A stretch of DNA of 64,000 nucleotides from Norana najaformis (lineage: Eukaryota; Annelida; Clitellata; Crassiclitellata; Hormogastridae), in assembly GCA_964023275.1 (NCBI GenBank), contig OZ029916.1, positions 13,508,607-13,572,606 of the forward strand. Reading direction: 5' to 3'. Each line of letters opens with the position of its first letter. Position 1 is the stretch's first letter. The notes under the pieces are model-generated. The model was given only the letters and a program-made list of their open reading frames with translations. It did no database searches and was not told where the DNA came from. Shown piece after piece: positions 1 through 64,000 of the stretch. Made by a program: the position numbers and the translations under genes.

Positions 1-1733
1 TCAACTGTAGTTTGGCTGAAGGCGTTGGACGATAGCGAGGCCGCCTGTGAACTGGTCAGCTGGTTTTGAGTAAGATTCAGAAACTGGAGGCTGGAATCGG
101 CAAAAGCGGCATCTTCCACAATCGAGATATCGTTGAATCCCAAGTCTAGCGTTTGCAGCCGAGTGAGACCGACGAGGGCGCTGGCTGATATGCGTCTGAT
201 GAAGTTGTTCTGAAGATAGAGTTCGTGCAGAAGTGGAAGGGACTGTGGTCGCCAGTCGAAGGAAATATTCCTAATGCAGGAACTATTCAGGTAGAGACGA
301 GACAGTGATGATAAACCTCCGAACGTCTCCGGTGTCACGTGCTCTATTGGATTCTCATCGAGCCTCAAGGATTGGAGGTTCTGGCATTTGGCAAAGATGC
401 CGCGCACTTGGGTCTCGGACAGTCGGTTACTCCTCAGATTGATCTCTACAAGGTTCGACGATAGATCGAAGCTGCTGTTGTTGATCGAAGAGATCTGATT
501 GTAGTCGATACGCAATATCTTCAGACTCCTAGTATATTGAAACCAGTCTGCTGAAATTTCTTGCAGTGTGTTGTTGCTGAAGTCCAAGTGAATTAGGTTA
601 CTCTGAGAGGAGAACGGCATCTTTTCCACGCGACTGACGCCATTGCTGCTGAGGTTCAATGAAGTGAGACTGCCAACTGGATCGAAAAGACCTATGGGTA
701 GAACTCGGATCATGTTATTCTGCAAGTGAAGTTCGGTCAGTAGTGGCATTCCGGATAAACAGTTTGAAAACACTTGCCTGATTGCGTTGTTGTCCAGGCG
801 AATCGTCCTAAGGTTAACTAAGCCGAGAAAATAGTTATTGTGCAATTCTGTTAATTCGTTGTCGTTCAAGTAAAGCTTTTCAAGTTTCATCAAATTAGTG
901 AACGTTTTTGGCGACATGACAGAAATTCTGTTTGCTGAAAAGTCTATGGTTTCAATCGAACGACAGGACGCGAACAGGTCGTCAGAAAGAAAGGCGATTT
1001 CGTTCGATGCCATATTGAGCGCCTTAAGGTTCGTTAGATCGGCGAAGACATCACTGGGTAACGTCTTGATCTGATTCCTGTCCAAAATCAGATTTTCCAA
1101 ATCACCAAGTGAGGCAAACACTTGGTTCGAAATGTTTTCGATTTGGTTGTTATGTAAGGTAAGACGCTTCAGATTCACGAGTGGCTCCAGAGCAGAGACG
1201 GAGCTCTGATTACCATCTTCACTCGCCACCAGCAACGAAGGCAAGCTGTTGACACTGCTTGGAACTGACCAGAGGCTACTCAGTCTGTTTGAGTGAAGCT
1301 GTAGAGTGGTCAGTTTGGCCAGCCCTGAGAACAATCCAGCTGGTAGCCGAGATATGAGGTTATCGTTCAGATATAGGATCTCGAGGTAGACATCCAGTCC
1401 GCCAAAGGCTTTGCTGTCCAAGTCGCGTATCCTAAGATTTTCCAGCACGAGCTGAACCACACGAAGACCGGTGAACGCGCGTTCCTGGATCTTAGCAATC
1501 GAAGTTTCTTCTGGTCCGATTGTAAGGACTTTGATTTCGCGAGTGTCGTTACAGGTGGGTGGCACGTGGTCGAGGCTTCCGAGGTCTTGACACTTCATCT
1601 CGTAGACGAACATACCGTCCATCGTTCGACTGCAGTTGCTCGGACATATCAGATGCTGACAGCTGACAGAGGAAGCCAGCAGCAGCAGCAGAAGCAGAGC
1701 GACAGTCGATGCTTTCACTCGCATGACCTGCAT
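1..1733 (-). CDS. Leucine-rich-repeat extracellular protein, 5' part (open at window edge)
   Basis: An uninterrupted reading frame of 577 codons runs from ATG at 1733 to the left edge, so the C-terminus is missing. Residues 1-25 form a signal peptide: a basic start, a run of seven leucines, then small residues. An N-terminal cysteine cap follows (C30, C34, C48, C61; CPSNC motif), typical of LRRNT. The rest is a long run of 24-residue LRRs with the L-x-x-L-x-L-x-x-N pattern, e.g. LEILYLNDNLISRLPAGLFSG and LTELHLQNNMIRVLPIGLFD. Several N-x-S/T sequons fit an extracellular location. A second in-frame ATG lies three codons downstream; the first is preferred because both leave the signal peptide intact. 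Such ectodomains occur in Toll, chaoptin, slit and acid-labile-subunit-like proteins, and the missing C-terminus would decide. No intron is visible in the repeat region. The specific ortholog is unknown. Confidence 0.9.
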   Translation of the reverse strand, partial: MQVMRVKASTVALLLLLLLASSVSCQHLICPSNCSRTMDGMFVYEMKCQDLGSLDHVPPTCNDTREIKVLTIGPEETSIAKIQERAFTGLRVVQLVLENLRIRDLDSKAFGGLDVYLEILYLNDNLISRLPAGLFSGLAKLTTLQLHSNRLSSLWSVPSSVNSLPSLLVASEDGNQSSVSALEPLVNLKRLTLHNNQIENISNQVFASLGDLENLILDRNQIKTLPSDVFADLTNLKALNMASNEIAFLSDDLFASCRSIETIDFSANRISVMSPKTFTNLMKLEKLYLNDNELTELHNNYFLGLVNLRTIRLDNNAIRQVFSNCLSGMPLLTELHLQNNMIRVLPIGLFDPVGSLTSLNLSSNGVSRVEKMPFSSQSNLIHLDFSNNTLQEISADWFQYTRSLKILRIDYNQISSINNSSFDLSSNLVEINLRSNRLSETQVRGIFAKCQNLQSLRLDENPIEHVTPETFGGLSSLSRLYLNSSCIRNISFDWRPQSLPLLHELYLQNNFIRRISASALVGLTRLQTLDLGFNDISIVEDAAFADSSLQFLNLTQNQLTSSQAASLSSNAFSQTTV

Positions 1734-4700
1734 CTTCCTTACTGAACGATAAATGCTATTTTGTGTCCTAAAGTCCAGAATTCGAAGTCGAAAGCGTTTC
1801 TTCGAGAGTCTCTGTAAAGAGCGATAGACACTGGTAACTCGATTTTGCCTAAACCTATACACTTTATGATTACTAACTGTCGCTTGCAGGGCTTTTTATT
1901 CCTACTTTAGCCACAATTGCCTGCGCACACATAGCTTAGTCATCTGATGATGGCGAATATCTGAATGGACTGTCATAACTATCAGTGCGCTGGCACTCAA
2001 GCGTGGCGATTGCGTTCATACACTTAACGATTATACCCCTCAAAGCAGACCAAAGGTTAGATAGATAGACAGTCAAAGGCGTGTCAAAAGCGTAGCCATT
2101 TTAGCATCGCAGCTGCAATCGAGAAGCAAGCTATAGGGCCTACGCCGCAGACTACAGGCCTTTAGAACTGGGTTAACCGCGATGACAGCGCTCAGTAAAT
2201 GACACTCAACGGCACCGCTGCGACTGAATTAGCCTACGCCTATTTTCAAGCAATAGGTCTGTCTATAAAAATATCAGTCGTATCATTTATTTTTGCATTA
2301 GAATAGATGGGCATACATGCTGTGCATTTTTCTGCATAGGTAGGCTTGTGTGCCTGTACCATATAAACAGTGATAAGAGTTTTATACATGAGTAGGATCT
2401 TGAACCCACGCACTTGAAAGGCATATACTCTTTGTATAACTACAATATAAGTCATGTTCTCTGAAACTGGCCTTTGAGGACCAACAACAGTGACGCCATA
2501 TCCGATCCGTAGCTTGAAATAACATGGCGCATTGGTGCGTGAATAGCTGCAGGAAAACGTTGATGAAAACCAGTCATGCGGATCCACACCGTGACACGGT
2601 GCGTTCGGATTCTTCACTATGATTTTCCGATGCTGGTCATTGTTTGACGTCGGCTAAGTTCATTCGCAGGCCCACTCGCCCTACTCACGACAGACATGAT
2701 TCACATGTAACAATAACTATCCGAATAAGCGTCGCATATCAGACCAGCGTTCGGTACTTTGCGCTCATGACCGGAAATTGTTTTGCATTTCTTCTAAACT
2801 TTTTACAGGACAGTCACTATTAAACGAATTACTGGACCCACGCAATTTTAAAACAACATTTAGGAATTTACAAGTCTATAGACTCGGAAGCATTTAAGTC
2901 TGGGGTGGAATGACGCATATGACTCGTCATAGAAATTTTGGGTAGGACAAAAATCAAGTTAACTAAAATTCGTGGCCTGCAGTAGGCCTAATTATTTCAT
3001 AATAATTAATAGCAACTGCGAGGTTACACAGCTTAGGCAAACGCTGCTATAAGACCTAACTGACAGTGATATCAGCCACCGTTGGCATCAACCCAGGCAG
3101 ATAAATGCAGAAGAGCGGCGGCAGAGGGCGCAAGGGCGGCTCAGCAGTTTTTGCTCTGACCAAGCTGTCTAACGGTCTAAACGACGCACGCCTTGCAAGC
3201 GGCTGTGCGATCGTCTTTTTGCTACATTATTTACTAATGAAGCGATCCAATGGAAATACCGATAAGAGCATTGGCGATCAGTGGGCCTACCGCGTCTGGT
3301 AAAAAGTACCGCATGGCTAGGCCCCTCAAGTCGCAATTCAGCCAAATCCCAGAAAGTTCACGAGAGAGACGGGGTGAAGAGGGACAAGAGACTCGACATT
3401 AGGCAAAAACTGAGTGAGTTACTTAAATGTCCATACACCCTTAGAAAAAGGGAAAACGGAGCTCGGAGGACCAGGATGATGATGGACAAATTACATCATG
3501 GTCCTACATGAATTGAGTGGCGAATCAGTAACAGCAGGTTTGAAGTGTTCTGGTCTGAATTTAGGCATTCTAGACTGGCTTTAGTAAGTCTTACAGCGAA
3601 GGCTCTTTGTAATGTTTTAGATGACTTTTAACGGTCGATCTAAAACATTTGCTGGTAGTAGCGGTGTTACTAGTTGTTATGCGTCTCTTCCGGGTTTTCG
3701 GGGTTTTCTCTTGTGTCGTGGTTCGTTAACGAAGACTGTTCAAATGACGCGTTTATTTCTGTTTACAACGACTCTGTTTGCAACATACACACAGCAGCAT
3801 TAGTCACGATGTCCTTATTCGTATTCTCTAGTTTTCACTCTCCTAGGCTATCGACCTCCTTCACAGCCTCTTGTGGTCTGTCTGCAGTCTATCGCAGCCT
3901 TCAGTCCAGTGGAGAGCGGATTCCTCTATCGCGTCTGGCTGAGAGTTAATCCTGATTTCTTGTTCTTTTTCTTTTATACTCCCCTCTAGTCCTTAATGTT
4001 TTCATTATATGGTGATCCTTCTCCACTCCCTTACCGCTTGTTTAGCATTCCATATCGCTCTCCCTGTAGGCCTATCGTCTTCCATGCACCCTTATTTGGT
4101 TATCCTGGTGTGTCGGTAAACTTCAGTAGCATTCCATCTTCTCTCACAATACATCGCAGCATCCTGCTCCTTCACATTCCTGTGCTCCACCGTCTGTTCT
4201 ACGAATCGCACCCATCCTTCCAGCTCCCTCCCTCGCGTGAGCGCGTTGTCATTCGGAGTCATAGTTTGCCGTGTCTTCATATCTATGTGCCTCTGTATAC
4301 CTCCCTCTGTCTGCTGTCCCATTTGGCTCGTCCTTTCTTCTTTGCATGAGTCATGCCTACTTGTCTTAAGTAGTGTTCCCGTCCTGTTTGTTTCTACGAT
4401 TTATAGCTTTCATTAACATCATGTTATGTCCATAAATTATGTCCTATATACTAATTGAATTCTACAATAATTTAGTTCATTGTTCATATAATGATTTAAT
4501 CTCATATGCTATGGCTGTATATCGTATATCATCATCCCCTCGGATTCATTACACTCTTGTTAATGTGCCATAAGCTTTTTGCCTGAAAACTTGATCATCG
4601 GTTTGACACACTGACTGTCACAGAGGCCTACGCATAGACAAACAAGGCTTCGAGGGAGTTAAAAAATACCGTCTTTGTCGAGCTTGATGAAGCCATAAGA

Positions 4701-5500
4701 TTCATTTAGAAAAGTGACCTAATCGTTTGCCTTTTTGCCTTTGGGACCTCAATGAAGTTTCGGGTACGACCAGAAATCCACGCAATGTGGCGGGGGCCCA
4801 TAGGGAAATGGGATTCTCAGCGACAACACAAGAGGCTACTGGAATTTTGTGCTGGCGCAAGATTCAGATCCGTGGCTCGTGGTTCAACAGGCGCGACATC
4901 CTAAAGGTTTGTGCCGGATTTCAGGGTCCCTTAATTCGCCCCAAGTCACCAACTTCTGTCAAAACCACTGGTAAGGGCATAGCCTTTATCACCTGGGAAC
5001 ATGCCATCGCTCTTAATTCATCTGGCTACCCTTTCACTCCTTTGAATGCCCATCAATAACTCTCAAGCTTCCTAACACGAATCTGACTATCTTCAATGTC
5101 TATCACTCTCAGTATTCTACTAATATTCAAGTCCTCCATCTGTCATCTTGAAAGCATTCAACTCCCTCCTCTCGACTGCCGCCACTATACCTCATGAATT
5201 CATGACTACAGGCGCTTTTAATATACATGTCGACAATGCCTTTTAGCATGCATGTCGACAATTCCTCTTAGCATGAGACCATGGAGAGGTAACCTAGACG
5301 ATATATTGATTTTAAATTTCTTGTCGTATTACGTATTTTTAAAAAAAATTTGTCGTTAACCGTTAACAGATTTTGACACTGATTCTCTCAAATAAATTAA
5401 AGGACTGTGGCCTGTAAAACACGAATTTTAGGACCAGGTGTAATATCGTCCAATTTCGGTAATGTCCAAACAATAGCAAAGGCTTCTTTTTCAGTCGTAG
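1734..5500. other. Intergenic stretch without a supported gene
   Basis: Apart from the possible LRR promoter I find no protein family, RNA gene or long repeat here. Short open frames (2246-2617, 3105-3511, 3996-4349, 4727-5059) lack homology I recognise and lack splice context. About 50 bases near 2510-2560 resemble part of the receptor tail exon at about 9.8 kb (see findings). Confidence 0.4.
1864..1900 (-). promoter_or_regulatory. Possible TATA-type core promoter of the LRR gene
   Basis: On the minus strand AATAAAAAGC (1891-1900) lies about 30 bases upstream of a TCATAAAG start-like sequence and about 165 bases upstream of the LRR ATG. Only spacing and base composition support this. An upstream 5'UTR exon cannot be excluded. 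Confidence 0.2.
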
Positions 5501-5520
5501 CTCATTATCTCTTCTGAGTA

Positions 5521-6120
5521 TCATTTCCGAATAATAAACGAACCTGGTTGTTTCACCACTTCACAATCATTCTGAGTTAGAACCGCGCCAACAGCAGAAT
5601 CACTGCTATCACAGTACAAATTAAAAGGTTTGCCAAATTCAAACACATACATGTATATACAAAATAACATTCGCCTGGAGCCTACAACATTCTTAAGCAA
5701 ATCAATGCCTTCTGGTGTGCATCTATCCAAACAAATGTTCTCAGGTAGGCCTACATCTAGGCCAAATCATATAAAGATTTAACAATCGGCACAAAATCAG
5801 GAATAAACTGTTTATGTTAACCAAAAATCTAAGATTAACCATCCACAATCAACTTACTTCTAAGTTTTCAGGCTTTTTTCAAGCTACCTAAACTTTCAGT
5901 TCTCTGTTGATCCATCTTTTTCTGTCCAGAACTGATCATATACCCAATAAACTTCACCTCACTCTGACCAAACACACATTTCTTAAAATTCAAATTAATA
6001 GGTCCATTATGCAAACGCATTTGATTTGAAACTGAATCTAAATGTTGCAAATCATTATCTTAACCAATAGAATGAACAACAAAATTAATTAATGTCATCA
6101 AGACGCAGCTCAGTAAAATC
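5521..6120 (-). mobile_element. Ty3/gypsy-type LTR retrotransposon pol remnant (RT end and RNase H start)
   Basis: The minus strand carries two broken blocks in the correct order. At 6050-5868 is the end of the RT domain, with the LNFKKCVFGQSEVKFIGY pattern typical of Ty3/gypsy thumb regions. Just upstream (about 6100) is a decayed catalytic box that reads LDD after an R where Y is usual. At 5730-5521 is the start of RNase H (PFNLYCDSSDSAVGAVLTQND). Stops and frameshifts separate the blocks. No LTRs or primer-binding site were found, so this is a dead internal fragment. Confidence 0.75.
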
Positions 6121-6589
6121 TTTCAATGGCTGCAATACTATATTTATGTCATCTTTTGCTGTATTCTCTCTTGATCTTCAAGTCTAAATCTTTGTTCTTG
6201 TTCGATTCTTCTGTCTAATAACTCCAGATGTTTTCTTCGTTCGTTCCTTCCTCCAGGTAATTATTTCTTTCAGCTGTGCATCCTTCAATGCTGTTCTTAC
6301 TTATTCTACTACCATTCCACTTCCGCTCGTTCCAAACACTCTTTCTGCATTTTCAATTCTTCTTGAAAGGCCTGTTCTAAAAAAGGCCTGTTCGCTCCAG
6401 TTCTAAAATTCGTGCCATTTTTCTTCCTTCCTCGGGTATTTCTTCTCTTAAAGCTGTTGCCTTAAAATCTCTTCGTCCATTTTTCTCACTGTCTCAAATT
6501 CAATCATTTGCTCAAGCCTTTACATTCAAACCTTTCTCAATCTTGCCGAGGCAGTACCCAGCCAAAGGAGCTGATAATCGGTCCGTATT

Positions 6590-6730
6590 AAATGAAAGTC
6601 TGTCATAAGCGAGTCCGTTGTAACCGTATCAATTAACATGGCGAGAGATGGGAATCTGGCCGCGGCTAAAAAATCTGTGTTATCCGAAGTCCGTTTTAAC
6701 CAGGTCCGTTATAACGAAGTTTTACTGTAA
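6590..6730. mobile_element. Pogo/Tigger-like transposon end (solo terminus)
   Basis: The stretch ends in TTATAACGAAGTTTTACTGTA, which read in reverse gives a CAGTAAAACTTCGTTATAACG terminus. A pair of 'TCCGTTNTAACC/G' sub-repeats lies inside it. This matches the general form of pogo/Tigger and other Tc1-mariner ends. No partner end or transposase was seen nearby. Confidence 0.4.
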
Positions 6731-6974
6731 CATGCAAAAATTACTTTTAACGCAATCAGTATTGATTAGTTTTATGCAGATCAGTTTGCAAGGGAGGAAT
6801 TTTAGTTCAGAATAGCAATCGCCACCATGCAACAAGTGACTGTGTGCATGCCTAAAGACCACCACGTGGAGGTGTCGGCAAGAAAGTCTCTGCGGCTCAT
6901 TAGCTCTCAGCTTTCAGAAATATCTTTCACATTCTCTGTAATTTGTAAAAAAAATTTGTAATCATGATAACTGT

Positions 6975-7520
6975 TATTGCCCTTCTTCAAAGACGAAGGA
7001 AGAAGGACAGAGATATACCAGTCAGAGACTGTGCTTAAATCTGCTGCTAGTCTCATTTGGGCATTCCAAAATATGTCCACATCTCGTCTTATATTCGTGA
7101 CACTCTTCACTGGCTCCCCGTACAGCAGCGTGTCCACTTTAAGATCCTCTCCCTCATGCGCAATTGTGTTGTTGGCTCTGCTCCCCTTTACCTCATTGAC
7201 TTCTGCACTTTGGTCTCCTCGTTGCTGCGCCATAGTACCCTTCGCTTGGCCACTCAGGACCTCCTGTTTGTCCCTCGAATGCGCACCGCTACTGCCCAGT
7301 CCAGAAGCTTCGCCTACGTTGGTCCCACTTGCTGGAATCGTCTCCCTCGAGAATTGCGACTTGAGCTCCTTTCTCTTCCCCTCTCTCAGTGTTCCGTAGG
7401 CGCCTGAAGACTGTACTGTTTAACAGTGATTTCACTTTTTCGGGTCGGAAGCACCTCTGTTGAATTTATCCTCAGAGGCGTTTTATAAATCTCAAATTAC
7501 AATTACAATAATTACAATTA
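6975..7520 (+). mobile_element. LINE 3' fragment, L2/CR1-like, family B
   Basis: One frame reads an RT C-terminal tail: DTLHWLPVQQRVHFKILSL, then a YLIDFC segment, then GPTCWNRLPRELR. This is the conserved connection/C-terminal block of L2/CR1-like LINEs. The noncoding 3' end has TTTATAAATCTCAAATTACAATTACAATAATTACAATT, a repeated ATTACAATT-type tail. Related fragments lie on the minus strand at 12.35-12.74 kb and 16.61-16.98 kb. The copy is 5' truncated and dead. Confidence 0.75.
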
Positions 7521-8370
7521 TTGAAAGAAAAAGAGAGAGATAGAAAAACGGAGAAGATAAAACAAAGAGAAAATTAGGTATAGAAAGATAAATAGTTACA
7601 GAACAGAAGAAGAAACAGTTACACAAAAGTGAGTCTGAAATCGAAAAAACGAGGCAGATACAAGTAGAGATACAAAGACACAAAGAAGAAATAGATATAG
7701 AAAGAAATGAAAAGAGAGATAAAGAGATTAGGACAAAAGAAAGACACGCACACTATCGCAAGAGCATATCAGAAGGATGAGACAGGAATAAACAGACGCA
7801 GAAACATACAAATGAACAGACATACACACAGAGAAAGACAGGTATACAAATGAGAAACAAAGGCAAGTGAGACGGAGACACGGGTATAATCAAATGAATT
7901 GGAGAAGGACAAGAAAATAGAATATGGGGACAGATAGACAGAGAAACAGAATGACATACAGAGAGATTGACACAGAGACTAAATTAACGAGAAAATAAGA
8001 GTGAAACAAAAACAGATGCACACAAAGAAACAGAAACAGGCAGCATAAGGCAGTCCGGTTTGTGTGCCTTTGTCTCTGTCTCCCTCTGATTTTGTATACT
8101 TGTTTCTTCGACTTGTCTGTCTCTATCTTGCTTCATATTCAGATGGAAACAGGCAATGATAACAAGAAACAAGCACAAGGAAAGACAGAGACGAAGCTAC
8201 AAAGAGACAGAGAAAGACAGAGAGACACAGGTAAACAAGAAATTAAACACAGGCGGATGGAATTTCATAAGGGTTAGGAGAAATTGACAGACAGACCGAA
8301 GACAAGAAGAGACACATAAGACATACAGCGACAGACAGACAGACAGACAGACAGACAGCAAAGTAAGTGA
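7521..8370. repeat. Long purine-rich AGA/ACAG simple-sequence tract
   Basis: About 850 bases follow the LINE tail in which the + strand is mostly A and G (GAGA, AGACAGA, AAGAAA units). They end in an (ACAG)n run at about 8333-8358. One pyrimidine-rich patch breaks it at 8060-8135, making a strand-switch. No gene is supported. Confidence 0.7.
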
Positions 8371-8649
8371 GGCAGGAGAACAAACAAACCATGCATCCCT
8401 AGAAATCCTGCCAAAATCATCTGATGAATGAACCACTCAAATGTATGGGTTAGGCTTATGAGTAGTGACGCATTTGGTCATCACTTCTCATCTCCAACCA
8501 AAACATAACAAGACAAATGTAGTACAGAAAGCATCATTATTGCAATTTAATTAACGATTAATTAAACATCAAAGAACAAAATTACACAAAAATAATAAAA
8601 TCAAATATACAAAGAATAAAATTATAAAAAGGAAGAATGAAGGGTCGTC

Positions 8650-8702
8650 TTATTATTATTATTATTATTATTATCTTCATCATCATCATCATTATTATTA
8701 TC

Positions 8703-8778
<76 letters not shown>
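8650..8778. repeat. (TTA)n microsatellite
   Basis: A nearly pure TTA run with a short CATCATC/CGT interruption near 8675-8705. The flanks 8371-8649 and 8779-9671 hold no supported gene. Confidence 0.95.
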
Positions 8779-8782
<4 letters not shown>

Positions 8783-9671
8783 ATTTACAACTGGTAAAGA
8801 AAGTGTTACTGTATCTGCCCCAGTCCTTACCCTTATTCACCTGCATACAGTGTCTGACAAAGGCAGAAGGTGTTGCTGCTCCAACTGTTATGAAGGGCAG
8901 GGCATGGGGTCACTCAAAACATTTCCGCAATGGCAGTTTGAAATACATCCCGCTATCGAACTAACATGAGTGCTACGCACAAGCATATAAGTTCCACGAA
9001 TTTCAGATCTTCAAAGCGTCAAAGATACTGCCTGATAAAAGCAATCACCAGCAGTAGAAGCGCTAATGACTGAAAAACCTTTTGAATGTGGGATGCAGTT
9101 CATGTTGTAAAGTCTTATCAATTCGCTTTGTTGATTCGTCACACGTTTGGGGAATGGCGAAATGAATTTAAAAAGGTTTGCCCATTCCTGCTAAAAAGTT
9201 GAATTGTTTCGAGTGGACATCCAACGTGCAAACCACCCCTTGCAAAAATTTCTGTGGGCGCCCATGCTGCGTGCAGATTTCTTCCTCCATTATCATGGCA
9301 GCCCATTCTATATTTTTGCAAGGAGTCAACAAATTAAAGTTATGACACTGAATGTGCAAATTCTTAGTACAGCAAAAGTCGGTGCCGATCATCGAATGGA
9401 ATATTTATGAGTTTGAGGGGCAAGAAAAGACGAAAGTTATGGTCGTACAAAACATACTGTTAGTTCTGTAAGGGTGAAGCTGTTCATTACCACTGGACTG
9501 CACTAATGCTATGAAACTATTCTCAGCCTATGTCATGATTTGGTGGATCTTGAATTACTTACAACAGCAAACGATAACGGAACGGTTTGTTCGTAGAATT
9601 ACAGTAAAATGGCCAGAAAATTTGTCCAATTGAATTCCGGCAGAAATAATGTAACGTATTTCGTCGCATAT

Positions 9672-10362
9672 CTAAGAATGCTCAGAATTTGCTTCGACAC
9701 AGTCTGTAAATTTGTCGTCGTCAATTGATGCGGATTTTCTAGGTCCTGCAGGTGGCGCATTAAATGATAACGATGATGATGGATCCAGTTTGAAATAATA
9801 TGGCGCTACATTAACTGAGCTCTGCAGTTTTTTACAGCCTGATTTCGTTTTCCGCCAGTTACTTTTCTCCACATTTCTTCTGAGGATGTCATTATGAGTT
9901 TGACATCTGCTCAGTCCAGTGGTCACGGGTTCTGCAACAGAAGAATCACAATTTGTAGATGCCCTATCGACGATGCCACATTGGCTGTGGACTTCTACGC
10001 CATGCCTTCTTTTGCCGCCGCATCCTTCCAAGGAACAATATTCCATTCGGTCATTGATGTGTTCGTAGGAACTGAACGACGTCGCCATCTTGTCTTCCTC
10101 TGATGCCTGTTTACTGTTGCCATCCACGAGAGGACGATCGTGGGTGGGAGGGAGTTTTGATGTAAAACTGACGGCTGGCGAAGGATTAGGCAATGGAAGC
10201 AGCTGTCTGCCAACCTCCTGCACTTGGCTGCTGCAGCTGCTGCTGTCGCATCTCGTCACCGTGTTATCGATAGGGACATGAAATTTACATGGCGATGGCT
10301 CACATCCGACTCTGCGGCCTTCCATTAGATTTGGATAATCCTGAATATTGGCACTAATTCCA
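9672..10362 (-). CDS. Receptor gene, last exon: cytoplasmic tail with Y-x-x-L/I motifs
   Basis: The minus-strand frame starts after the acceptor CTCTGCAG (exon begins at 10362) and ends at TAG 9674-9672. The first base completes the codon split after the transmembrane exon (AG|T, Ser), giving 229 residues of tail. The tail is hydrophilic, rich in Ser and Cys, with no domain I recognise. It holds four Tyr-x-x-hydrophobic motifs: QDYPNL, SSYEHI, MEYCSL and PYYFKL. YEHI and YCSL are separated by only five residues. SSYEHI fits the S/I/V/L-x-Y-x-x-I/L/V form of ITIM-type motifs; all four also fit Y-x-x-phi endocytic signals. An acidic SIDDD cluster lies near the C-terminus. Assignment to the same gene as the upstream exons rests on strand, order and phase and should be checked with RNA. 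Confidence 0.65.
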
Positions 10363-11593
10363 CTGCAGAGGTCTTGCTTTGTCGTGTATGTAAAGCGACA
10401 ACGGATTTTTCTTTGACGATATCTAACGCAAGAAAAAGGCCAAACATATCACCATCATCATAATCACCATCACCAACACCATTCAAAAAACCACCACCTT
10501 TACCATTATCATTTCGATCGTGTAACTGTGTACGTGTGGGAAAAACTGGGGTTATAGTTGGGCTACACAGTTGCCAAATACATACAACCCTCTTTCTTTC
10601 TGTTTCCCTCTCTGTATCAGTTTCTTTCTTTGTCTCTTGTGTGTCTGTATGTCTTAGCTTGTCTGACTCTTTCTGTGTCTCTGTCTGTCTCTGTCACAGG
10701 CGTCCCTCCAAATCCGAAGTCGCCATGGATTATGTCCCACTACCTCTGTATAATCATCTAACTTCTATTCCTCACCCATGATCTCTCCTTACTCACTGTC
10801 CGTTGGTTCACACATCAGCATTTAACACTCTAACAAATTTGTGGTCATCCCATTATTTTTTCGAGTCTTTGTTTACTCAGGCACGGTCACACACATAACT
10901 CAGAAGAAGATATATTTTTATCAGCAGAGCAACTGAACCGGGTTATAAGCAGATCGGTTGGCTAAGAGGATTCCCAAGGCCGTGATTAATTATTAATGAA
11001 AACCATAATCGAGCTTCGGGCAGAGTCCAAGGTCGTGATTATCACGGTAAACCATAACAGGGTTCTGGGCGGAGTCCTGGTAGCCAAATATTTTATAGCA
11101 TATATGCATAGTTTTAGAATTTGTATTGAAGCTTTTGCTTGTAAACTGTGTTGTAAACGACTGGAGTGCAAGAGGGCTATAAACTCCAGGCCTAAACATT
11201 TGATCGAGATTGGGGTGATTGACTTTTGACTGGGTTTGGGGTAGAGCCCAAGCCGTTCTTTTGAAAGTTGCTATTGAAACTTTGACTTTTAAAGAGTAAT
11301 TCAAGAATAAATAACTGAGAAATGGCAGAGGTTTAAAACTGATTCTATGTAATGAAAGCTCCAATGAAAATTAGTTTGGTTGACTTTTGACATAGCTAGT
11401 AGGCTCTTTCTCCTTGACATGAACGATTTTATCAGGCGGTCACAAAAATGCTAAACGAAGGACGCGAGTTCGTTTGAACTTTATATTTTTCAATACTTAA
11501 AACTTCATTTTGTACCAGTCATCTACATATGCTGCACAGACATCTTTAACTTGGAGATCTCATGCTGTCTGTGACTTCATTTAGTCACTTTTG

Positions 11594-11596
<3 letters not shown>

Positions 11597-11659
<63 letters not shown>
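11597..11659. repeat. (TC)n microsatellite
   Basis: A pure dinucleotide run of about 30 units. Confidence 0.97.
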
Positions 11660-11664
<5 letters not shown>

Positions 11665-12344
11665 AACCAGTTCATCAGTTGAACAATAACATTCGGCGTC
11701 ATAGGCCATCGACATTGATAGATTTGTTTCCTGCAATTTTTTCAATCCTTTCTGAGTGATTTAATTGAATGCCTTTTTATTTAGGCCTATAGCATTCTTA
11801 TATCTTAACTTCACCCTCCTGCCTTCAGAACTTTCTCTTTCAAGTTCTATTTACACTATCACGACTATACGTGACGACTTGGAATGAACCATTTGTGGTA
11901 GTTTCTAGCGGGATCTGGGACTGATCCGGACGATAACGGCTAAGCCCTACAGAACACATCATTAAAAATTCCTGTTAAGAGCCCTAATTTTAAACTGCAA
12001 TTTATAGGTAAATGACTAAAGTTGCCAGGGGCATAAAATTACCCCAACACGATTTTTTATCAAGACGAGGTGGTTGACTTCTGACCTAATAAAGCAAGTA
12101 CCTTAGTGGGAGAGACATTTTCTTAAATGTCTGAAGGGTTTGAACATTTTACGACAACTGGCAAATCCATACCTTCAACCAACTATTTTATCTAGTAATA
12201 CATTATCCCGAATAACGAGTTCCTACGCCTACAAGGCTCTATGTTGATCTTCCATCATCTGCTGCAAGACTAAACACACCACACAAACAAACTTTCAAAC
12301 GTCTACGGTAGGCCGCTTCCAGCTTGGACTTGTAGCAATGCGTC

Positions 12345-12745
12345 ATTGTAATTGTAATTACAGATTTATATAGCGTCTCTTCAAGAGAGACTCATCAGAG
12401 GAGCTCCTGACCTAACGACAGAAAACCAGGATCGAACAAAATGATTTTCAAGCGCTTACAGAATATTAGAAAGACTAAGTAGTTCATGTCGTAGGGTGCT
12501 AGGCAACCTGTTCCAGAAGGTTGGACCAACCACAATGAAACTTCTATGCTGCAATGTGGAAGTTCGGGCCGGAGTAAAAAACAGGTCACCCTGTGCAGCA
12601 GAGCGAAGAGATCTACGGCCAGAATGGGACGAGATCGAGACACATAAGTCTCTGAGATAAGATGGAGCACAGCCCGTCAGAAAATTATGTATTGGCATTA
12701 AGATCTTAAACTCATTGCTTGTTCTTTTCCATGGTCTGCGTGTAT
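12345..12745 (-). mobile_element. LINE 3' fragment, family B, minus strand
   Basis: The minus strand reads a FKILMPIHNFLTGCAPSYLRDLC block, then GPTFWNRLPSTLRHELLS, the same C-terminal RT block as the copy at 7.0 kb. Its noncoding end (12345-12410 on +) begins with GTAATTGTAATTACAG and GATTTATATAGCGTCTC, shared with the 16.6 kb copy. It is 5' truncated and out of frame at its end. Confidence 0.75.
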
Positions 12746-13952
12746 TTTCGAGATCTGCGGCCTCTGGAAATCAACCTGTTATCCGATTATCAAAAGATTT
12801 GGGATTACGGAATGCAATTTTGCTTAAATCAAGCATCGTCTGATACTGTACCTTGTATATTACAATAAAAGCGCTCCACGAGTTTGCAGATTATACCAGG
12901 TTACATTAGATCTAGGAGCAGTCCAAAATTGGAAAGAGGGAGTGACTGCAGGAAATTAAAAGAAAGGTATGAGATAGATAAACTCTAAATGTATAATGTG
13001 AAAGAATTTATCGCGTCAAATAAGCTTGAGAGGTCGAAGAGAATGAGAGAGGTAACTTTGCCTTGTCCGTGAAATAAATTACGTGATCGCTGAGAGCAAG
13101 TATTGTTGCAGGATGTCTAAAGATAAACTTATGTAATAGGATACCAGTTTTAAGATATAAATCACTTCCTAAGCTATTTACTAGCGTAATATGTCTCACG
13201 TAGAGCAAAAAGACGTCGTCGGCCATAGGCGGCAACAAAACCATCGAAACCCTCACGAATACAAAACGTCCACAAACAGTTACGAAAACGGCTTAAAAGG
13301 AACCATTGTGACCCAGAAAAACCAAATAAGTCCTGCACGTAGTGAAATTAAACACGACTAGTCAAGAGATTCGTAACAAAACCAAAAATCGAGTCTATGC
13401 CAAAGTTAAACAGAATAATATAAGGTCGGCTTTCCCGCTAAAATGTACAGAAGGCGTACAACGTGAAACAACAAACTTGATCCTATCCTATATGCCTTGT
13501 GTAACAATATATATGTTTCACAGAAAGGCATGGTTTCTTTAAGAATAGGTAGACCATATATGGACTAGTTACTCGGAGGATTGCGACCTTCAGGGAGGAA
13601 CATATTGACAAGAAAAAGAATAATAGGATTCAATTATAAATTAAAATTAGTACAGGTTTGAAAAGTATAGATGCTTAAATATTGTTGTTTTACATCTATC
13701 GCTGTGTTGCAATTAACGCTCAATCTTAAACTGTGAACAGTATAACACTACAACGGCCTTCAAGTGCACATATTATAGAGCACCTTTTCCAAATTATTGC
13801 CTATCCACGGTAGCTGTTCTGCTGAAATCATAGTTGTGTCTGGCAGTTCGACCTGCGTGACGCACTACAATTAAAGCCAGCAGTTAAACTTAATTATTGG
13901 CAAACATGATAACCACGTAGGTTACTCAGATTAGAGTAAGTTAGACTCTAAC

Positions 13953-14040
13953 CTCTTCTGATAGAGGATAACAGAAACGAGCAAGAAGACTCCAACGATG
14001 ACGCCAACAATAATTCCAAGCGATACGATCACCAAAACAC
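13953..14040 (-). CDS. Receptor gene, transmembrane exon
   Basis: This 88-base minus-strand exon lies between acceptor GTTGACAG and donor AG|GTTAGA. It begins with two bases of a split codon (phase 1) and ends in phase 2, matching its neighbours. It encodes VLVIVSLGIIVGVIVGVFLL followed by VSVILYQK, a clean hydrophobic helix with GxxxG-like spacing and a basic stop-transfer end. Just before it in the predicted mRNA comes the CCP exon, leaving a stalk of only about nine residues. It is too short for an ordinary ORF search; the hydrophobicity, splice signals and phases are the evidence. Confidence 0.7.
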
Positions 14041-16609
14041 CTGTCAACGTGCAACAACATTTGATTTGTCAGAACACCTCTGCTCCAAGAACACATCAGT
14101 AAGTAAATCAATCATGTTGTTTTGTAATTCATATTTTTTTTTGTGACTGTATAGCTTCAACCCTCTGCTCATTATTATTAGCTGATTTACACCAGTGGCT
14201 CTAAATACAAATGCCTGACCATGGTCACAACCTTAAAGCTATATAAATCAAGCTGCTGACATCCAAGGACTGAAAATAAAGAATTGTCCTTCTACTCTAC
14301 AAAGTTAAGAGCAGCAGAAGAGATTGCAAGAAATGGCGACGCTTCATAACTCTGTTGGTTTCTAAGAAGACAAGCAGTCACTGTGGAAAGCGTACGTCAA
14401 AGGCCGCATTTAGGCTCCGTGAATGCAGAGACGCACTATTAAAGACTCGGACCATAATTATATATTTCATGGCCCGCAACACTCGTCATCATCTGCTGCC
14501 TGCCTCGCCCCTGGGGGCCGTTTCCACAGCAGACTGCCAGACATTTCTGGTTCTGAGCACGTTTCCAGGCCGTGTGTAATCCAAAATTCAGCGTGTGCAG
14601 GGTGGACCCCACCACTCTTTTCCGTGTGTGGCGAGGGCGTACAGCGGATCTCTTCCTACGTCTTTGGGGCACAGTTGGACGCGTACCTGGCCTGGTCCTT
14701 GAGGTGCTACTGTGGTCGCTGGCCTTCTCGACGTCGCTAGCGTCGCTGCAAATGATCGGCCAAGGCTGCGGAACACAAAGTCATGCGTGTATTGGCCACC
14801 AGCAAACTCAACCCTATTCGCAGCCACATCTCAAAGCAAGAAAGGTGTAGATTTTCCGACTGGAACATAACCCCACTGAAAAGGAGGTACCGTACAATAG
14901 CATAATTTATACATCTACAGTGTAGTACATCTCTTTATTTGTCTCAAGTCACTAGTCCGCGGGATCGGCTGGTACCTTTATCATCGATGAAGAGATAAAA
15001 AAGCTGATCAGGGGCCGCCGTGAACAGGTCCGCGCCTCGTTATCAGGAAGCTCGCCTCTTCAGAATCTCCACTGCCTTCAACTGTAGCTGTTCCTGTCGT
15101 CCCAACAGCTGCTCTATTGCGGCTCACGCGGTCCCGTCAGCTCCGCCGCCTTAAGAGTAGCCTTTTGCGAATTAAATATGCACGCGGCCAGAGTCTGTAT
15201 TTTTGGCCCAAAAGGTTTACCATACTTTCTCGATGTGAAACTGCGCATAGGGGCTGAAGCAACCCATGATGTAAGCTGCTGGGGCTAAGGAATACTCTGG
15301 TTGTATCAGCCTACATCCTGTTGTGTGACAAGCAGCTTGCCGCGGCGGCTGTTTCGCTGCTGAGCGGTCTTTAGCGCCCAGAGTTTCTCAGCTCTGAAAT
15401 AGTTTGTCAGCTCACGAAAAATTGTCAGCGTAACCGGAAGCTGACACTTTTCAAGCCTAGAATATTCAACAGCGCTGCCTATAAAACTGTCTGCCGTTTT
15501 ACATTCGGGATTTCATAAGAGATTGAGATAAAATGTGAATGACTGAGAGTTGAACTGTGAGCAATATGGCGATCAACTGCCGCTGAATGAAAGATAAACC
15601 ATGAGCTCTAACCGAAAAGCATGTGGTTGTCGCTCTCCGTCGTTTTATCGATGGCCCAGTTGTCATCTGCAGCCCCTGAAACACAAAGTGTGATCGGCTC
15701 ATTATCACAGCACGCATAGGAACAGGCCTATTATATTCACAGACAACAGTCTCAGTCGTCGACAGACAACATCTGTATGTATTCACTGCCTTTTGTGGTC
15801 TCTCGTGACCCCATTCCTTGAAGAAAGAGACTAGATTTCGTGAAAATTAGTTTTCCAGCCGGGCCACACAAGGATGATTTAAAAAGTAGCTCAAAGTTGT
15901 GCATCATGCAGCGAGGTATCAAGGGTGAAAAGGAGATAACCAAGTGCAGAGCCCTGAGGTTCGCCACAACCGAAAGCAGCTGGTGCTCGGTTAAATTACT
16001 AAACATGGACAGATTTAGTGCTAGGACAAACGATGCGTAGGCCTACTAGCCTAGAGCAACACAAGGAGGCCTGAACTACGAGACAGTCATGATCGACGGT
16101 ATCAAAGGCAGCTGAAACGTCTTGAAGAATGAGACCAACAACCTATTTTATATACAAAAGGAAGGGATCATAAGATGATATGTGTTTACATATATTATAT
16201 ACAGGCAAACAGCTAACTGTAATCCCTTGAAAAGTTGTGACGTAATAACAACGTCAGTGTTTCCACTAAAACAGTCAACCATTAACCTCCTATCTGTCCA
16301 ATCAACTCTCTGAAGTCTAAATCGGAACAAAATGGCTGCAACAACACTCCTCACTCACTACAATGAAATTACTCTACTAAACCTTACAACAATAAAGTAA
16401 TCAAATATCGTCGACTCTATTGTAATCTATTCTCATAAAACGTACACCAAATAGAATTAGATGTTATAAATAACAGAGATGTAAGCAACAGAGACGAAGG
16501 CTTCTATGGTTTTCTGAGTATTTCAATAACAGGTCAGAGCATATGTACTTTAATGGTCAACTAACATACCGAGCATATAGCATAGGAGCGCTACTTTGGC
16601 AAAATTGCA
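14041..16609. other. Receptor intron stretch without further features
   Basis: Part of the inferred 8.3 kb intron between the transmembrane and CCP exons. A higher-GC patch at 14.4-15.2 kb has open frames on both strands (14355-14850) but no recognisable protein and no splice-supported exon. Confidence 0.4.
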
Positions 16610-16614
16610 TATTT

Positions 16615-16979
16615 GGTAATTGTAATTGCAAATTTATATAGCGCCACTTCAAGAGAAACTCCTCAGAGTGTCTCCCGGCTTGACAACACACATCATGATC
16701 AAATAGACTAGACATCAAGTGCTTAGAAAAAGCCAAAGACATGTTGCTTGACAGCTCATTCCAGAAATATGGGCCGACCACAGGAAGTCTTCTACATTGT
16801 ACTGTGGAAGTCTGGCCAGGAGAGAAACAGGTCACCATGAGCGGCAGATACAAGAAATCTGAGGCCGGAGATGGATGAGACCAAGACGCAAAGCTCTTTG
16901 AGGTGAGGGAGAGCACAGCCTGCAAGACAATTATGCCTAAGCATTAAGATCTTAAACTCAATGCGTTTTAACATAAATA
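16615..16979 (-). mobile_element. LINE 3' fragment, family B, cut by a DNA transposon
   Basis: The minus strand reads KRIEFKILMLRHNCLAG and then a GPYFWNELSS block, the same tail as the 7.0 and 12.5 kb copies. The noncoding end (16618-16660 on +) again has the GTAATTGTAATTGCAAATTT tail. Homology stops at 16980, exactly where an ACACTGG terminus begins. The LINE was therefore probably present before the transposon inserted. Confidence 0.72.
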
Positions 16980-18239
16980 ACACTGGACATAGAAGATTTT
17001 GCTTCCTCAACACTTTTGGGTGCATCTTATGGCTTTTGGGCTGCTTATAACAAAAATGACCTTTAAATTTTTCTGTCACATACCGTTTTTTGGAATCGCC
17101 CATTTTTGTGATTTCCTCTCACATTTTCAGTCTACTAATATGTTACCCACAAATTAAGCTGTTTTTAAAGTCCTGACATGCCTGGGCATGCACTCAGTAC
17201 AAGTTGAACAACGGGCAATAGAAATGTTAAGTCTTAGGCATGCCTGGCCATGCTTATTTAGGATGGATGCTTTCAGGGCAGGCTCTAAAAGCAGCTCGCA
17301 TATGCAGATGTTATACATCACATTGATATCAGTTTGTACATATGTTGATGCACATGTTCTACAGGCTTAGACAGTATAGTGTGCGTACTTAACGACAGCA
17401 TTCATTGTCTACAGGACGATTGTTACAGCAGAAATGTCTCGCAACAGCCGCGATACATTATGTTGCATTTGTCGCGCGTATACACTTAAGCCTCAATGTC
17501 GCAGCATGACTGCACTTAATAAGAAAGCGTATAAGCTCTAATTCGGTTGTAAAATTGATGAACAAGACAAACCACATTTGCTGTTCAACATGTTGTGCTG
17601 TCGATCTGAGAGCTTTGGTGGTGGGCTGCCGATCTCATTGCTCTGCTGCGTAAGATGACTTGGTCGTCCCGCCGGTCCCAACTTCTATAGCACAGCAGAG
17701 AAGCTTTGCCATTTCAGTCTATCTTTCGGGAGGTATCTCTCAGAGGTACTCGGAAGTCAATGCTGTTCGCAGTCCTGATGATATGGCGAGAACAGAAGGA
17801 TCACTGACTGTTACTTCTGTCTGACCAATGTCTCTGGCTTCTCTGCTAACAAAGAAATCTATTGAATACCCCAATCTGTCTTCAACCATGAGACCAGTGC
17901 TGCATGACGACAGTTTGCCAATACCGAAGCCACCAGAGACATGGAGCCTAGATGAAGCAGACCTTCGTCTGCCATAATGCACGAGCCAGACGCTGAAAAC
18001 GACTTTGATCTAGATTTTGAACCGTTTATGTCCGGTGAGCCTCATCCACTTCATAGGATTCCAGAAAGCACGACGTTACACAAGCGATGCTGAAATCATT
18101 TGGAGTTGGAAGGAGGCTGTTGCAAATAATCCAAAGTGTATATGAGATGCTAAGTCAGCAGTCCGAGTGGGCAAGGGGCTTGGAGACTGTTTCAGAACTA
18201 CAACACTAGATAGGGAGACCCAATCTCCACAACGGCATT

Positions 18240-19207
18240 CATCACATACTTAGAGTGTAGTGGATAGTATAAAAGAAAATGGAACGGAAATCACGGTCCA
18301 CGGAATCAAAATCAACAACCTAAGATTTGCGGATGGCATAGACCTGATTGCAGAACAAAAGAAACATCATTCAGAAAAACGTTGAAATTCTATACACAGA
18401 AGGAAAGAATACAGAATAAAGAATAAAAAATTAACATCATAACACGAAGTTGATGATAATTGGTGCCTAGGAGAACGAGGTCTCAATGGAAGTAGGTGGT
18501 GAGAGGATCGAAAGTGTGGGCGAATTTGTTTATTTGGGAAGCCTGCCGACATGGGACAATGACTGTACTGCAAATCTTAGGTTCTCGCCATATCCTCGGG
18601 ACTGCGAACGGCATTGACTTCCGAGTACCTACCTATACAAGCCCTCAGATCGACAGCATATGTTGCACAGCAAATACGAGGAGAAGAATAACAAAAGCAA
18701 GCGGAGCAATGGCGGATTTCAAGAACATCTGAAGAAGCAGGGAGATTAGTGCGCACAACAAAGTGAAAATTATCAAAACATGCACATTCAGTGTGTTGCT
18801 GTATGCAAGTGAAACTTGGATGCTGTACATGCAGAACAACGATAGATTACTGACATAGGATTCCAGAAAGCACGACGTTACACAACGTTACACATCTGTA
18901 CCATCTCAAATGATGAGATGGTACAGATGACTATTACACATCAGATGGCAACAGAAGGTCACAAACACTGAGGTGCGAAGACGCGTTGCACAGGAAACAT
19001 CGTGCAGCAAGTAATGGAAAGTAAATTAAATCTCTTTGGCCACATCTGCAGAATGGATAAAACTAGGATGGTCAAACAAGTGGTGTTCGGAATGATGGAT
19101 GACGGAGGGATCAGAGGTAGACCGAATAGAAAATGGCTGAAACTGGTGCGGGACGGACGTTCTGTGCATAGGCTGAGTCTGTTGGCACGGAACAGAGAAC
19201 AATGAAA
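18240..19207 (+). mobile_element. LINE RT fragment, family C, inserted in transposon copy 4
   Basis: Broken + frames read INNLRFADGIDLIAEQ, with the RT box FADD decayed to FADG. They continue with GEFVYLGSLPTWDNDC, RRRITKASGAMADFKN, KVKIIKTCTFSVLLYASETW and finally SKLNLFGHICRMDKTRMVK...RGRPNRKWL. This is the conserved 3' half of a widespread invertebrate endonuclease-RT LINE; I do not assign the clade. A 50-base inverted piece of transposase sequence lies inside at 18582-18634. A 31-base direct repeat and a 16-bp-stem hairpin also lie in or beside it. Confidence 0.7.
18893..18929. repeat. Perfect 16-bp inverted repeat (hairpin)
   Basis: CATCTGTACCATCTCA is followed after five bases (AATGA) by its exact reverse complement. 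It lies just after the second copy of the 31-base direct repeat (18053-18083 and 18855-18885). Confidence 0.9.
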
Positions 19208-19845
19208 ATCTCCAGTGAGGTATGCGATCGACACCAACGGGCGATTAACTCATGAGCCGAAAGAAAAAGAAAGAAGAGCCTCGTCTCATGTCACAGTCAG
19301 AATTAACCTGGTCAGGGACTCAGTTTTGAAAGAAACAGAAGCAGAACTTCTTGGTTCAAGACTGAAAGGACGGGGTTTGCTGTCGCCAGTACGAACATTT
19401 CTGTCTTTCGAACCAGCGAAGAAGAGACGAGAAATTTCTTTGCACAGCTTGACAACCTCTGTTTCTGTACTGGGTTTGGGTTGTGAGCATGATCCACAAA
19501 TGGCGTCTTTTTATAGATTCGTTACTTTTATGCCTGAAAGCTGTCTTGTTACACCATGGCAATGTCCACCGTGTATTACCTATTGACTGTGCAATACACG
19601 TGAAAGAAACCTACGAAAACATGGAACTCTTGTTAAAACACATACAGTACAACAACTACAACTGGAACTTCTGTGGTGAACTAAATGTAGTGGCACTGCT
19701 ACCAAATCCTCTTGTCTGGTAAACATAAACTCAGGGAACTCATCTAATCTAGGTCTTATTGGAAGGCCCTAAATGAGATACTCCATAGAAACTCACTATC
19801 CACTGCTGGTTAATTGCTTATTTCTTTTGGGGGCTGTTGACCGGG

Positions 19846-19990
19846 TCGTAATCGTAATCTCAAAATTTCTAAAGCGTTACTTAAAAGATACGCGCAGGGA
19901 GCTGCGTCAAGTCAGTAAGGTTTTCATGCCACGTCAAGAACCAATTCCGGTCGCCAGAAGACCAGAGAGAAGGGGATAGGAGTGTCACAC
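19846..19990 (+). repeat. Dispersed repeat with GTAATC-type tail, copy a
   Basis: Begins GGTCGTAATCGTAATCTCAAAATTTCT, then a diverged body with CGTCAAGTCAGTAAGG... and ends near AGAGAGAAGGGGATAGG, like copy b. Other copies lie at 30876, 31330, 40190, 49797 and 63525. Confidence 0.6.
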
Positions 19991-21369
19991 CCTATCTATT
20001 ACTCCCTTTGAACTATTTCAGTGTAGTGTATTAATTACACATGGGATGCCAACAATCTATATTTAGTAAGCAATTGAGCCGGGTGTATATTACAATACGT
20101 TGCAAGTTAACTCAGGTCTTATTCTGTCAAACCCTTACAATAGAATAAGAGGTTTGATGGCTCGCTACAATCACTGTCAATTTAAGATTATGAATTTTAT
20201 TACAAATAAATGTCAAAACGTTTTGAGTTCAAGAACTATACAATAGAATTTCTAATCCATTAACCTAGCCTACCTAAGACCAGCACGTTATATATTCTTG
20301 TTAATATGCGAATTTACACTTCCCACGTTGAATAGAGCTAATTCGAGTTGTTCCAGTAACAGTTCCTTCATCGGCGAATCACTGTTCCTGCAGATTCGTT
20401 CTGAGGATGATGCAGTTTTCCACTCTAATTCCATTGAAAATGAAGACAAGTAGCCTACATGAACTGAAATGTCATACAATTTCGATCTGTTTCTTTCGAC
20501 AGAAACTCCACTTTCACGGATATATTTTGTAGAAAAGTCCACAGATCGCCAACAAGTTTCGACGATAAGTTCCACTAGGTAATTCTCGTGCCTTTTCAAC
20601 AATTCCTTACGAACGAAGTTCTTCCGCAGTTCGCTTAACTTAATAGTAAGAATTACCCGACATTTTGACTCAATTCGCCTAACGAACGCAATCTATGCAG
20701 TTCACTTACATGACAAAGCAAGTCAAAGATTTTCTTCAATCTACCGCTAACAACGTACGACAGGTAAGTCAAAGTTCACGGTTCTACTAAACCACTTATG
20801 GAATCGCTTCCTAACGAATCGAGTATCTAACTGAAGTAGTTCAAACTTCAAATCGACCCAGAGAAATACGAAGGATTTTATCATGAGTTCACCCTTTCGT
20901 GTCTAGCGTAAGACTCTCACATTTAACGTTTACCGCCTCTTATCCCTTTCTAAATACGCCTGCTCAATGATGGCGACGTTCTATTTCTGATGCGTCATGC
21001 TGCATCATACATCTTCAATGCACAAGCGATCGTTTGGTTTTTTAACGGCGGTCATTTGAATCTGCCTAGTCATCCACGGATCTTGCCTTCGTAGATTTCA
21101 AGCTTTAACACGTCCGCCATCATGACACGGCAGATCCCCATTTCTCAATACTAAAACTAGGTATCTACCGAGGCTGGTCTTTACCAATAAACTGAGTTAT
21201 ATCACTAAGTTATATCACTAAGTTATATCACGAAGTGCTGGTCTGCCTACTGAATCACTATACTTACACTATCATAGGCAAACTAGATACACATTAAATA
21301 TACTAATCTATATATTATAAGTCTCGATAAGCACCCTAATGCTATATACACAAGTTACACATAAAATCA
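19991..21369. other. Intron stretch with no supported feature
   Basis: AT-rich sequence. An open frame at 20288-20602 (minus) has no recognisable family. A short triplicated 'ATATCACTAAGTT' unit lies at 21195-21235. Confidence 0.4.
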
Positions 21370-21740
21370 AAGGCGGATTAAAAGAGGAAGATCGCTACAA
21401 GGAGCTGTGAGGGTTGGTTGTCTTTCAGTTGAGAAAAATGGAAAGGCATTGGATTCGATGGATCAGGGTGGGATTTCTTGAAAAGGTGAGACTTCAGTTT
21501 TGAATGGAATACCTATGAAGTGATAGATAGAGAGGCTTGAGACGGATGATTATGGTCAGTGAACAACGGAAGGGATAAAGGAACAGAGAATTTGCGAAAT
21601 TCAGGAGGGAGATCGTTCCAGGCTCGAGGTGCAGTGTAGTGTGTGGATCGCTTAGAGAGCTTAAGATGAGTAGTTACAGAGGGATGGGCAAGAATGAGGT
21701 AAGAGGTTGAACGAGTACAGCGTCAGGTAACTTTGCTTGA
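21370..21740 (-). mobile_element. L2-like LINE 3' fragment
   Basis: The minus strand reads LKLSKRSTHYTAPRAWNDLP, then PEFRKFS, and later HSKLKSHLFKKSHP, the typical L2/CR1 C-terminal block. Immediately next, on the + strand at 21727-21790, is a separate RT scrap (LLDIFDVSATFDTL, cf. the usual DLSAAFDTVDH). Confidence 0.6.
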
Positions 21741-22326
21741 TATTTTTGATGTGAGTGCGACCTTTGACACTTTAGTTCGTTTTAACAAATTTTATACCAA
21801 GAGCGAAGAGACCTACGTGTTCAAAGATTGCAAAGTTTTTTTATATTTGTAATAGAAACATACGGTTTTCACATCATCATTCACAAATTCAAGCCAAATT
21901 TAGCGCAGTACTAAACCCAGTTTTGATATTTTCCGACTTTGTGAGGGTTTTCTTCAAAACGGTCACATTTAGACCAGTATATTGCAAAGTAGATGGTGAA
22001 ATTGTAGGTAGTCTGCAACATACCTCTTAAATACCTAAAACATTGGTTACTGGCCACTGATAACCTGCAAATCATTCCTGCAAATGAAAAATGAAGCTTT
22101 AGCAATCTTATTGAATATCTTGTGAAACAGAATTTCATCAAGATGGGCCTATATTGAAAAACGAAGACGGCTAGGCAAGGATTGCCTCCTCGTTTCCACC
22201 TGAGAACATATGGGCTACAACAATAACGAATCAGGATTGACAGCTGTGCAAAATGCAGACCGTGTTTTTGCCGAGAACAGCTGAAAACAGGTTTCGCAAC
22301 TTACGATTATGAAACAATATACGCAC

Positions 22327-22494
22327 TCTGTGAGACACTGGTCGACTGACAGACGCCGTATTCTCCGATCCATTCGCGACTGAAGCACGTCAGATGCCAG
22401 GACTGAGTCGACTCATTACAATGAATAGTGGCTTCATCATTGCTCAGTGTCACCCAGGCACCAGATGGAGCCACAATCGGTCCACATCCGAAAG
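22327..22494 (-). CDS. Receptor gene, CCP/sushi domain exon (phase 1-1)
   Basis: This 168-base exon lies between acceptor TTTTTTTAACAG and donor A|GTGCGT. It encodes one compact module with four cysteines in CCP order: FGCGPIVAPSGAW..., a second Cys at ATIHC, a third at HLTCFS, then W and a final GVC. Short length, Gly/Pro near the first Cys and Trp before the last Cys are typical of complement control protein (sushi) domains. Both ends are phase 1, the usual arrangement for shuffled extracellular modules. It sits between the CUB exon and the transmembrane exon. Confidence 0.72.
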
Positions 22495-23228
22495 CTGTTA
22501 AAAAAACGACGACAAATTAATCGAAGCGCTTATGCTAAACAATCCAGTCTGATCGAAATTGATCCAAATGGATCGAGTGTAATACACTGCGACACGTGAA
22601 ATTTAATCTGAAATTATCTAGTATAGGCCCATAGGCTACCGTGTCCAATCTAGTACAATCTAAATTTACGACTTTTGTGGCGCCTATTCAGTCCTCCTCA
22701 TTAGTTAGTTATTTTGGTTACACATACACTTGATATAGTGCCCTTTAAGTAGCTTACAAAAGCATCTAAATGGCGTTGAAGTTCATTTAGAAGAACAAAG
22801 TTCGTAAGTAAGCAGCCGGTTCTCAGGTAACTTGAATAGTAACCGATGAACCAATGAACGGTTCACGACACGTGCAGAGTCCAACCGACGAATTCCCGTC
22901 CAGAGAAGACAGCTGACACCGCGTTCAGACTCTCTGCCCCATTTGTGTCAAGGGTGAGGAACGGCGACGGCCGATGAAGTTCGCAACACACGATAGCCTC
23001 ACCGTCCAGGAGTTTCTAGCAAAGGAAGTAGACGCAGCTTTCGGATGCCATTTGAACCGTCAGACCTGTGCAGGATAGGCAATAGACGTGGACCCACTCA
23101 TCATTGACGGTCCAAGCCACTCCAGACTATTCTCGCCCTTGCTTCACCGAATCCAAGACAATAGGAGCACTTTTGGTCGATTTGACCGCACCTGTCAAGT
23201 TCCTAGCCATAAATATCGTCTTTCCAGT

Positions 23229-24176
23229 GTTGTGCGTTAACTTGTTACTTGTAACATGTTACTGTTACTAATATTTTTATAACTTTTGCTAATTACTTTT
23301 TAAAAGAAACTAACGCACAGCAGTAACAGATTACTTTTACGAGGTAACGGTAACGCAAAAACTTTACTGTACTTTGCGCTTCCTTGAAATCAACCTATGC
23401 GCGCATCGTACGGTACGATATAATGGCGCTATAAGTTTAAATGAAAGTGGTTCTATATTCGATAGGGAAATCTTTGGTGAACGTGCCTTTCCGTAGACCA
23501 AGCATTTCCTTTTGTGTTCATGTCTCTTTCGTTCTAATCGTCGATTTCACCATACAGAAAGCGGAAAGTTCAAGTCGAAAAAAGCTTTCGATACTTGGCA
23601 TAAGAATTCTTCGAATTCCTAAACCAAACTGAGCAAAAATGTTTCGGTAAGATGCAAACTTTGTTGAAAGCTCTTAGTACGTCAATCAACAGAACGTCCA
23701 ATTTGAAAAGCATCTTATGGTGTGTACGCTTCACATTCGCTTGCCTGTTTAGAGTTTTCAAACAATTGTCTGCTCTCCATGCTGCAATTATTTGGTAGAA
23801 GGCATAAAGTCCAGTTTTTATTAGTGATAAAGACTTTGAGAGCTTCTTCGGTTGCGAGCCAATAAAGACTTGCCATCTAATGTGGCATCAGTTTCAGTAC
23901 ATTTTAAGTACTGTATATTTATATTATTATTAGTAATTAATCTGCCTATCATGTAATGCTAAATCACCAATGCAGCGAAGTTTGACGTTAACATTCCCAT
24001 GTGTATATGTAGTAACTAAAAATAATTAGTTACTTTTATAAAGTAGCTGTAGTCAGTAAGTAGTTACACTTTTCCTAAAGTAATTTTTATGGTAACTATT
24101 TACTTCTGTATGTCCAGTAACTAGTCACTGTAAATAATTAGGCCTACCTTTAAAAAGTAACTAACCAACATATTTT
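23229..24176. mobile_element. Probable hAT-like non-autonomous element
   Basis: The left end reads CAGTGTTGTGCGTTAACTTG, followed by repeated GTTACT/AGTAAC units. The right end (about 24000-24176) has the opposite-strand pattern (AGTTACTTTTATAAAGTAGC..., AAAAAGTAACTAACCAACAT). CAGTGTTG termini with subterminal AGTAAC/GTTACT repeats are typical of many animal hAT elements. No transposase is encoded. An 8-base target duplication is not clear, so the right boundary is approximate. Confidence 0.5.
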
Positions 24177-24194
24177 ATTAGCCTACTATATCTA

Positions 24195-25310
24195 TTGTAC
24201 ATGTTTAACAGATCTCTTCTTGAGGGGCATCTCCCTGAATTACAAAAGCGGGCTATCATTTTCTCATATCTTAAAAACCTAATCTTTTTCTTAATGACCT
24301 TCATAATTATCGTCCTATTTCCAATCTCTTTTTTCTCTCCAAACCTCTTGTTTCCCTTCCACTATTACCCTATCTTGAAGATTATGGGCTTATGCCTCCT
24401 GGTCAGTCTGGTTTTAGGCGTCATCACTCACATTCCGAATCTGATCCCTCCTCTCAGACATTTATTCAGCCATTGGTCAGTCTCACATTACCCTCCTCGA
24501 CTCTATGATGTCTCCGCTGCCTTTGACACTGTCGATCAAAATGTTTTGTTACACCGCCTTGAGCTATCTTTTGGCCTCCTTGGTCCTCCTCTTCACTGGT
24601 TTCGTTCTTATCTTAGCGGTCGAACACAGATGGTTATTCTCGGCGACTCCCGTACGTCCTGGGTTAAAGTTGATCTTGGTGCCCCTCAGGGCTCGGTCCT
24701 TGGTCCTCTTTTATGCATTTTGTATACCGCTGATATCCCTTCCCTCTTTGCTAAACAATTGGCTGTTTGTCATTTGTATGCAGAAAATGTTCAGACTTTT
24801 GTTCAAGGACCTCCGTCTGCGCAGCTTGCTCTTGTTGGTAAGGTTGACGCCTTGACTCATGATATTCAACATTGGATATCCTGCAATCGTCTTCGCCTCA
24901 ATACGGCTAAGACTCAGTTGATCTGGTTTGGTTCTAAACACCGTCTTGCTCAGCTTGACTACTCTTGCTTATCCGAAACTTTCCCCTCTTTAATAGTTTC
25001 GTCTACTTTTCGTAATCTGGGCGTTATGCTTGACTGTGCCCTTACCTCCGCAAACCATGTTTCTAGTTTGACTCAGTTCTGTTACTATCATTTAAGCCCG
25101 CGCTTGCGCAGCAGAGGGCTTTTGCTGTTGTTGGCCCATCTCTATGGAATGGACTTCCGCTATCATTTCGTGCAAGGGTCACTGTTGGTGATAGAGCTGA
25201 GTCAGCTCGTTGTTTAAAGACGTTCTTATTTCCTTGGGGTTCTCATGCTGAGTAGCTTGTTCTGTAAGAAGCACTATATAAGTTATCAAATACAATACAA
25301 TACAACACTT
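24195..25310 (+). mobile_element. L2-like LINE, RT domain fragment with decayed catalytic box
   Basis: An open frame at 24195-25217 covers RT blocks: YDVSAAFDTVDQNVLLHRLE, then WFRSYLSGRTQMV, LGAPQGSVLGPLLCILYT, the catalytic box as LYAENVQ instead of YADDTQ, then WISCNRLRLNTAKTQLIWFG and TFRNLGVMLD. Upstream the RT palm start (NYRPISNL) lies in another frame at about 24295-24460. After NHVSSLTQ the element skips to its C-terminal tail, indicating an internal deletion. The 3' end reads AAGCACTATATAAGTTATC with AATAC repeats, a classic L2-type end. The copy is dead: catalytic Asp residues lost, frameshifts, deletion. Confidence 0.85.
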
Positions 25311-25329
25311 CGTGTTTAAGCAATGTTGA

Positions 25330-25745
25330 ATAGGAGTCGATCTGATGACTCCGGTCCTCCCCCAGCCTCAGCAGTCAGCACTGACGTAATACAGGAAAGC
25401 GAAGGAGTTCTACTGGGTGTCATCAGCGTGTTGATGGACCAGGAATTCAAGTGCTACGATGACCTGGGTCAGATCGGCTTCGCACAGGACACAGAGAAGC
25501 GGTCCATATACGGAGCTCTGAGGGACTCCCAAAGAACGGGCACCCAATCCAAACAGTCTGAACCCATGGTCACAATCATCAGCTGTTCATCAAGAAACGA
25601 TCGAAGCCATTCAAACGATTGATCACTGAATCCATGTGACGTGCTGAGGCGAATTAGCAATATGACATGGTTAACCGCGTCGGTCGCTGCGCTTACATCA
25701 AGAAGAGCAATCAGCGCCACAGCCTAGAGTCGATAGTGTCGCAGA
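25330..25745 (-). mobile_element. L2/CR1-like LINE RT fragment, minus strand
   Basis: The minus strand reads LLDVSAATDAVNHVILLIRL, then FEWLRSFLDEQ, a VPVLWESLRAPYMDRF segment (cf. VPQGSVLGPLL) and finally LEFLVHQHADDTQ, a partly preserved YADDTQ box. Frameshifts separate the blocks. A diverged echo of its GFSDQSFEW-side sequence recurs near 26040-26100. Confidence 0.65.
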
Positions 25746-26244
25746 AGTAAGTAAGTAAGACATTTGTTAACACGCCATAAGTCCATCGGCTGAGCGAGGA
25801 ATCATAGGCGAAGTCTTAGCCGCGAAAGAACCGTCTCAGTGAATTGGCCTTTCCTGCAGAGCCAGCCAGAAGGATGGTGTCAAACTTGGACGGTTATGGC
25901 AGCAAAAGCAGCATGAACAAGATTTTCCAGTGCTCATTTCGGCCGTTGAAAATGACTTCGGCCAAAATTTTATTTTTCGATTGTGGTCGGCTGCGCATAA
26001 CCGGTTTTTCCGGCTGGAGTGCCAATATTTCTCAGCAGATGGGTCTAGGCTGTATTGGTCAATGCTCTGAGGGACTCCTCAAAGAACGGGCGCCCAATTT
26101 AACATAGTCATCTTGATTTCGCTTCCGCATAGTAAAGATATAAGAAAAACCTGCTATACATGCGAATTATACTATCTAAGGCAAACACAGCGACACACAT
26201 GTACACTGATAGACACGCAGACAGAGAGGACATTTGAAGCCTAC

Positions 26245-26661
26245 CTTCATATTTTAGTAAGAACTGTTCCGTTAAGTTGTCGGTTCTTATTTGAATTTCA
26301 GCGGAGTTGGACTGCGACACATAAACGACGCTTTCTCGCACCCGTCGGCCACAGATTGGCCGCCATGTGGCGCTGCTGTTGTCCGCTGTTGTGAGCTCAG
26401 TTATAGCTGCGTATTCTGTGCATTTGGTCGCCGTCGCAACGTTTGAAGTTGCGCTGTTGTTCGTCGCAACTGCGTAGTCAATCATCGTGATGTTTATGCG
26501 CTGATGCGGCGCAACACTGATCGACCAAGGGCAGGCCGCCGTTCCCAGTCCAGTCTCAGCAGATACGATACTCGCTATGAAGCCTACAGGCGGCGGAAGA
26601 CGAAGCTCTGCAAGGCCCTGACAGTTCTCCTGGTTGAATTTGCTCGACATTCTGTTGAAAA
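26245..26661 (-). CDS. Receptor gene, CUB domain exon (phase 1-1)
   Basis: This 417-base minus-strand exon has acceptor TTTAATGCACAG and donor GAAG|GTAGGC. It encodes a whole CUB domain with the four cysteines in order: ENCQG, then G-F-I-A-S and ACPWSISV, then TKCTEYAAI and PICGRR, and the closing FLLKYE strand. Features typical of the fold are CPW-x-I, the NITMIDYA strand and the YVSQSNSAEI segment. Several N-x-S/T sequons suit an ectodomain. Splitting at GAA G|GT gives phase 1 at both ends. CUB domains usually bind protein or carbohydrate ligands, some via calcium; the ligand here is unknown. Confidence 0.82.
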
Positions 26662-29190
26662 CTGTGCATTAAATACGAACAATTCAGAGCGCTTTGATTG
26701 CGCAACAGAGAAAAGTCTACTACACTTGGACGCAAAACGATGAGTCATACGAATTTCAGGGGCTGAACAAAAATCGTAATTATCGTATAAAAAGCTTGGT
26801 GTTAGCCTACATATGTTCATTTTTAATGTAAAATAAAACTTGCGACCTACAGTGATTATTCATTTCATGACACTTCTTTTCATCTGTAATATTAGACAGA
26901 ATAGCCAATATATCATACTAAGACAGTAAAGATTAACCAACTGGAGGGTTAGTTAATCCATTCCTGGAAACATGACCCCATAGAAAAAGTGAAAACGTGA
27001 GAAAGTATAGTATATAAAATTAAATCTCTTTTTAGGATACTCAGGAGGACTAAAAGAATCAACACAATACAGTATACAAGATTATACATACATTAGGGGG
27101 TATAAGAAATCCGACTGGAGAATCGGTTAAACTATACCAAGGAATATATGAACCTGGTAATTTCTGACTGTACTTTAGACCAAATTACAGAAAGCAACAG
27201 GCCCTGTTAACTTTGCATCTATTAATTTCACTTAATGTTTAAAGTGTGGCCTATAAAAACACCTGCTGCGCCTCGCCCTGCTTGCTTCTACGCTTGTGTT
27301 GTAGTCCTATATAACAGGTCTACAGCTTACCAATCACGGCCAGGTTCTTTTTAACCTCTCGCTTTCTATTGCGTCAGGTATACGAGTCCGAAACTGTGTC
27401 CTTAATAAAATATTGGTAGGGGCAGTATTCGACTTTTATGGGCGTTACTGACTTAGGGCAACAGTCTTCCCATTTTGTAATTACAAGTTGTCAAGCAGTA
27501 GAATGGGCATAAGGGTTCCACAGAGTTACGACCCTTTAATATCGCGAACATGATTTCAAGGATCTTTTGAGCCTAGATTATTTTATGTTACTTAACTTTT
27601 AAAAGTGTAGGGGCAAAGATCTTGTGACCTCCGATGACTATGCTTGGTATTACTTTTATTACTTTTGTTTTTTCCAAGGTTGAAACGATCCCTCAGAAAA
27701 GAAAATAATTAAGTTAGGAGTAGAAAATGATTGAGTCATGTCCTGGCGCTTCTGAGCGTGATGTTGCTGGTTCTCTTACCGAGGCTATTTCGGAGTTGAA
27801 TCTCAGGCTAGCAGGGTCCGTGCACGGGGACCTTAAATGATGTGACACCCATTCAAACGGGGAGCGATGGTGAGGGATCTATCCCGATAAATTCATTTAA
27901 AATGAGCATGCAGGGCGAGGCCATACGGTCGCTAGAAAACGTGTGCATTTGCGCTTAAATCTCTGAGAAATCACCCCCAGTCCCAGTTTTCACAACCATC
28001 CGAAAGTGTGCCTCTGAATGCAGTGGCAGTGTGGCGCAAAACATGCATGGAAAGACATTGGAACAGGAAATAAGGCTCGCGTCCTTATCCAGCTACTGAT
28101 GATATGCGACGCTCCAATTCCAATTAAATTTCTGCATCCTCAGCATTAAGTAAGTCCAAGGATCTCAGAGACAGTGGAAACAACTATGCGGATCATTGGC
28201 ATCAGAGCATATTGCAGACTTATAAATCGCTTCCCGTTCAGCTGCAGAACCTGCTGAAATCGCTGTCTGCGACAGTTAGGAGGTGACACAAGTATGGACC
28301 ACTGTAGTATTCCAGGTCATATATTTACCAGATTTATTATTATTAATATTATTATTTTTATTATAATTATTATTAAATAAATTACATGACACCAAACTTG
28401 CATTTTGAGATGTGGGCATCTAGCAAGAAAATTAGTGACGGAACAAGCATTTTTTTAACTTTTTGCTGAAAGCAAAAATTCTCTCTCCGGACCACATACT
28501 ACACAGAAGCTCCTGATTAAAAAATACACCAATGCTTCAGCCTTTGGATTCAAATACTCTGCATATTTTGAAGCCTGGCTCTAACATGACAATGTATATA
28601 CTCTGCTGAAATCATGTTTGGGTAATACTTTGTCCCTTTCAAGTCTTGCACTTTTGACTTATATTTCCTTCCTTCGAAATATAATTCGATGGTTGGCTCA
28701 ATTTTATTGCTTGTAAATCTTATCTACGATCCTCTTTTTCGACGAACTTCACTTCTGTCAATGATCTACGAACTGTCTCCTTCATCCACTAATCCAACAT
28801 CTTGCAATTGCAGTAGCACTGCGATTGGAAACACCATATCTGTCACATTTACTGGCCATATTAGGCAATTTCGCTCACATTTGAGTGTGAATATTGGACG
28901 TAGGCCTACATAGTTTAGCTTTATGTATTAAAATAAATACCTGTACGATGCATAATTTACCTGATATGGTCATTAAAATATAATTGCTTTAATTTATAAC
29001 ATGAACAATTAATTTCCGTTTCATTTGTAATACATGACTATTGTGAAATGTGAACATTCGTTTAGGTATTAAATTATTATTAGTCAAGAATTGCTGCGAT
29101 CAACAAAACTAATTGGGCCTAATCCCGTATTAAAAATCAGGTAATTTAAATTAATCGAATCGCATTGCTGCATTATGATGTAGCCTAATT
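26662..29190. other. Receptor intron stretch, mostly unassigned
   Basis: The inferred intron between SUEL and CUB exons (26662-30430) holds the repeat at 27824-27960, an ATT-rich tract near 28335-28380 and the LINE at 29197. Nothing else is supported. Confidence 0.4.
27824..27960 (+). repeat. Copy of the 43-kb inverted-arm repeat
   Basis: About 130 bases (CACGGGGACCTTAAATG... CCCATTCAAACGGG... CCCGATAAATTCATT... AGGCCATACGGTCGCTA) match the right arm at 43555-43690 in the same orientation. The match continues into GTGTGCATTT. Confidence 0.75.
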
Positions 29191-29196
29191 TCTACT

Positions 29197-30010
29197 ACTT
29201 GGCACTCCTCAGCAACTTAAGAAATTAGAATGGCTTAAATCCGTAAAACTGGGTGATTCACTCATTGAGATGACTGATACTGCTCGTGACTTGGGTGTTG
29301 TTTTTGATTCTACCATGTCCCTCATAAACTATGTAAATGGTATTTGTAAGTCATCATACATGTATATTCGTGACATACGCAGAATTATGCATTATGCCCC
29401 CATGTCTTCCAGAATATCCTTAGCCAACGCATTTGTATCCAGTCGCCTTGACTATTGTAACTCCATTCTTGTTGGTACCACTAAGTCAAACATGCAGAAA
29501 CTCCAAAGAGTTCAGAACTCCTTGGCTAGAGGCATAACAAGTACTTCTAAATATGAGCATATAACCACTGTGCTTAAATCTTTACACTGGCTTCCTGTTC
29601 AGCATAGGATTTGTTTCAAATTAGGACTTACAGTTTATAAAACATTGAACTACGGTCAACCACAATACTTGAAATCAGTCCTTATTCGCCAGACTTACCA
29701 TTATTCTGCAAGGTCATCTGATTGTCTTTCTCTGGTCATACCTTGGGCTAGAACTGTTCTTGGTAAACGAGCATTTTCGGTTGCTGGACCAAAATTTTGG
29801 AATTCCCTCCCTGTGTCTGTTCGTTCTGCTCAGTCGCTCCTGTCATTTCGTTCTCAACTTAAAACTTACCTGTTTCAAATTGCTTATCCACTATAGGCTG
29901 CCTCTCTGTCGTGCGGACTGACCTTCTGGATATCGACCTGATTGTGGCTTGGTTTTGGTGTGCCATCGGTTGATGCCTTGTGCATTAGACATCGGCGCAA
30001 TAGAAGTTGC

Positions 30011-30070
<60 letters not shown>
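29197..30070 (+). mobile_element. 5'-truncated L2-like LINE (family A) with (TTA)n tail
   Basis: The frame from 29270 to 29896 encodes the last 208 residues of a LINE pol: DLGVVFDSTM, SRLDYCNSILVGTTKSNMQK, LHWLPVQHRICFK, GKRAFSVAGPKFWNSLPVSV and LKTYLFQIAYPL. Pol-like sequence starts at about 29200, so the copy is 5' truncated. The 3'UTR (GGATATCGACCTGATTG... GGTTGATGCCTTG... AGAAGTTGC) leads straight into TTA repeats (30008-30070), the usual L2-type tail. This is the best-preserved LINE piece here. It lies in the inferred receptor intron on the opposite strand. Sister copies: 36.1/38.8 kb and the 3' ends at 45.0 and 55.4 kb. Confidence 0.88.
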
Positions 30071-30075
<5 letters not shown>

Positions 30076-30430
30076 TCACCATTGGCTGTTGTGGGTCTAT
30101 AGCCTTATATCGCTTTTTTATATCGAATATCGATAGCCTTGCGCAGTAGTAGGCTTCAGCGGCTATTTAAAGTTTTTAATTTTATAGATTAGATCAGATG
30201 AGATTAGATTAATTATTGATGAAGATTGAAAACTTAAACCTGATAACAAAGCATCAAAGCTTAAGAAATTCGACGATATTTGAATTAGGCAATATGTTTC
30301 TATTGACGTCATTCATTACGTCAGAGCTGATGATGTGGCAAACATCCGTGATTATGTTAAGCTGCCAATAGTAGTTTCAGATATTTCTGATACTCATACA
30401 TAAGTGTATAATTGTATAATTAATACAAAC

Positions 30431-30724
30431 CTGTGATGCATTTGTAGGAGATTTCAAGATATGATTTGAGGTCTGGAGGGCAATTCATCTTCTTCGGGTG
30501 AAGAGATATAACGCTGGTTTTGCACTGATGTTTCCCAGAGCAGGTTCGCTCAAAGTCTGACGTCACATCGACTCCGCATCCAATGTGTCCATAGTTTTTA
30601 GTGACGCATCTTCCCATTCGCATGCGTCCGTATCTGGCGGTGTGGATGACGATCACCTGATCCAACTGACAACTTGCATTGAACCACTCCCAGTCGCAGT
30701 AGTCTGAAGATCCTATGTTGTCCA
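30431..30724 (-). CDS. Receptor gene, SUEL-type (galactose/rhamnose-binding) lectin exon (phase 1-1)
   Basis: This 294-base exon has acceptor CACTATTTCAG and donor ACAG|GTTTGT. It encodes one SUEL/Gal_Lectin domain of about 97 residues: DYCDWEWFNASC, then IVIHTARYGRMRMGRC with the signature YGR, then CGVDVTSDFERTCSGKHQC and a C-terminal SYLEISYKC. The YGR motif and Cys spacing match rhamnose-binding lectins and the lectin module of latrophilins. The DPC-KYL element is altered (NCP...SYL), so sugar preference cannot be read. Both ends are phase 1, matching the CUB exon about 3.8 kb downstream. Upstream exons, including the signal peptide, were not recognised in the window. Confidence 0.85.
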
Positions 30725-30875
30725 CTGAAATAGTGTTATAAACTTCAAAGACATATTATCCACTCTAGTTACAAACCGCTTTCTTTGCAGCATACAAGCA
30801 AGTAACTCTAGAATACCAAATTAGGGCATGACAGTAGACAACAGTATATTATGTTCACTTTTACCTATCCACTTC

Positions 30876-31085
30876 CGTAATCGTAAACTCGAGATTTCTA
30901 CGGCGCCCAAAAGAAAGCTTATTCACAGGATCTCAGTCAAAAGAAAATTGATGGGCAGAAAGGGTCAGATTCGGTTCCAGGTCATGATCCAGGGGCAAGT
31001 AGGCCGACAGTCTACCGTGGATGGCGTTTGGAATTGGAGCGGCAAGGTAGATAAGGGGAACAGGGGAAGAGGGATAGGAATTGCC
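30876..31085 (+). repeat. Dispersed repeat with GTAATC-type tail, copy b
   Basis: Starts CCGTAATCGTAAACTCGAGATTTCTACGGCGCCC, then CTTATTCACAGG, GGTTCCAGGTCATGATCC, CTACCGTGGATGG and ends near GGGGAAGAGGGATAGG. Almost full length compared with copies c and d. Confidence 0.75.
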
Positions 31086-31329
31086 AAAAAGGAATGTTTT
31101 GAGTAAAATATTTGCGCAAAGCTTGCAAAGGATGAAGTGTTGGTAAGTTCGTAGGATGGGTCAGATAATCATCGTAATTCTGATAGGAGTTTATTCCAGA
31201 GAGGTGGAGCAGCTATAGACATAGGATATTTTGAAATTATCGTTCAAATCCTTTGGCCCATAGTATAGATCATGAAGCTAACCCCGCCATTTGCATTCTT
31301 TAGCCCATGTGATGGACCAAACATGGACA

Positions 31330-31453
31330 ATGTAAATCCTGTGATGTGCTCAGCTTTGGCTTCCCCTTATCTACCCTGCTGATCCATTTCCAAACACCAC
31401 CCACCGTAGCTGTCTGTCTGTCTGTCTGTCTGCCTGCCTGCCTGCCTGCCTGT

Positions 31454-31484
<31 letters not shown>

Positions 31485-31605
31485 ACTCTTGAATCTTAAA
31501 GGTAACTGAATCTTTCTTGCCTATCGATTTTCTTTTGACTGTGCGCCTGTGAATAAGCTGGTTCTCGCGACATAGCTTTCGTTGGGCGCTGCAGAAATCT
31601 CAAGT
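31330..31605 (-). repeat. Dispersed repeat with GTAATC-type tail, copy c, with internal (CAGG/CAGA)n expansion
   Basis: The minus strand follows copies b and d: AACTTGAGATTTCTGCAGCG, CTTATTCACAGGCGC, AAATCGATAGGCAAG, then a tetranucleotide run (31410-31489 on +, CTGT and CTGC units), then CTACGGTGGGTGGTG. The run replaces the short CAGGCACTCAGACAGTC of copy d, so the microsatellite grew inside the repeat. Confidence 0.75.
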
Positions 31606-31689
31606 TTACGTTAACGATTTATATATTCTATGTATATAAGCCGAGAGCTGCTTGGGAATGCTCAGCAGTAGTGCATGTGTATGCACCAA

Positions 31690-32482
31690 AAAGCTTCTAT
31701 GTAGGCGAAACGCATGCGAGATTCGGAAGTTTTGCGAGTTATTAAAGACTTAGATACTAGCGATGATGCGGTCACAAGTAATGGCGAAAATAAAATTTTG
31801 GACGAAGTGTTTGCTGAAGGGGAAGGAGAAAGTTATGAAGAGGAACAAGAATTTCTGAAGACGACAATGAACCAGCGTTCGATGGTTGGAAGAAACTTGC
31901 AACCCAATCTTGTAATTTTATTAAAACTACAAGATTGGGTCCGCAGATAAGTCCTGTGGCTCAAGTGAGTGGATATAAAATACCGTCGGTGGAACTTGGT
32001 TTCTTCCAGTTGTTATTTACTGATGACTTGCTGCATGAAGTGGTTTCTCATACAAATGCTTGTGCAGCTGGAAAGTTGGTCAACATCTCTTCTGACCCAC
32101 ATTCTGTTTGGTCTAAGTGACATGAAGCAACTCTTGAGGAAATAAAAGCCTACCTAGGAGTCATCATGAACATGGCAATGAATGATAAGCCAACACTATT
32201 TTACTGTTTTCCCTTCGAATAAGTGTATCAATGCCATTCTTCATTGATGTCGTTGCACGATACCGGTTCCCTTAAGCAGACAGGATGGATGCTTCATGTA
32301 GCGCCTCCTACAGTCAGTCACGTAAGACAATCCAAAGCAGATAAGGTTTAAAATGTTCTAACTTATCATGGAAATGTCTGGAGAATTTCATTCATGGTTA
32401 TGATGTTGCCATTCATGAAACAACGGTTGCTTTCAAAGAGCTAGTTTCGTGCGAAATGTATAATCCGAATGTATGTACTATA
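31690..32482 (+). mobile_element. piggyBac-type transposase fossil, 5' part (split by a transposon)
   Basis: Broken + frames read an acidic N-terminus (31714-31900), then VELGFFQLLFTDDLLHEVVS with HTNACA, the EEIKAYLGVIMNMAMNDKPT segment, and FIHGYDVAIHETTVAFKE...MYNPN. The usual piggyBac SIDESM box has decayed to AIHETT, losing its Asp. The fossil stops at the TATA at 32479-32482 and resumes at 34369 beyond transposon copy 2. Confidence 0.8.
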
Positions 32483-34368
32483 ACACTGGCCAACACATAA
32501 TTTGTTGCCTCAAATGTTAGAACTGTTTCTGGGTATATTTGACCTGCTGATTCCAGAAAAGGCACCAGTTTTCTCCCAGCAGGTCTAGTTTTCGAGATAT
32601 AGAACATTATGCCATATACCAGTCCTTGCCTCTGCTCGCCCATAAAACATAAGGCTATTGCTATAATTATGTAGTGCTCAATTTATTATGTGATACACTA
32701 AATAAACATAATAATACAAATACTTAAAAGAAAATGGTAGTACCTGAAACTGTACTTATATGATACCAAACAGAACAAGTTTGTTATAAAAATTTCAAGT
32801 CATTCGACACCGAAGAAGCTCCTTTTGTACGATTTCCGAGTGTGGCATCTGCCGGAACAATCGCGCATAATATTCCAGCAATAGTCTGCCATCATGTGTG
32901 CATCCCATCTTCCTTGATATCGATTTTCCATTGTTTTGATGTCTTTGTGAAATCTTTCACCTTGCTCTTCGCTGAAGTCACCAAGATTCTCTGGAAAGCG
33001 ATCTAAGTGACTGTGGAGATAATGGACTTTAATGCTCATGTTGCAGCCAAGCTTGTTGAAATGAAGAAGCATATCCTCTACTAGTTGTGCATAATTGTCT
33101 GCCTTCTTGTTGCCAAGAAAATTTTTAGTTACAAGAACAAAGGAAGACCAGGCACAAGATTCGATTTCATTCATTGATGGTATGAAAAGTGGGTCATTCA
33201 TAAGTTGCCTGATCTGTGGACCATCGAAGATTCCAGCCTTCAATTTTTCCATTGTAATTCCTGGTAACTTGTGTACCATGTATTCGAAGCATGAACCTTC
33301 TTTATTCAAAGCCCTGACAAATTGTTTCATCAGGCCTAGCTTTATATGTAGTGGTGGCAGTATGATCCTATCTCGTGCCACCAAAGATTCCTTGATTACA
33401 TTTTGAGCTCCAACCACCATGTCTTTCCTCGAAGGCCAATCTTTTCTTGTCCAATGTTCATGCAAGGCTCTACTGTCCCAAAGACACAAAAAGCAGGGAT
33501 ACTTTGTGTAGCCACTTTGTTGACCAAGGAGGAAATTTACCATCTTCAAGTCTACACAAATTATCCATTGATGTTCTTTGTATTTTATCTTTTCCAGTAC
33601 TAAAGAGATGGCATTGTACTCTTCTTTCATCCTGGTGGAGTGACCGATTGGAATAGAACCAAATTTGTTGCCGTTATTTAAAAGCACACATTTCAGACTA
33701 CGTTTTGAACTGTCGATTTGGTTGGTTAATGCAGCTCCGTCTGGAGGTAGCCATAACCTTAAGGATGTTCGCATCTGAGGAATTAAATGACTAACCTAAA
33801 AAATAGTAAGAACATGTAGTTATTTAATGCTCACATTCACAGATTGTTCTTGCGACCAACTCTTAATATGCCCTAAGACGACTGCGGCTGCTCTAGCTTT
33901 CAGGAGGCGGTTTATATAGGCTATAAATGCTGACTTCAGCATAATCTATTTACATAGTTCGAAACCATGAAACGCTGTATAAGCACAAATAAATTCTAAA
34001 TGAGGCCATGAATTTAGTGCTGAGTAAGCTGTAGGCTACGGAATAGTTATTTCGTTGAATCAGCAATATCTCAGCACGCGGCAAGATATGCTGATATGCT
34101 GATTTTACATTATAAGGATGTAGGCATTATATGAATCAGCAAGAATTATAATTAGCCATAAATAAAGCTCATTATGACATTTTAGTTTTGCCAAAGACAT
34201 CGTTTAAAGAGTGGACTGGGTTTTCTTTACAAAATCGACGATATCTCAGAAACTAGACCTGATGCACTCAATCCAATGACATTTTCTGAATCAGCGCCCA
34301 AAATTACCCCAAGAACAGGTCTAAAACCGAAGGCAACAAGAAAAAAAATTTTTTCTGTTGGCCAGTGT
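32483..34368 (-). mobile_element. Novel-family DNA transposon, copy 2 (internally deleted) inside piggyBac
   Basis: The ends read TATA-ACACTGGCCAACA and TGTTGGCCAGTGT-TATA. Behind them the inverted repeats stay alignable for about 130 bases, sharing blocks such as TTGTTGCCT, CTGATTC and AGGTCTAGTTT plus GAGATAT. The element spans 1886 bases. TATA flanks both sides (32479-32482, 34369-34372) and piggyBac coding sequence lies on both sides, so the boundaries are well fixed. Only the C-terminal part of the transposase remains; the N-terminal Cys-rich part is absent. Confidence 0.88.
32800..33774 (-). pseudogene. Transposase of copy 2, C-terminal 324 residues
   Basis: This open frame aligns from its IDSSKRSLK block to its end with residues about 250-550 of the intact copy at 56143. 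Shared blocks are the first-Asp block IDSS, ICVDLKMV with the second Asp, GYTKYPCFLCLWDSR, LPPLHIKLGLMKQFV, LKAGIFDGPQIRQLM, FLGNKKADNYAQLVEDMLL, VHYLHSHLDRFP, EEQGERFHKDI and NRYQGRWDAHMMADYCWN. The first codons (MRTSLRL...) do not match and start right after an acceptor-like TTCCTCAG. The original reading presumably came from an upstream part now deleted. The long ORF with conserved blocks suggests either recent loss or trans-mobilisation. Not expected to be functional alone. Confidence 0.8.
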
Positions 34369-34640
34369 TATAATTAGTTACGAGTGTTTATGCTGTGGCT
34401 GAATCTGCAACTGGATGTGTCTGAATATTTGAACCATACTATGGCAAGAAAACCACGCCAGCACTGATCAGAATTGACCAGCTATTTACATCCAGGATTG
34501 TCATGCCTCTAACCGATGCAGTGCTGCAGAAGGCAGGTGATAGACCGACAGGTTCCAAGGGGCCCTGCGCCTGATTTCAACAGGCCCTGGAGCTTCTAGA
34601 AAGGGGATTCATTTGGATTCATTTGTCTCAAGCATGCGAC
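34369..34640 (+). mobile_element. piggyBac-type transposase fossil, 3' continuation
   Basis: After the TATA at 34369-34372 the + strand resumes with RVFMLW, then ESATGCV, IFEPYYGKKTTPALIR and LFTSRIVMPLTDAVLQKAGD. These blocks follow the 32.4-kb fragment directly in piggyBac transposases. Frameshifts and stops are present. Joining the two sides with one TATA leaves 26 bases between the N-P and VFML landmarks, close to the family spacing of about 27. Confidence 0.78.
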
Positions 34641-34824
34641 ATATCTGACAGCAGGAAGTTTCTATATTCTGGTTTGATGAAGCTTCTCACCAGAGTATTA
34701 GCGAATATAATGACATCCAGTGGCATATGCAAATCAGTATGATGCAACAAGAACATGCGCTGACAGATAGACACACAGACAATCAAAAATACAGATTGCC
34801 TCGCTGCCTCCCTGTCTGTCAGAA

Positions 34825-34863
<39 letters not shown>

Positions 34864-36120
34864 AACAGAGAGAGATAAAGAAAGCGCGAGCGAATAGATC
34901 AACAACTTCATCTTGCGCTGTATCAAAGCTAATTGTCTCAAACGAGGAGGAAACAGGATGCAGATGAGGAGGAGAAAGACAGGAGGAGAAGGAAGAGGGA
35001 AGAACAGAAGAAGATAAAATGAAAAGGGCCGGCATGCTTACGAAATTGGCAGAAAGAATTGGTTCGAGCTGAGATCGGACATGCAGAATGATAGCTCGTT
35101 GATTATTCCGACAAATCCTTCGATATGAAGTCAAGATTTTGAACGAGAAGACATGCTAGAGGAGGAGGGTCCAGGAAACAGTCTGGCAAATCTCCCGGAT
35201 AAAGTGAACGCCTATACTCTTTGGAGTGCAGCGCCGATGGTTGTCGTCGATGACCTGTGAAATTGCATATGGCAAGTGGATGGAGTTGATGGTATTTGGA
35301 TTTGCTGAGCTGATGGCTAAATGGGAAGATCGTTAGAATGGCAGGGACAAAGAAGTTAACGCGGAATAATACGAGTATAAGCCTATGTATGTGTTTAATT
35401 CGACGTTAAAGGCACGAGAATAAATTGGTAAGCGTGCCAGAAAGTATAATTAGTTCGCTCGTGGTATCAACCCAAGGAACTAGAGAGTGCGAGAGTTCAG
35501 GACGAGTGGAGTGATCGCTGTGATTTGGTTGTGAATAAGGTCGAAATTAGATTAAGGTATGAGTGATTGAAAAGATTCTTTTCTGTTATTGTCTGATAAT
35601 GTATTGTTTGGAAGTTTTGGAGACAGCAAAGCTTGAAGCGATCACCAGCTTCTGAGAAACGAAAGAAACCAATTGTTGGTGTTTCGCATTTCACATTGGG
35701 TTATTTCCGGTAGCAAAGTAAAAGTAAGGCATTGCTGTATTTAAATAAAAGTTTTAATACTTTGACTTTTAACGAAGTATTTAAATTAATTATTATAAAT
35801 ACTATTATTTGTAACGAAGTAATACTTCATCCAATTTTATGCTTTCACTTCCTTATGACTGACGATTACACGTTAGTTTGACATGAAATAGCACATAGTA
35901 AGGGTCATAACGAAATTTGCCGGTTAACATATACCTGAAAAAGTTTTCTGCCTAATTCTTCACCTACTGTCTTAGACTACTTTCAGCCTAGAAATCTTGC
36001 AGAGTCTTGCAGATTCTTAATTTCTTCTTCTAACAAAAGCTGTCTCTTTAACGTCATTCATATTCCTCAGTTGAAAGATTGCTGTGATATCCTGGGTAAA
36101 AACATTACATCATAATAAAT
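34641..36120. other. Unassigned stretch with a GA-rich microsatellite
   Basis: GA repeats lie at 34823-34875. An open frame across them (34628-35134, minus) is an artefact of the repeat. Sequence at 35705-35830 is AT-rich with AAGTATTT/ACTTCGT inverted motifs that could be a decayed transposon end. No gene seen. Confidence 0.4.
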
Positions 36121-36596
36121 TTTTATTGCAAAAGGATCCTTTCCATCTGCTTTCGCTCACGCAGTAGTTCGTCCTCTGCTAAAGGAACCTGCTCGCCGCC
36201 CCGGCGACCTGTGTCATTACAGACCCATTTCAACATTTAATTTTGTGTTGAAAATTCTTGAACGGGTATTTAGAAATCGTTTGCAAACTCATCTATCTAC
36301 AAACTCACTATTATCACCCTTTCAGTCTGCATGCCGTAAGTTTCATTAAACAGAATCCGCCCTTATTGCTATTTATAATGACATCATATGCTCTGTGGAT
36401 AAGGGTAGGGACGTACCATGTTTTCTTCTTGACTTTTATGCTGCTTTTGATACTGTGAACCAGTTTCTTCTTTCATATCGTCTCCATCACCTGCTTGGGG
36501 TTTTGGTCCCGCCCTGCATTGGTTTGCTACTTGCCACACATTCAATCAGTATATTAAAAGGTAATAACACAGTTCTACAAATTTAAACTTTTTATA
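36121..36596 (+). mobile_element. L2-like LINE family A, RT 5' part (interrupted)
   Basis: Broken + frames read AHAVVRPLLKEPA, LCHYRPISTFNFVLKILERV, SLLSPFQSAC, DKGRDVPCFLLDFYAAFDTV and LLSYRLHHLLGVL, the first half of an L2-type RT. Homology stops at the TATA at 36593-36596 and the same RT resumes at 38833. Confidence 0.8.
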
Positions 36597-38832
36597 ACAT
36601 TGGCTAAATAGGCTATTTTTAAACTAAATATACCCATAAAAAACCTGCAAGACGTACCATGTTTTGTTGTAAGCCTTATTCTATTACTTATACGAATGAA
36701 ATATGGGTATCCAAAAAATTAAAGTTATTATGATTGTTTGTTGTCATGAAATTGCATTTATTTTCATAATTATTTCACAAATATCATTGCTACAGACTAT
36801 TTAAAAAGTAACTAGCATATATTTTCAATAATAACCATAAACAGCATAAAAACATTGAAACCTTGTTTGCCCTTGCAAGCTATTCATTTCTTCCTTCTAC
36901 TGTCTGTGTTGAAGTGTTTTCTTTCTGCAAAAACCAACAGTAGTCGCCCAACATGGCTGGGTCCCACCTGCCTTGGTATCTCTCCTCCTTCGTTCGGATA
37001 TCCTGGTGAAATCTTTCACCCTGTTCATCACGGACTCGGTTATCGGGAAAGAATTCAAGATGCGAATGCAAAAAGTGGATCTTTAAAGACATCCTGCAGC
37101 CAAGATTTTCTTAGTCCTTGGGAAGTCTTGAACGAGCTGACGATAGTTTTCCTCTTCATGATTCCCCTGAAAACCCTTGAGCACAGGTGTTAATAATTTC
37201 CATGCAACGCTCTCCTTCATATTAAATTTTTCTTCAAGGTTAGTATAATCCAGTAGCTTCCTAATCTGCAGGCCAACACAGATACCTTCTTTGGGTTTAG
37301 CTTCACTTAGTTTGGGAAATTTTCCCCTTAAGTACAAAAACCATTACTGGTTTTGTCTGTAGCCTTGACAAAACTCTTCATAAGACCAAGTCTGATATGT
37401 AAAGGCGGAAGCAGAACATTAGAAAGGTCAACAATAGACTAATACTTCACGTTACTCTTACCAGGAATTAAGTTATCTCTCTTGGGCCAAGCCTTTGTAT
37501 TGTCATGTTTCTCTGTAGCCCTACTGTCCCACGAACACAGACAACAGGAAAACTTTGTGAAGCCACCTTGAAGTCCAAGCACCAGGGCAATCACTTTCAA
37601 ATAACCACATAACTGCTGTTTGTACTGGTGGCATTTTATAACAGTGAGTATTTTTTCATGCTTTCCTAGGTTTTCTTCATTCTTACAGAATGTGACACTG
37701 GGATAGGAGACTTTTGGTTTCCTTTATGCAGAAGTGCGACTTTTAAGCTGTATTCTGAATGGTAACTGAGTCCATTCCATAGGGTTGTGAGTTGTTCCTA
37801 TTTCTTCCATCAGCCCCGAAATATCCTTGCAGAAACGCAGACAATCCTGCATATTGTAAATGAAGACAAAGCCATATTTCTCTTTCTAAATAATGATATT
37901 TTATACCACTGACCAGAAGATTCCACTCTTGAAGTCATGAACCTAAAATCTCAGATTGTTGTTTTGATTGGCCCAGATCTCGGACAAGATCATTAAGTTC
38001 ATTTTGCTGTATGAGGTGAGGTCCACCTACATTTTCAGGACTACTTGTAGGGTATGAAACAATTCAGGCGCTGGATGTTGCTTAGCGTCTTCCTCTGATG
38101 AAGATGAATCTGTCTTCCCAGTTTTCTGGAGGCCTAGTTATGGGAAGACCTTCTTCACGAGGAACTGGCTTTATAGCCGAAGGTACATTTGGGTAATCAA
38201 TCAATATTGCGCGTTTTCTTTTTCGAAAAGCCTTATGTTTTAGTCAAACAAAAATAGCAGTCATCTGAGTGACTGGTTGGCTCATCATAAACCATGGAAC
38301 TGCAAAGGGCATGGATTTCTTCTTACGTTTCACCCATTCAGTCAGGCTAACATAGCATGAAATGCAGCACACCCGAGGAGCCCACTTTTTGTCCTGATTA
38401 CCAACATGACAGCCAAAATATAAGTAGGTGGCTTGCCTCGCAGTCTTTGTTAAATAAAGACTCTAAGATTTTATAATATACTGTCCAAACAAATGCAAAA
38501 CTTATTTGGTAAATGAATACGTCCGCGACGCTGTTCTTTATCCATTTTAGCACTGAAATTTACTGAGAAACTAACAGCACATGTTTCCACAACAGTATGA
38601 GCAACAAAAATGAGGTTAGATGATGTTCTTTCTTCCAATACCTGCAAGGTATTAATAGGGGCCTACGTAAGCAGTGTTGCCAACCACAAAAATTAAAGTA
38701 TCCCTACAGAAACTAACAATTATTAAACTAAAATTACCTATACCATAAACATATGCCGTGCTGGCCTGTTTTAAAGCACAGATCTGAAATCTGCATCAAA
38801 AAATAATAAAAGGCAGCTACTGTAGTTCATGT
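36597..38832 (-). mobile_element. Novel-family DNA transposon, copy 3 (full-length, decayed) inside an L2-like LINE
   Basis: The left end is TATA-ACATTGGCTAA and the right end TTCATGT-TATA. Each is a diverged form of the ACACTGGCC/GGCCAGTGT terminus, and both are flanked by TATA. Transposase remnants run on the minus strand through the whole family order: QDKKWAPRVCCISCYVSL and KKSMPFAVPWF near 38.3 kb, the PREEGLP linker near 38.1 kb, CLCSWDSRA and LLPPLHIRLGLMKSFVKA near 37.4-37.5 kb, GLQIRKLL near 37.27 kb, and IHFLHSHLEFFP...EQGERFHQDIRT...RYQGRWDPAMLGDYCW at 36.9-37.1 kb. Stops and frameshifts are frequent. A CAGTGTTGCCAACCACA motif at about 38674 resembles a hAT end. Confidence 0.8.
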
Positions 38833-39915
38833 TATAAAAGCCTTGTTGATAAGTGCCATTCGTCTAGTGCTTTACTGACTTTGTCCTCTTTTGTTTACAT
38901 GATACTCCAGCCACTAAGTACAATGCTTGACAATCATTCACTAGGATATCATTTCTATGTTGATAATACGCAAATTTATATTTTTTGTGAAAGTTTGCCT
39001 TGGCACTTATCTCTGTATTTGTTATCCAGTATATCTGGGAAGGTGCAGTCTTTGATGGCTGTTTATAAAATCTTCCTTAACCTATCGAAAACTGTTTATT
39101 TATTACTGGGCACTTCTCAGCAACTTAAGAAGTTTGAATGACTTAAATCTTCAAAACTGGTTGACTCACTTGTTGTTTTGGCTGGTGCTCTGGTATGACT
39201 TTGGTATTGTCTTTACCCTGCTAAGTATCTTATCAACTATGTTATCAATATTATTATTTATAATATTATTAGTAATAAGAGCATCATGTAAATGGTATTT
39301 TTAAGTCGTCGTGTAGTTATATTCGTGACATACGCAGAATTAGACGTTATATCTCTGAAAAACGCATTGGTCTTTAGTCAACTTGTAACTCATTCTTACT
39401 GGTATCACAAGGTCAAACATGTAGAAACATCAGAAAGTTCAGAACTGTGGCCTTGAGCAATAACGTCAAAATATGAGCATATAACCTCTGCCTTAAATCT
39501 TTGCATTGGCTTCTTGTTCAGCAAAGGATTTGTTTCAAATTGGAGCTTATAGTTTATAAAACATTAAACTTTGACCAACCACAATACTTAAAATCAGTCA
39601 TCATTCACCAGACTTATCATTATTCAACCAGGTCATCTGATTGCCTTTCTCTGGTCATATCTAAGACTAGAACTGTTCATGGTGAACGGGCCTTTTCGGT
39701 TGCTGGACCTAAACTTTGGAACTCCCTCCCTATATCAGTTCGTTATGCTCAGTGGCTTGTGTCATATCGTTCTCAACTCAAGACTTACTTGTTTCAGTTC
39801 TGTCTTATTAGACTGATCATCTGGATATTGACCTGATTGCAGCGTGGCTTTGGTGCACCATAGGTTGATGCCGTGTGCATCATACACCGGCTCGATAGAA
39901 GTTACTAATAAATTA
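38833..39915 (+). mobile_element. L2-like LINE family A, RT 3' part and tail
   Basis: The + strand resumes with a decayed GSVLGPLLF region, then LDNHSLGYHFYVDNTQIYIF (catalytic YADDTQ changed to YVDNTQ). The same GTSQQLKK...SLV/I block as the 29.2 kb copy follows, and from 39501 RICFKLELIVYKTLN, GERAFSVAGPKLWNSLPIS and LKTYLFQFCLI. The 3'UTR (GGTTGATGCC... GAAGTTACTAATAAA) ends near 39915. Together with 36121-36596 it forms one old LINE split by a transposon. Confidence 0.83.
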
Positions 39916-40189
39916 AGTAGCTATCGTTACCTTCATACGTTAGGAACAGGTGTAGGGGCCTACAGTATTAGTAATTTTGCCGCTGTAAGATCAACAAATG
40001 ATCGCCGGCACATGGGGCAAGAAAGAGCAACTGTGCCCTAAAATGGGGCTATGTATGAGTGTCTCGCGGTCTGCGTCACTCTTGTGCAACTCTTTACTGT
40101 CCTTCTTTTCAGCTATGTTGCTGTACGCTTGCCGATTCAACATTAGTCTCATGAAAACCAGCTGCTGGTTGGCTATCGGTGTTCTTCCT

Positions 40190-40405
40190 CTTCCCCTTAT
40201 CTCTCCTCGCTTCAATTTCAAACATCATCCACCGTAGCCGTCCGACTGTCTGAGTGCCTGACTCCTGGATCTTGACCTGGAACCGAACCCTTTTGCCTAT
40301 CGATTCTGTTTTGACTGAGCGCCTGTGAATAAGCTGGTTCCCGCGACTTAGCTTTTGTTGAGCGCTGTAGAAATCTCGAGATTACGATTACGATTACGAT
40401 TCTTC
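40190..40405 (-). repeat. Dispersed repeat with GTAATC-type tail, copy d
   Basis: The minus strand starts with AATCGTAATCGTAATCGTAATC, then TCGAGATTTCTACAGCGC, GCTAAGTCGCGGGAACCAGC, TTATTCACAGGCGC, AATCGATAGGCAAAAGGG, GGTTCCAGGTCAAGATCC, CTACGGTGGATGATG and AGATAAGGGGAAGAGGAAG. The clearest full-length copy. Confidence 0.8.
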
Positions 40406-40808
40406 CTCCTCCTCCTCCTCCTCTAGGATGAATGACTCTGGGTAGCATCTCTGCGCTGCTGACAGACCTTTGGCATCGTCGTTAATCGCTTTCTTGCAAA
40501 CAACGAAGATTTTTATCGTTTCGGTCTGCAGCCGCCGTCTTTGAGGAGGAGGAGAAGGAGGAAGAGAAGGAGGAGGAGGAGTAGGAGGAGGAGGAGGAGG
40601 AGGAGGAGGAGGAGGAGGAGGAGGAGGAGGAGGAGATAACATAAGTTGTGGAACAACTGGCAAAAGCAAAAGAACGAGTAGTAATATTGATCTGTGTAGA
40701 ATCGTGCTGAGAGATGCCGTCACCGAGGTTGCTATGTAGGAGGGTGGGCTCTCACACTCGCAAGACTAAGGTTGCTAGAAAAGCGCTGTGATGGCGTGGA
40801 GCAAGCTA

Positions 40809-40859
<51 letters not shown>

Positions 40860-41260
40860 AAGAGAGAGAGAGAAAGAGAAAGAGAGAGAGAGGCTTTCAA
40901 AGTGAGAAGACGGAGAGACAGAGACGGAGAGAAAGGAGGGAATCCACAGAGGGAGAGGAGTGGCGATATAGGAGCAGGCGGCGGCGGCGGCGGCGGCGGC
41001 GGCGGTTTGTTGGCTTCGGGCGCTGCATTTGCGGCGACGGTCACGAGTCGATTTCTGATCGATGCCATGTCCTGTCATAACTATTCGATATTGGATTCTG
41101 TAATCCGTCAAAGCCACTCGCTGGATTAGAAAGGCAACGACTGCGTCGGTGCCGCAAAGGAAGAAGCCCAGCAGGTAGCCCACAGCCGACCGACCGACCG
41201 ACCGACCGACTGACCGTCGTCATCTCTCTTGCGAATAAAGATTGCGAAGAGGAGAAGGAG
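40406..41260. repeat. Cluster of GA-, GGA-, GGC- and CCGA-type microsatellites
   Basis: Includes (AGG)n at 40540-40636, (GA)n at 40811-40892, (GGC)n at 40978-41005 and (CGAC)n at 41185-41210, with TCC/GGA-rich flanks. Long open frames here (Pro-, Glu/Arg- or Ser/Leu-rich) are repeat artefacts. The stretch is higher in GC and CpG than its surroundings, which could mark a promoter, but no gene was found. Confidence 0.8.
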
Positions 41261-42640
41261 GAGGAGGAGAGAAAAGAGGCGAAAGGCAGAGAATGGATGA
41301 GATGGAGGAGGACGCAGAGGGCGTGTTGGGAAATCAATGGAAGGCAAAGGATTTTGTCTGGCTGCATTAGAAGACTTGATTTATTCGATTACTACGATGA
41401 CTTCCCCTTGGCTGCCTCCTTCGTTCGCCCTTGTCTCCTCCACCTCAGATGCTCCGGTATCTTCATCGGTCGCCGGACGAGATGAGGCATTTCGACGACG
41501 TTTTAATTTTCGCTCGGATGTTTCTTTCATTTCGTTTATAATCAATAAATTGAAGAGATTTTTTGTTCTTTTTCATTTAAGCTTGATTTCGCGCAAGCCA
41601 AATCTCGGAGACTCAGGGCGTAGGGAAGAGGGCAGACTAGGCGCCCAGATGAGTCAACAACTGGCGGCAGAGTCTGCTTGCCTCTATTGGTTTCAGTCCA
41701 GTCTAAGGCCATCGTCGGTCTGTGCCTGTCTTGAGGTCTAAGGCGTCCTACCATCATCGTCGTCTCGTAATAGCGGTCGACGAGGCTTTAAGAGTCGCGC
41801 AAATAAAACCATCGGTCGAAATGATTTGTTGTTAGCAGACGCTGACCAGCAAATGAGATCGCACGAGCGAATGAATAGTTACGAACAATCAATGTTATAC
41901 ATACAACATTCAATAATATGCTATATATACATATAGGCCTATATACCGACGAGCGCATATATGCATGGCATAGGGAGCAGAATAATATGTATATTTTAAA
42001 CAATATTTAGTGAACATCTTTGCAGACAACCTTCAGAAGTTGTCAGTTGATCGGACATCGAACTTTTGACACGCCCGATTTTTAGCGTAGTTTTAACTCA
42101 AGAAAAGACAGTCAGTCTTTTTTGCATGTATAATTAAATAAACGAACTGTTCAATGATAATAGTAGGCCTACTTGAGACGGCGAAAATGCAGATTCGATA
42201 TGATCTATCAACGACATTTGTAACTCAAACTATTAATTTAGCACAAGACAGGCCCGTACAAACACTCGTCTATTTTCTATTAAATGCGCTGGTCCTTCTT
42301 TATGAAACAATTTATCTCATGACATTCGTATTCTACCCAATATAAAATTATTTAAACATTATATATACGCATATCTGAATGAACTCAATAAGCGAATTCA
42401 TGTGAATTAATTCACTTTTGTTAGTTAAGTGTTTCTGGTTCGTCTTATAAAGGTACTGTTTGCTCAAGTCCAGTTGGACTATAAGCCTGTTAAGTCGATT
42501 ATTTGTCATTTCAAATAGCATTCCCTGTGACGTAGGCATCCCTAATAAGCGGAACGTGGTTCTTTCTGGGTCTGCCTGTTGTATCCCACATGAATTTCTT
42601 ATGTAATATGTTTTATGCTGTTGTCTGTTTGTGGAGCAAT
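41261..42640. other. Unassigned stretch
   Basis: No recognised protein or repeat family. Open frames at 41337-41741 and 42154-42345 lack supporting homology. Confidence 0.4.
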
Positions 42641-42739
42641 AAAATGAAATGAAATGAAGTTGTTACAAAATATTGTTTGCGCTCTCCTAACAATGCATAT
42701 GCGGTCGCATTTTGTGGACTCTTTCCTGCCAAGTCAACG

Positions 42740-42830
42740 GTTACCGCTGACGTCAGACAATGCGCGCGAATGCCAACCAAAGAGAAGCGCATATTTAAAA
42801 TTTGCGCGCGAAAGCTCACCATTCACAATC
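42740..42830 (+). promoter_or_regulatory. Candidate promoter-like cluster: CRE, CG-rich E2F-like site, TATA-like box
   Basis: TGACGTCA (a full CRE) lies near 42749. It is followed by CAATGCGCGCGAATG, TATTTAAAA near 42792 and TTTGCGCGCGAAAG near 42800, whose minus strand reads TTTCGCGC (E2F consensus). No downstream gene is identified, so function is speculative. Confidence 0.3.
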
Positions 42831-43001
42831 AAGTCAACAACCATATAACTCATCGACGTTACGTCACAGAAATTTCAGCCTTACTCTTTCAAGTTTTTCA
42901 AAGATTTTCTTATCGTTCAGAGGGGTTACACCAGCTCGACCATCACGGTTAGTACCTGTTGCTCTTATCCCATCTCTCTCTCAGCTTAAATGCAAATGTA
43001 A

Positions 43002-43690
43002 GTGTACAGGTTTTATATAGCGACCGTATGGCCTCGACCCTGGTCAGTTTGCAATGAATTTATCGGGTGAGATTATTCACCACCGCTGCCTTTGCTTAGA
43101 TAGCAGATTGTAACTAGAAAAAACTATCGAAGTCAAGCATGTGATGTGGTCTGTGATGAGTTCGGCAAAAACGCATGAAAACTTGCCTGTAATGGAGAGA
43201 GGTTTCTGCGGGTTGACTCCTTCTTCCACATAAGTTATGGCTTGATATAGATAACCTTCCGATGCTTTTGCAAGACCTGGAGCATCAACCTTCTCTGAGC
43301 ACCATCAGCACATGACCAAGAACAGCGTGACGGGGAATTTTCAAAGTCAAAGACGGTTAACCAGGAGATTTGAAAGGCTGTATCGTCCGTCGTTTGGGAA
43401 AAATCAAAACTCGAGAAGCCTGGATTAAACAAAAAGTCAACAAACTACCCCTCGGCCTTTTAACTCGCACGTCAAGGCCTCTCAGTGTGAGGATGCCTCT
43501 TCGCATCTCGGTCTTGGTTTATTTCAGAGGTTTAATCTCGGGCCAGCACGGTCCGAACACGGGGACCTTAAATGGCGCGGCGCCCATTCAAACGGGCAGC
43601 GGCGGTGAAAGATCTCACCCGATAAATTCATTGAAAAATTAGCAGAGTCGAGGCCATACGGTCGCTATAGAAAAAAGTGTACATTTACAA
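43002..43690. repeat. Element with long inverted arms (possible MITE/foldback)
   Basis: The left arm (43002-43090: GTGTACAGG... ATAGCGACCGTATGGCCTCG... AATGAATTTATCGGGTGAGA... CCGCTGCC) is the inverted complement of the right arm (43595-43688), with only scattered mismatches. About 500 bases lie between. A single right-arm-like copy occurs at 27824-27960. No coding region recognised. Outer ends share 'AAATGTA(AG)TGTAC'; no clear target duplication. Confidence 0.7.
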
Positions 43691-45000
43691 CCATCACTTC
43701 TGTAACAAGCGAAGCGAATTCATATGTAGACGATTTGGCGATGCACAAACACCTGGAAGATCTTGAACTCTCTTCTTACTCAGTTTCTCCAGAATTCCAA
43801 GCCAAAACACCAGATAAATTGTTACTTTTCTTTCTAGATAAAGTTAATAATCTTAGAAATAGCACTGTAAACTCTGTTCCTCCTGAGATACTTACTCATT
43901 AGCGTTCGAGCCACAATCGTAAGTCACGTCGTCATTTGCCTCCATTCGATCGTTGAAATTAAAGAGGGCTTCTCAGTTCTACGCAGCACTCAAATTACTC
44001 GCCAACAGTGTTCTCTTAAAATTCACCCGTTTACCCTCCGCTCCTTTCGTATCTACGCAATCTCCGCTCCAACTTTCTTCGCTCCTTTTGCTTTGCCCAT
44101 GCTCCTAATTCGCCGAATTCTTCAATATTTTTCATCATACAAATGTATCACTTAGCCGAGAAATTTCTTGCTGTCGAAGCTAGTATCGCATCGCATTACT
44201 ATCAACTATGCATTAATGTCTCTCTCTCTCTCTATTTCTTCTTCTGTCTCTGTTTGTCTTTGTCTCTCTGTATCTGTGTATCTATCTGTCTATCTGTCTG
44301 TTTATCTGTCTATATATCTCTATGTGTCAATAGCTTAATAGCTTTTTATAGACTGTTTTCCGCCAATTCCGCTGACTAGCCTAGACATGCCTTCCGCTAC
44401 TGCTCAATCGGATAGTTTTTCTTTCAAAACTTTCCGCTATTTTGCAAGCGTGGATTTTTACAAAAAATCCTCTGACTTATCACAACGAAGGCTTAACGTT
44501 CTTAAAATGCGCTTCGGCAAGAATAAAAAAGTCACTGTTGACGTCAGCCCGTCTGCATGCAGGGCGCCGCCAGCTAATCGGCACGAAGTGCGAAAAGTTC
44601 CAGTACAAACTCGCTTAACACATCTTGAATCACCATCGGAAAAATCAGGCTCACACTTTCTTCCGTTCTCTTGCTTGTTTGTAACACGCCTTTCGCAGCC
44701 CTAGTACACCTCAGATCTTGCTTCTGAGGAGAGCGTAAGATCAAATGCGGACAGATGCAGACAAGAGGGAAGAGAGGGGTCCAAAGTAGGTCATTTTTGC
44801 GGAGCTCCTTTATGGACGACTCCTTGTGACTCCGTGTAACGACCTTGGGCAAGTTGTTTGCGCACACGTGCCTCTGTCACCAAGCAGCAAGTAAACGGCA
44901 AGTCCTGCGATGCACTGGCCCCGTGTCCAGGACCTTGGGATTCGTCCATTGCCGGATCAAGGAACAAAGATAGTAAAGTAAAGGAAATGAGCGCCTCTCC
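43691..45000. other. Unassigned stretch, with a possible LINE linker scrap and a pyrimidine repeat
   Basis: At 43741-43900 a + frame (HLEDLELSSYSVSPEFQAKT, PDKLLLFFLDKVNNLRNST) resembles the linker between the endonuclease and RT of L2/CR1-like LINEs. A TCTC/TATCTGTC tract lies at 44218-44330. The open frame 44387-44704 has no known family. TGACGTCA occurs at about 44548. Confidence 0.35.
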
Positions 45001-45004
45001 AGCG

Positions 45005-45205
45005 CTCTTACTTACTTTACTTGGGTCTAAACTAAAGACTCATCTGCGTCAACTTGCTTGTCCACCGCATCCTGACTTCCGGTTTCCCTGACCAATAGGA
45101 TTTCAACTGGACTTCTCCGACGGATTACGATTTTTGACAAAGGTTTCACTTGGTTGATGCCTTGCGCGTTACGATAATGGTACCATAGAAGTCATTAGGC
45201 TGCAA
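45005..45205 (+). mobile_element. L2-like LINE 3' end fragment (family A-like)
   Basis: Reads SKLKTHLRQLACPPHPDFRF, the L2-type C-terminus. A decayed 3'UTR follows with TTGGTTGATGCCTTGCGCGTTACG and ATAGAAGTCATTAGG, matching the tails at 29.9, 39.87 and 55.48 kb. Confidence 0.65.
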
Positions 45206-45450
45206 CAGATTAGCTTTCCTCTTTGCAGCATCAGCTCAGCAACAGATGTTTAAGAGAACGAGTGAACGAAGCATCGCCAGTTGAAAATCGTGAGTCTGGC
45301 TGTTTCTCATTCGTCCAGCGACCAACAGAAGACGAAGCCCCGATGGGTGGCGCTGCTGATGCATTATGAGCCATTACTTCTATAGCCAAGGAATTTAAAC
45401 GAAGACAGGATTTGTAGATATATACACACATACATGTGCATATATATAAA

Positions 45451-45552
45451 AAGAAAGGAAGGAAGGAAGGAAGGAAGGAAGGAACGAACGAACGAACAAA
45501 CGAACGAACGAACGAACGAACGAAGGAAGGAAGGAAGGAAGGAAGGAAGGAA
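45451..45552. repeat. (GGAA/CGAA)n compound microsatellite
   Basis: GGAA units switch to CGAA units and back to GGAA, about 100 bases. CTG/CCG triplets follow at 45769-45815, TAATC/TGATC-type pentamers at 46184-46310 and TAG/TGG triplets at 46465-46525. Confidence 0.93.
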
Positions 45553-46529
45553 AAAAGAATGTCGAATGATGCGATAGACAAACGTAATTAAATATCGTAA
45601 TTTCTGGCGATTTCCAAGCCATTAAGATTCGACCGGCTAAGTTGGTCTAAGTTGACCCACGGCAAAGGTTAATTTAACGTTCAATGTCGACATTCATCAC
45701 TGACCGTTCGGCCACGGATAGAATGTCGACGTAGTTAGATTCAGCGATTGACTGCATCCACCGTCTACAGCTGCTGCTGCTGCTGCTGCTGCCGCCGCCG
45801 CTGCTGCTGCTGCTGTATCTTCTGCTACAGACGCCTGCCACGCTTACTACTGACCCGAAGGCATCCTACGATTCGCCACAAATAGGAACCGTTCGGTCAG
45901 TCATCCATCAACGCTTCATTCTCAGTTCACCGTCTGTTCAACAACCACCGCCTCAGTCAACACCGCAACAATCTTTGTCGTTCCACCTATTCCGCCGGTT
46001 ACGATCATCTCGTGCGCCGACCGAATCATGCATACATTGTGATAAATGCCAAAGAAATGTCGATGGAATGCTAAACTATCTGTGCAGTCACATTCGCCCC
46101 TTTATTAACCCATTCGACTACAACAGTTGCCGACTACGCAAGCAAGCAATAGAACCTAAGAAGATGAGACGCGTTTAACATGAAATCTAATCTAATCTAA
46201 TTCTATCCAACCTGATATATTCTGATCTATTCTAATCCTATTTGATCTATCCCAATCTAATCCTATCCAATCTGATCTAATCTAATCAGTCTAGTCAGGT
46301 CTAGTCTAGTCTACCAATGTTTATCCAAAGCTCGAACTCTTTCTTCCTGTAAGAAACGCCTTAAAACTCATCATTTCTCACTGACTTTCAAACGTCTGGA
46401 TAGATTTGCATTTCTGTTGTAACTTTGCAAGCGACAAATTTTTTTAATAATAATAATAGTAAGCCTAGTAGTAGCAGTAGTAGTGGTAGTAGTCGTGGTA
46501 GTAGTCGTAGTAGTAGTAGTAGTAAAGTG

Positions 46530-49180
46530 AAGACTAATCATCTCAGAATTCAATTTTTTCCTGGATAATATTTTTACTTTCCTTAGGGATCACAAGTACC
46601 TCGAGGAAAAAAATAAAATAAAAACATAATAATAAAACAATTATAATACTAACAATAATATTGGTATAATCTTATCCAATCCAATGTAATATACTTTTAA
46701 AGCAGTTGCACAAGACGTGAGTCGATGCTTGGGGCGAATTAAGCTTTATTTGGACTGTACAGAGACACTTGCAATGTCAATGCCTTTCTTTAATCTTTTC
46801 TTGGATAAATGAATAAAAATGAGTTACGTCGACGATGACGTACGTTGTGCTCGTCCAGCTTATTATTGTAGCAGGATGACAGCGGGAATTTCCACACGCA
46901 GTTAATTATCGATGTTATTTGGCGCCTTTTCGCTCGACGGGGCACAAGGAGCAAGAGCGTGTAATGTAAAGTTATGTACTGTAATATAGCACATAATTTA
47001 TATAGTGTCTATTTGTCTCTTTCAGTGAAAAGCCCAGGCAGAAGTGAATAACATGTAATTGAATAAATGAAATTCCCGCAGACCTGTTGGCAGTGAGACG
47101 GCAAACAGGGATGCCACGACTGCATGACAGCAGTGAGAGTAGTTAGGACAAGCAGTTCATTCCACCCATCGAACGCATGAATCTGCGGCCAACAATGACG
47201 GATACGATTTCTTTGAGTACCAGCAGTTAAACGTAACTGAAGTCTCCAGACCAACATCGCCATGCGATATGAAGGTTTTACTCGCCAGATTTGGTGGCAC
47301 AGGTGGCTGCTGCTGATTCGTTAACCATTTTGCTAGATTAGTTCGCAATATACGGAATTTGCTAGATAATTATCTTACGGTGAGACAACTACTGTGCTTG
47401 AGTCTGAGTTCTGGAGCTATTTCTTAAGTTTGCTTCGGATTATGTGCGCTTTGGATGGTATTTGGACGCATATTACCAAAGCCAGACAGCCAGTTTGAAT
47501 TGAACGACCTTTATAGGTAGACAAGTTCCCGTATAGAAAATGTCGAGCTACAGACTATATATATGCCGTCTGCAACCGAGAAATCTCTGATTCGGTCCTG
47601 CAACAGCGAGCCAGCGTCTGTAGAGTGGCGTCAATCGTACATCACAGGAGGTTTTGTGACCTTTGTGTCCGGCTAGTGCACAGACATGGTGACCTAAGAG
47701 ATATCTGAACGCTGCGTTTTCTACCATCTGCGAGGGCTTGCCAGTCGGTGAGCGTAACCGTGCGCTATGGAGGCTTTGATTCGACTGTCATCATTCCTCA
47801 TCGTCAATGTGACACAGAACAAAAACTCTCAATGCAGAGTCCACTGTCAATCCTGGATGAAACTTTGTTGGTTGGGTTCTACTTGTGCACGACAGCCTGT
47901 CAGGCAAGATATTTCGTCAATAAATGCACAATCGTTTAATTGACGTTTTGTAGTACAATGTAGTTCAGAATATGTGTACCAGTAAAGAAACTCAAGTGTT
48001 CTTAGAAGAATATATCGTTTTGCTTTGTTTATTAAATAAGTCAAAGAGCTGAAATGCGCTGAAAAACAACCTATTTGGCGTCTCAGAAGTATATCTCCTG
48101 ATCAGGTATCCATCTAGAACTAGATATTGAGCTGAATAAATTATAATAAAATAAAACAGGCCAAATAAATACTATTTAGAGCGTGGTTCTGCTCAAGGCA
48201 ATGGGTTTGATTCCTGTTAAGGTAGTTAAAGACATGGTTTAGCTGCCAAATGGACTTTGGATTGAGAATTTTTAAAGCAAGCGATCAAAAGCAGAATATG
48301 CTTAAAACCAACATAGTCTTATTTCGTTATATTATTTACGGTACTAAGCAAAGTTTTATTTGTCATTTAGTTATCAATGAATTGCTCTAATTCTTTCTGG
48401 TTTATTAATAATTTAATTAAAACATCGCCACTCTCAATCACTGTGATCTAACGAAAGTATTGGACACCACCACTGGTGACGCCCATAAATTGTATGTTGG
48501 TAAACATTTGACAGTTATTACAACATTCTGTGTGTAATGCAATTAGTCTCTGAATCCCGGTTATCTTTGCTTGTATTCCTGCAGTGTGTATCAAGCCAGA
48601 TCTTTTCACACCACTATTTAATGTAAAGGTGAGACTCCGAAACTAGTGTCCATTTCGCAGCATCGAAAACTTGTCTATACCTTCGAAAAGACGTTATTGA
48701 AATGGGGCAGTTTTTCTTCCATCGATAGTTAGAGTCCTTCAGGCGTCGGCACAAGGAAGTACGAAAGCTACAGCCCCGATTCATCGCAAAACCGGAGGCT
48801 TCAGAGCCTTTTCAGCTCCCACGCAGTCTGAGTATTTTATGTGCTTCATAACATTTAAAAACTCAAGATCATTTGGCCTCCGATCATTTGCTCTTGGATA
48901 TATCAAACGAAACGAGGCAAAGAGTCTTTTGGTAAGTGATGTTAACTAAATGTGTGGATCAAAAGCATTTGAGGCCTTCAGTCCCTTTGTGCCTGGCGTC
49001 CTGTGCAGTGCACATTTAAAATTCACGAGTCTATGCTACGAAACTTAGAGCCATAGGTTCTTTATAAAATTTCTCTATTTTAAAAGTTCTGGTCAAAGAA
49101 CCTGTAATGCCTGCTGATTTGCAACCATGATCTAGATATCTCAACGTACAGTAGACGCTTTATCATTAAACAACATGCCT
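46530..49180. other. Stretch without supported genes
   Basis: No protein family recognised in the open frames at 47009-47348 or 47748-48044. Near 48180-48235 a TAGAGCGTGGTTCTGCTCAAGG...GGGTTTGATTCC block loosely resembles a tRNA-derived SINE head. Confidence 0.35.
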
Positions 49181-49221
49181 CCTCCTCCTTCTCCTCCTCC
49201 TCCTCCTCCTCCTCCTCCTCT
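49181..49221. repeat. (TCC)n microsatellite
   Basis: A CTCCTC run of about 40 bases. Confidence 0.92.
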
Positions 49222-50835
49222 TGTGGTATCTCTCTGCTGTCTCACTGGTCGCTAACGTTTTCTCTGTTCATGATATGTAATATGGTCTGTGCTCACAGCT
49301 GACTTTTTTAAGAAGGACATAAATATAATGAAAACGCAGCTGGCTGGTTAATTAGTTGGACATTTCAATAGAAATTCATACGAACGTCTCGAATGTGCTA
49401 AATGGTGTAATAGTTCGACGATATTAGTGAAAGTTCACCTGATGATCGAAAGCACGAAGCTGTTCAACTGGCAGAGTCTCTCCAAAACAAGTAGAACCAA
49501 ACCTATGGAGCCGCATCATCGATAACTGATTAATGACATGTTCAGAGTACTTGGTCCGCGATGCGCTGAGGTCAAGAAATGACGATAGCCAAATGAAACT
49601 TCCACAGCACACTGAGTGCTCACCGACTGGCATACCCCGTGCTGTCACCAGATTCATCAGCAGCCGGTCAGGCGGTCGCCAAACTGCGAATACCTGCCTG
49701 AAGTGGAGAGTCATGCTACTCTAAAGACTGGGGCTCGCTGTTGCTCACCGAATCCATAATTTGGTTTTCAGGCCACATATGGCATCAAAATCTAGACTCG
49801 ATTGCGATCGTAATCATAATCGTAATCTCGAGATTTCTACAGTGTCCAACGAAGCTAAGTCGCGGGAACCATCTTATTCACAGGCGCAATTTGTGATATA
49901 TAACCTATATATATATATAACACTTTCCCCTATAAATTTTGTCGCATATTTATCGTGTCACTATCATGTTATTATATTTTATGCCTAAATGTGTGAGAAT
50001 CGTTCCAAACAGGGAGTGTGGGCTAAAAGAGGGAGAACTGCATCTTTAGCCTTAGGTGGGATGGATGTCCTGTAAGAAACTGTGAAGTGTTAGGTCAAGC
50101 TTGAAAACTCATCCCCATTCATTCCTATTTACTACATCAAGACATATACATAAATGTAATTCCATTGCTTAATTAGGCTCATCCCAAAGTTTCTCAGCCC
50201 TCTGCTTCGAAACAAATCTCCGCATGTAATAATTAGAACATATGGGCAAAATGTGAAGCATTCCTACCTTCTGTTAAGACATCTACGTTGTGCCTTTGAG
50301 CAGACGCGTGTCTCGGCAGGTGACACAACACATACAGGAGAAAGAGAATGCCGCCGGTGTACGCATGGAACCGGAGCATTCTTCTGCAGCCTTCCGATGT
50401 GCGTGAACTGCAATTAATGGTAAAAAAACCATCGCTACTACTTGTCATTTGCACCAGCAGTAAGTATGCAAAGCACTGGCGCCTAATATTTGCTGGTTTA
50501 CATTTGTCATTTGTCTTGCTGGTGATACTCAGTCTTAAACAAAAACATTTTATATGTTATTACTACAGGCGTGAATTTGTTCTATAATCAGACTATGCGC
50601 ATCGTTATGTCTAAGTAGGTCTAGTTGTGTAGCTTCTTTATGGAACTTCTCTCAAAAACCTGCTGAATTGAAAGTAGGCCTATATATTTTCTATACATCG
50701 CCAGTTTCCATATACGATTAAATTCTTTCGTGTAACATTGCGCGAGGTTATAATATCATATTAAATACGCGCTATGACGTCTAATGGCATTCTAGTGGTT
50801 TAGAAACATACCGTTTTAAAAGTATAGGTCCCAAT
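49222..50835. other. Stretch with no gene; holds GTAATC-tail repeat copy e
   Basis: Copy e lies at 49797-49895 (+): GATCGTAATC... GTAATCTCGAGATTTCTACA... AAGCTAAGTCGCGGGAACC... TTATTCACAGGCGC, truncated after the first about 90 bases. Open frames at 49424-49724 and 50233-50587 are unsupported. Confidence 0.6.
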
Positions 50836-50916
50836 ATAATAATAATAATAACAATAATAATAATAGCAACAACAACAACAATAATAATGATAACGTCAAT
50901 AATAATAATAATAATG
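50836..50916. repeat. (ATA/ACA)n microsatellite
   Basis: Interrupted ATA and ACA triplets. A second patch lies at 51270-51325. The open frame between them (50917-51192, + strand, 91 residues, acidic) has no recognised family. Confidence 0.85.
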
Positions 50917-51399
50917 GCGAGTCAAGATCGAGGAGACGTCGACGCTCGGACCAGCGAAGCCCACGACGCAGCCGCCATCGAAGTAGACGACGGCGACGAC
51001 GAAGAGGAGGGAGTTGGAGGAGCAGGATGTTCGTCCGATCCCCACCGGTCACGGTCCATCGAAGGTGACGTCTGGGCGGAAGTTCACCACAACCGTCCTC
51101 TGTCTGACCTTGAACTGTCTGCCCTGGAATCTGCACTTGACCTTTCCCATCAACCTATGCATTCACTTCCGGCTGTCGACGTCATCCTCTAGGAACGAAG
51201 GAAGGGCCCTCGATGGGTGCATGTGTGTCTGATACTGGCTGTGCTACCTGAACAGTACCGTCAACCCAGTATAATAATAATTATATAATAATAATTATAT
51301 AATAATAATAATAACAACAACAACAGTCCCTTGGGCCAGATCCAACTACCAGACATGCGACTCTCAATGACTTATCTGTCGGAGACTTATTCGGGAAGG

Positions 51400-51835
51400 T
51401 TTCCCGGCAATGAAGGAACCGCCTGGATTCAGTGGAAGAGACGGGAAAAAACCTGACGGTCTAACCCTCATTCCATGGCGGACGGGCCGCGCTTTGATAT
51501 GGGATGCCACTTTGACAGACATTCTGGCCTCATCTTACCTCCTATCCACATCGACCTCAGCTGCCGGCGCAGCCGAAATGGCAGCAGATAGGAAGTGCGA
51601 AATATATAGCACTCTTGCACAGAACTACCACTCTGTCCCTTTGGCGTTCGAGACTCTCGGCCCATTCAAAGGCAATGCTTACTCTTCATGATGGAGTTAG
51701 GGCGCTATCTCTCTCGTATAACCGGTGACACGAGAGAAACCAATTATCTTTTCCAACGCATTGCAATCACAATTCAACGCTTAAATTCTATTGCCTTCCA
51801 CAGTACTCCGCCAGATCTTGACGATTTCTAGCCAT
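51400..51835 (+). mobile_element. C-terminal fragment of a LINE with a possible restriction-like endonuclease
   Basis: Frames read KKPDGLTLIPWRTGRALIWD, continuing ATLTDILASSYLL, then AAGAAEMAADRKCEIYSTLA, FETLGPF and, in another frame, ELGRYLSRITGDTRETNYLF and QRIAITIQRLNSI. This pattern (PDG...W...WDxT, then AEMAAxRK, then a QRxxxxxQRFN-type end) is one I know from C-termini of invertebrate LINEs. The PD...D arrangement suggests an R2/HERO-type endonuclease, but the clade is tentative. One or more frameshifts. Confidence 0.5.
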
Positions 51836-51849
51836 CCCAGAATTTTGTA

Positions 51850-52395
51850 TTCTCAGGAGAATTATTCCTGAGGGATCAATTCATAATAAATCAACATTAA
51901 AATCTCCGGCTAATATAACGTTCCTATTTTTTTCGGGATAACTAGGACAGCATATAATCAATGTCCTCACTAAACTGGTCTATATGACAACCCGGTGGGC
52001 GGTACACGGTAGGCCCTACCTATCAAAGTATCTTTTCCATCAGTTTGGTACAGTTTTATGAACACACCTTCAAATGTGTTATTTATAGCGCTTAACCAGA
52101 CTGGCTGAACCTGTTCAAAGTCACGTCTTCCGTATTAAAAAATCCAACACCTCCACCTCTAGGGCCACATCCATAAATGGATAAAGCTGAACCCGAGAAT
52201 AGTCACTGCATCTTCTGTGTCAGAAATAAGCCAATTATCCTTGACTGCCAGGGCAGTGGCATTAGACTGTATCAGAAACAAATGTATGTCTGAAAGTTTA
52301 TGCAGCAGGGTTCTACAGTCTAAATGCGCAACAGAAAGACAATCGTTATACTGTGGGGATACAGCAGTTTAGGTCAATTGTTCCTTGGTCACTTA
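51850..52395 (-). mobile_element. LINE apurinic-type endonuclease fragment (L2/CR1-like)
   Basis: The minus strand reads LDCRTLLHKLSDIHLFLIQS (cf. NARSL...), then an ISDTEDAVTI segment, then GVFIKLYQTDGKDTLIGRAY followed by RVPP, and EDIDYMLS. Near 51890 a decayed GDFN region follows. This is the order of the L2/CR1 N-terminal endonuclease. Frameshifts throughout. Confidence 0.6.
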
Positions 52396-53072
52396 CTAGC
52401 CAGAGCATAAATTTATACTAATTATAGAAATTTATATCAGCGTCAATATCTGGATTCATTAAATGTGCACGTCCTTTATCAAAACAATCAACGAGATTAC
52501 ATTTCATCTGACCAGGATTTGCGTGATAGGAAGCAGATATTACATTTCTACAATCATACACATCTTCAACATGGTTGATGAGAAAATAGCTATGATACAT
52601 TGTTTACAGTACCAATAGGCCTACAATTCAGAAAAATTTAAGTTGAAGGGAGATAAGTGATACCAGGATCAGCAAACAGAACATAAAAACATCTATAGGT
52701 GCTTATAACTTATAAGTAATTTTAAGCAGTAAGAACAACACTGATAAGAACAGTTCATAACACCAGCAGGAATGGCATTGAATGAGGTTTAACATAATAC
52801 TGTAAATATCAGTTAGATATATCACTAATACTAACATTAATGTGTTAATTTTAATTCTAACATTATTGTTAATGTTAATATTAACATTAATATTAGCATA
52901 TTGATATTAGTATTAGTAATAGAAGTTATACTGATACTGATATTTATATTATTATTGGTATTTGACATTTATATATTATTACTATTACTATCAATATTAT
53001 TGCTGCTGTTATTATTATTTTTTACCCGAGGTAGATGTGATCCCTCAGGATTTAAAAATTCTCAGGTGGATA

Positions 53073-53115
<43 letters not shown>

Positions 53116-54540
53116 TCTGTATTTCTGTTATTATTAACTGAAATAAAATGTTACAGATAACACCATGGATGAAAGGTGTGAAATAGAAGGTTGTGTGTTC
53201 CGTAAACGTTAAGGAAGGATCGACACAATGAAGACTGGACAATGAATTTTCTGGTGACACACCTGGGGAATCGATCTCAGATGATAGAGCCTGACCCCCT
53301 AGCAAATGTCTACCTTGTAGCCTAGACAAACATAAATGCCAACTACGGTAACTGAAGGCCAAATGGCCTTTAAAATTATTAGGTCTAGTGCAACTGACTC
53401 ACCTGACAACGTCTTCCGGTCTGTCTAGGCAGCGGATAAATACTGCGCTCAGCTCATCCACCGACCGTCCGTCCTGCACAGCAACCAATTGCTTCCTCTG
53501 CCTCCTCGGCATTTTCTTTTCTCAATTCACTGATGCCACCAGGAGATGTTCTGGCGCCGTCGACGTTAACTGCCTTGAGGCTGCGACTGCTGCTCCCAAC
53601 GTAGACAATGCTCTGTATCAGTCTTCTGCGCCGAATGACTTTGTCAGCAACTGCTGCTGAAGGCGATTGATGCTGCAACTCTTGCTGATGCCTTTGAAGG
53701 GCTGCTGGTACCGATGCAAATGTTTACTCGAAGCAGAGGAACTATCTTCACAGCCTATAAATGAACGCATCAGTTTCACGCTGCTGCCTTCTGCATCTGC
53801 TGCTGTGATTGACATTCGTGTGACCAGGCTCATTGTTTCATCAATCACATCGTCACCATCATCAGCCGACAGCTAAGCAGGTGGCGTTTAAACCTGCGAC
53901 TCACGCAAATGGGCATCGGCACCTTGGGTTCAAAAGGTCATGGCCCCCATTCGGAAACCAGGGATGGAAGAGGTCTTAGAGGCCCCACCACTGAACCTAA
54001 AAATTTCAGTTTTGGTGTGCAAAACACTGTCGTGCCACTGAGTATACAAGTACACCTACGAACGCCTTTCGATTACAACTGCAACTTAATAGACTTATAG
54101 GTTGATTACACGTTACAGACGTTTGGCTCTTTTCAGTCGATGGTTGCTTCCAGTCAAAATCCCAATTCAAAATCAGAAATTCACGTCACAAATTCTGCTA
54201 GTTTATTTCCAGAATTATTTCTTGAAATAGCTTGAGCATATAGAATTCAGTGCAAAACCCATAATACTTATAAGACAGACATATAGATAGGAATGTAGCT
54301 ACTTAAGTAAATAGGTACTTATGTAGATAGACGGGCAGCCAGACAAACAGAGTCACAGACAGTCAGACAGTCACCGCCACACAGGTCATCACAGAGACTG
54401 GTTGGCAGGTGGCATACATCTAGGTCCGTCGCAAAATTTGTGGGCTGTGATGCCCGACACTCGAATCTCCGGTATATTGAATTTTTGGGGTCCAGAAAAG
54501 AAAGCTCTTTTTAGTTTGATATAAGGTATTATAGACTTTA
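52396..54540. other. Stretch with (TTA)n, a tRNA-like SINE scrap and an unproven exon
   Basis: AT-rich with TTA runs at 52855-53010 and 53076-53116. On the minus strand at about 53340-53240, AAGGTAGACATTTGCTAGG... GAGATCGATTCCCC has a good pol III B-box (GATCGATTC), suggesting a tRNA-derived SINE. A minus-strand frame at 53874-53619 starts after an acceptor-like CACCTGCTTAG, begins acidic (SADDGDDVIDE) and ends in a stop. It could be a terminal exon but has no recognised family. Confidence 0.35.
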
Positions 54541-54554
54541 ACAACTTACAATTC

Positions 54555-54840
54555 ATCTGCTGCAAGAGGTAGTGGATCGTCTTGACGGGGCAAGCAGCAA
54601 CCAGGGTCTGTTGATTAATGTGAACAAAACGAAGATTATGGCAACAAATGATACAATCCGCAGCATCAGAGTACAAGATAATGAACTGGAGCAGGTTGAC
54701 ACGTTTCCATATCTTGGTTCAATTATAACCTGATCATGACTGCAGTAAAGAGATTCGGTCAAAACTGGCAACAGGATAAGGAGAGTATATGACGACTCTA
54801 CAGTTCTCGCAGCAGAGTTTCCATAAACATCACAGATGAA
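54555..54840 (+). mobile_element. LINE RT fragment, family C
   Basis: Reads LQEVVDRLDGASSNQGLLIN, then VNKTKIMA, LEQVDTFPYLGSIIT and SKEIRSKLATG. These blocks are shared with the fragments at 18.2-19.2 and 61.8-62.7 kb. One stop lies after SIIT. Confidence 0.7.
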
Positions 54841-55349
54841 GGGTTGGCAAACTTTCGACAGGGAGAGGTAAGAGATGCGGTCCACAAATAATGGAAAAGG
54901 CACCGTTATTATTTTCAGTGACGGGACATGCATAACGGAAAGCAGACGTAGACTACATAGGCCAACATAAGTAAAAATTAATAGGTTACTTTCAACAATG
55001 TTAAGAAAGATTACGTGAGCGAAAAGTAATATTCGTGAGGAAACATAATATTTCTAAATTTGTATTATGCGCATACCGAATTTTCGACCTCTCACCTGCG
55101 GTTTAAGTAGGCCTATCCTTTTATTCTTCAAATACCGTCTTTGGTGTCAATTTAGGAATTTCTGAATATCGCGATAGCGTTCTGTATCGGTTAAACCGAC
55201 CAACCACTGCTTTCTACTCCGAATTCAGGAAACTTGATTCCTTCAAAGTAGCGTTAACGGTCGTGGCCTGTTGTATCTTACTGAACGAAATGTGATATGC
55301 TAAAACCGTTGTATTTGTGGATTACCCTCTTGGTTTTCGACAGCATTGA

Positions 55350-55515
55350 CCTCACCTTAAAACTCACATTTTTCAAATTGCTTATCCACCATAGGCTGCC
55401 TCTCTGCTATAGGGAACTGTACTTCTGGATACTGACCTGATTGCAACTTGGTTTTGGTGCGCCATCGGCTAATGCCTTGCGCATTAGACACCGCATTAGA
55501 AGTTACTAATTGTTT
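55350..55515 (+). mobile_element. L2-like LINE 3' end fragment (family A)
   Basis: LKTHIFQIAYPP is followed by the 3'UTR GGATACTGACCTGATTGCAA, CTTGGTTTTGGTGCGCCATC and AATGCCTTGCGCATTAG, nearly identical to the tail of the 29.2 kb copy. No TTA tail. Confidence 0.75.
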
Positions 55516-56042
55516 CGCTCCACTTCATTTAAAAGGTAATTCAAGTCTTGTGCATTGCCATAATGATGACTTGGTAGTTTCAGATTAGGCCTACATTGGG
55601 TTTACATTGGGTCAACATTTATATGCAAAACTTCACATGAAGCAGGGAAAGGTCGCCAAATCGGGACGATTGGCCTCAACTCTGCAGACATGCATATCAT
55701 ATTGTCGTTGTGCACAGAAACTGTGCTGCTTTTTCTCTCTTGCATTGATTACACTGGATCACAACGATTTTGCTACTGAAAGTAATGCATGTGCCTTATA
55801 TTGATTCAAATGTGCTGATTCCAAATATGAAGTCAGAATTTGCCCAGCACGTCTAGATTTTAAGTTATGCATGCATTCAAGTAATGACGTAAGGACTCGT
55901 TTTCGGTTATGTCTGTACATTCTGTTGTATGTGTCTCCACGATTGCTGCCAGTGATACGTGCATGCCTGCAAGTGTCGCCTGAAATATTCCTAACAGCAA
56001 GACTGCAGCAGCCGCTAGACATGATTGGGCATGTCAGCGAGC

Positions 56043-56070
56043 TGACGTCAGCATCAATACCAGTATATAA
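56043..56070 (+). promoter_or_regulatory. Transposon promoter: CRE plus TATA box
   Basis: A full palindromic TGACGTCA (56043-56050) lies 13 bases before TATATAAGG (56064-56072). The TATA box is about 80 bases upstream of the transposase ATG, placing a start near 56095. CREs are bound by CREB/ATF-type factors in animals. Activity is inferred. Confidence 0.55.
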
Positions 56071-56142
56071 GGCGAGATTGCGTAGAACGAAGGTGAGGTT
56101 TTCTTATATAGCTGTAGCTAGTGTGTGAGATTTAATTTTGAA

Positions 56143-57816
56143 ATGAATAGGCGAGGCTGTGTTAACCATCCAGACAATTTTTGCTATGTTTGTGGCAAAT
56201 ATACTCTTTGTGACCAGCGCAAGAAGTTAACTAAGAGAGTGATGATTGCTTTCAAGTATTATTTTGGATGTCAAATCGGAGACCAGGATAAAAGTTGGGC
56301 ACCTCATGTCTGCTGCACCGTGTGCTACTCTGGGCTTACACAGTGGCTGAATGGCAAAAGGAATTCAATGCCGTTTGCTGTGCCTATGGTGTGGCGCGAG
56401 CCAAGAAATCATCATGCAAACTGTTATTTCTGCATTATTAAAGTTGCTGGACTTTCAAAGAAAAATAAGTCTAAAATCGTTTATCCTGATTGCGAGTCCG
56501 CTCTAAAGCCAGTGCCGCATGATGAAGAGAATCCAGTACCATTTCCGCCTGCTGCGGGTGCTGATGAAACGGACAGTTCTGATGGTAATATAGAAGATGA
56601 CGTTACTGTTTATGAATCCAGTGATCAAGATTTGGAAGAGGGTAGGCCGCATTTGATAAGGCAAGGTGAGTTAGATGATCTGGTGAGGAACCTATCTTTG
56701 TCAAAGGAGCAATCTGAACTGTTAGCCTCCAGACTAGGGGAGTGGAACTTGCTTCAAAAAGGTACCACAACATCACACTTCCGTTTTCGTCACAAACAGT
56801 TAGCTACATATTACAAACTGGAAAATGATATCTGTTTCTGTACTGACGTGAACGGTCTCATGCTGAATTTAGGTTGCGGATACGTTCCTGATCAGTGGAG
56901 ACTGTTCATAGATTCCAGCCAAGCGAGCTTGAAAGCTGTGTTGGTGCACAATGGTAACGAAAAGCCGTCTGTTCCTATAGCCCACGCTGTAGGCCTCAAA
57001 GAGAAATATGATTCAATGAAACTCACTTTGAAAGTGATCAACTACTCAGACCACAAATGGAACATCTGTGCGGACCTCAAAGTGGTAGCACTTATTCTAG
57101 GCCTACAGCTGGGGTACACAAAACATATGTGCTTTTTGTGCTTGTGGAACAGTCGTGATGACAGCAACCATTACAAAGTGAAACTGTGGCCTCCTAGATC
57201 TCAGCACATTGTTGGTCGGCACAACGTGCAACACGAACCATTGGTTGATCCATTGAAAGTGTACTTACCACCACTTCACATTAAACTGGGCCTCATGAGG
57301 AATTTCGTAGTGGCAATGGATCGTACTGGACAAGGCTTCCAGTATCTGAGAGATAAATTTGGAGCCGTCAAAACTGATGCTAAGCTGAAGGCTGGAATTT
57401 TTATTGGGCCAGAAATCCGCGAACTAATGCGTGATACTGTATTTAGAACCAAGCTCAACCCACTGGAATTTGCCGCTTGGGATGCATATACGTTGGTGGT
57501 GCAAAACTTCCTTGGGAATCACCGAGCTAAGAACTATGCTGAACTCGTTAGCAACATGCTTACAGCATATAAGCAACTCGGCTGCCGGATGTCACTAAAA
57601 ATACATTTCTTACATTCCAATCTGGATTTTTTTCCGCCATACTTGGGTGATGTAAGCGATGAGCGTGGAGCGAGATTCCATCAAGACATCTCCACCTTTG
57701 AAGCAAGATATCAGGGCCACTGCAATTCCAACATGATGGGCGATTACTGCTGGTTTCTGCAGCTGGCAACAGCGGCCACTCACAAGCGCAAGAGCAAGTG
57801 TCTAAAGCACTTTTGA
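56143..57816 (+). CDS. Intact transposase of an unassigned DNA-transposon family (557 aa)
   Basis: Likely catalyses excision and integration of its own element. The first ATG of the frame is 56143; the frame is open six codons further upstream without an ATG. The N-terminus (residues 6-97) is Cys/His-rich: C14-x2-C17, C43, C57/C58-x2-C61, H90-H91-x2-C94-x2-C97, a probable zinc-binding DNA-recognition domain. An acidic linker (about 127-167) follows. The rest contains blocks conserved in copies 2 and 3: FIDSS (D257), CADLKVV (D311), GYTKHMCFLCLWNSR, PPLHIKLGLM, KAGIFIGPEIRELM, FLGNHRAKNYAELV and ERGARFHQD (E507, H513, D515), then RYQG. D257, D311 and E507 are candidates for an RNase-H-fold DDE triad, with the CxxC just after the second Asp; that is inference. 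I know similar unannotated proteins occur in arthropods and cnidarians but cannot name the superfamily. Confidence 0.82.
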   Translation: MNRRGCVNHPDNFCYVCGKYTLCDQRKKLTKRVMIAFKYYFGCQIGDQDKSWAPHVCCTVCYSGLTQWLNGKRNSMPFAVPMVWREPRNHHANCYFCIIKVAGLSKKNKSKIVYPDCESALKPVPHDEENPVPFPPAAGADETDSSDGNIEDDVTVYESSDQDLEEGRPHLIRQGELDDLVRNLSLSKEQSELLASRLGEWNLLQKGTTTSHFRFRHKQLATYYKLENDICFCTDVNGLMLNLGCGYVPDQWRLFIDSSQASLKAVLVHNGNEKPSVPIAHAVGLKEKYDSMKLTLKVINYSDHKWNICADLKVVALILGLQLGYTKHMCFLCLWNSRDDSNHYKVKLWPPRSQHIVGRHNVQHEPLVDPLKVYLPPLHIKLGLMRNFVVAMDRTGQGFQYLRDKFGAVKTDAKLKAGIFIGPEIRELMRDTVFRTKLNPLEFAAWDAYTLVVQNFLGNHRAKNYAELVSNMLTAYKQLGCRMSLKIHFLHSNLDFFPPYLGDVSDERGARFHQDISTFEARYQGHCNSNMMGDYCWFLQLATAATHKRKSKCLKHF

Positions 57817-58372
57817 ACTCGTATAGAGTTAAGCTAGAGACAAAATTTCGAAATGTATGCTTTCATCTGAGTAACATACATATATTTATATTACATTTTA
57901 AAACATATTTTAATTTCAAGTTATAAAAGAATAACATTTTGTTTCTTGTTATGAATACTCTGAGTTTGCATAATTACACAGTTATAAGGAAATACTAGTT
58001 CTGTAGAGTTTGCATAATTATTAGCATGTATGCTGCATATCTTAAGATCCTGACGTGCTACACAAAATCTGACTTCAGATTTGGAATCAGCAGGTTCGAT
58101 TTAGTGTAGTACACATAACATATGCCTAGTAGCAGGCGAAAAATCTTTTCGTGTGATCCAGTGTTATTATAGGCAATCGTTTAAATTTCAAAGCAGTTAG
58201 CATATTTAATAAATCTGGAGGAAAAATAAATCTTAAAACTACTTAAAATTTAATTTAGAAATCAATATTAACTGTAAACTACTCCCAGTTACCAAGCTCT
58301 ACAAGCGTCTTAAACTGAAGAAGACGTAAACTCATTGAATGAAGCAAATGGACTGAGTGTTAATCAAACTGC

Positions 58373-58896
58373 CTATCTGGCAGCCATAGTAGCACATAAG
58401 AGAAGAAAGATGATGAGGCTGGTGATGGATCGGTTGCTGAGGTTAGCCTCAGATGCTGTTGTCTGATGACAGGCAGTGTAGTTCTTGTAGTCGAGTTGTG
58501 TGATGGCGCAGTAGTGAACGATTCGAGTCTCCGATGACCATTTCTCGTTCATGTCGAAGTAGAGACCGTTGACTTTATAGTATTTGTCGAAGAGAGCGTC
58601 ATCTGTCCACATCCGGTCCACGAGGTTCCTGAGTGAAGTCGTCGTCATATCCGGTTGGCCGTAGTATTCGGTGGCATTGTAGGCCAGCCTCCACTGCGCT
58701 ACGAGTTCCTGCGGCTGACTGTTTGCCTCCGTCAAGTTCAGGTAGTACTGAAGTACGTTGATTACTGCTGCACTTGTTCGGTTGTACTGGACGAGACGGA
58801 CGCCGGGGTTGTTACCCGCTCCACCCATCACTCCAGGTAGAGTAGTTTCCCACGGAGTGACGGCCGGTGCAATAAAAAACGAGCCAACTGTTGTGC
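58373..58896 (-). CDS. Acid-sphingomyelinase-like phosphodiesterase (SMPDL3 type), last exon
   Basis: The exon starts after acceptor GTCAATTGCAG and ends at TAG 58375-58373. Its first two bases complete a Gly codon (G|GC) from the previous exon. It encodes the C-terminal region of the SMPDL3 family: FFIAPAVTPWETTLPGVMGG with the catalytic-fold APAVTPW, then GNNPGVRLVQYNR, YLNLTEAN, WRLAYNATEYYG and a Cys-bearing HYCAITQLDYKNYTACH. After that come Ser/Asn-rich residues and a hydrophobic end (LIIFLLLCATM), like the GPI-attachment signal of SMPDL3B. The enzyme is a zinc-dependent extracellular or lysosomal phosphodiesterase acting on nucleotide or lipid phosphodiesters; the substrate here is unknown. 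Five N-glycosylation sequons fit secretion. Confidence 0.88.
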
Positions 58897-59599
58897 CTGC
58901 AATTGACAACAAAATTTGCGAGTCCATGAATCAACCCCGTATTTCACCTTATAAATGCAAGATTAAGGGATTAACGCCGCAAATTCCGCAGTTAGAGGAT
59001 ACCGACTAATAAGAATTTCTGGACCAAGTATGGGCCAACATCCAGCAAAACTGCATCCAGGTGAACAGCATCGTAAAGAAGACCAAAAGATAGGCCAAAG
59101 AACGATCTCAGAGACCCACGACCAAGTGGCGCTGAGACGGCGAATTGCTACAGGCGAATGAAGCGCTGAGACGGCGAATTGCTACAGGCGAATGAAGCAT
59201 TCGCAGCAGACGCGCTCATTGATCCGAACTCCCGTTGTTGCTGTTGTTGTTGGTGAAATGTGTCGCTTTCGAAGACCCGCCGCCATTAGACCTGAGCTGG
59301 TCTGATCGTTCGTCAGTAGCCATGCCGGTTGGTGGCTAATGACGGCCACTCTGCAGTGGACGATCGATTACCTGGGCTCGTCGAGTCATCGAGGCATTAC
59401 CGTTTACCCGGGATTGGCATTGTCGAAAAGGGTGACGGTTGGACCTCTGTACCGTCGGTCGTCATTTTCTTTCGGTTCAAACTGAACGTATAAAAATCTA
59501 TTTGCGGATTTCTCTGTTGCTTTCGACTGTGCCGAACAATGTATTCTGTTCAGTCTTGTAACAATCCTTCGGCATCTCTGGTACATTCCTCAGTTCGTT

Positions 59600-60520
59600 T
59601 ATCTCCCACCTCGAGTGCGGCCGCATTTGCTCCCATATGTTAGCCATCGTTGCTGTGCTCTGTGATGTCCCAAAAGGTTCAATCTTAGGGCTTCTGCCTC
59701 CATACCTCATCCTCTATACCTCTGCACCATCAGCCATCGCCTCCCGTCATGGCATACAAATTCACTCCTATGCCGATGATACACAACTTCGGTTAAAATG
59801 TCGCACATGCTACCAAAAGACTTAGCACCTGCATAGAAGACATTGTCCTATGAAGTATGTTTGCCCCAAACTTAACCCAGATAAATCTGAGCTCATCTGG
59901 TTTTTACTGTTCTTCCAAGCTCCTGCGGTCCACCAAATGTCACTAGACTTCGCAACTCTAGAACTTCTGATAGACATACATTCTGATTCTAACAAGACTT
60001 TGGTTACTGCAATTCTTTACTTTCCCGATGGTCTCCCGAACTGCACACTGTTCCTCTAATGATAGCCATGCAATAGGCCGTTCGACTGTGCCTTAGACTA
60101 TTTCCCAGATCAAATTACACAGTCACACCTGCTCTTCGTTCTCTACATTGGCTTCCTGTATCTGAGCATATTCGCTTCAAGCTCCTCATATATAGGGCCT
60201 AAGGCATGTGCAAGTCATCTGTCATCCTACCTATCATCCCTGGTTATATATCCTGTAACTATGTTAAGCAGCGCTTTGATCAGTAATTTATGGAAAACAT
60301 GTTGTTCCTTGTAGAAGTTTTATCTTTGGCTGGTGCTCATTCGTGATCACATCATTTGATATTCTCTACCTTTTCATCTTTGTGACTCTCTTACTGAGCC
60401 TGTCACTTTAAACTGAAAACTTACCTCTTCCAGTCTGTTTTAGCCCTTTGTCTTTCCGACATAAGCACGGATTTCCAGTATTCCAGTATTTTCCAGTATT
60501 CTTTTCCAGAGCTATTGCTA
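59600..60520 (+). mobile_element. L2-like LINE remnant in the SMPDL3-like intron
   Basis: Frames read DVPKGSILGLLPPYLILYTS, then HGIQIHSYADDTQLRLK with an intact YADD box, then a decayed LNPDKSELIWF region. A LHWLPVSEHIRFKLLIYRA-like segment follows near 60150-60200. Later sequence is too decayed to follow; the end is approximate. Confidence 0.72.
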
Positions 60521-60737
60521 TTAGATGGCGCTTTATGGTTTTAGGTCCATCTCCTTAAATTTTACTGGTAGCCTATTTGTAGTGTATGAGCACAGATGGG
60601 TGTGTCTCCCGTGTGGCACTGAAGACATTTCGCTGATTCTTCTAGGGCATACAGTGGTTTAGCTGATTCCAGTCGAAAGCTCCAAATAGGCCTATGCTAA
60701 AATTAAGTACTGCAACGGCCTTATTCTTGTTGTTTAC

Positions 60738-60918
60738 CTTCGTCGTCATAGAATAGCCTGAAGCTGTCGGTATGATGGTGTCCAAAGTGAAGGCTGCCGA
60801 AGACACGACTATGCTTGCGCAACAATTCCACGAAGATCTGGTTGTAATACGGTCGAAACCAGTGTTTATCGGTGTGCTTTTCGAATTGTCCCGGAGGCAC
60901 GTGACCAATAAGAAGTAC
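60738..60918 (-). CDS. SMPDL3-like gene, penultimate exon with metal-binding His motifs
   Basis: This 181-base exon runs between acceptor GTTTTGAAG and donor GAAG|GTAAAC. It starts in phase 0 and ends with one base of a split Gly codon that the last exon completes. It encodes VLLIGHVPPGQFEKHTDKHW, then FRPYYNQIFVELLRKHSRVF and FGHHHTDSFRLFYDDEG. GHVPPG and GHHHTD correspond to the metal-binding GHxPxG and GHTH-type boxes of the calcineurin-like metallophosphoesterase fold. Both look intact, arguing for a functional enzyme. The intron to the last exon (58897-60737) contains an L2-like LINE in the opposite orientation. Confidence 0.88.
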
Positions 60919-61319
60919 CTTCAAAACAATTGAAAACGACAGGTCGTTGCATTTGTCTTCAGATATTTATATATGATATACATATATATGTAAAGCCATA
61001 GCACTTTTTCTCTGACAAGGTCAGCACGGATCAAAGTGGACGACTTAACTGATCTAAATGCAACGGTTAACGTAGATATGAATTGGGGCTCTCTTTTTAT
61101 CCATTACCTTTTTGAACATTTATTGTTCAAGCCGCTATCAAACCATTAATTCAGCATATTACTCCTGATTGCGTTCAAGTTACAGGCTGCCTATGAAACA
61201 ATTAGAATCTAGTTTACAAGGTTATAAATTTAAATCAAGCCGCATATTTCTGTCCATTACTTACCCCTCAATCCAACAAATATTGCACTCGATCAAAAAA
61301 AAAATGATTCTTTTGTGCC

Positions 61320-61580
61320 TTTTGTGCCGAGAACAAGGTTTCGCTTTCAGACGTTGTACGTGTCCGAAGCGAAGCCTTGGAATTCACTGCCCAGTTCCGT
61401 GCGTTCTGTCAGTTCTTTAATGTCAGCCAGATCTAAGCTTAACACTGATCTGTTTCAATCTGCTTACCCACCATAACCTGACCCATGCTTTATCTAACCT
61501 GTTAGATCTAGACCCGATTTCTTTAACGGATTGTAATTCTAGACTGCGCTTTCACTTGAAGCGACAATCTCTTGATGTCT
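61320..61580 (+). mobile_element. L2-like LINE 3' fragment
   Basis: Reads EAKPWNSLPSSVRSVSSL, then RSKLNTDLFQSAYPP, the C-terminal L2-type block, followed by the usual CTAGACCCGATTTC-type 3'UTR. Lies in the SMPDL3-like intron. Confidence 0.7.
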
Positions 61581-61834
61581 TGTTCATCGTGATAACTGCA
61601 GAGCTCTAGAAGTCTTGAGAAGAGTTGGAAGTACTCTAGAAGCTCGAGAGTCATTGGATCAAATCAGATCAGATTAGTCTAGATTGGTTTTTGTAGCATC
61701 CATATAGAACCCTTTTCCCCCAACATTCACAAAATTCCGATCAAAATACAAACGCTTTAGGGCTTAAGAGCGAACTAATGCTCGATAAATGACATGGGCC
61801 AAAAATACAGATTAGAATAGATGGAGAATATTTA

Positions 61835-62755
61835 GAACTAGGAAAACTAGGCAGGGGAGTGAGACAAGGGTGCCCATTGTTACCACTACTCCTCAACATC
61901 TACACAGAAGAGCTTAATCAAGAGGCACTAGAAGATATGGAAGAAGGAGTTAAGGTCGGAGGCAGACTGGTAAAGGCTCTAAGATTCGCAGATTACCAAC
62001 CAATGTTGTCGGGTAGCCAAGAGGGTCTGCAAAGAATGATGGACCGTCTGAACACCATATCAATCGAGTATGATATGAAAATAAATATCAAAAAGACAAA
62101 GATCATGAGGATAAGCAAAGGAGAAGAAACAATAGTAAGAATAAACATCAATGGAGAGGAAATAGAACAAGTAAAAGAAGTCTGCTACCTGGGAAGCGTT
62201 GTCACGCTAGATGCAAAATGCCACAAGGAAATTAAAAGAAGAATAGCAATCGGAAAGACGCATTCTCAAAACAAAAAGAGTTACTAACAGGAAAAATGAA
62301 CAAGAACTTAAAGAAACGAATGATTAAAGCTCTGATATGGAGCGTGGTGTTCTATGGATCCGAAGCATGGACCATGGGAAAAGAGGACATGAAGAGATTA
62401 GAGGCCTTCGAAATGTGGATTTGGCGCAGATGGAAAAACTTAGTTGGATGGAGCACATAACAAACGAGGAGGTGTTGAAAAGAGTTGAGGAAGAAAGATC
62501 TATGATAGCTACAGCAAGAAGGCGACAGAGAAAATGGATTGGTCTGATTGATACTGAGAGGGGACTCACTCTTGAGAACCGTCACTGAGGGCAGAATGGA
62601 GGGGAGGAGGACAAGAGGAAGACCCAGACAGATACTGCTGGATTGGATGATGACGGACGGATACACCAGGTTGAAAGAAGAAGCTCATCATTGAGAGGAG
62701 TGGCGTCATCGGACGTTTGAACCTGCCTGAGGGCAGAGAACCAGAAGAAGAAATG
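61835..62755 (+). mobile_element. LINE RT fragment, family C
   Basis: The open frame 61859-62287 reads RQGCPLLPLLLNIYTEELNQ, then GVKVGGRLVKALRFADYQPM (FADD box altered to FADY), YDMKINIKKTKIM and EVCYLGSVV. In shifted frames it continues with KNLKKRMIKALIWSVVFYGS, EAWTMGKEDMKRLEAFEMWI and KRKT...near 62620. It is the most complete copy of this family in the window but is broken by several frameshifts. It lies in the SMPDL3-like intron, opposite strand. Confidence 0.8.
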
Positions 62756-63687
62756 ACGGAATTTTTGTTCTTAATAACATTTAACACCATTTAGGCTAGT
62801 GTAGGTAGCGCCTTTATGAGATATTTAAATGGCGCAATACCGAGTATCCTGATACATACATACATACATGGTCTGTGTGTCACCGGGACTTAGCCAAGTT
62901 TTATTAAATTAAGTGCCATAATGTGAAGTTGTTGTTTAATGAGGTAATTGACAGAGCAGGTGCTTTGGAACGGATAGAGGCAATGGTCAGGTGGCAAAAG
63001 TTTAAGTCTTTAGGAGCGATGGGCCAGGGTTCTGCTCAATATCACCAGAAGGAACACAATAGAGTAAAAAGCGTCATTTTATTTTCTGAAAAGTAGAAAA
63101 AGTAGCAAAAGGCCGACCGTGGCTTAATAACACTAACACGGCAGCGCATAAATAGCAGGCAAATAGTCAATAGAAGGAGGTATAGGACAGCTGTCCATGA
63201 GTTGCCCATGGCGCCATAATTGACCAGGAACACTGAAAAAAGCGACATCACAGCAAGCTTTAAAGGAAGACAGGGTATATTCCGAAGAGAGTGAATACTT
63301 ACGACGCTGGCAGGAGACTAATGAGGACAGAAGGGAAGCTAAACGAGGCCAGTCTGTTATACCAAGCAGCCAATCTCCGTATATTTGACAAACAAAACTT
63401 ATCTGCCGGTGAACGGGGCTATAAAATTAGCATGCGTCGAAAATTAGAGAGGAAATTTGATAATTGATTTAGCAAAATCGTGGAATTTACGAAAAAATTA
63501 ATAAAATTTCAAAGACTTCCTGTTGGCGGCTTTGACTAAGCGCCCTTGTTCTCACGACTTAGCTTTTTGGCGCTAAAGAAATCTGTAGATTCGAATTCTA
63601 CTGCAGTCTGTTGTATTTAAGTGCATGTTATGCTCTTATGTGAACTTATTACTGTAAAAGCATTTTAATTGTATAATTAAGATGAAC
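62756..63687. other. SMPDL3-like intron remainder; GTAATC-tail repeat copy f at 63525-63600
   Basis: Copy f (minus) reads CTACAGATTTCTTTAGCGCC, then AAAAAGCTAAGTCGTGAGAAC and GGGCGCTTAGTCAAA, a short diverged head of the repeat. The rest shows no supported feature. Confidence 0.5.
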
Positions 63688-63838
63688 CTTGAGCCCTTCT
63701 GCGAATGCATCGGTCAACGTATCGTCCAGCCATTGAAACTGATTTCCTGGATCAGGCATCGAAGCCGTTACCTGGTTGTTGTCGTAGTACAGATTGGTGT
63801 TTAATCCCACGAGTAATATGTTTTCATTCAACTTCATT
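63688..63838 (-). CDS. SMPDL3-like gene, internal exon
   Basis: This 151-base exon runs from acceptor GATTCTACAG to donor AAG|GTTCAT, a weak donor. The first base completes a codon from an exon outside the window. It encodes MKLNENILLVGLNTNLYYDN, then DPGNQFQWLDDTLTDAFAEG, matching the SMPDL3 region just before GHVPPG. It ends in phase 0, fitting the next exon. Further 5' exons (signal peptide, first metal ligands) lie beyond 64000 or were not recognised in 63839-64000. Confidence 0.85.
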
Positions 63839-64000
63839 CTGTAGAATCCACCTGCAGACCCAAATTATGGCCTTGGTCACAATAAATCGGTTAGTTCTTC
63901 TTTATCCAATAAAACCGATCGTTTCAGGTTTGTTACCAAGCACATCAAATTTTAACGACTTGGAAGTAGTTTAACACATAGTTTTAGGTAAAGTAAACTA

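Follow-up and report, generated by a model that had tools for sequence, protein, structure and literature searches.

The closest described systems are the Chapaev3 elements. According to the available part of PMC4079192, their hallmarks are CAC/GTG ends and a duplicated TWA target, with insertion always between A and T; Chapaev as a whole makes duplications of 3-4 bp, and its transposases carry the motifs C(2)C, LH and H(4)H. Two Chapaev3 elements in the same portion of that source, Merrow and Garfield, have these ends and this target, measure about 2.3-2.45 kb, and encode transposases of 556 or 562 aa with C(2)C, LH and H(4)H; both transposases are encoded in two exons, most other Chapaev3 have a single exon, and a copy of Garfield is carried by a bracovirus. 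More broadly, CACTA/EnSpm, Mirage and Chapaev are credited in the accessible text of PMC12730594 with C(2)C and H(3-4)H motifs and mostly CA..TG termini, and 3-bp duplications occur in EnSpm too.

We are confident that the window analysed here, a 64,000-nucleotide stretch of the Norana najaformis genome, contains a young DNA transposon of Chapaev3 type, from the CACTA-Mirage-Chapaev-Transib group, present at full length and placed by published description and predicted fold. The initial annotation saw an intact DNA transposon that could be assigned to no known superfamily, and set its span at 55751..58164. The element is indeed there; its true limits are 55752-58163, because the wider span takes in one base on each side, an A and a T, of a TTA target duplication. 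Its parts are as follows.

55752..58163, plus strand: whole element, CAC...GTG, 2412 bp, delimited by its termini and the inverted-repeat match
55749..55751, no strand: left target duplication TTA, preceded by A, read from the flank
58164..58166, no strand: right target duplication TTA, followed by T, read from the flank
55752..55871, plus strand: left imperfect terminal inverted repeat, from alignment of the ends
58034..58163, minus strand: right imperfect terminal inverted repeat, from alignment of the ends
56064..56071, plus strand: TATATAAG, promoter-like by sequence, the word being found in 73 of 78 copies
56143..57816, plus strand: transposase open reading frame, 557 codons and a stop, with homologous proteins at E<=0.001

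The junctions read A-TTA-CACTGG...CCAGTG-TTA-T. The 12-base ends, CACTGGATCACA, are identical at 55752-55763 (plus) and 58152-58163 (minus), the only two places in the 64-kb window where this word occurs without mismatch. Further inward, 55789-55871 is complementary to 58034-58116 at 77% over 83 nt, the imperfect inverted repeat spans about 120 bp in all, and alignment of the two 125-nt ends scores 120, whereas 200 shuffles average 31.5 and never exceed 56. Inverted repeats of more than 110 bases, a TATA promoter and one uninterrupted 557-codon frame had all been described from the sequence at the outset; the repeats and the frame hold, and the TATA word is there as a promoter-like sequence.

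The genome searched comprises 608,420,607 bases in 17 contigs. A DNA search gave 565 first-look candidates, 40 of which were scored, namely the window copy and 39 others of full or almost full length, with 97-98% identity; from a protein search came 6454 candidates, 78 of them scored. The left end TWACACTGGATCACAACG, with at most one mismatch, occurs 377 times (184 + 193) as against once for a reversed control pattern, which is a count of ends and not of full-length elements. Altogether 78 copies were fetched, 40 from the DNA search, chosen by likeness to the window copy, and 38 from the protein search. In 67 copies both ends map to within 5 nt of the limits 55752-58163; the other 11, in which an end is missing or altered, were dropped from the target-duplication set.

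Of these 67 copies, 65 have the CAC/GTG terminus at the left and 65 at the right, and 50 have an exact 3-bp duplication (23 TAA, 23 TTA, 2 TTT, 1 CAA and 1 CTA), which is TWA in 46. When the right flanks were shuffled among copies, duplications averaged 23.9 and reached at most 36 in 10,000 trials, against the 50 observed. An A stands before the left duplication in 57/67 and a T after the right one in 61/67. The 67 junctions are not all independent, because L055 and L057 have flanks with 97-100% identity, the insertion itself having been duplicated; L057 and L060, like L061 and L062, differ by less than 0.5%. L055 and L057 (G000 C5, 33.12 and 33.22 Mb) are one insertion in a recent segmental duplication.

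The remaining 17 of the 67 junctions lack an exact duplication, where about 1.2% divergence over six bases would, by estimate, predict roughly 5. Five of them show an otherwise clean duplication with an extra TA at one end, on the right in L030, L041 and L079 and on the left in L044 and L047, as though the element had taken with it two bases of the TWA duplication at its donor site; the excision cut may have slipped in these cases. The other 12, themselves more numerous than divergence of about 1% would predict, have a mismatched 3-bp duplication and no extra TA (L011, L016, L018, L019, L023, L026, L031, L042, L048, L058, L062 and L082); four of these, L023, L042, L048 and L058, pair TAA with TTA or the reverse, and L018 and L042, which matched by script once three extra bases were skipped, are kept here and not counted as duplications.

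One copy, L074, is inserted in an older repeat. Its joined flanks with a single TTA gave 150 candidates, of which 40 were scored: two rows correspond to L074, and the remaining 38 are different places, each with one unbroken alignment spanning the junction. In all six of the best of these 38 sites that were read, the insert is absent and a single trinucleotide occupies the target. That trinucleotide is CTG, not TTA, in relatives about 83% identical, and for that reason we can only infer the exact pre-insertion site of L074.

The transposase has 1680 public protein matches at E 0.001 or better. The homologues discussed below are the best 120 of these 1680, two of which bear species names, those of the leech Helobdella robusta and the moth Mythimna loreyi; 112 of the 120 make up alignment A1, eight shorter ones being left out. 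The following parts of the protein can be read against it.

56182..56433, plus strand: N-terminal Cys/His cluster C14, C17, C58, C61, H90, C94, C97, in invariant or nearly invariant columns of A1
56911..56913, plus strand: D257, putative first catalytic Asp, in 112/112 homologues, with a RAG1-like fold by superposition
57073..57075, plus strand: D311, putative second catalytic Asp, in 112/112 homologues
57130..57141, plus strand: C330-x-x-C333, the C(2)C motif, each Cys in 112/112 homologues
57274..57279, plus strand: L378-H379, the LH motif, L378 in 111/112 and H379 in 112/112 homologues
57604..57621, plus strand: H488-x4-N493, the family's H(4)H with its second His lost (H493 in 112/112 homologues, H488 in 111/112)
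57661..57672, plus strand: E507-x-x-A510, the family's E-x-x-E (E510 in 112/112 homologues, E507 in 110/112)

Tested for the Chapaev3 motifs, the homologues have C330, C333, H379 and H493 throughout and L378 and H488 in all but one, and the window copy has N493. H513 is likewise conserved in 112/112, and the N-terminal cluster presumably binds zinc and takes part in DNA recognition. We consider E510 a likelier catalytic Glu than E507, because it is invariant (112/112 against 110/112) and lies shortly after the Ser that starts a helix: in the predicted model S505 begins the last long helix, 505-522. Transib has a motif similar to the SEGNE of RAG1, and E510 resembles the Glu of that motif, E962, which we located through the E962Q chains, in following closely on a Ser, with a spacing of 5 here and of 4 in RAG1.

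Sequence searches returned nothing credible for this protein. Pfam, NCBIfam and PHROGs profiles gave no family, and Pfam nothing even at E 10; the PDB yielded no match to the single sequence and, with a profile query, HypK alone at E 3, the solved Transib and RAG1 chains being unmatched. The HypK match is probably low-complexity and was set aside. Viral contigs searched with P0043 hold no relatives, and a fold search of BFVD with the transposase model found none at E 0.001. In the literature searched, neither the ERFHQD motif nor Chapaev together with CACTGG was found, and the available parts of PMC3630058, PMC6004678 and PMC8230255 say nothing decisive on the element. The placement comes from anatomy and from the fold. 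Structure prediction gave a confident model with pLDDT 89.8 and pTM 0.67, whose core, residues 170-550, has the RAG1/Transib fold and superposes as a whole on both RAG1 and Transib, the core expected of the CACTA-Mirage-Chapaev-Transib group.

The claim that the element belongs to no known superfamily is not supported: the duplication, CAC/GTG ends, size and C(2)C, LH and H(4)H motifs are those of Chapaev3 as set out in the available part of PMC4079192, and the core is predicted to fold like RAG1 and Transib. Anatomy and fold, as distinct from a direct match to a named sequence, point to a named superfamily with ends of this kind, the outcome given at the outset as one that would refute the claim. 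The likeness to Merrow and Garfield extends from the CAC/GTG ends and the TWA duplication between A and T to length, transposase size and all three motifs, and the element differs from them in its single exon, which it shares with most other Chapaev3 (PMC4079192, in the part available). Because ends, TWA duplication, motifs at family level, size and single exon fit the published hallmarks, we file the element as very probably a new Chapaev3 family.

The empty Pfam search, and the fact that Chapaev3 was compared by description only, leave a slim chance that this is a separate branch of the CACTA/Mirage/Chapaev/Transib group sharing Chapaev3 anatomy; against that branch, target site, flanking A and T, ends, motif order, length and single exon are all as published for Chapaev3. 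We give similarly small weight to a sister lineage of Chapaev3 in which the ATWAT target converged or was retained and the occasional 2-nt TA carry-over reflects an excision slip by two bases. The junctions also bear on the other members of the group; in the first 40 copies they match over 3 bp in 27 and over 2, 4 and 5 bp in 2, 0 and 2. Transib makes 5-bp target duplications and its ends are CAC. A RAG1-type Transib element would share with ours those ends, the predicted fold of residues 170-550 and the order D, D, C(2)C, H(4)H, E, but a 5-bp match in 2/40 copies against a 3-bp match in 27/40, and a sequence similarity to the solved Transib and RAG1 chains that is undetectable even with a profile, make it very improbable. 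Chapaev elements outside Chapaev3 make 4-bp duplications, and such a match is seen in 0/40 copies, which tells against Chapaev proper. CACTA/EnSpm elements have CACTA termini and duplicate 2-3 bp without a TWA preference; the ends here read CACTGG and the site is TWA, although 3-bp duplications are also known in EnSpm. In general, CACTA/EnSpm, Mirage and Chapaev proper share motifs and termini with the element and differ from it in duplication length or site preference. Finally, the single long open frame is what a domesticated host gene would show, but 377 dispersed left ends, target duplications and coding changes at the neutral ratio (3.11 against 2.93) refute this reading for the window copy.

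The Chapaev3-type family has been active recently. The 78 copies lie at a median distance of 1.2% from their majority and at a median of 2.4% from one another; this is a burst of copies, recent on any usual clock, in a sample that favours copies like that in the window. Private coding changes number 587 nonsynonymous and 189 synonymous, and their ratio of 3.11, with 2.93 expected, is neutral. There are 21 private stops, 0.11 per synonymous change against 0.17 expected, somewhat fewer, as a sample picked by protein match would give. The frame is open in 47/78 copies, and 42 of these keep each of the eight motif residues that were examined. A cut-and-paste element of DDE type is supported, as is recent mobility of its family; a DDE-type element, possibly still mobile or recently so, had been proposed at the outset. 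The word "intact" is not confirmed in the sense of a working enzyme in the window copy. Compared with the majority of 40 copies, this copy shows 19 nonsynonymous and 4 synonymous changes of codon, including H493N and E510A; N at 493 is found in the window copy alone among the 78, and four other copies have Q at 510. Because H493 of the H(4)H motif and E510, the candidate catalytic Glu, are both lost, where 112/112 homologues keep them, its own enzyme is probably inactive. Since its ends look complete, it might still be mobilized by a transposase supplied in trans.

Three further copies sharing core and ends had been reported in the same 64 kb. In the window, blastn found no second copy of the element, and tblastn found relatives at 17443-19701, 32830-33717 and 36907-38495, whose individual pieces show 37.5-59% identity, the upper value over a stretch of 22 residues. 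All three have the core; they are diverged relatives, and both ends are shown in one:

32484..34367, minus strand: diverged Chapaev3-like element with CACTGGCCAACA at both ends, flanks A-TAA / TTA-T and a transposase fragment at 32830-33717

This fragment is 51% identical to the window transposase over 297 residues, and the flanks, TAA and TTA, are TWA-type but not identical. Lone sites that resemble the end with two mismatches are about as common in the window as chance predicts (20 against 15.8 expected), so that what counts is the two identical 12-base ends around the fragment. The matches at 36907-38495 and 17443-19701 are split over several frames. Near the latter, CACTGG occurs at 16981 and is perhaps the end of this decayed relative, but a single such site is close to chance, with 0.95 expected per 64 kb of random sequence; a further lone site of the CACTGG type, at 29585, has no known element. 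The coding part of 17443-19701 contains an inverted repeat of 55 nt at 91% (17744-17798 / 18576-18630), and the whole looks like a rearranged or nested pair. The L074 flanks match 18360-18562 and 18681-18856, which places a piece of another repeat inside it. Separately, a 184-aa open frame adjoins the full-length element at 58373-58927 (minus), which we take to resemble the end of a sphingomyelinase-like phosphodiesterase, and elsewhere in the genome there are decayed nuclear copies of mitochondrial COX1 (G000 C15, 412069-412726 and 570464-571281).

Computation shows the ends and the duplications, the related sites that run through without an insert, the size of the family, its neutral decay following the burst and the predicted fold; for the chemistry and the role of each domain a likely cycle can be proposed. 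The N-terminal Cys/His domain would bind the terminal repeats, and the RAG1/Transib-like DDE core would cut the element out next to its CAC ends, perhaps through a hairpin. The excised element would then be joined to an ATWAT target with a 3-nt stagger, and gap filling would leave TWA duplications between A and T.

As a discovery the element is ordinary, and comparison with Repbase or Dfam would probably have supplied a name for it. Nonetheless, with 377 left ends in the genome and 42/78 copies open with all eight motif residues, it represents a well-populated, recent Chapaev3-type family, and the superposition of its predicted model on RAG1 and Transib backs, by structure, the published grouping of these elements.
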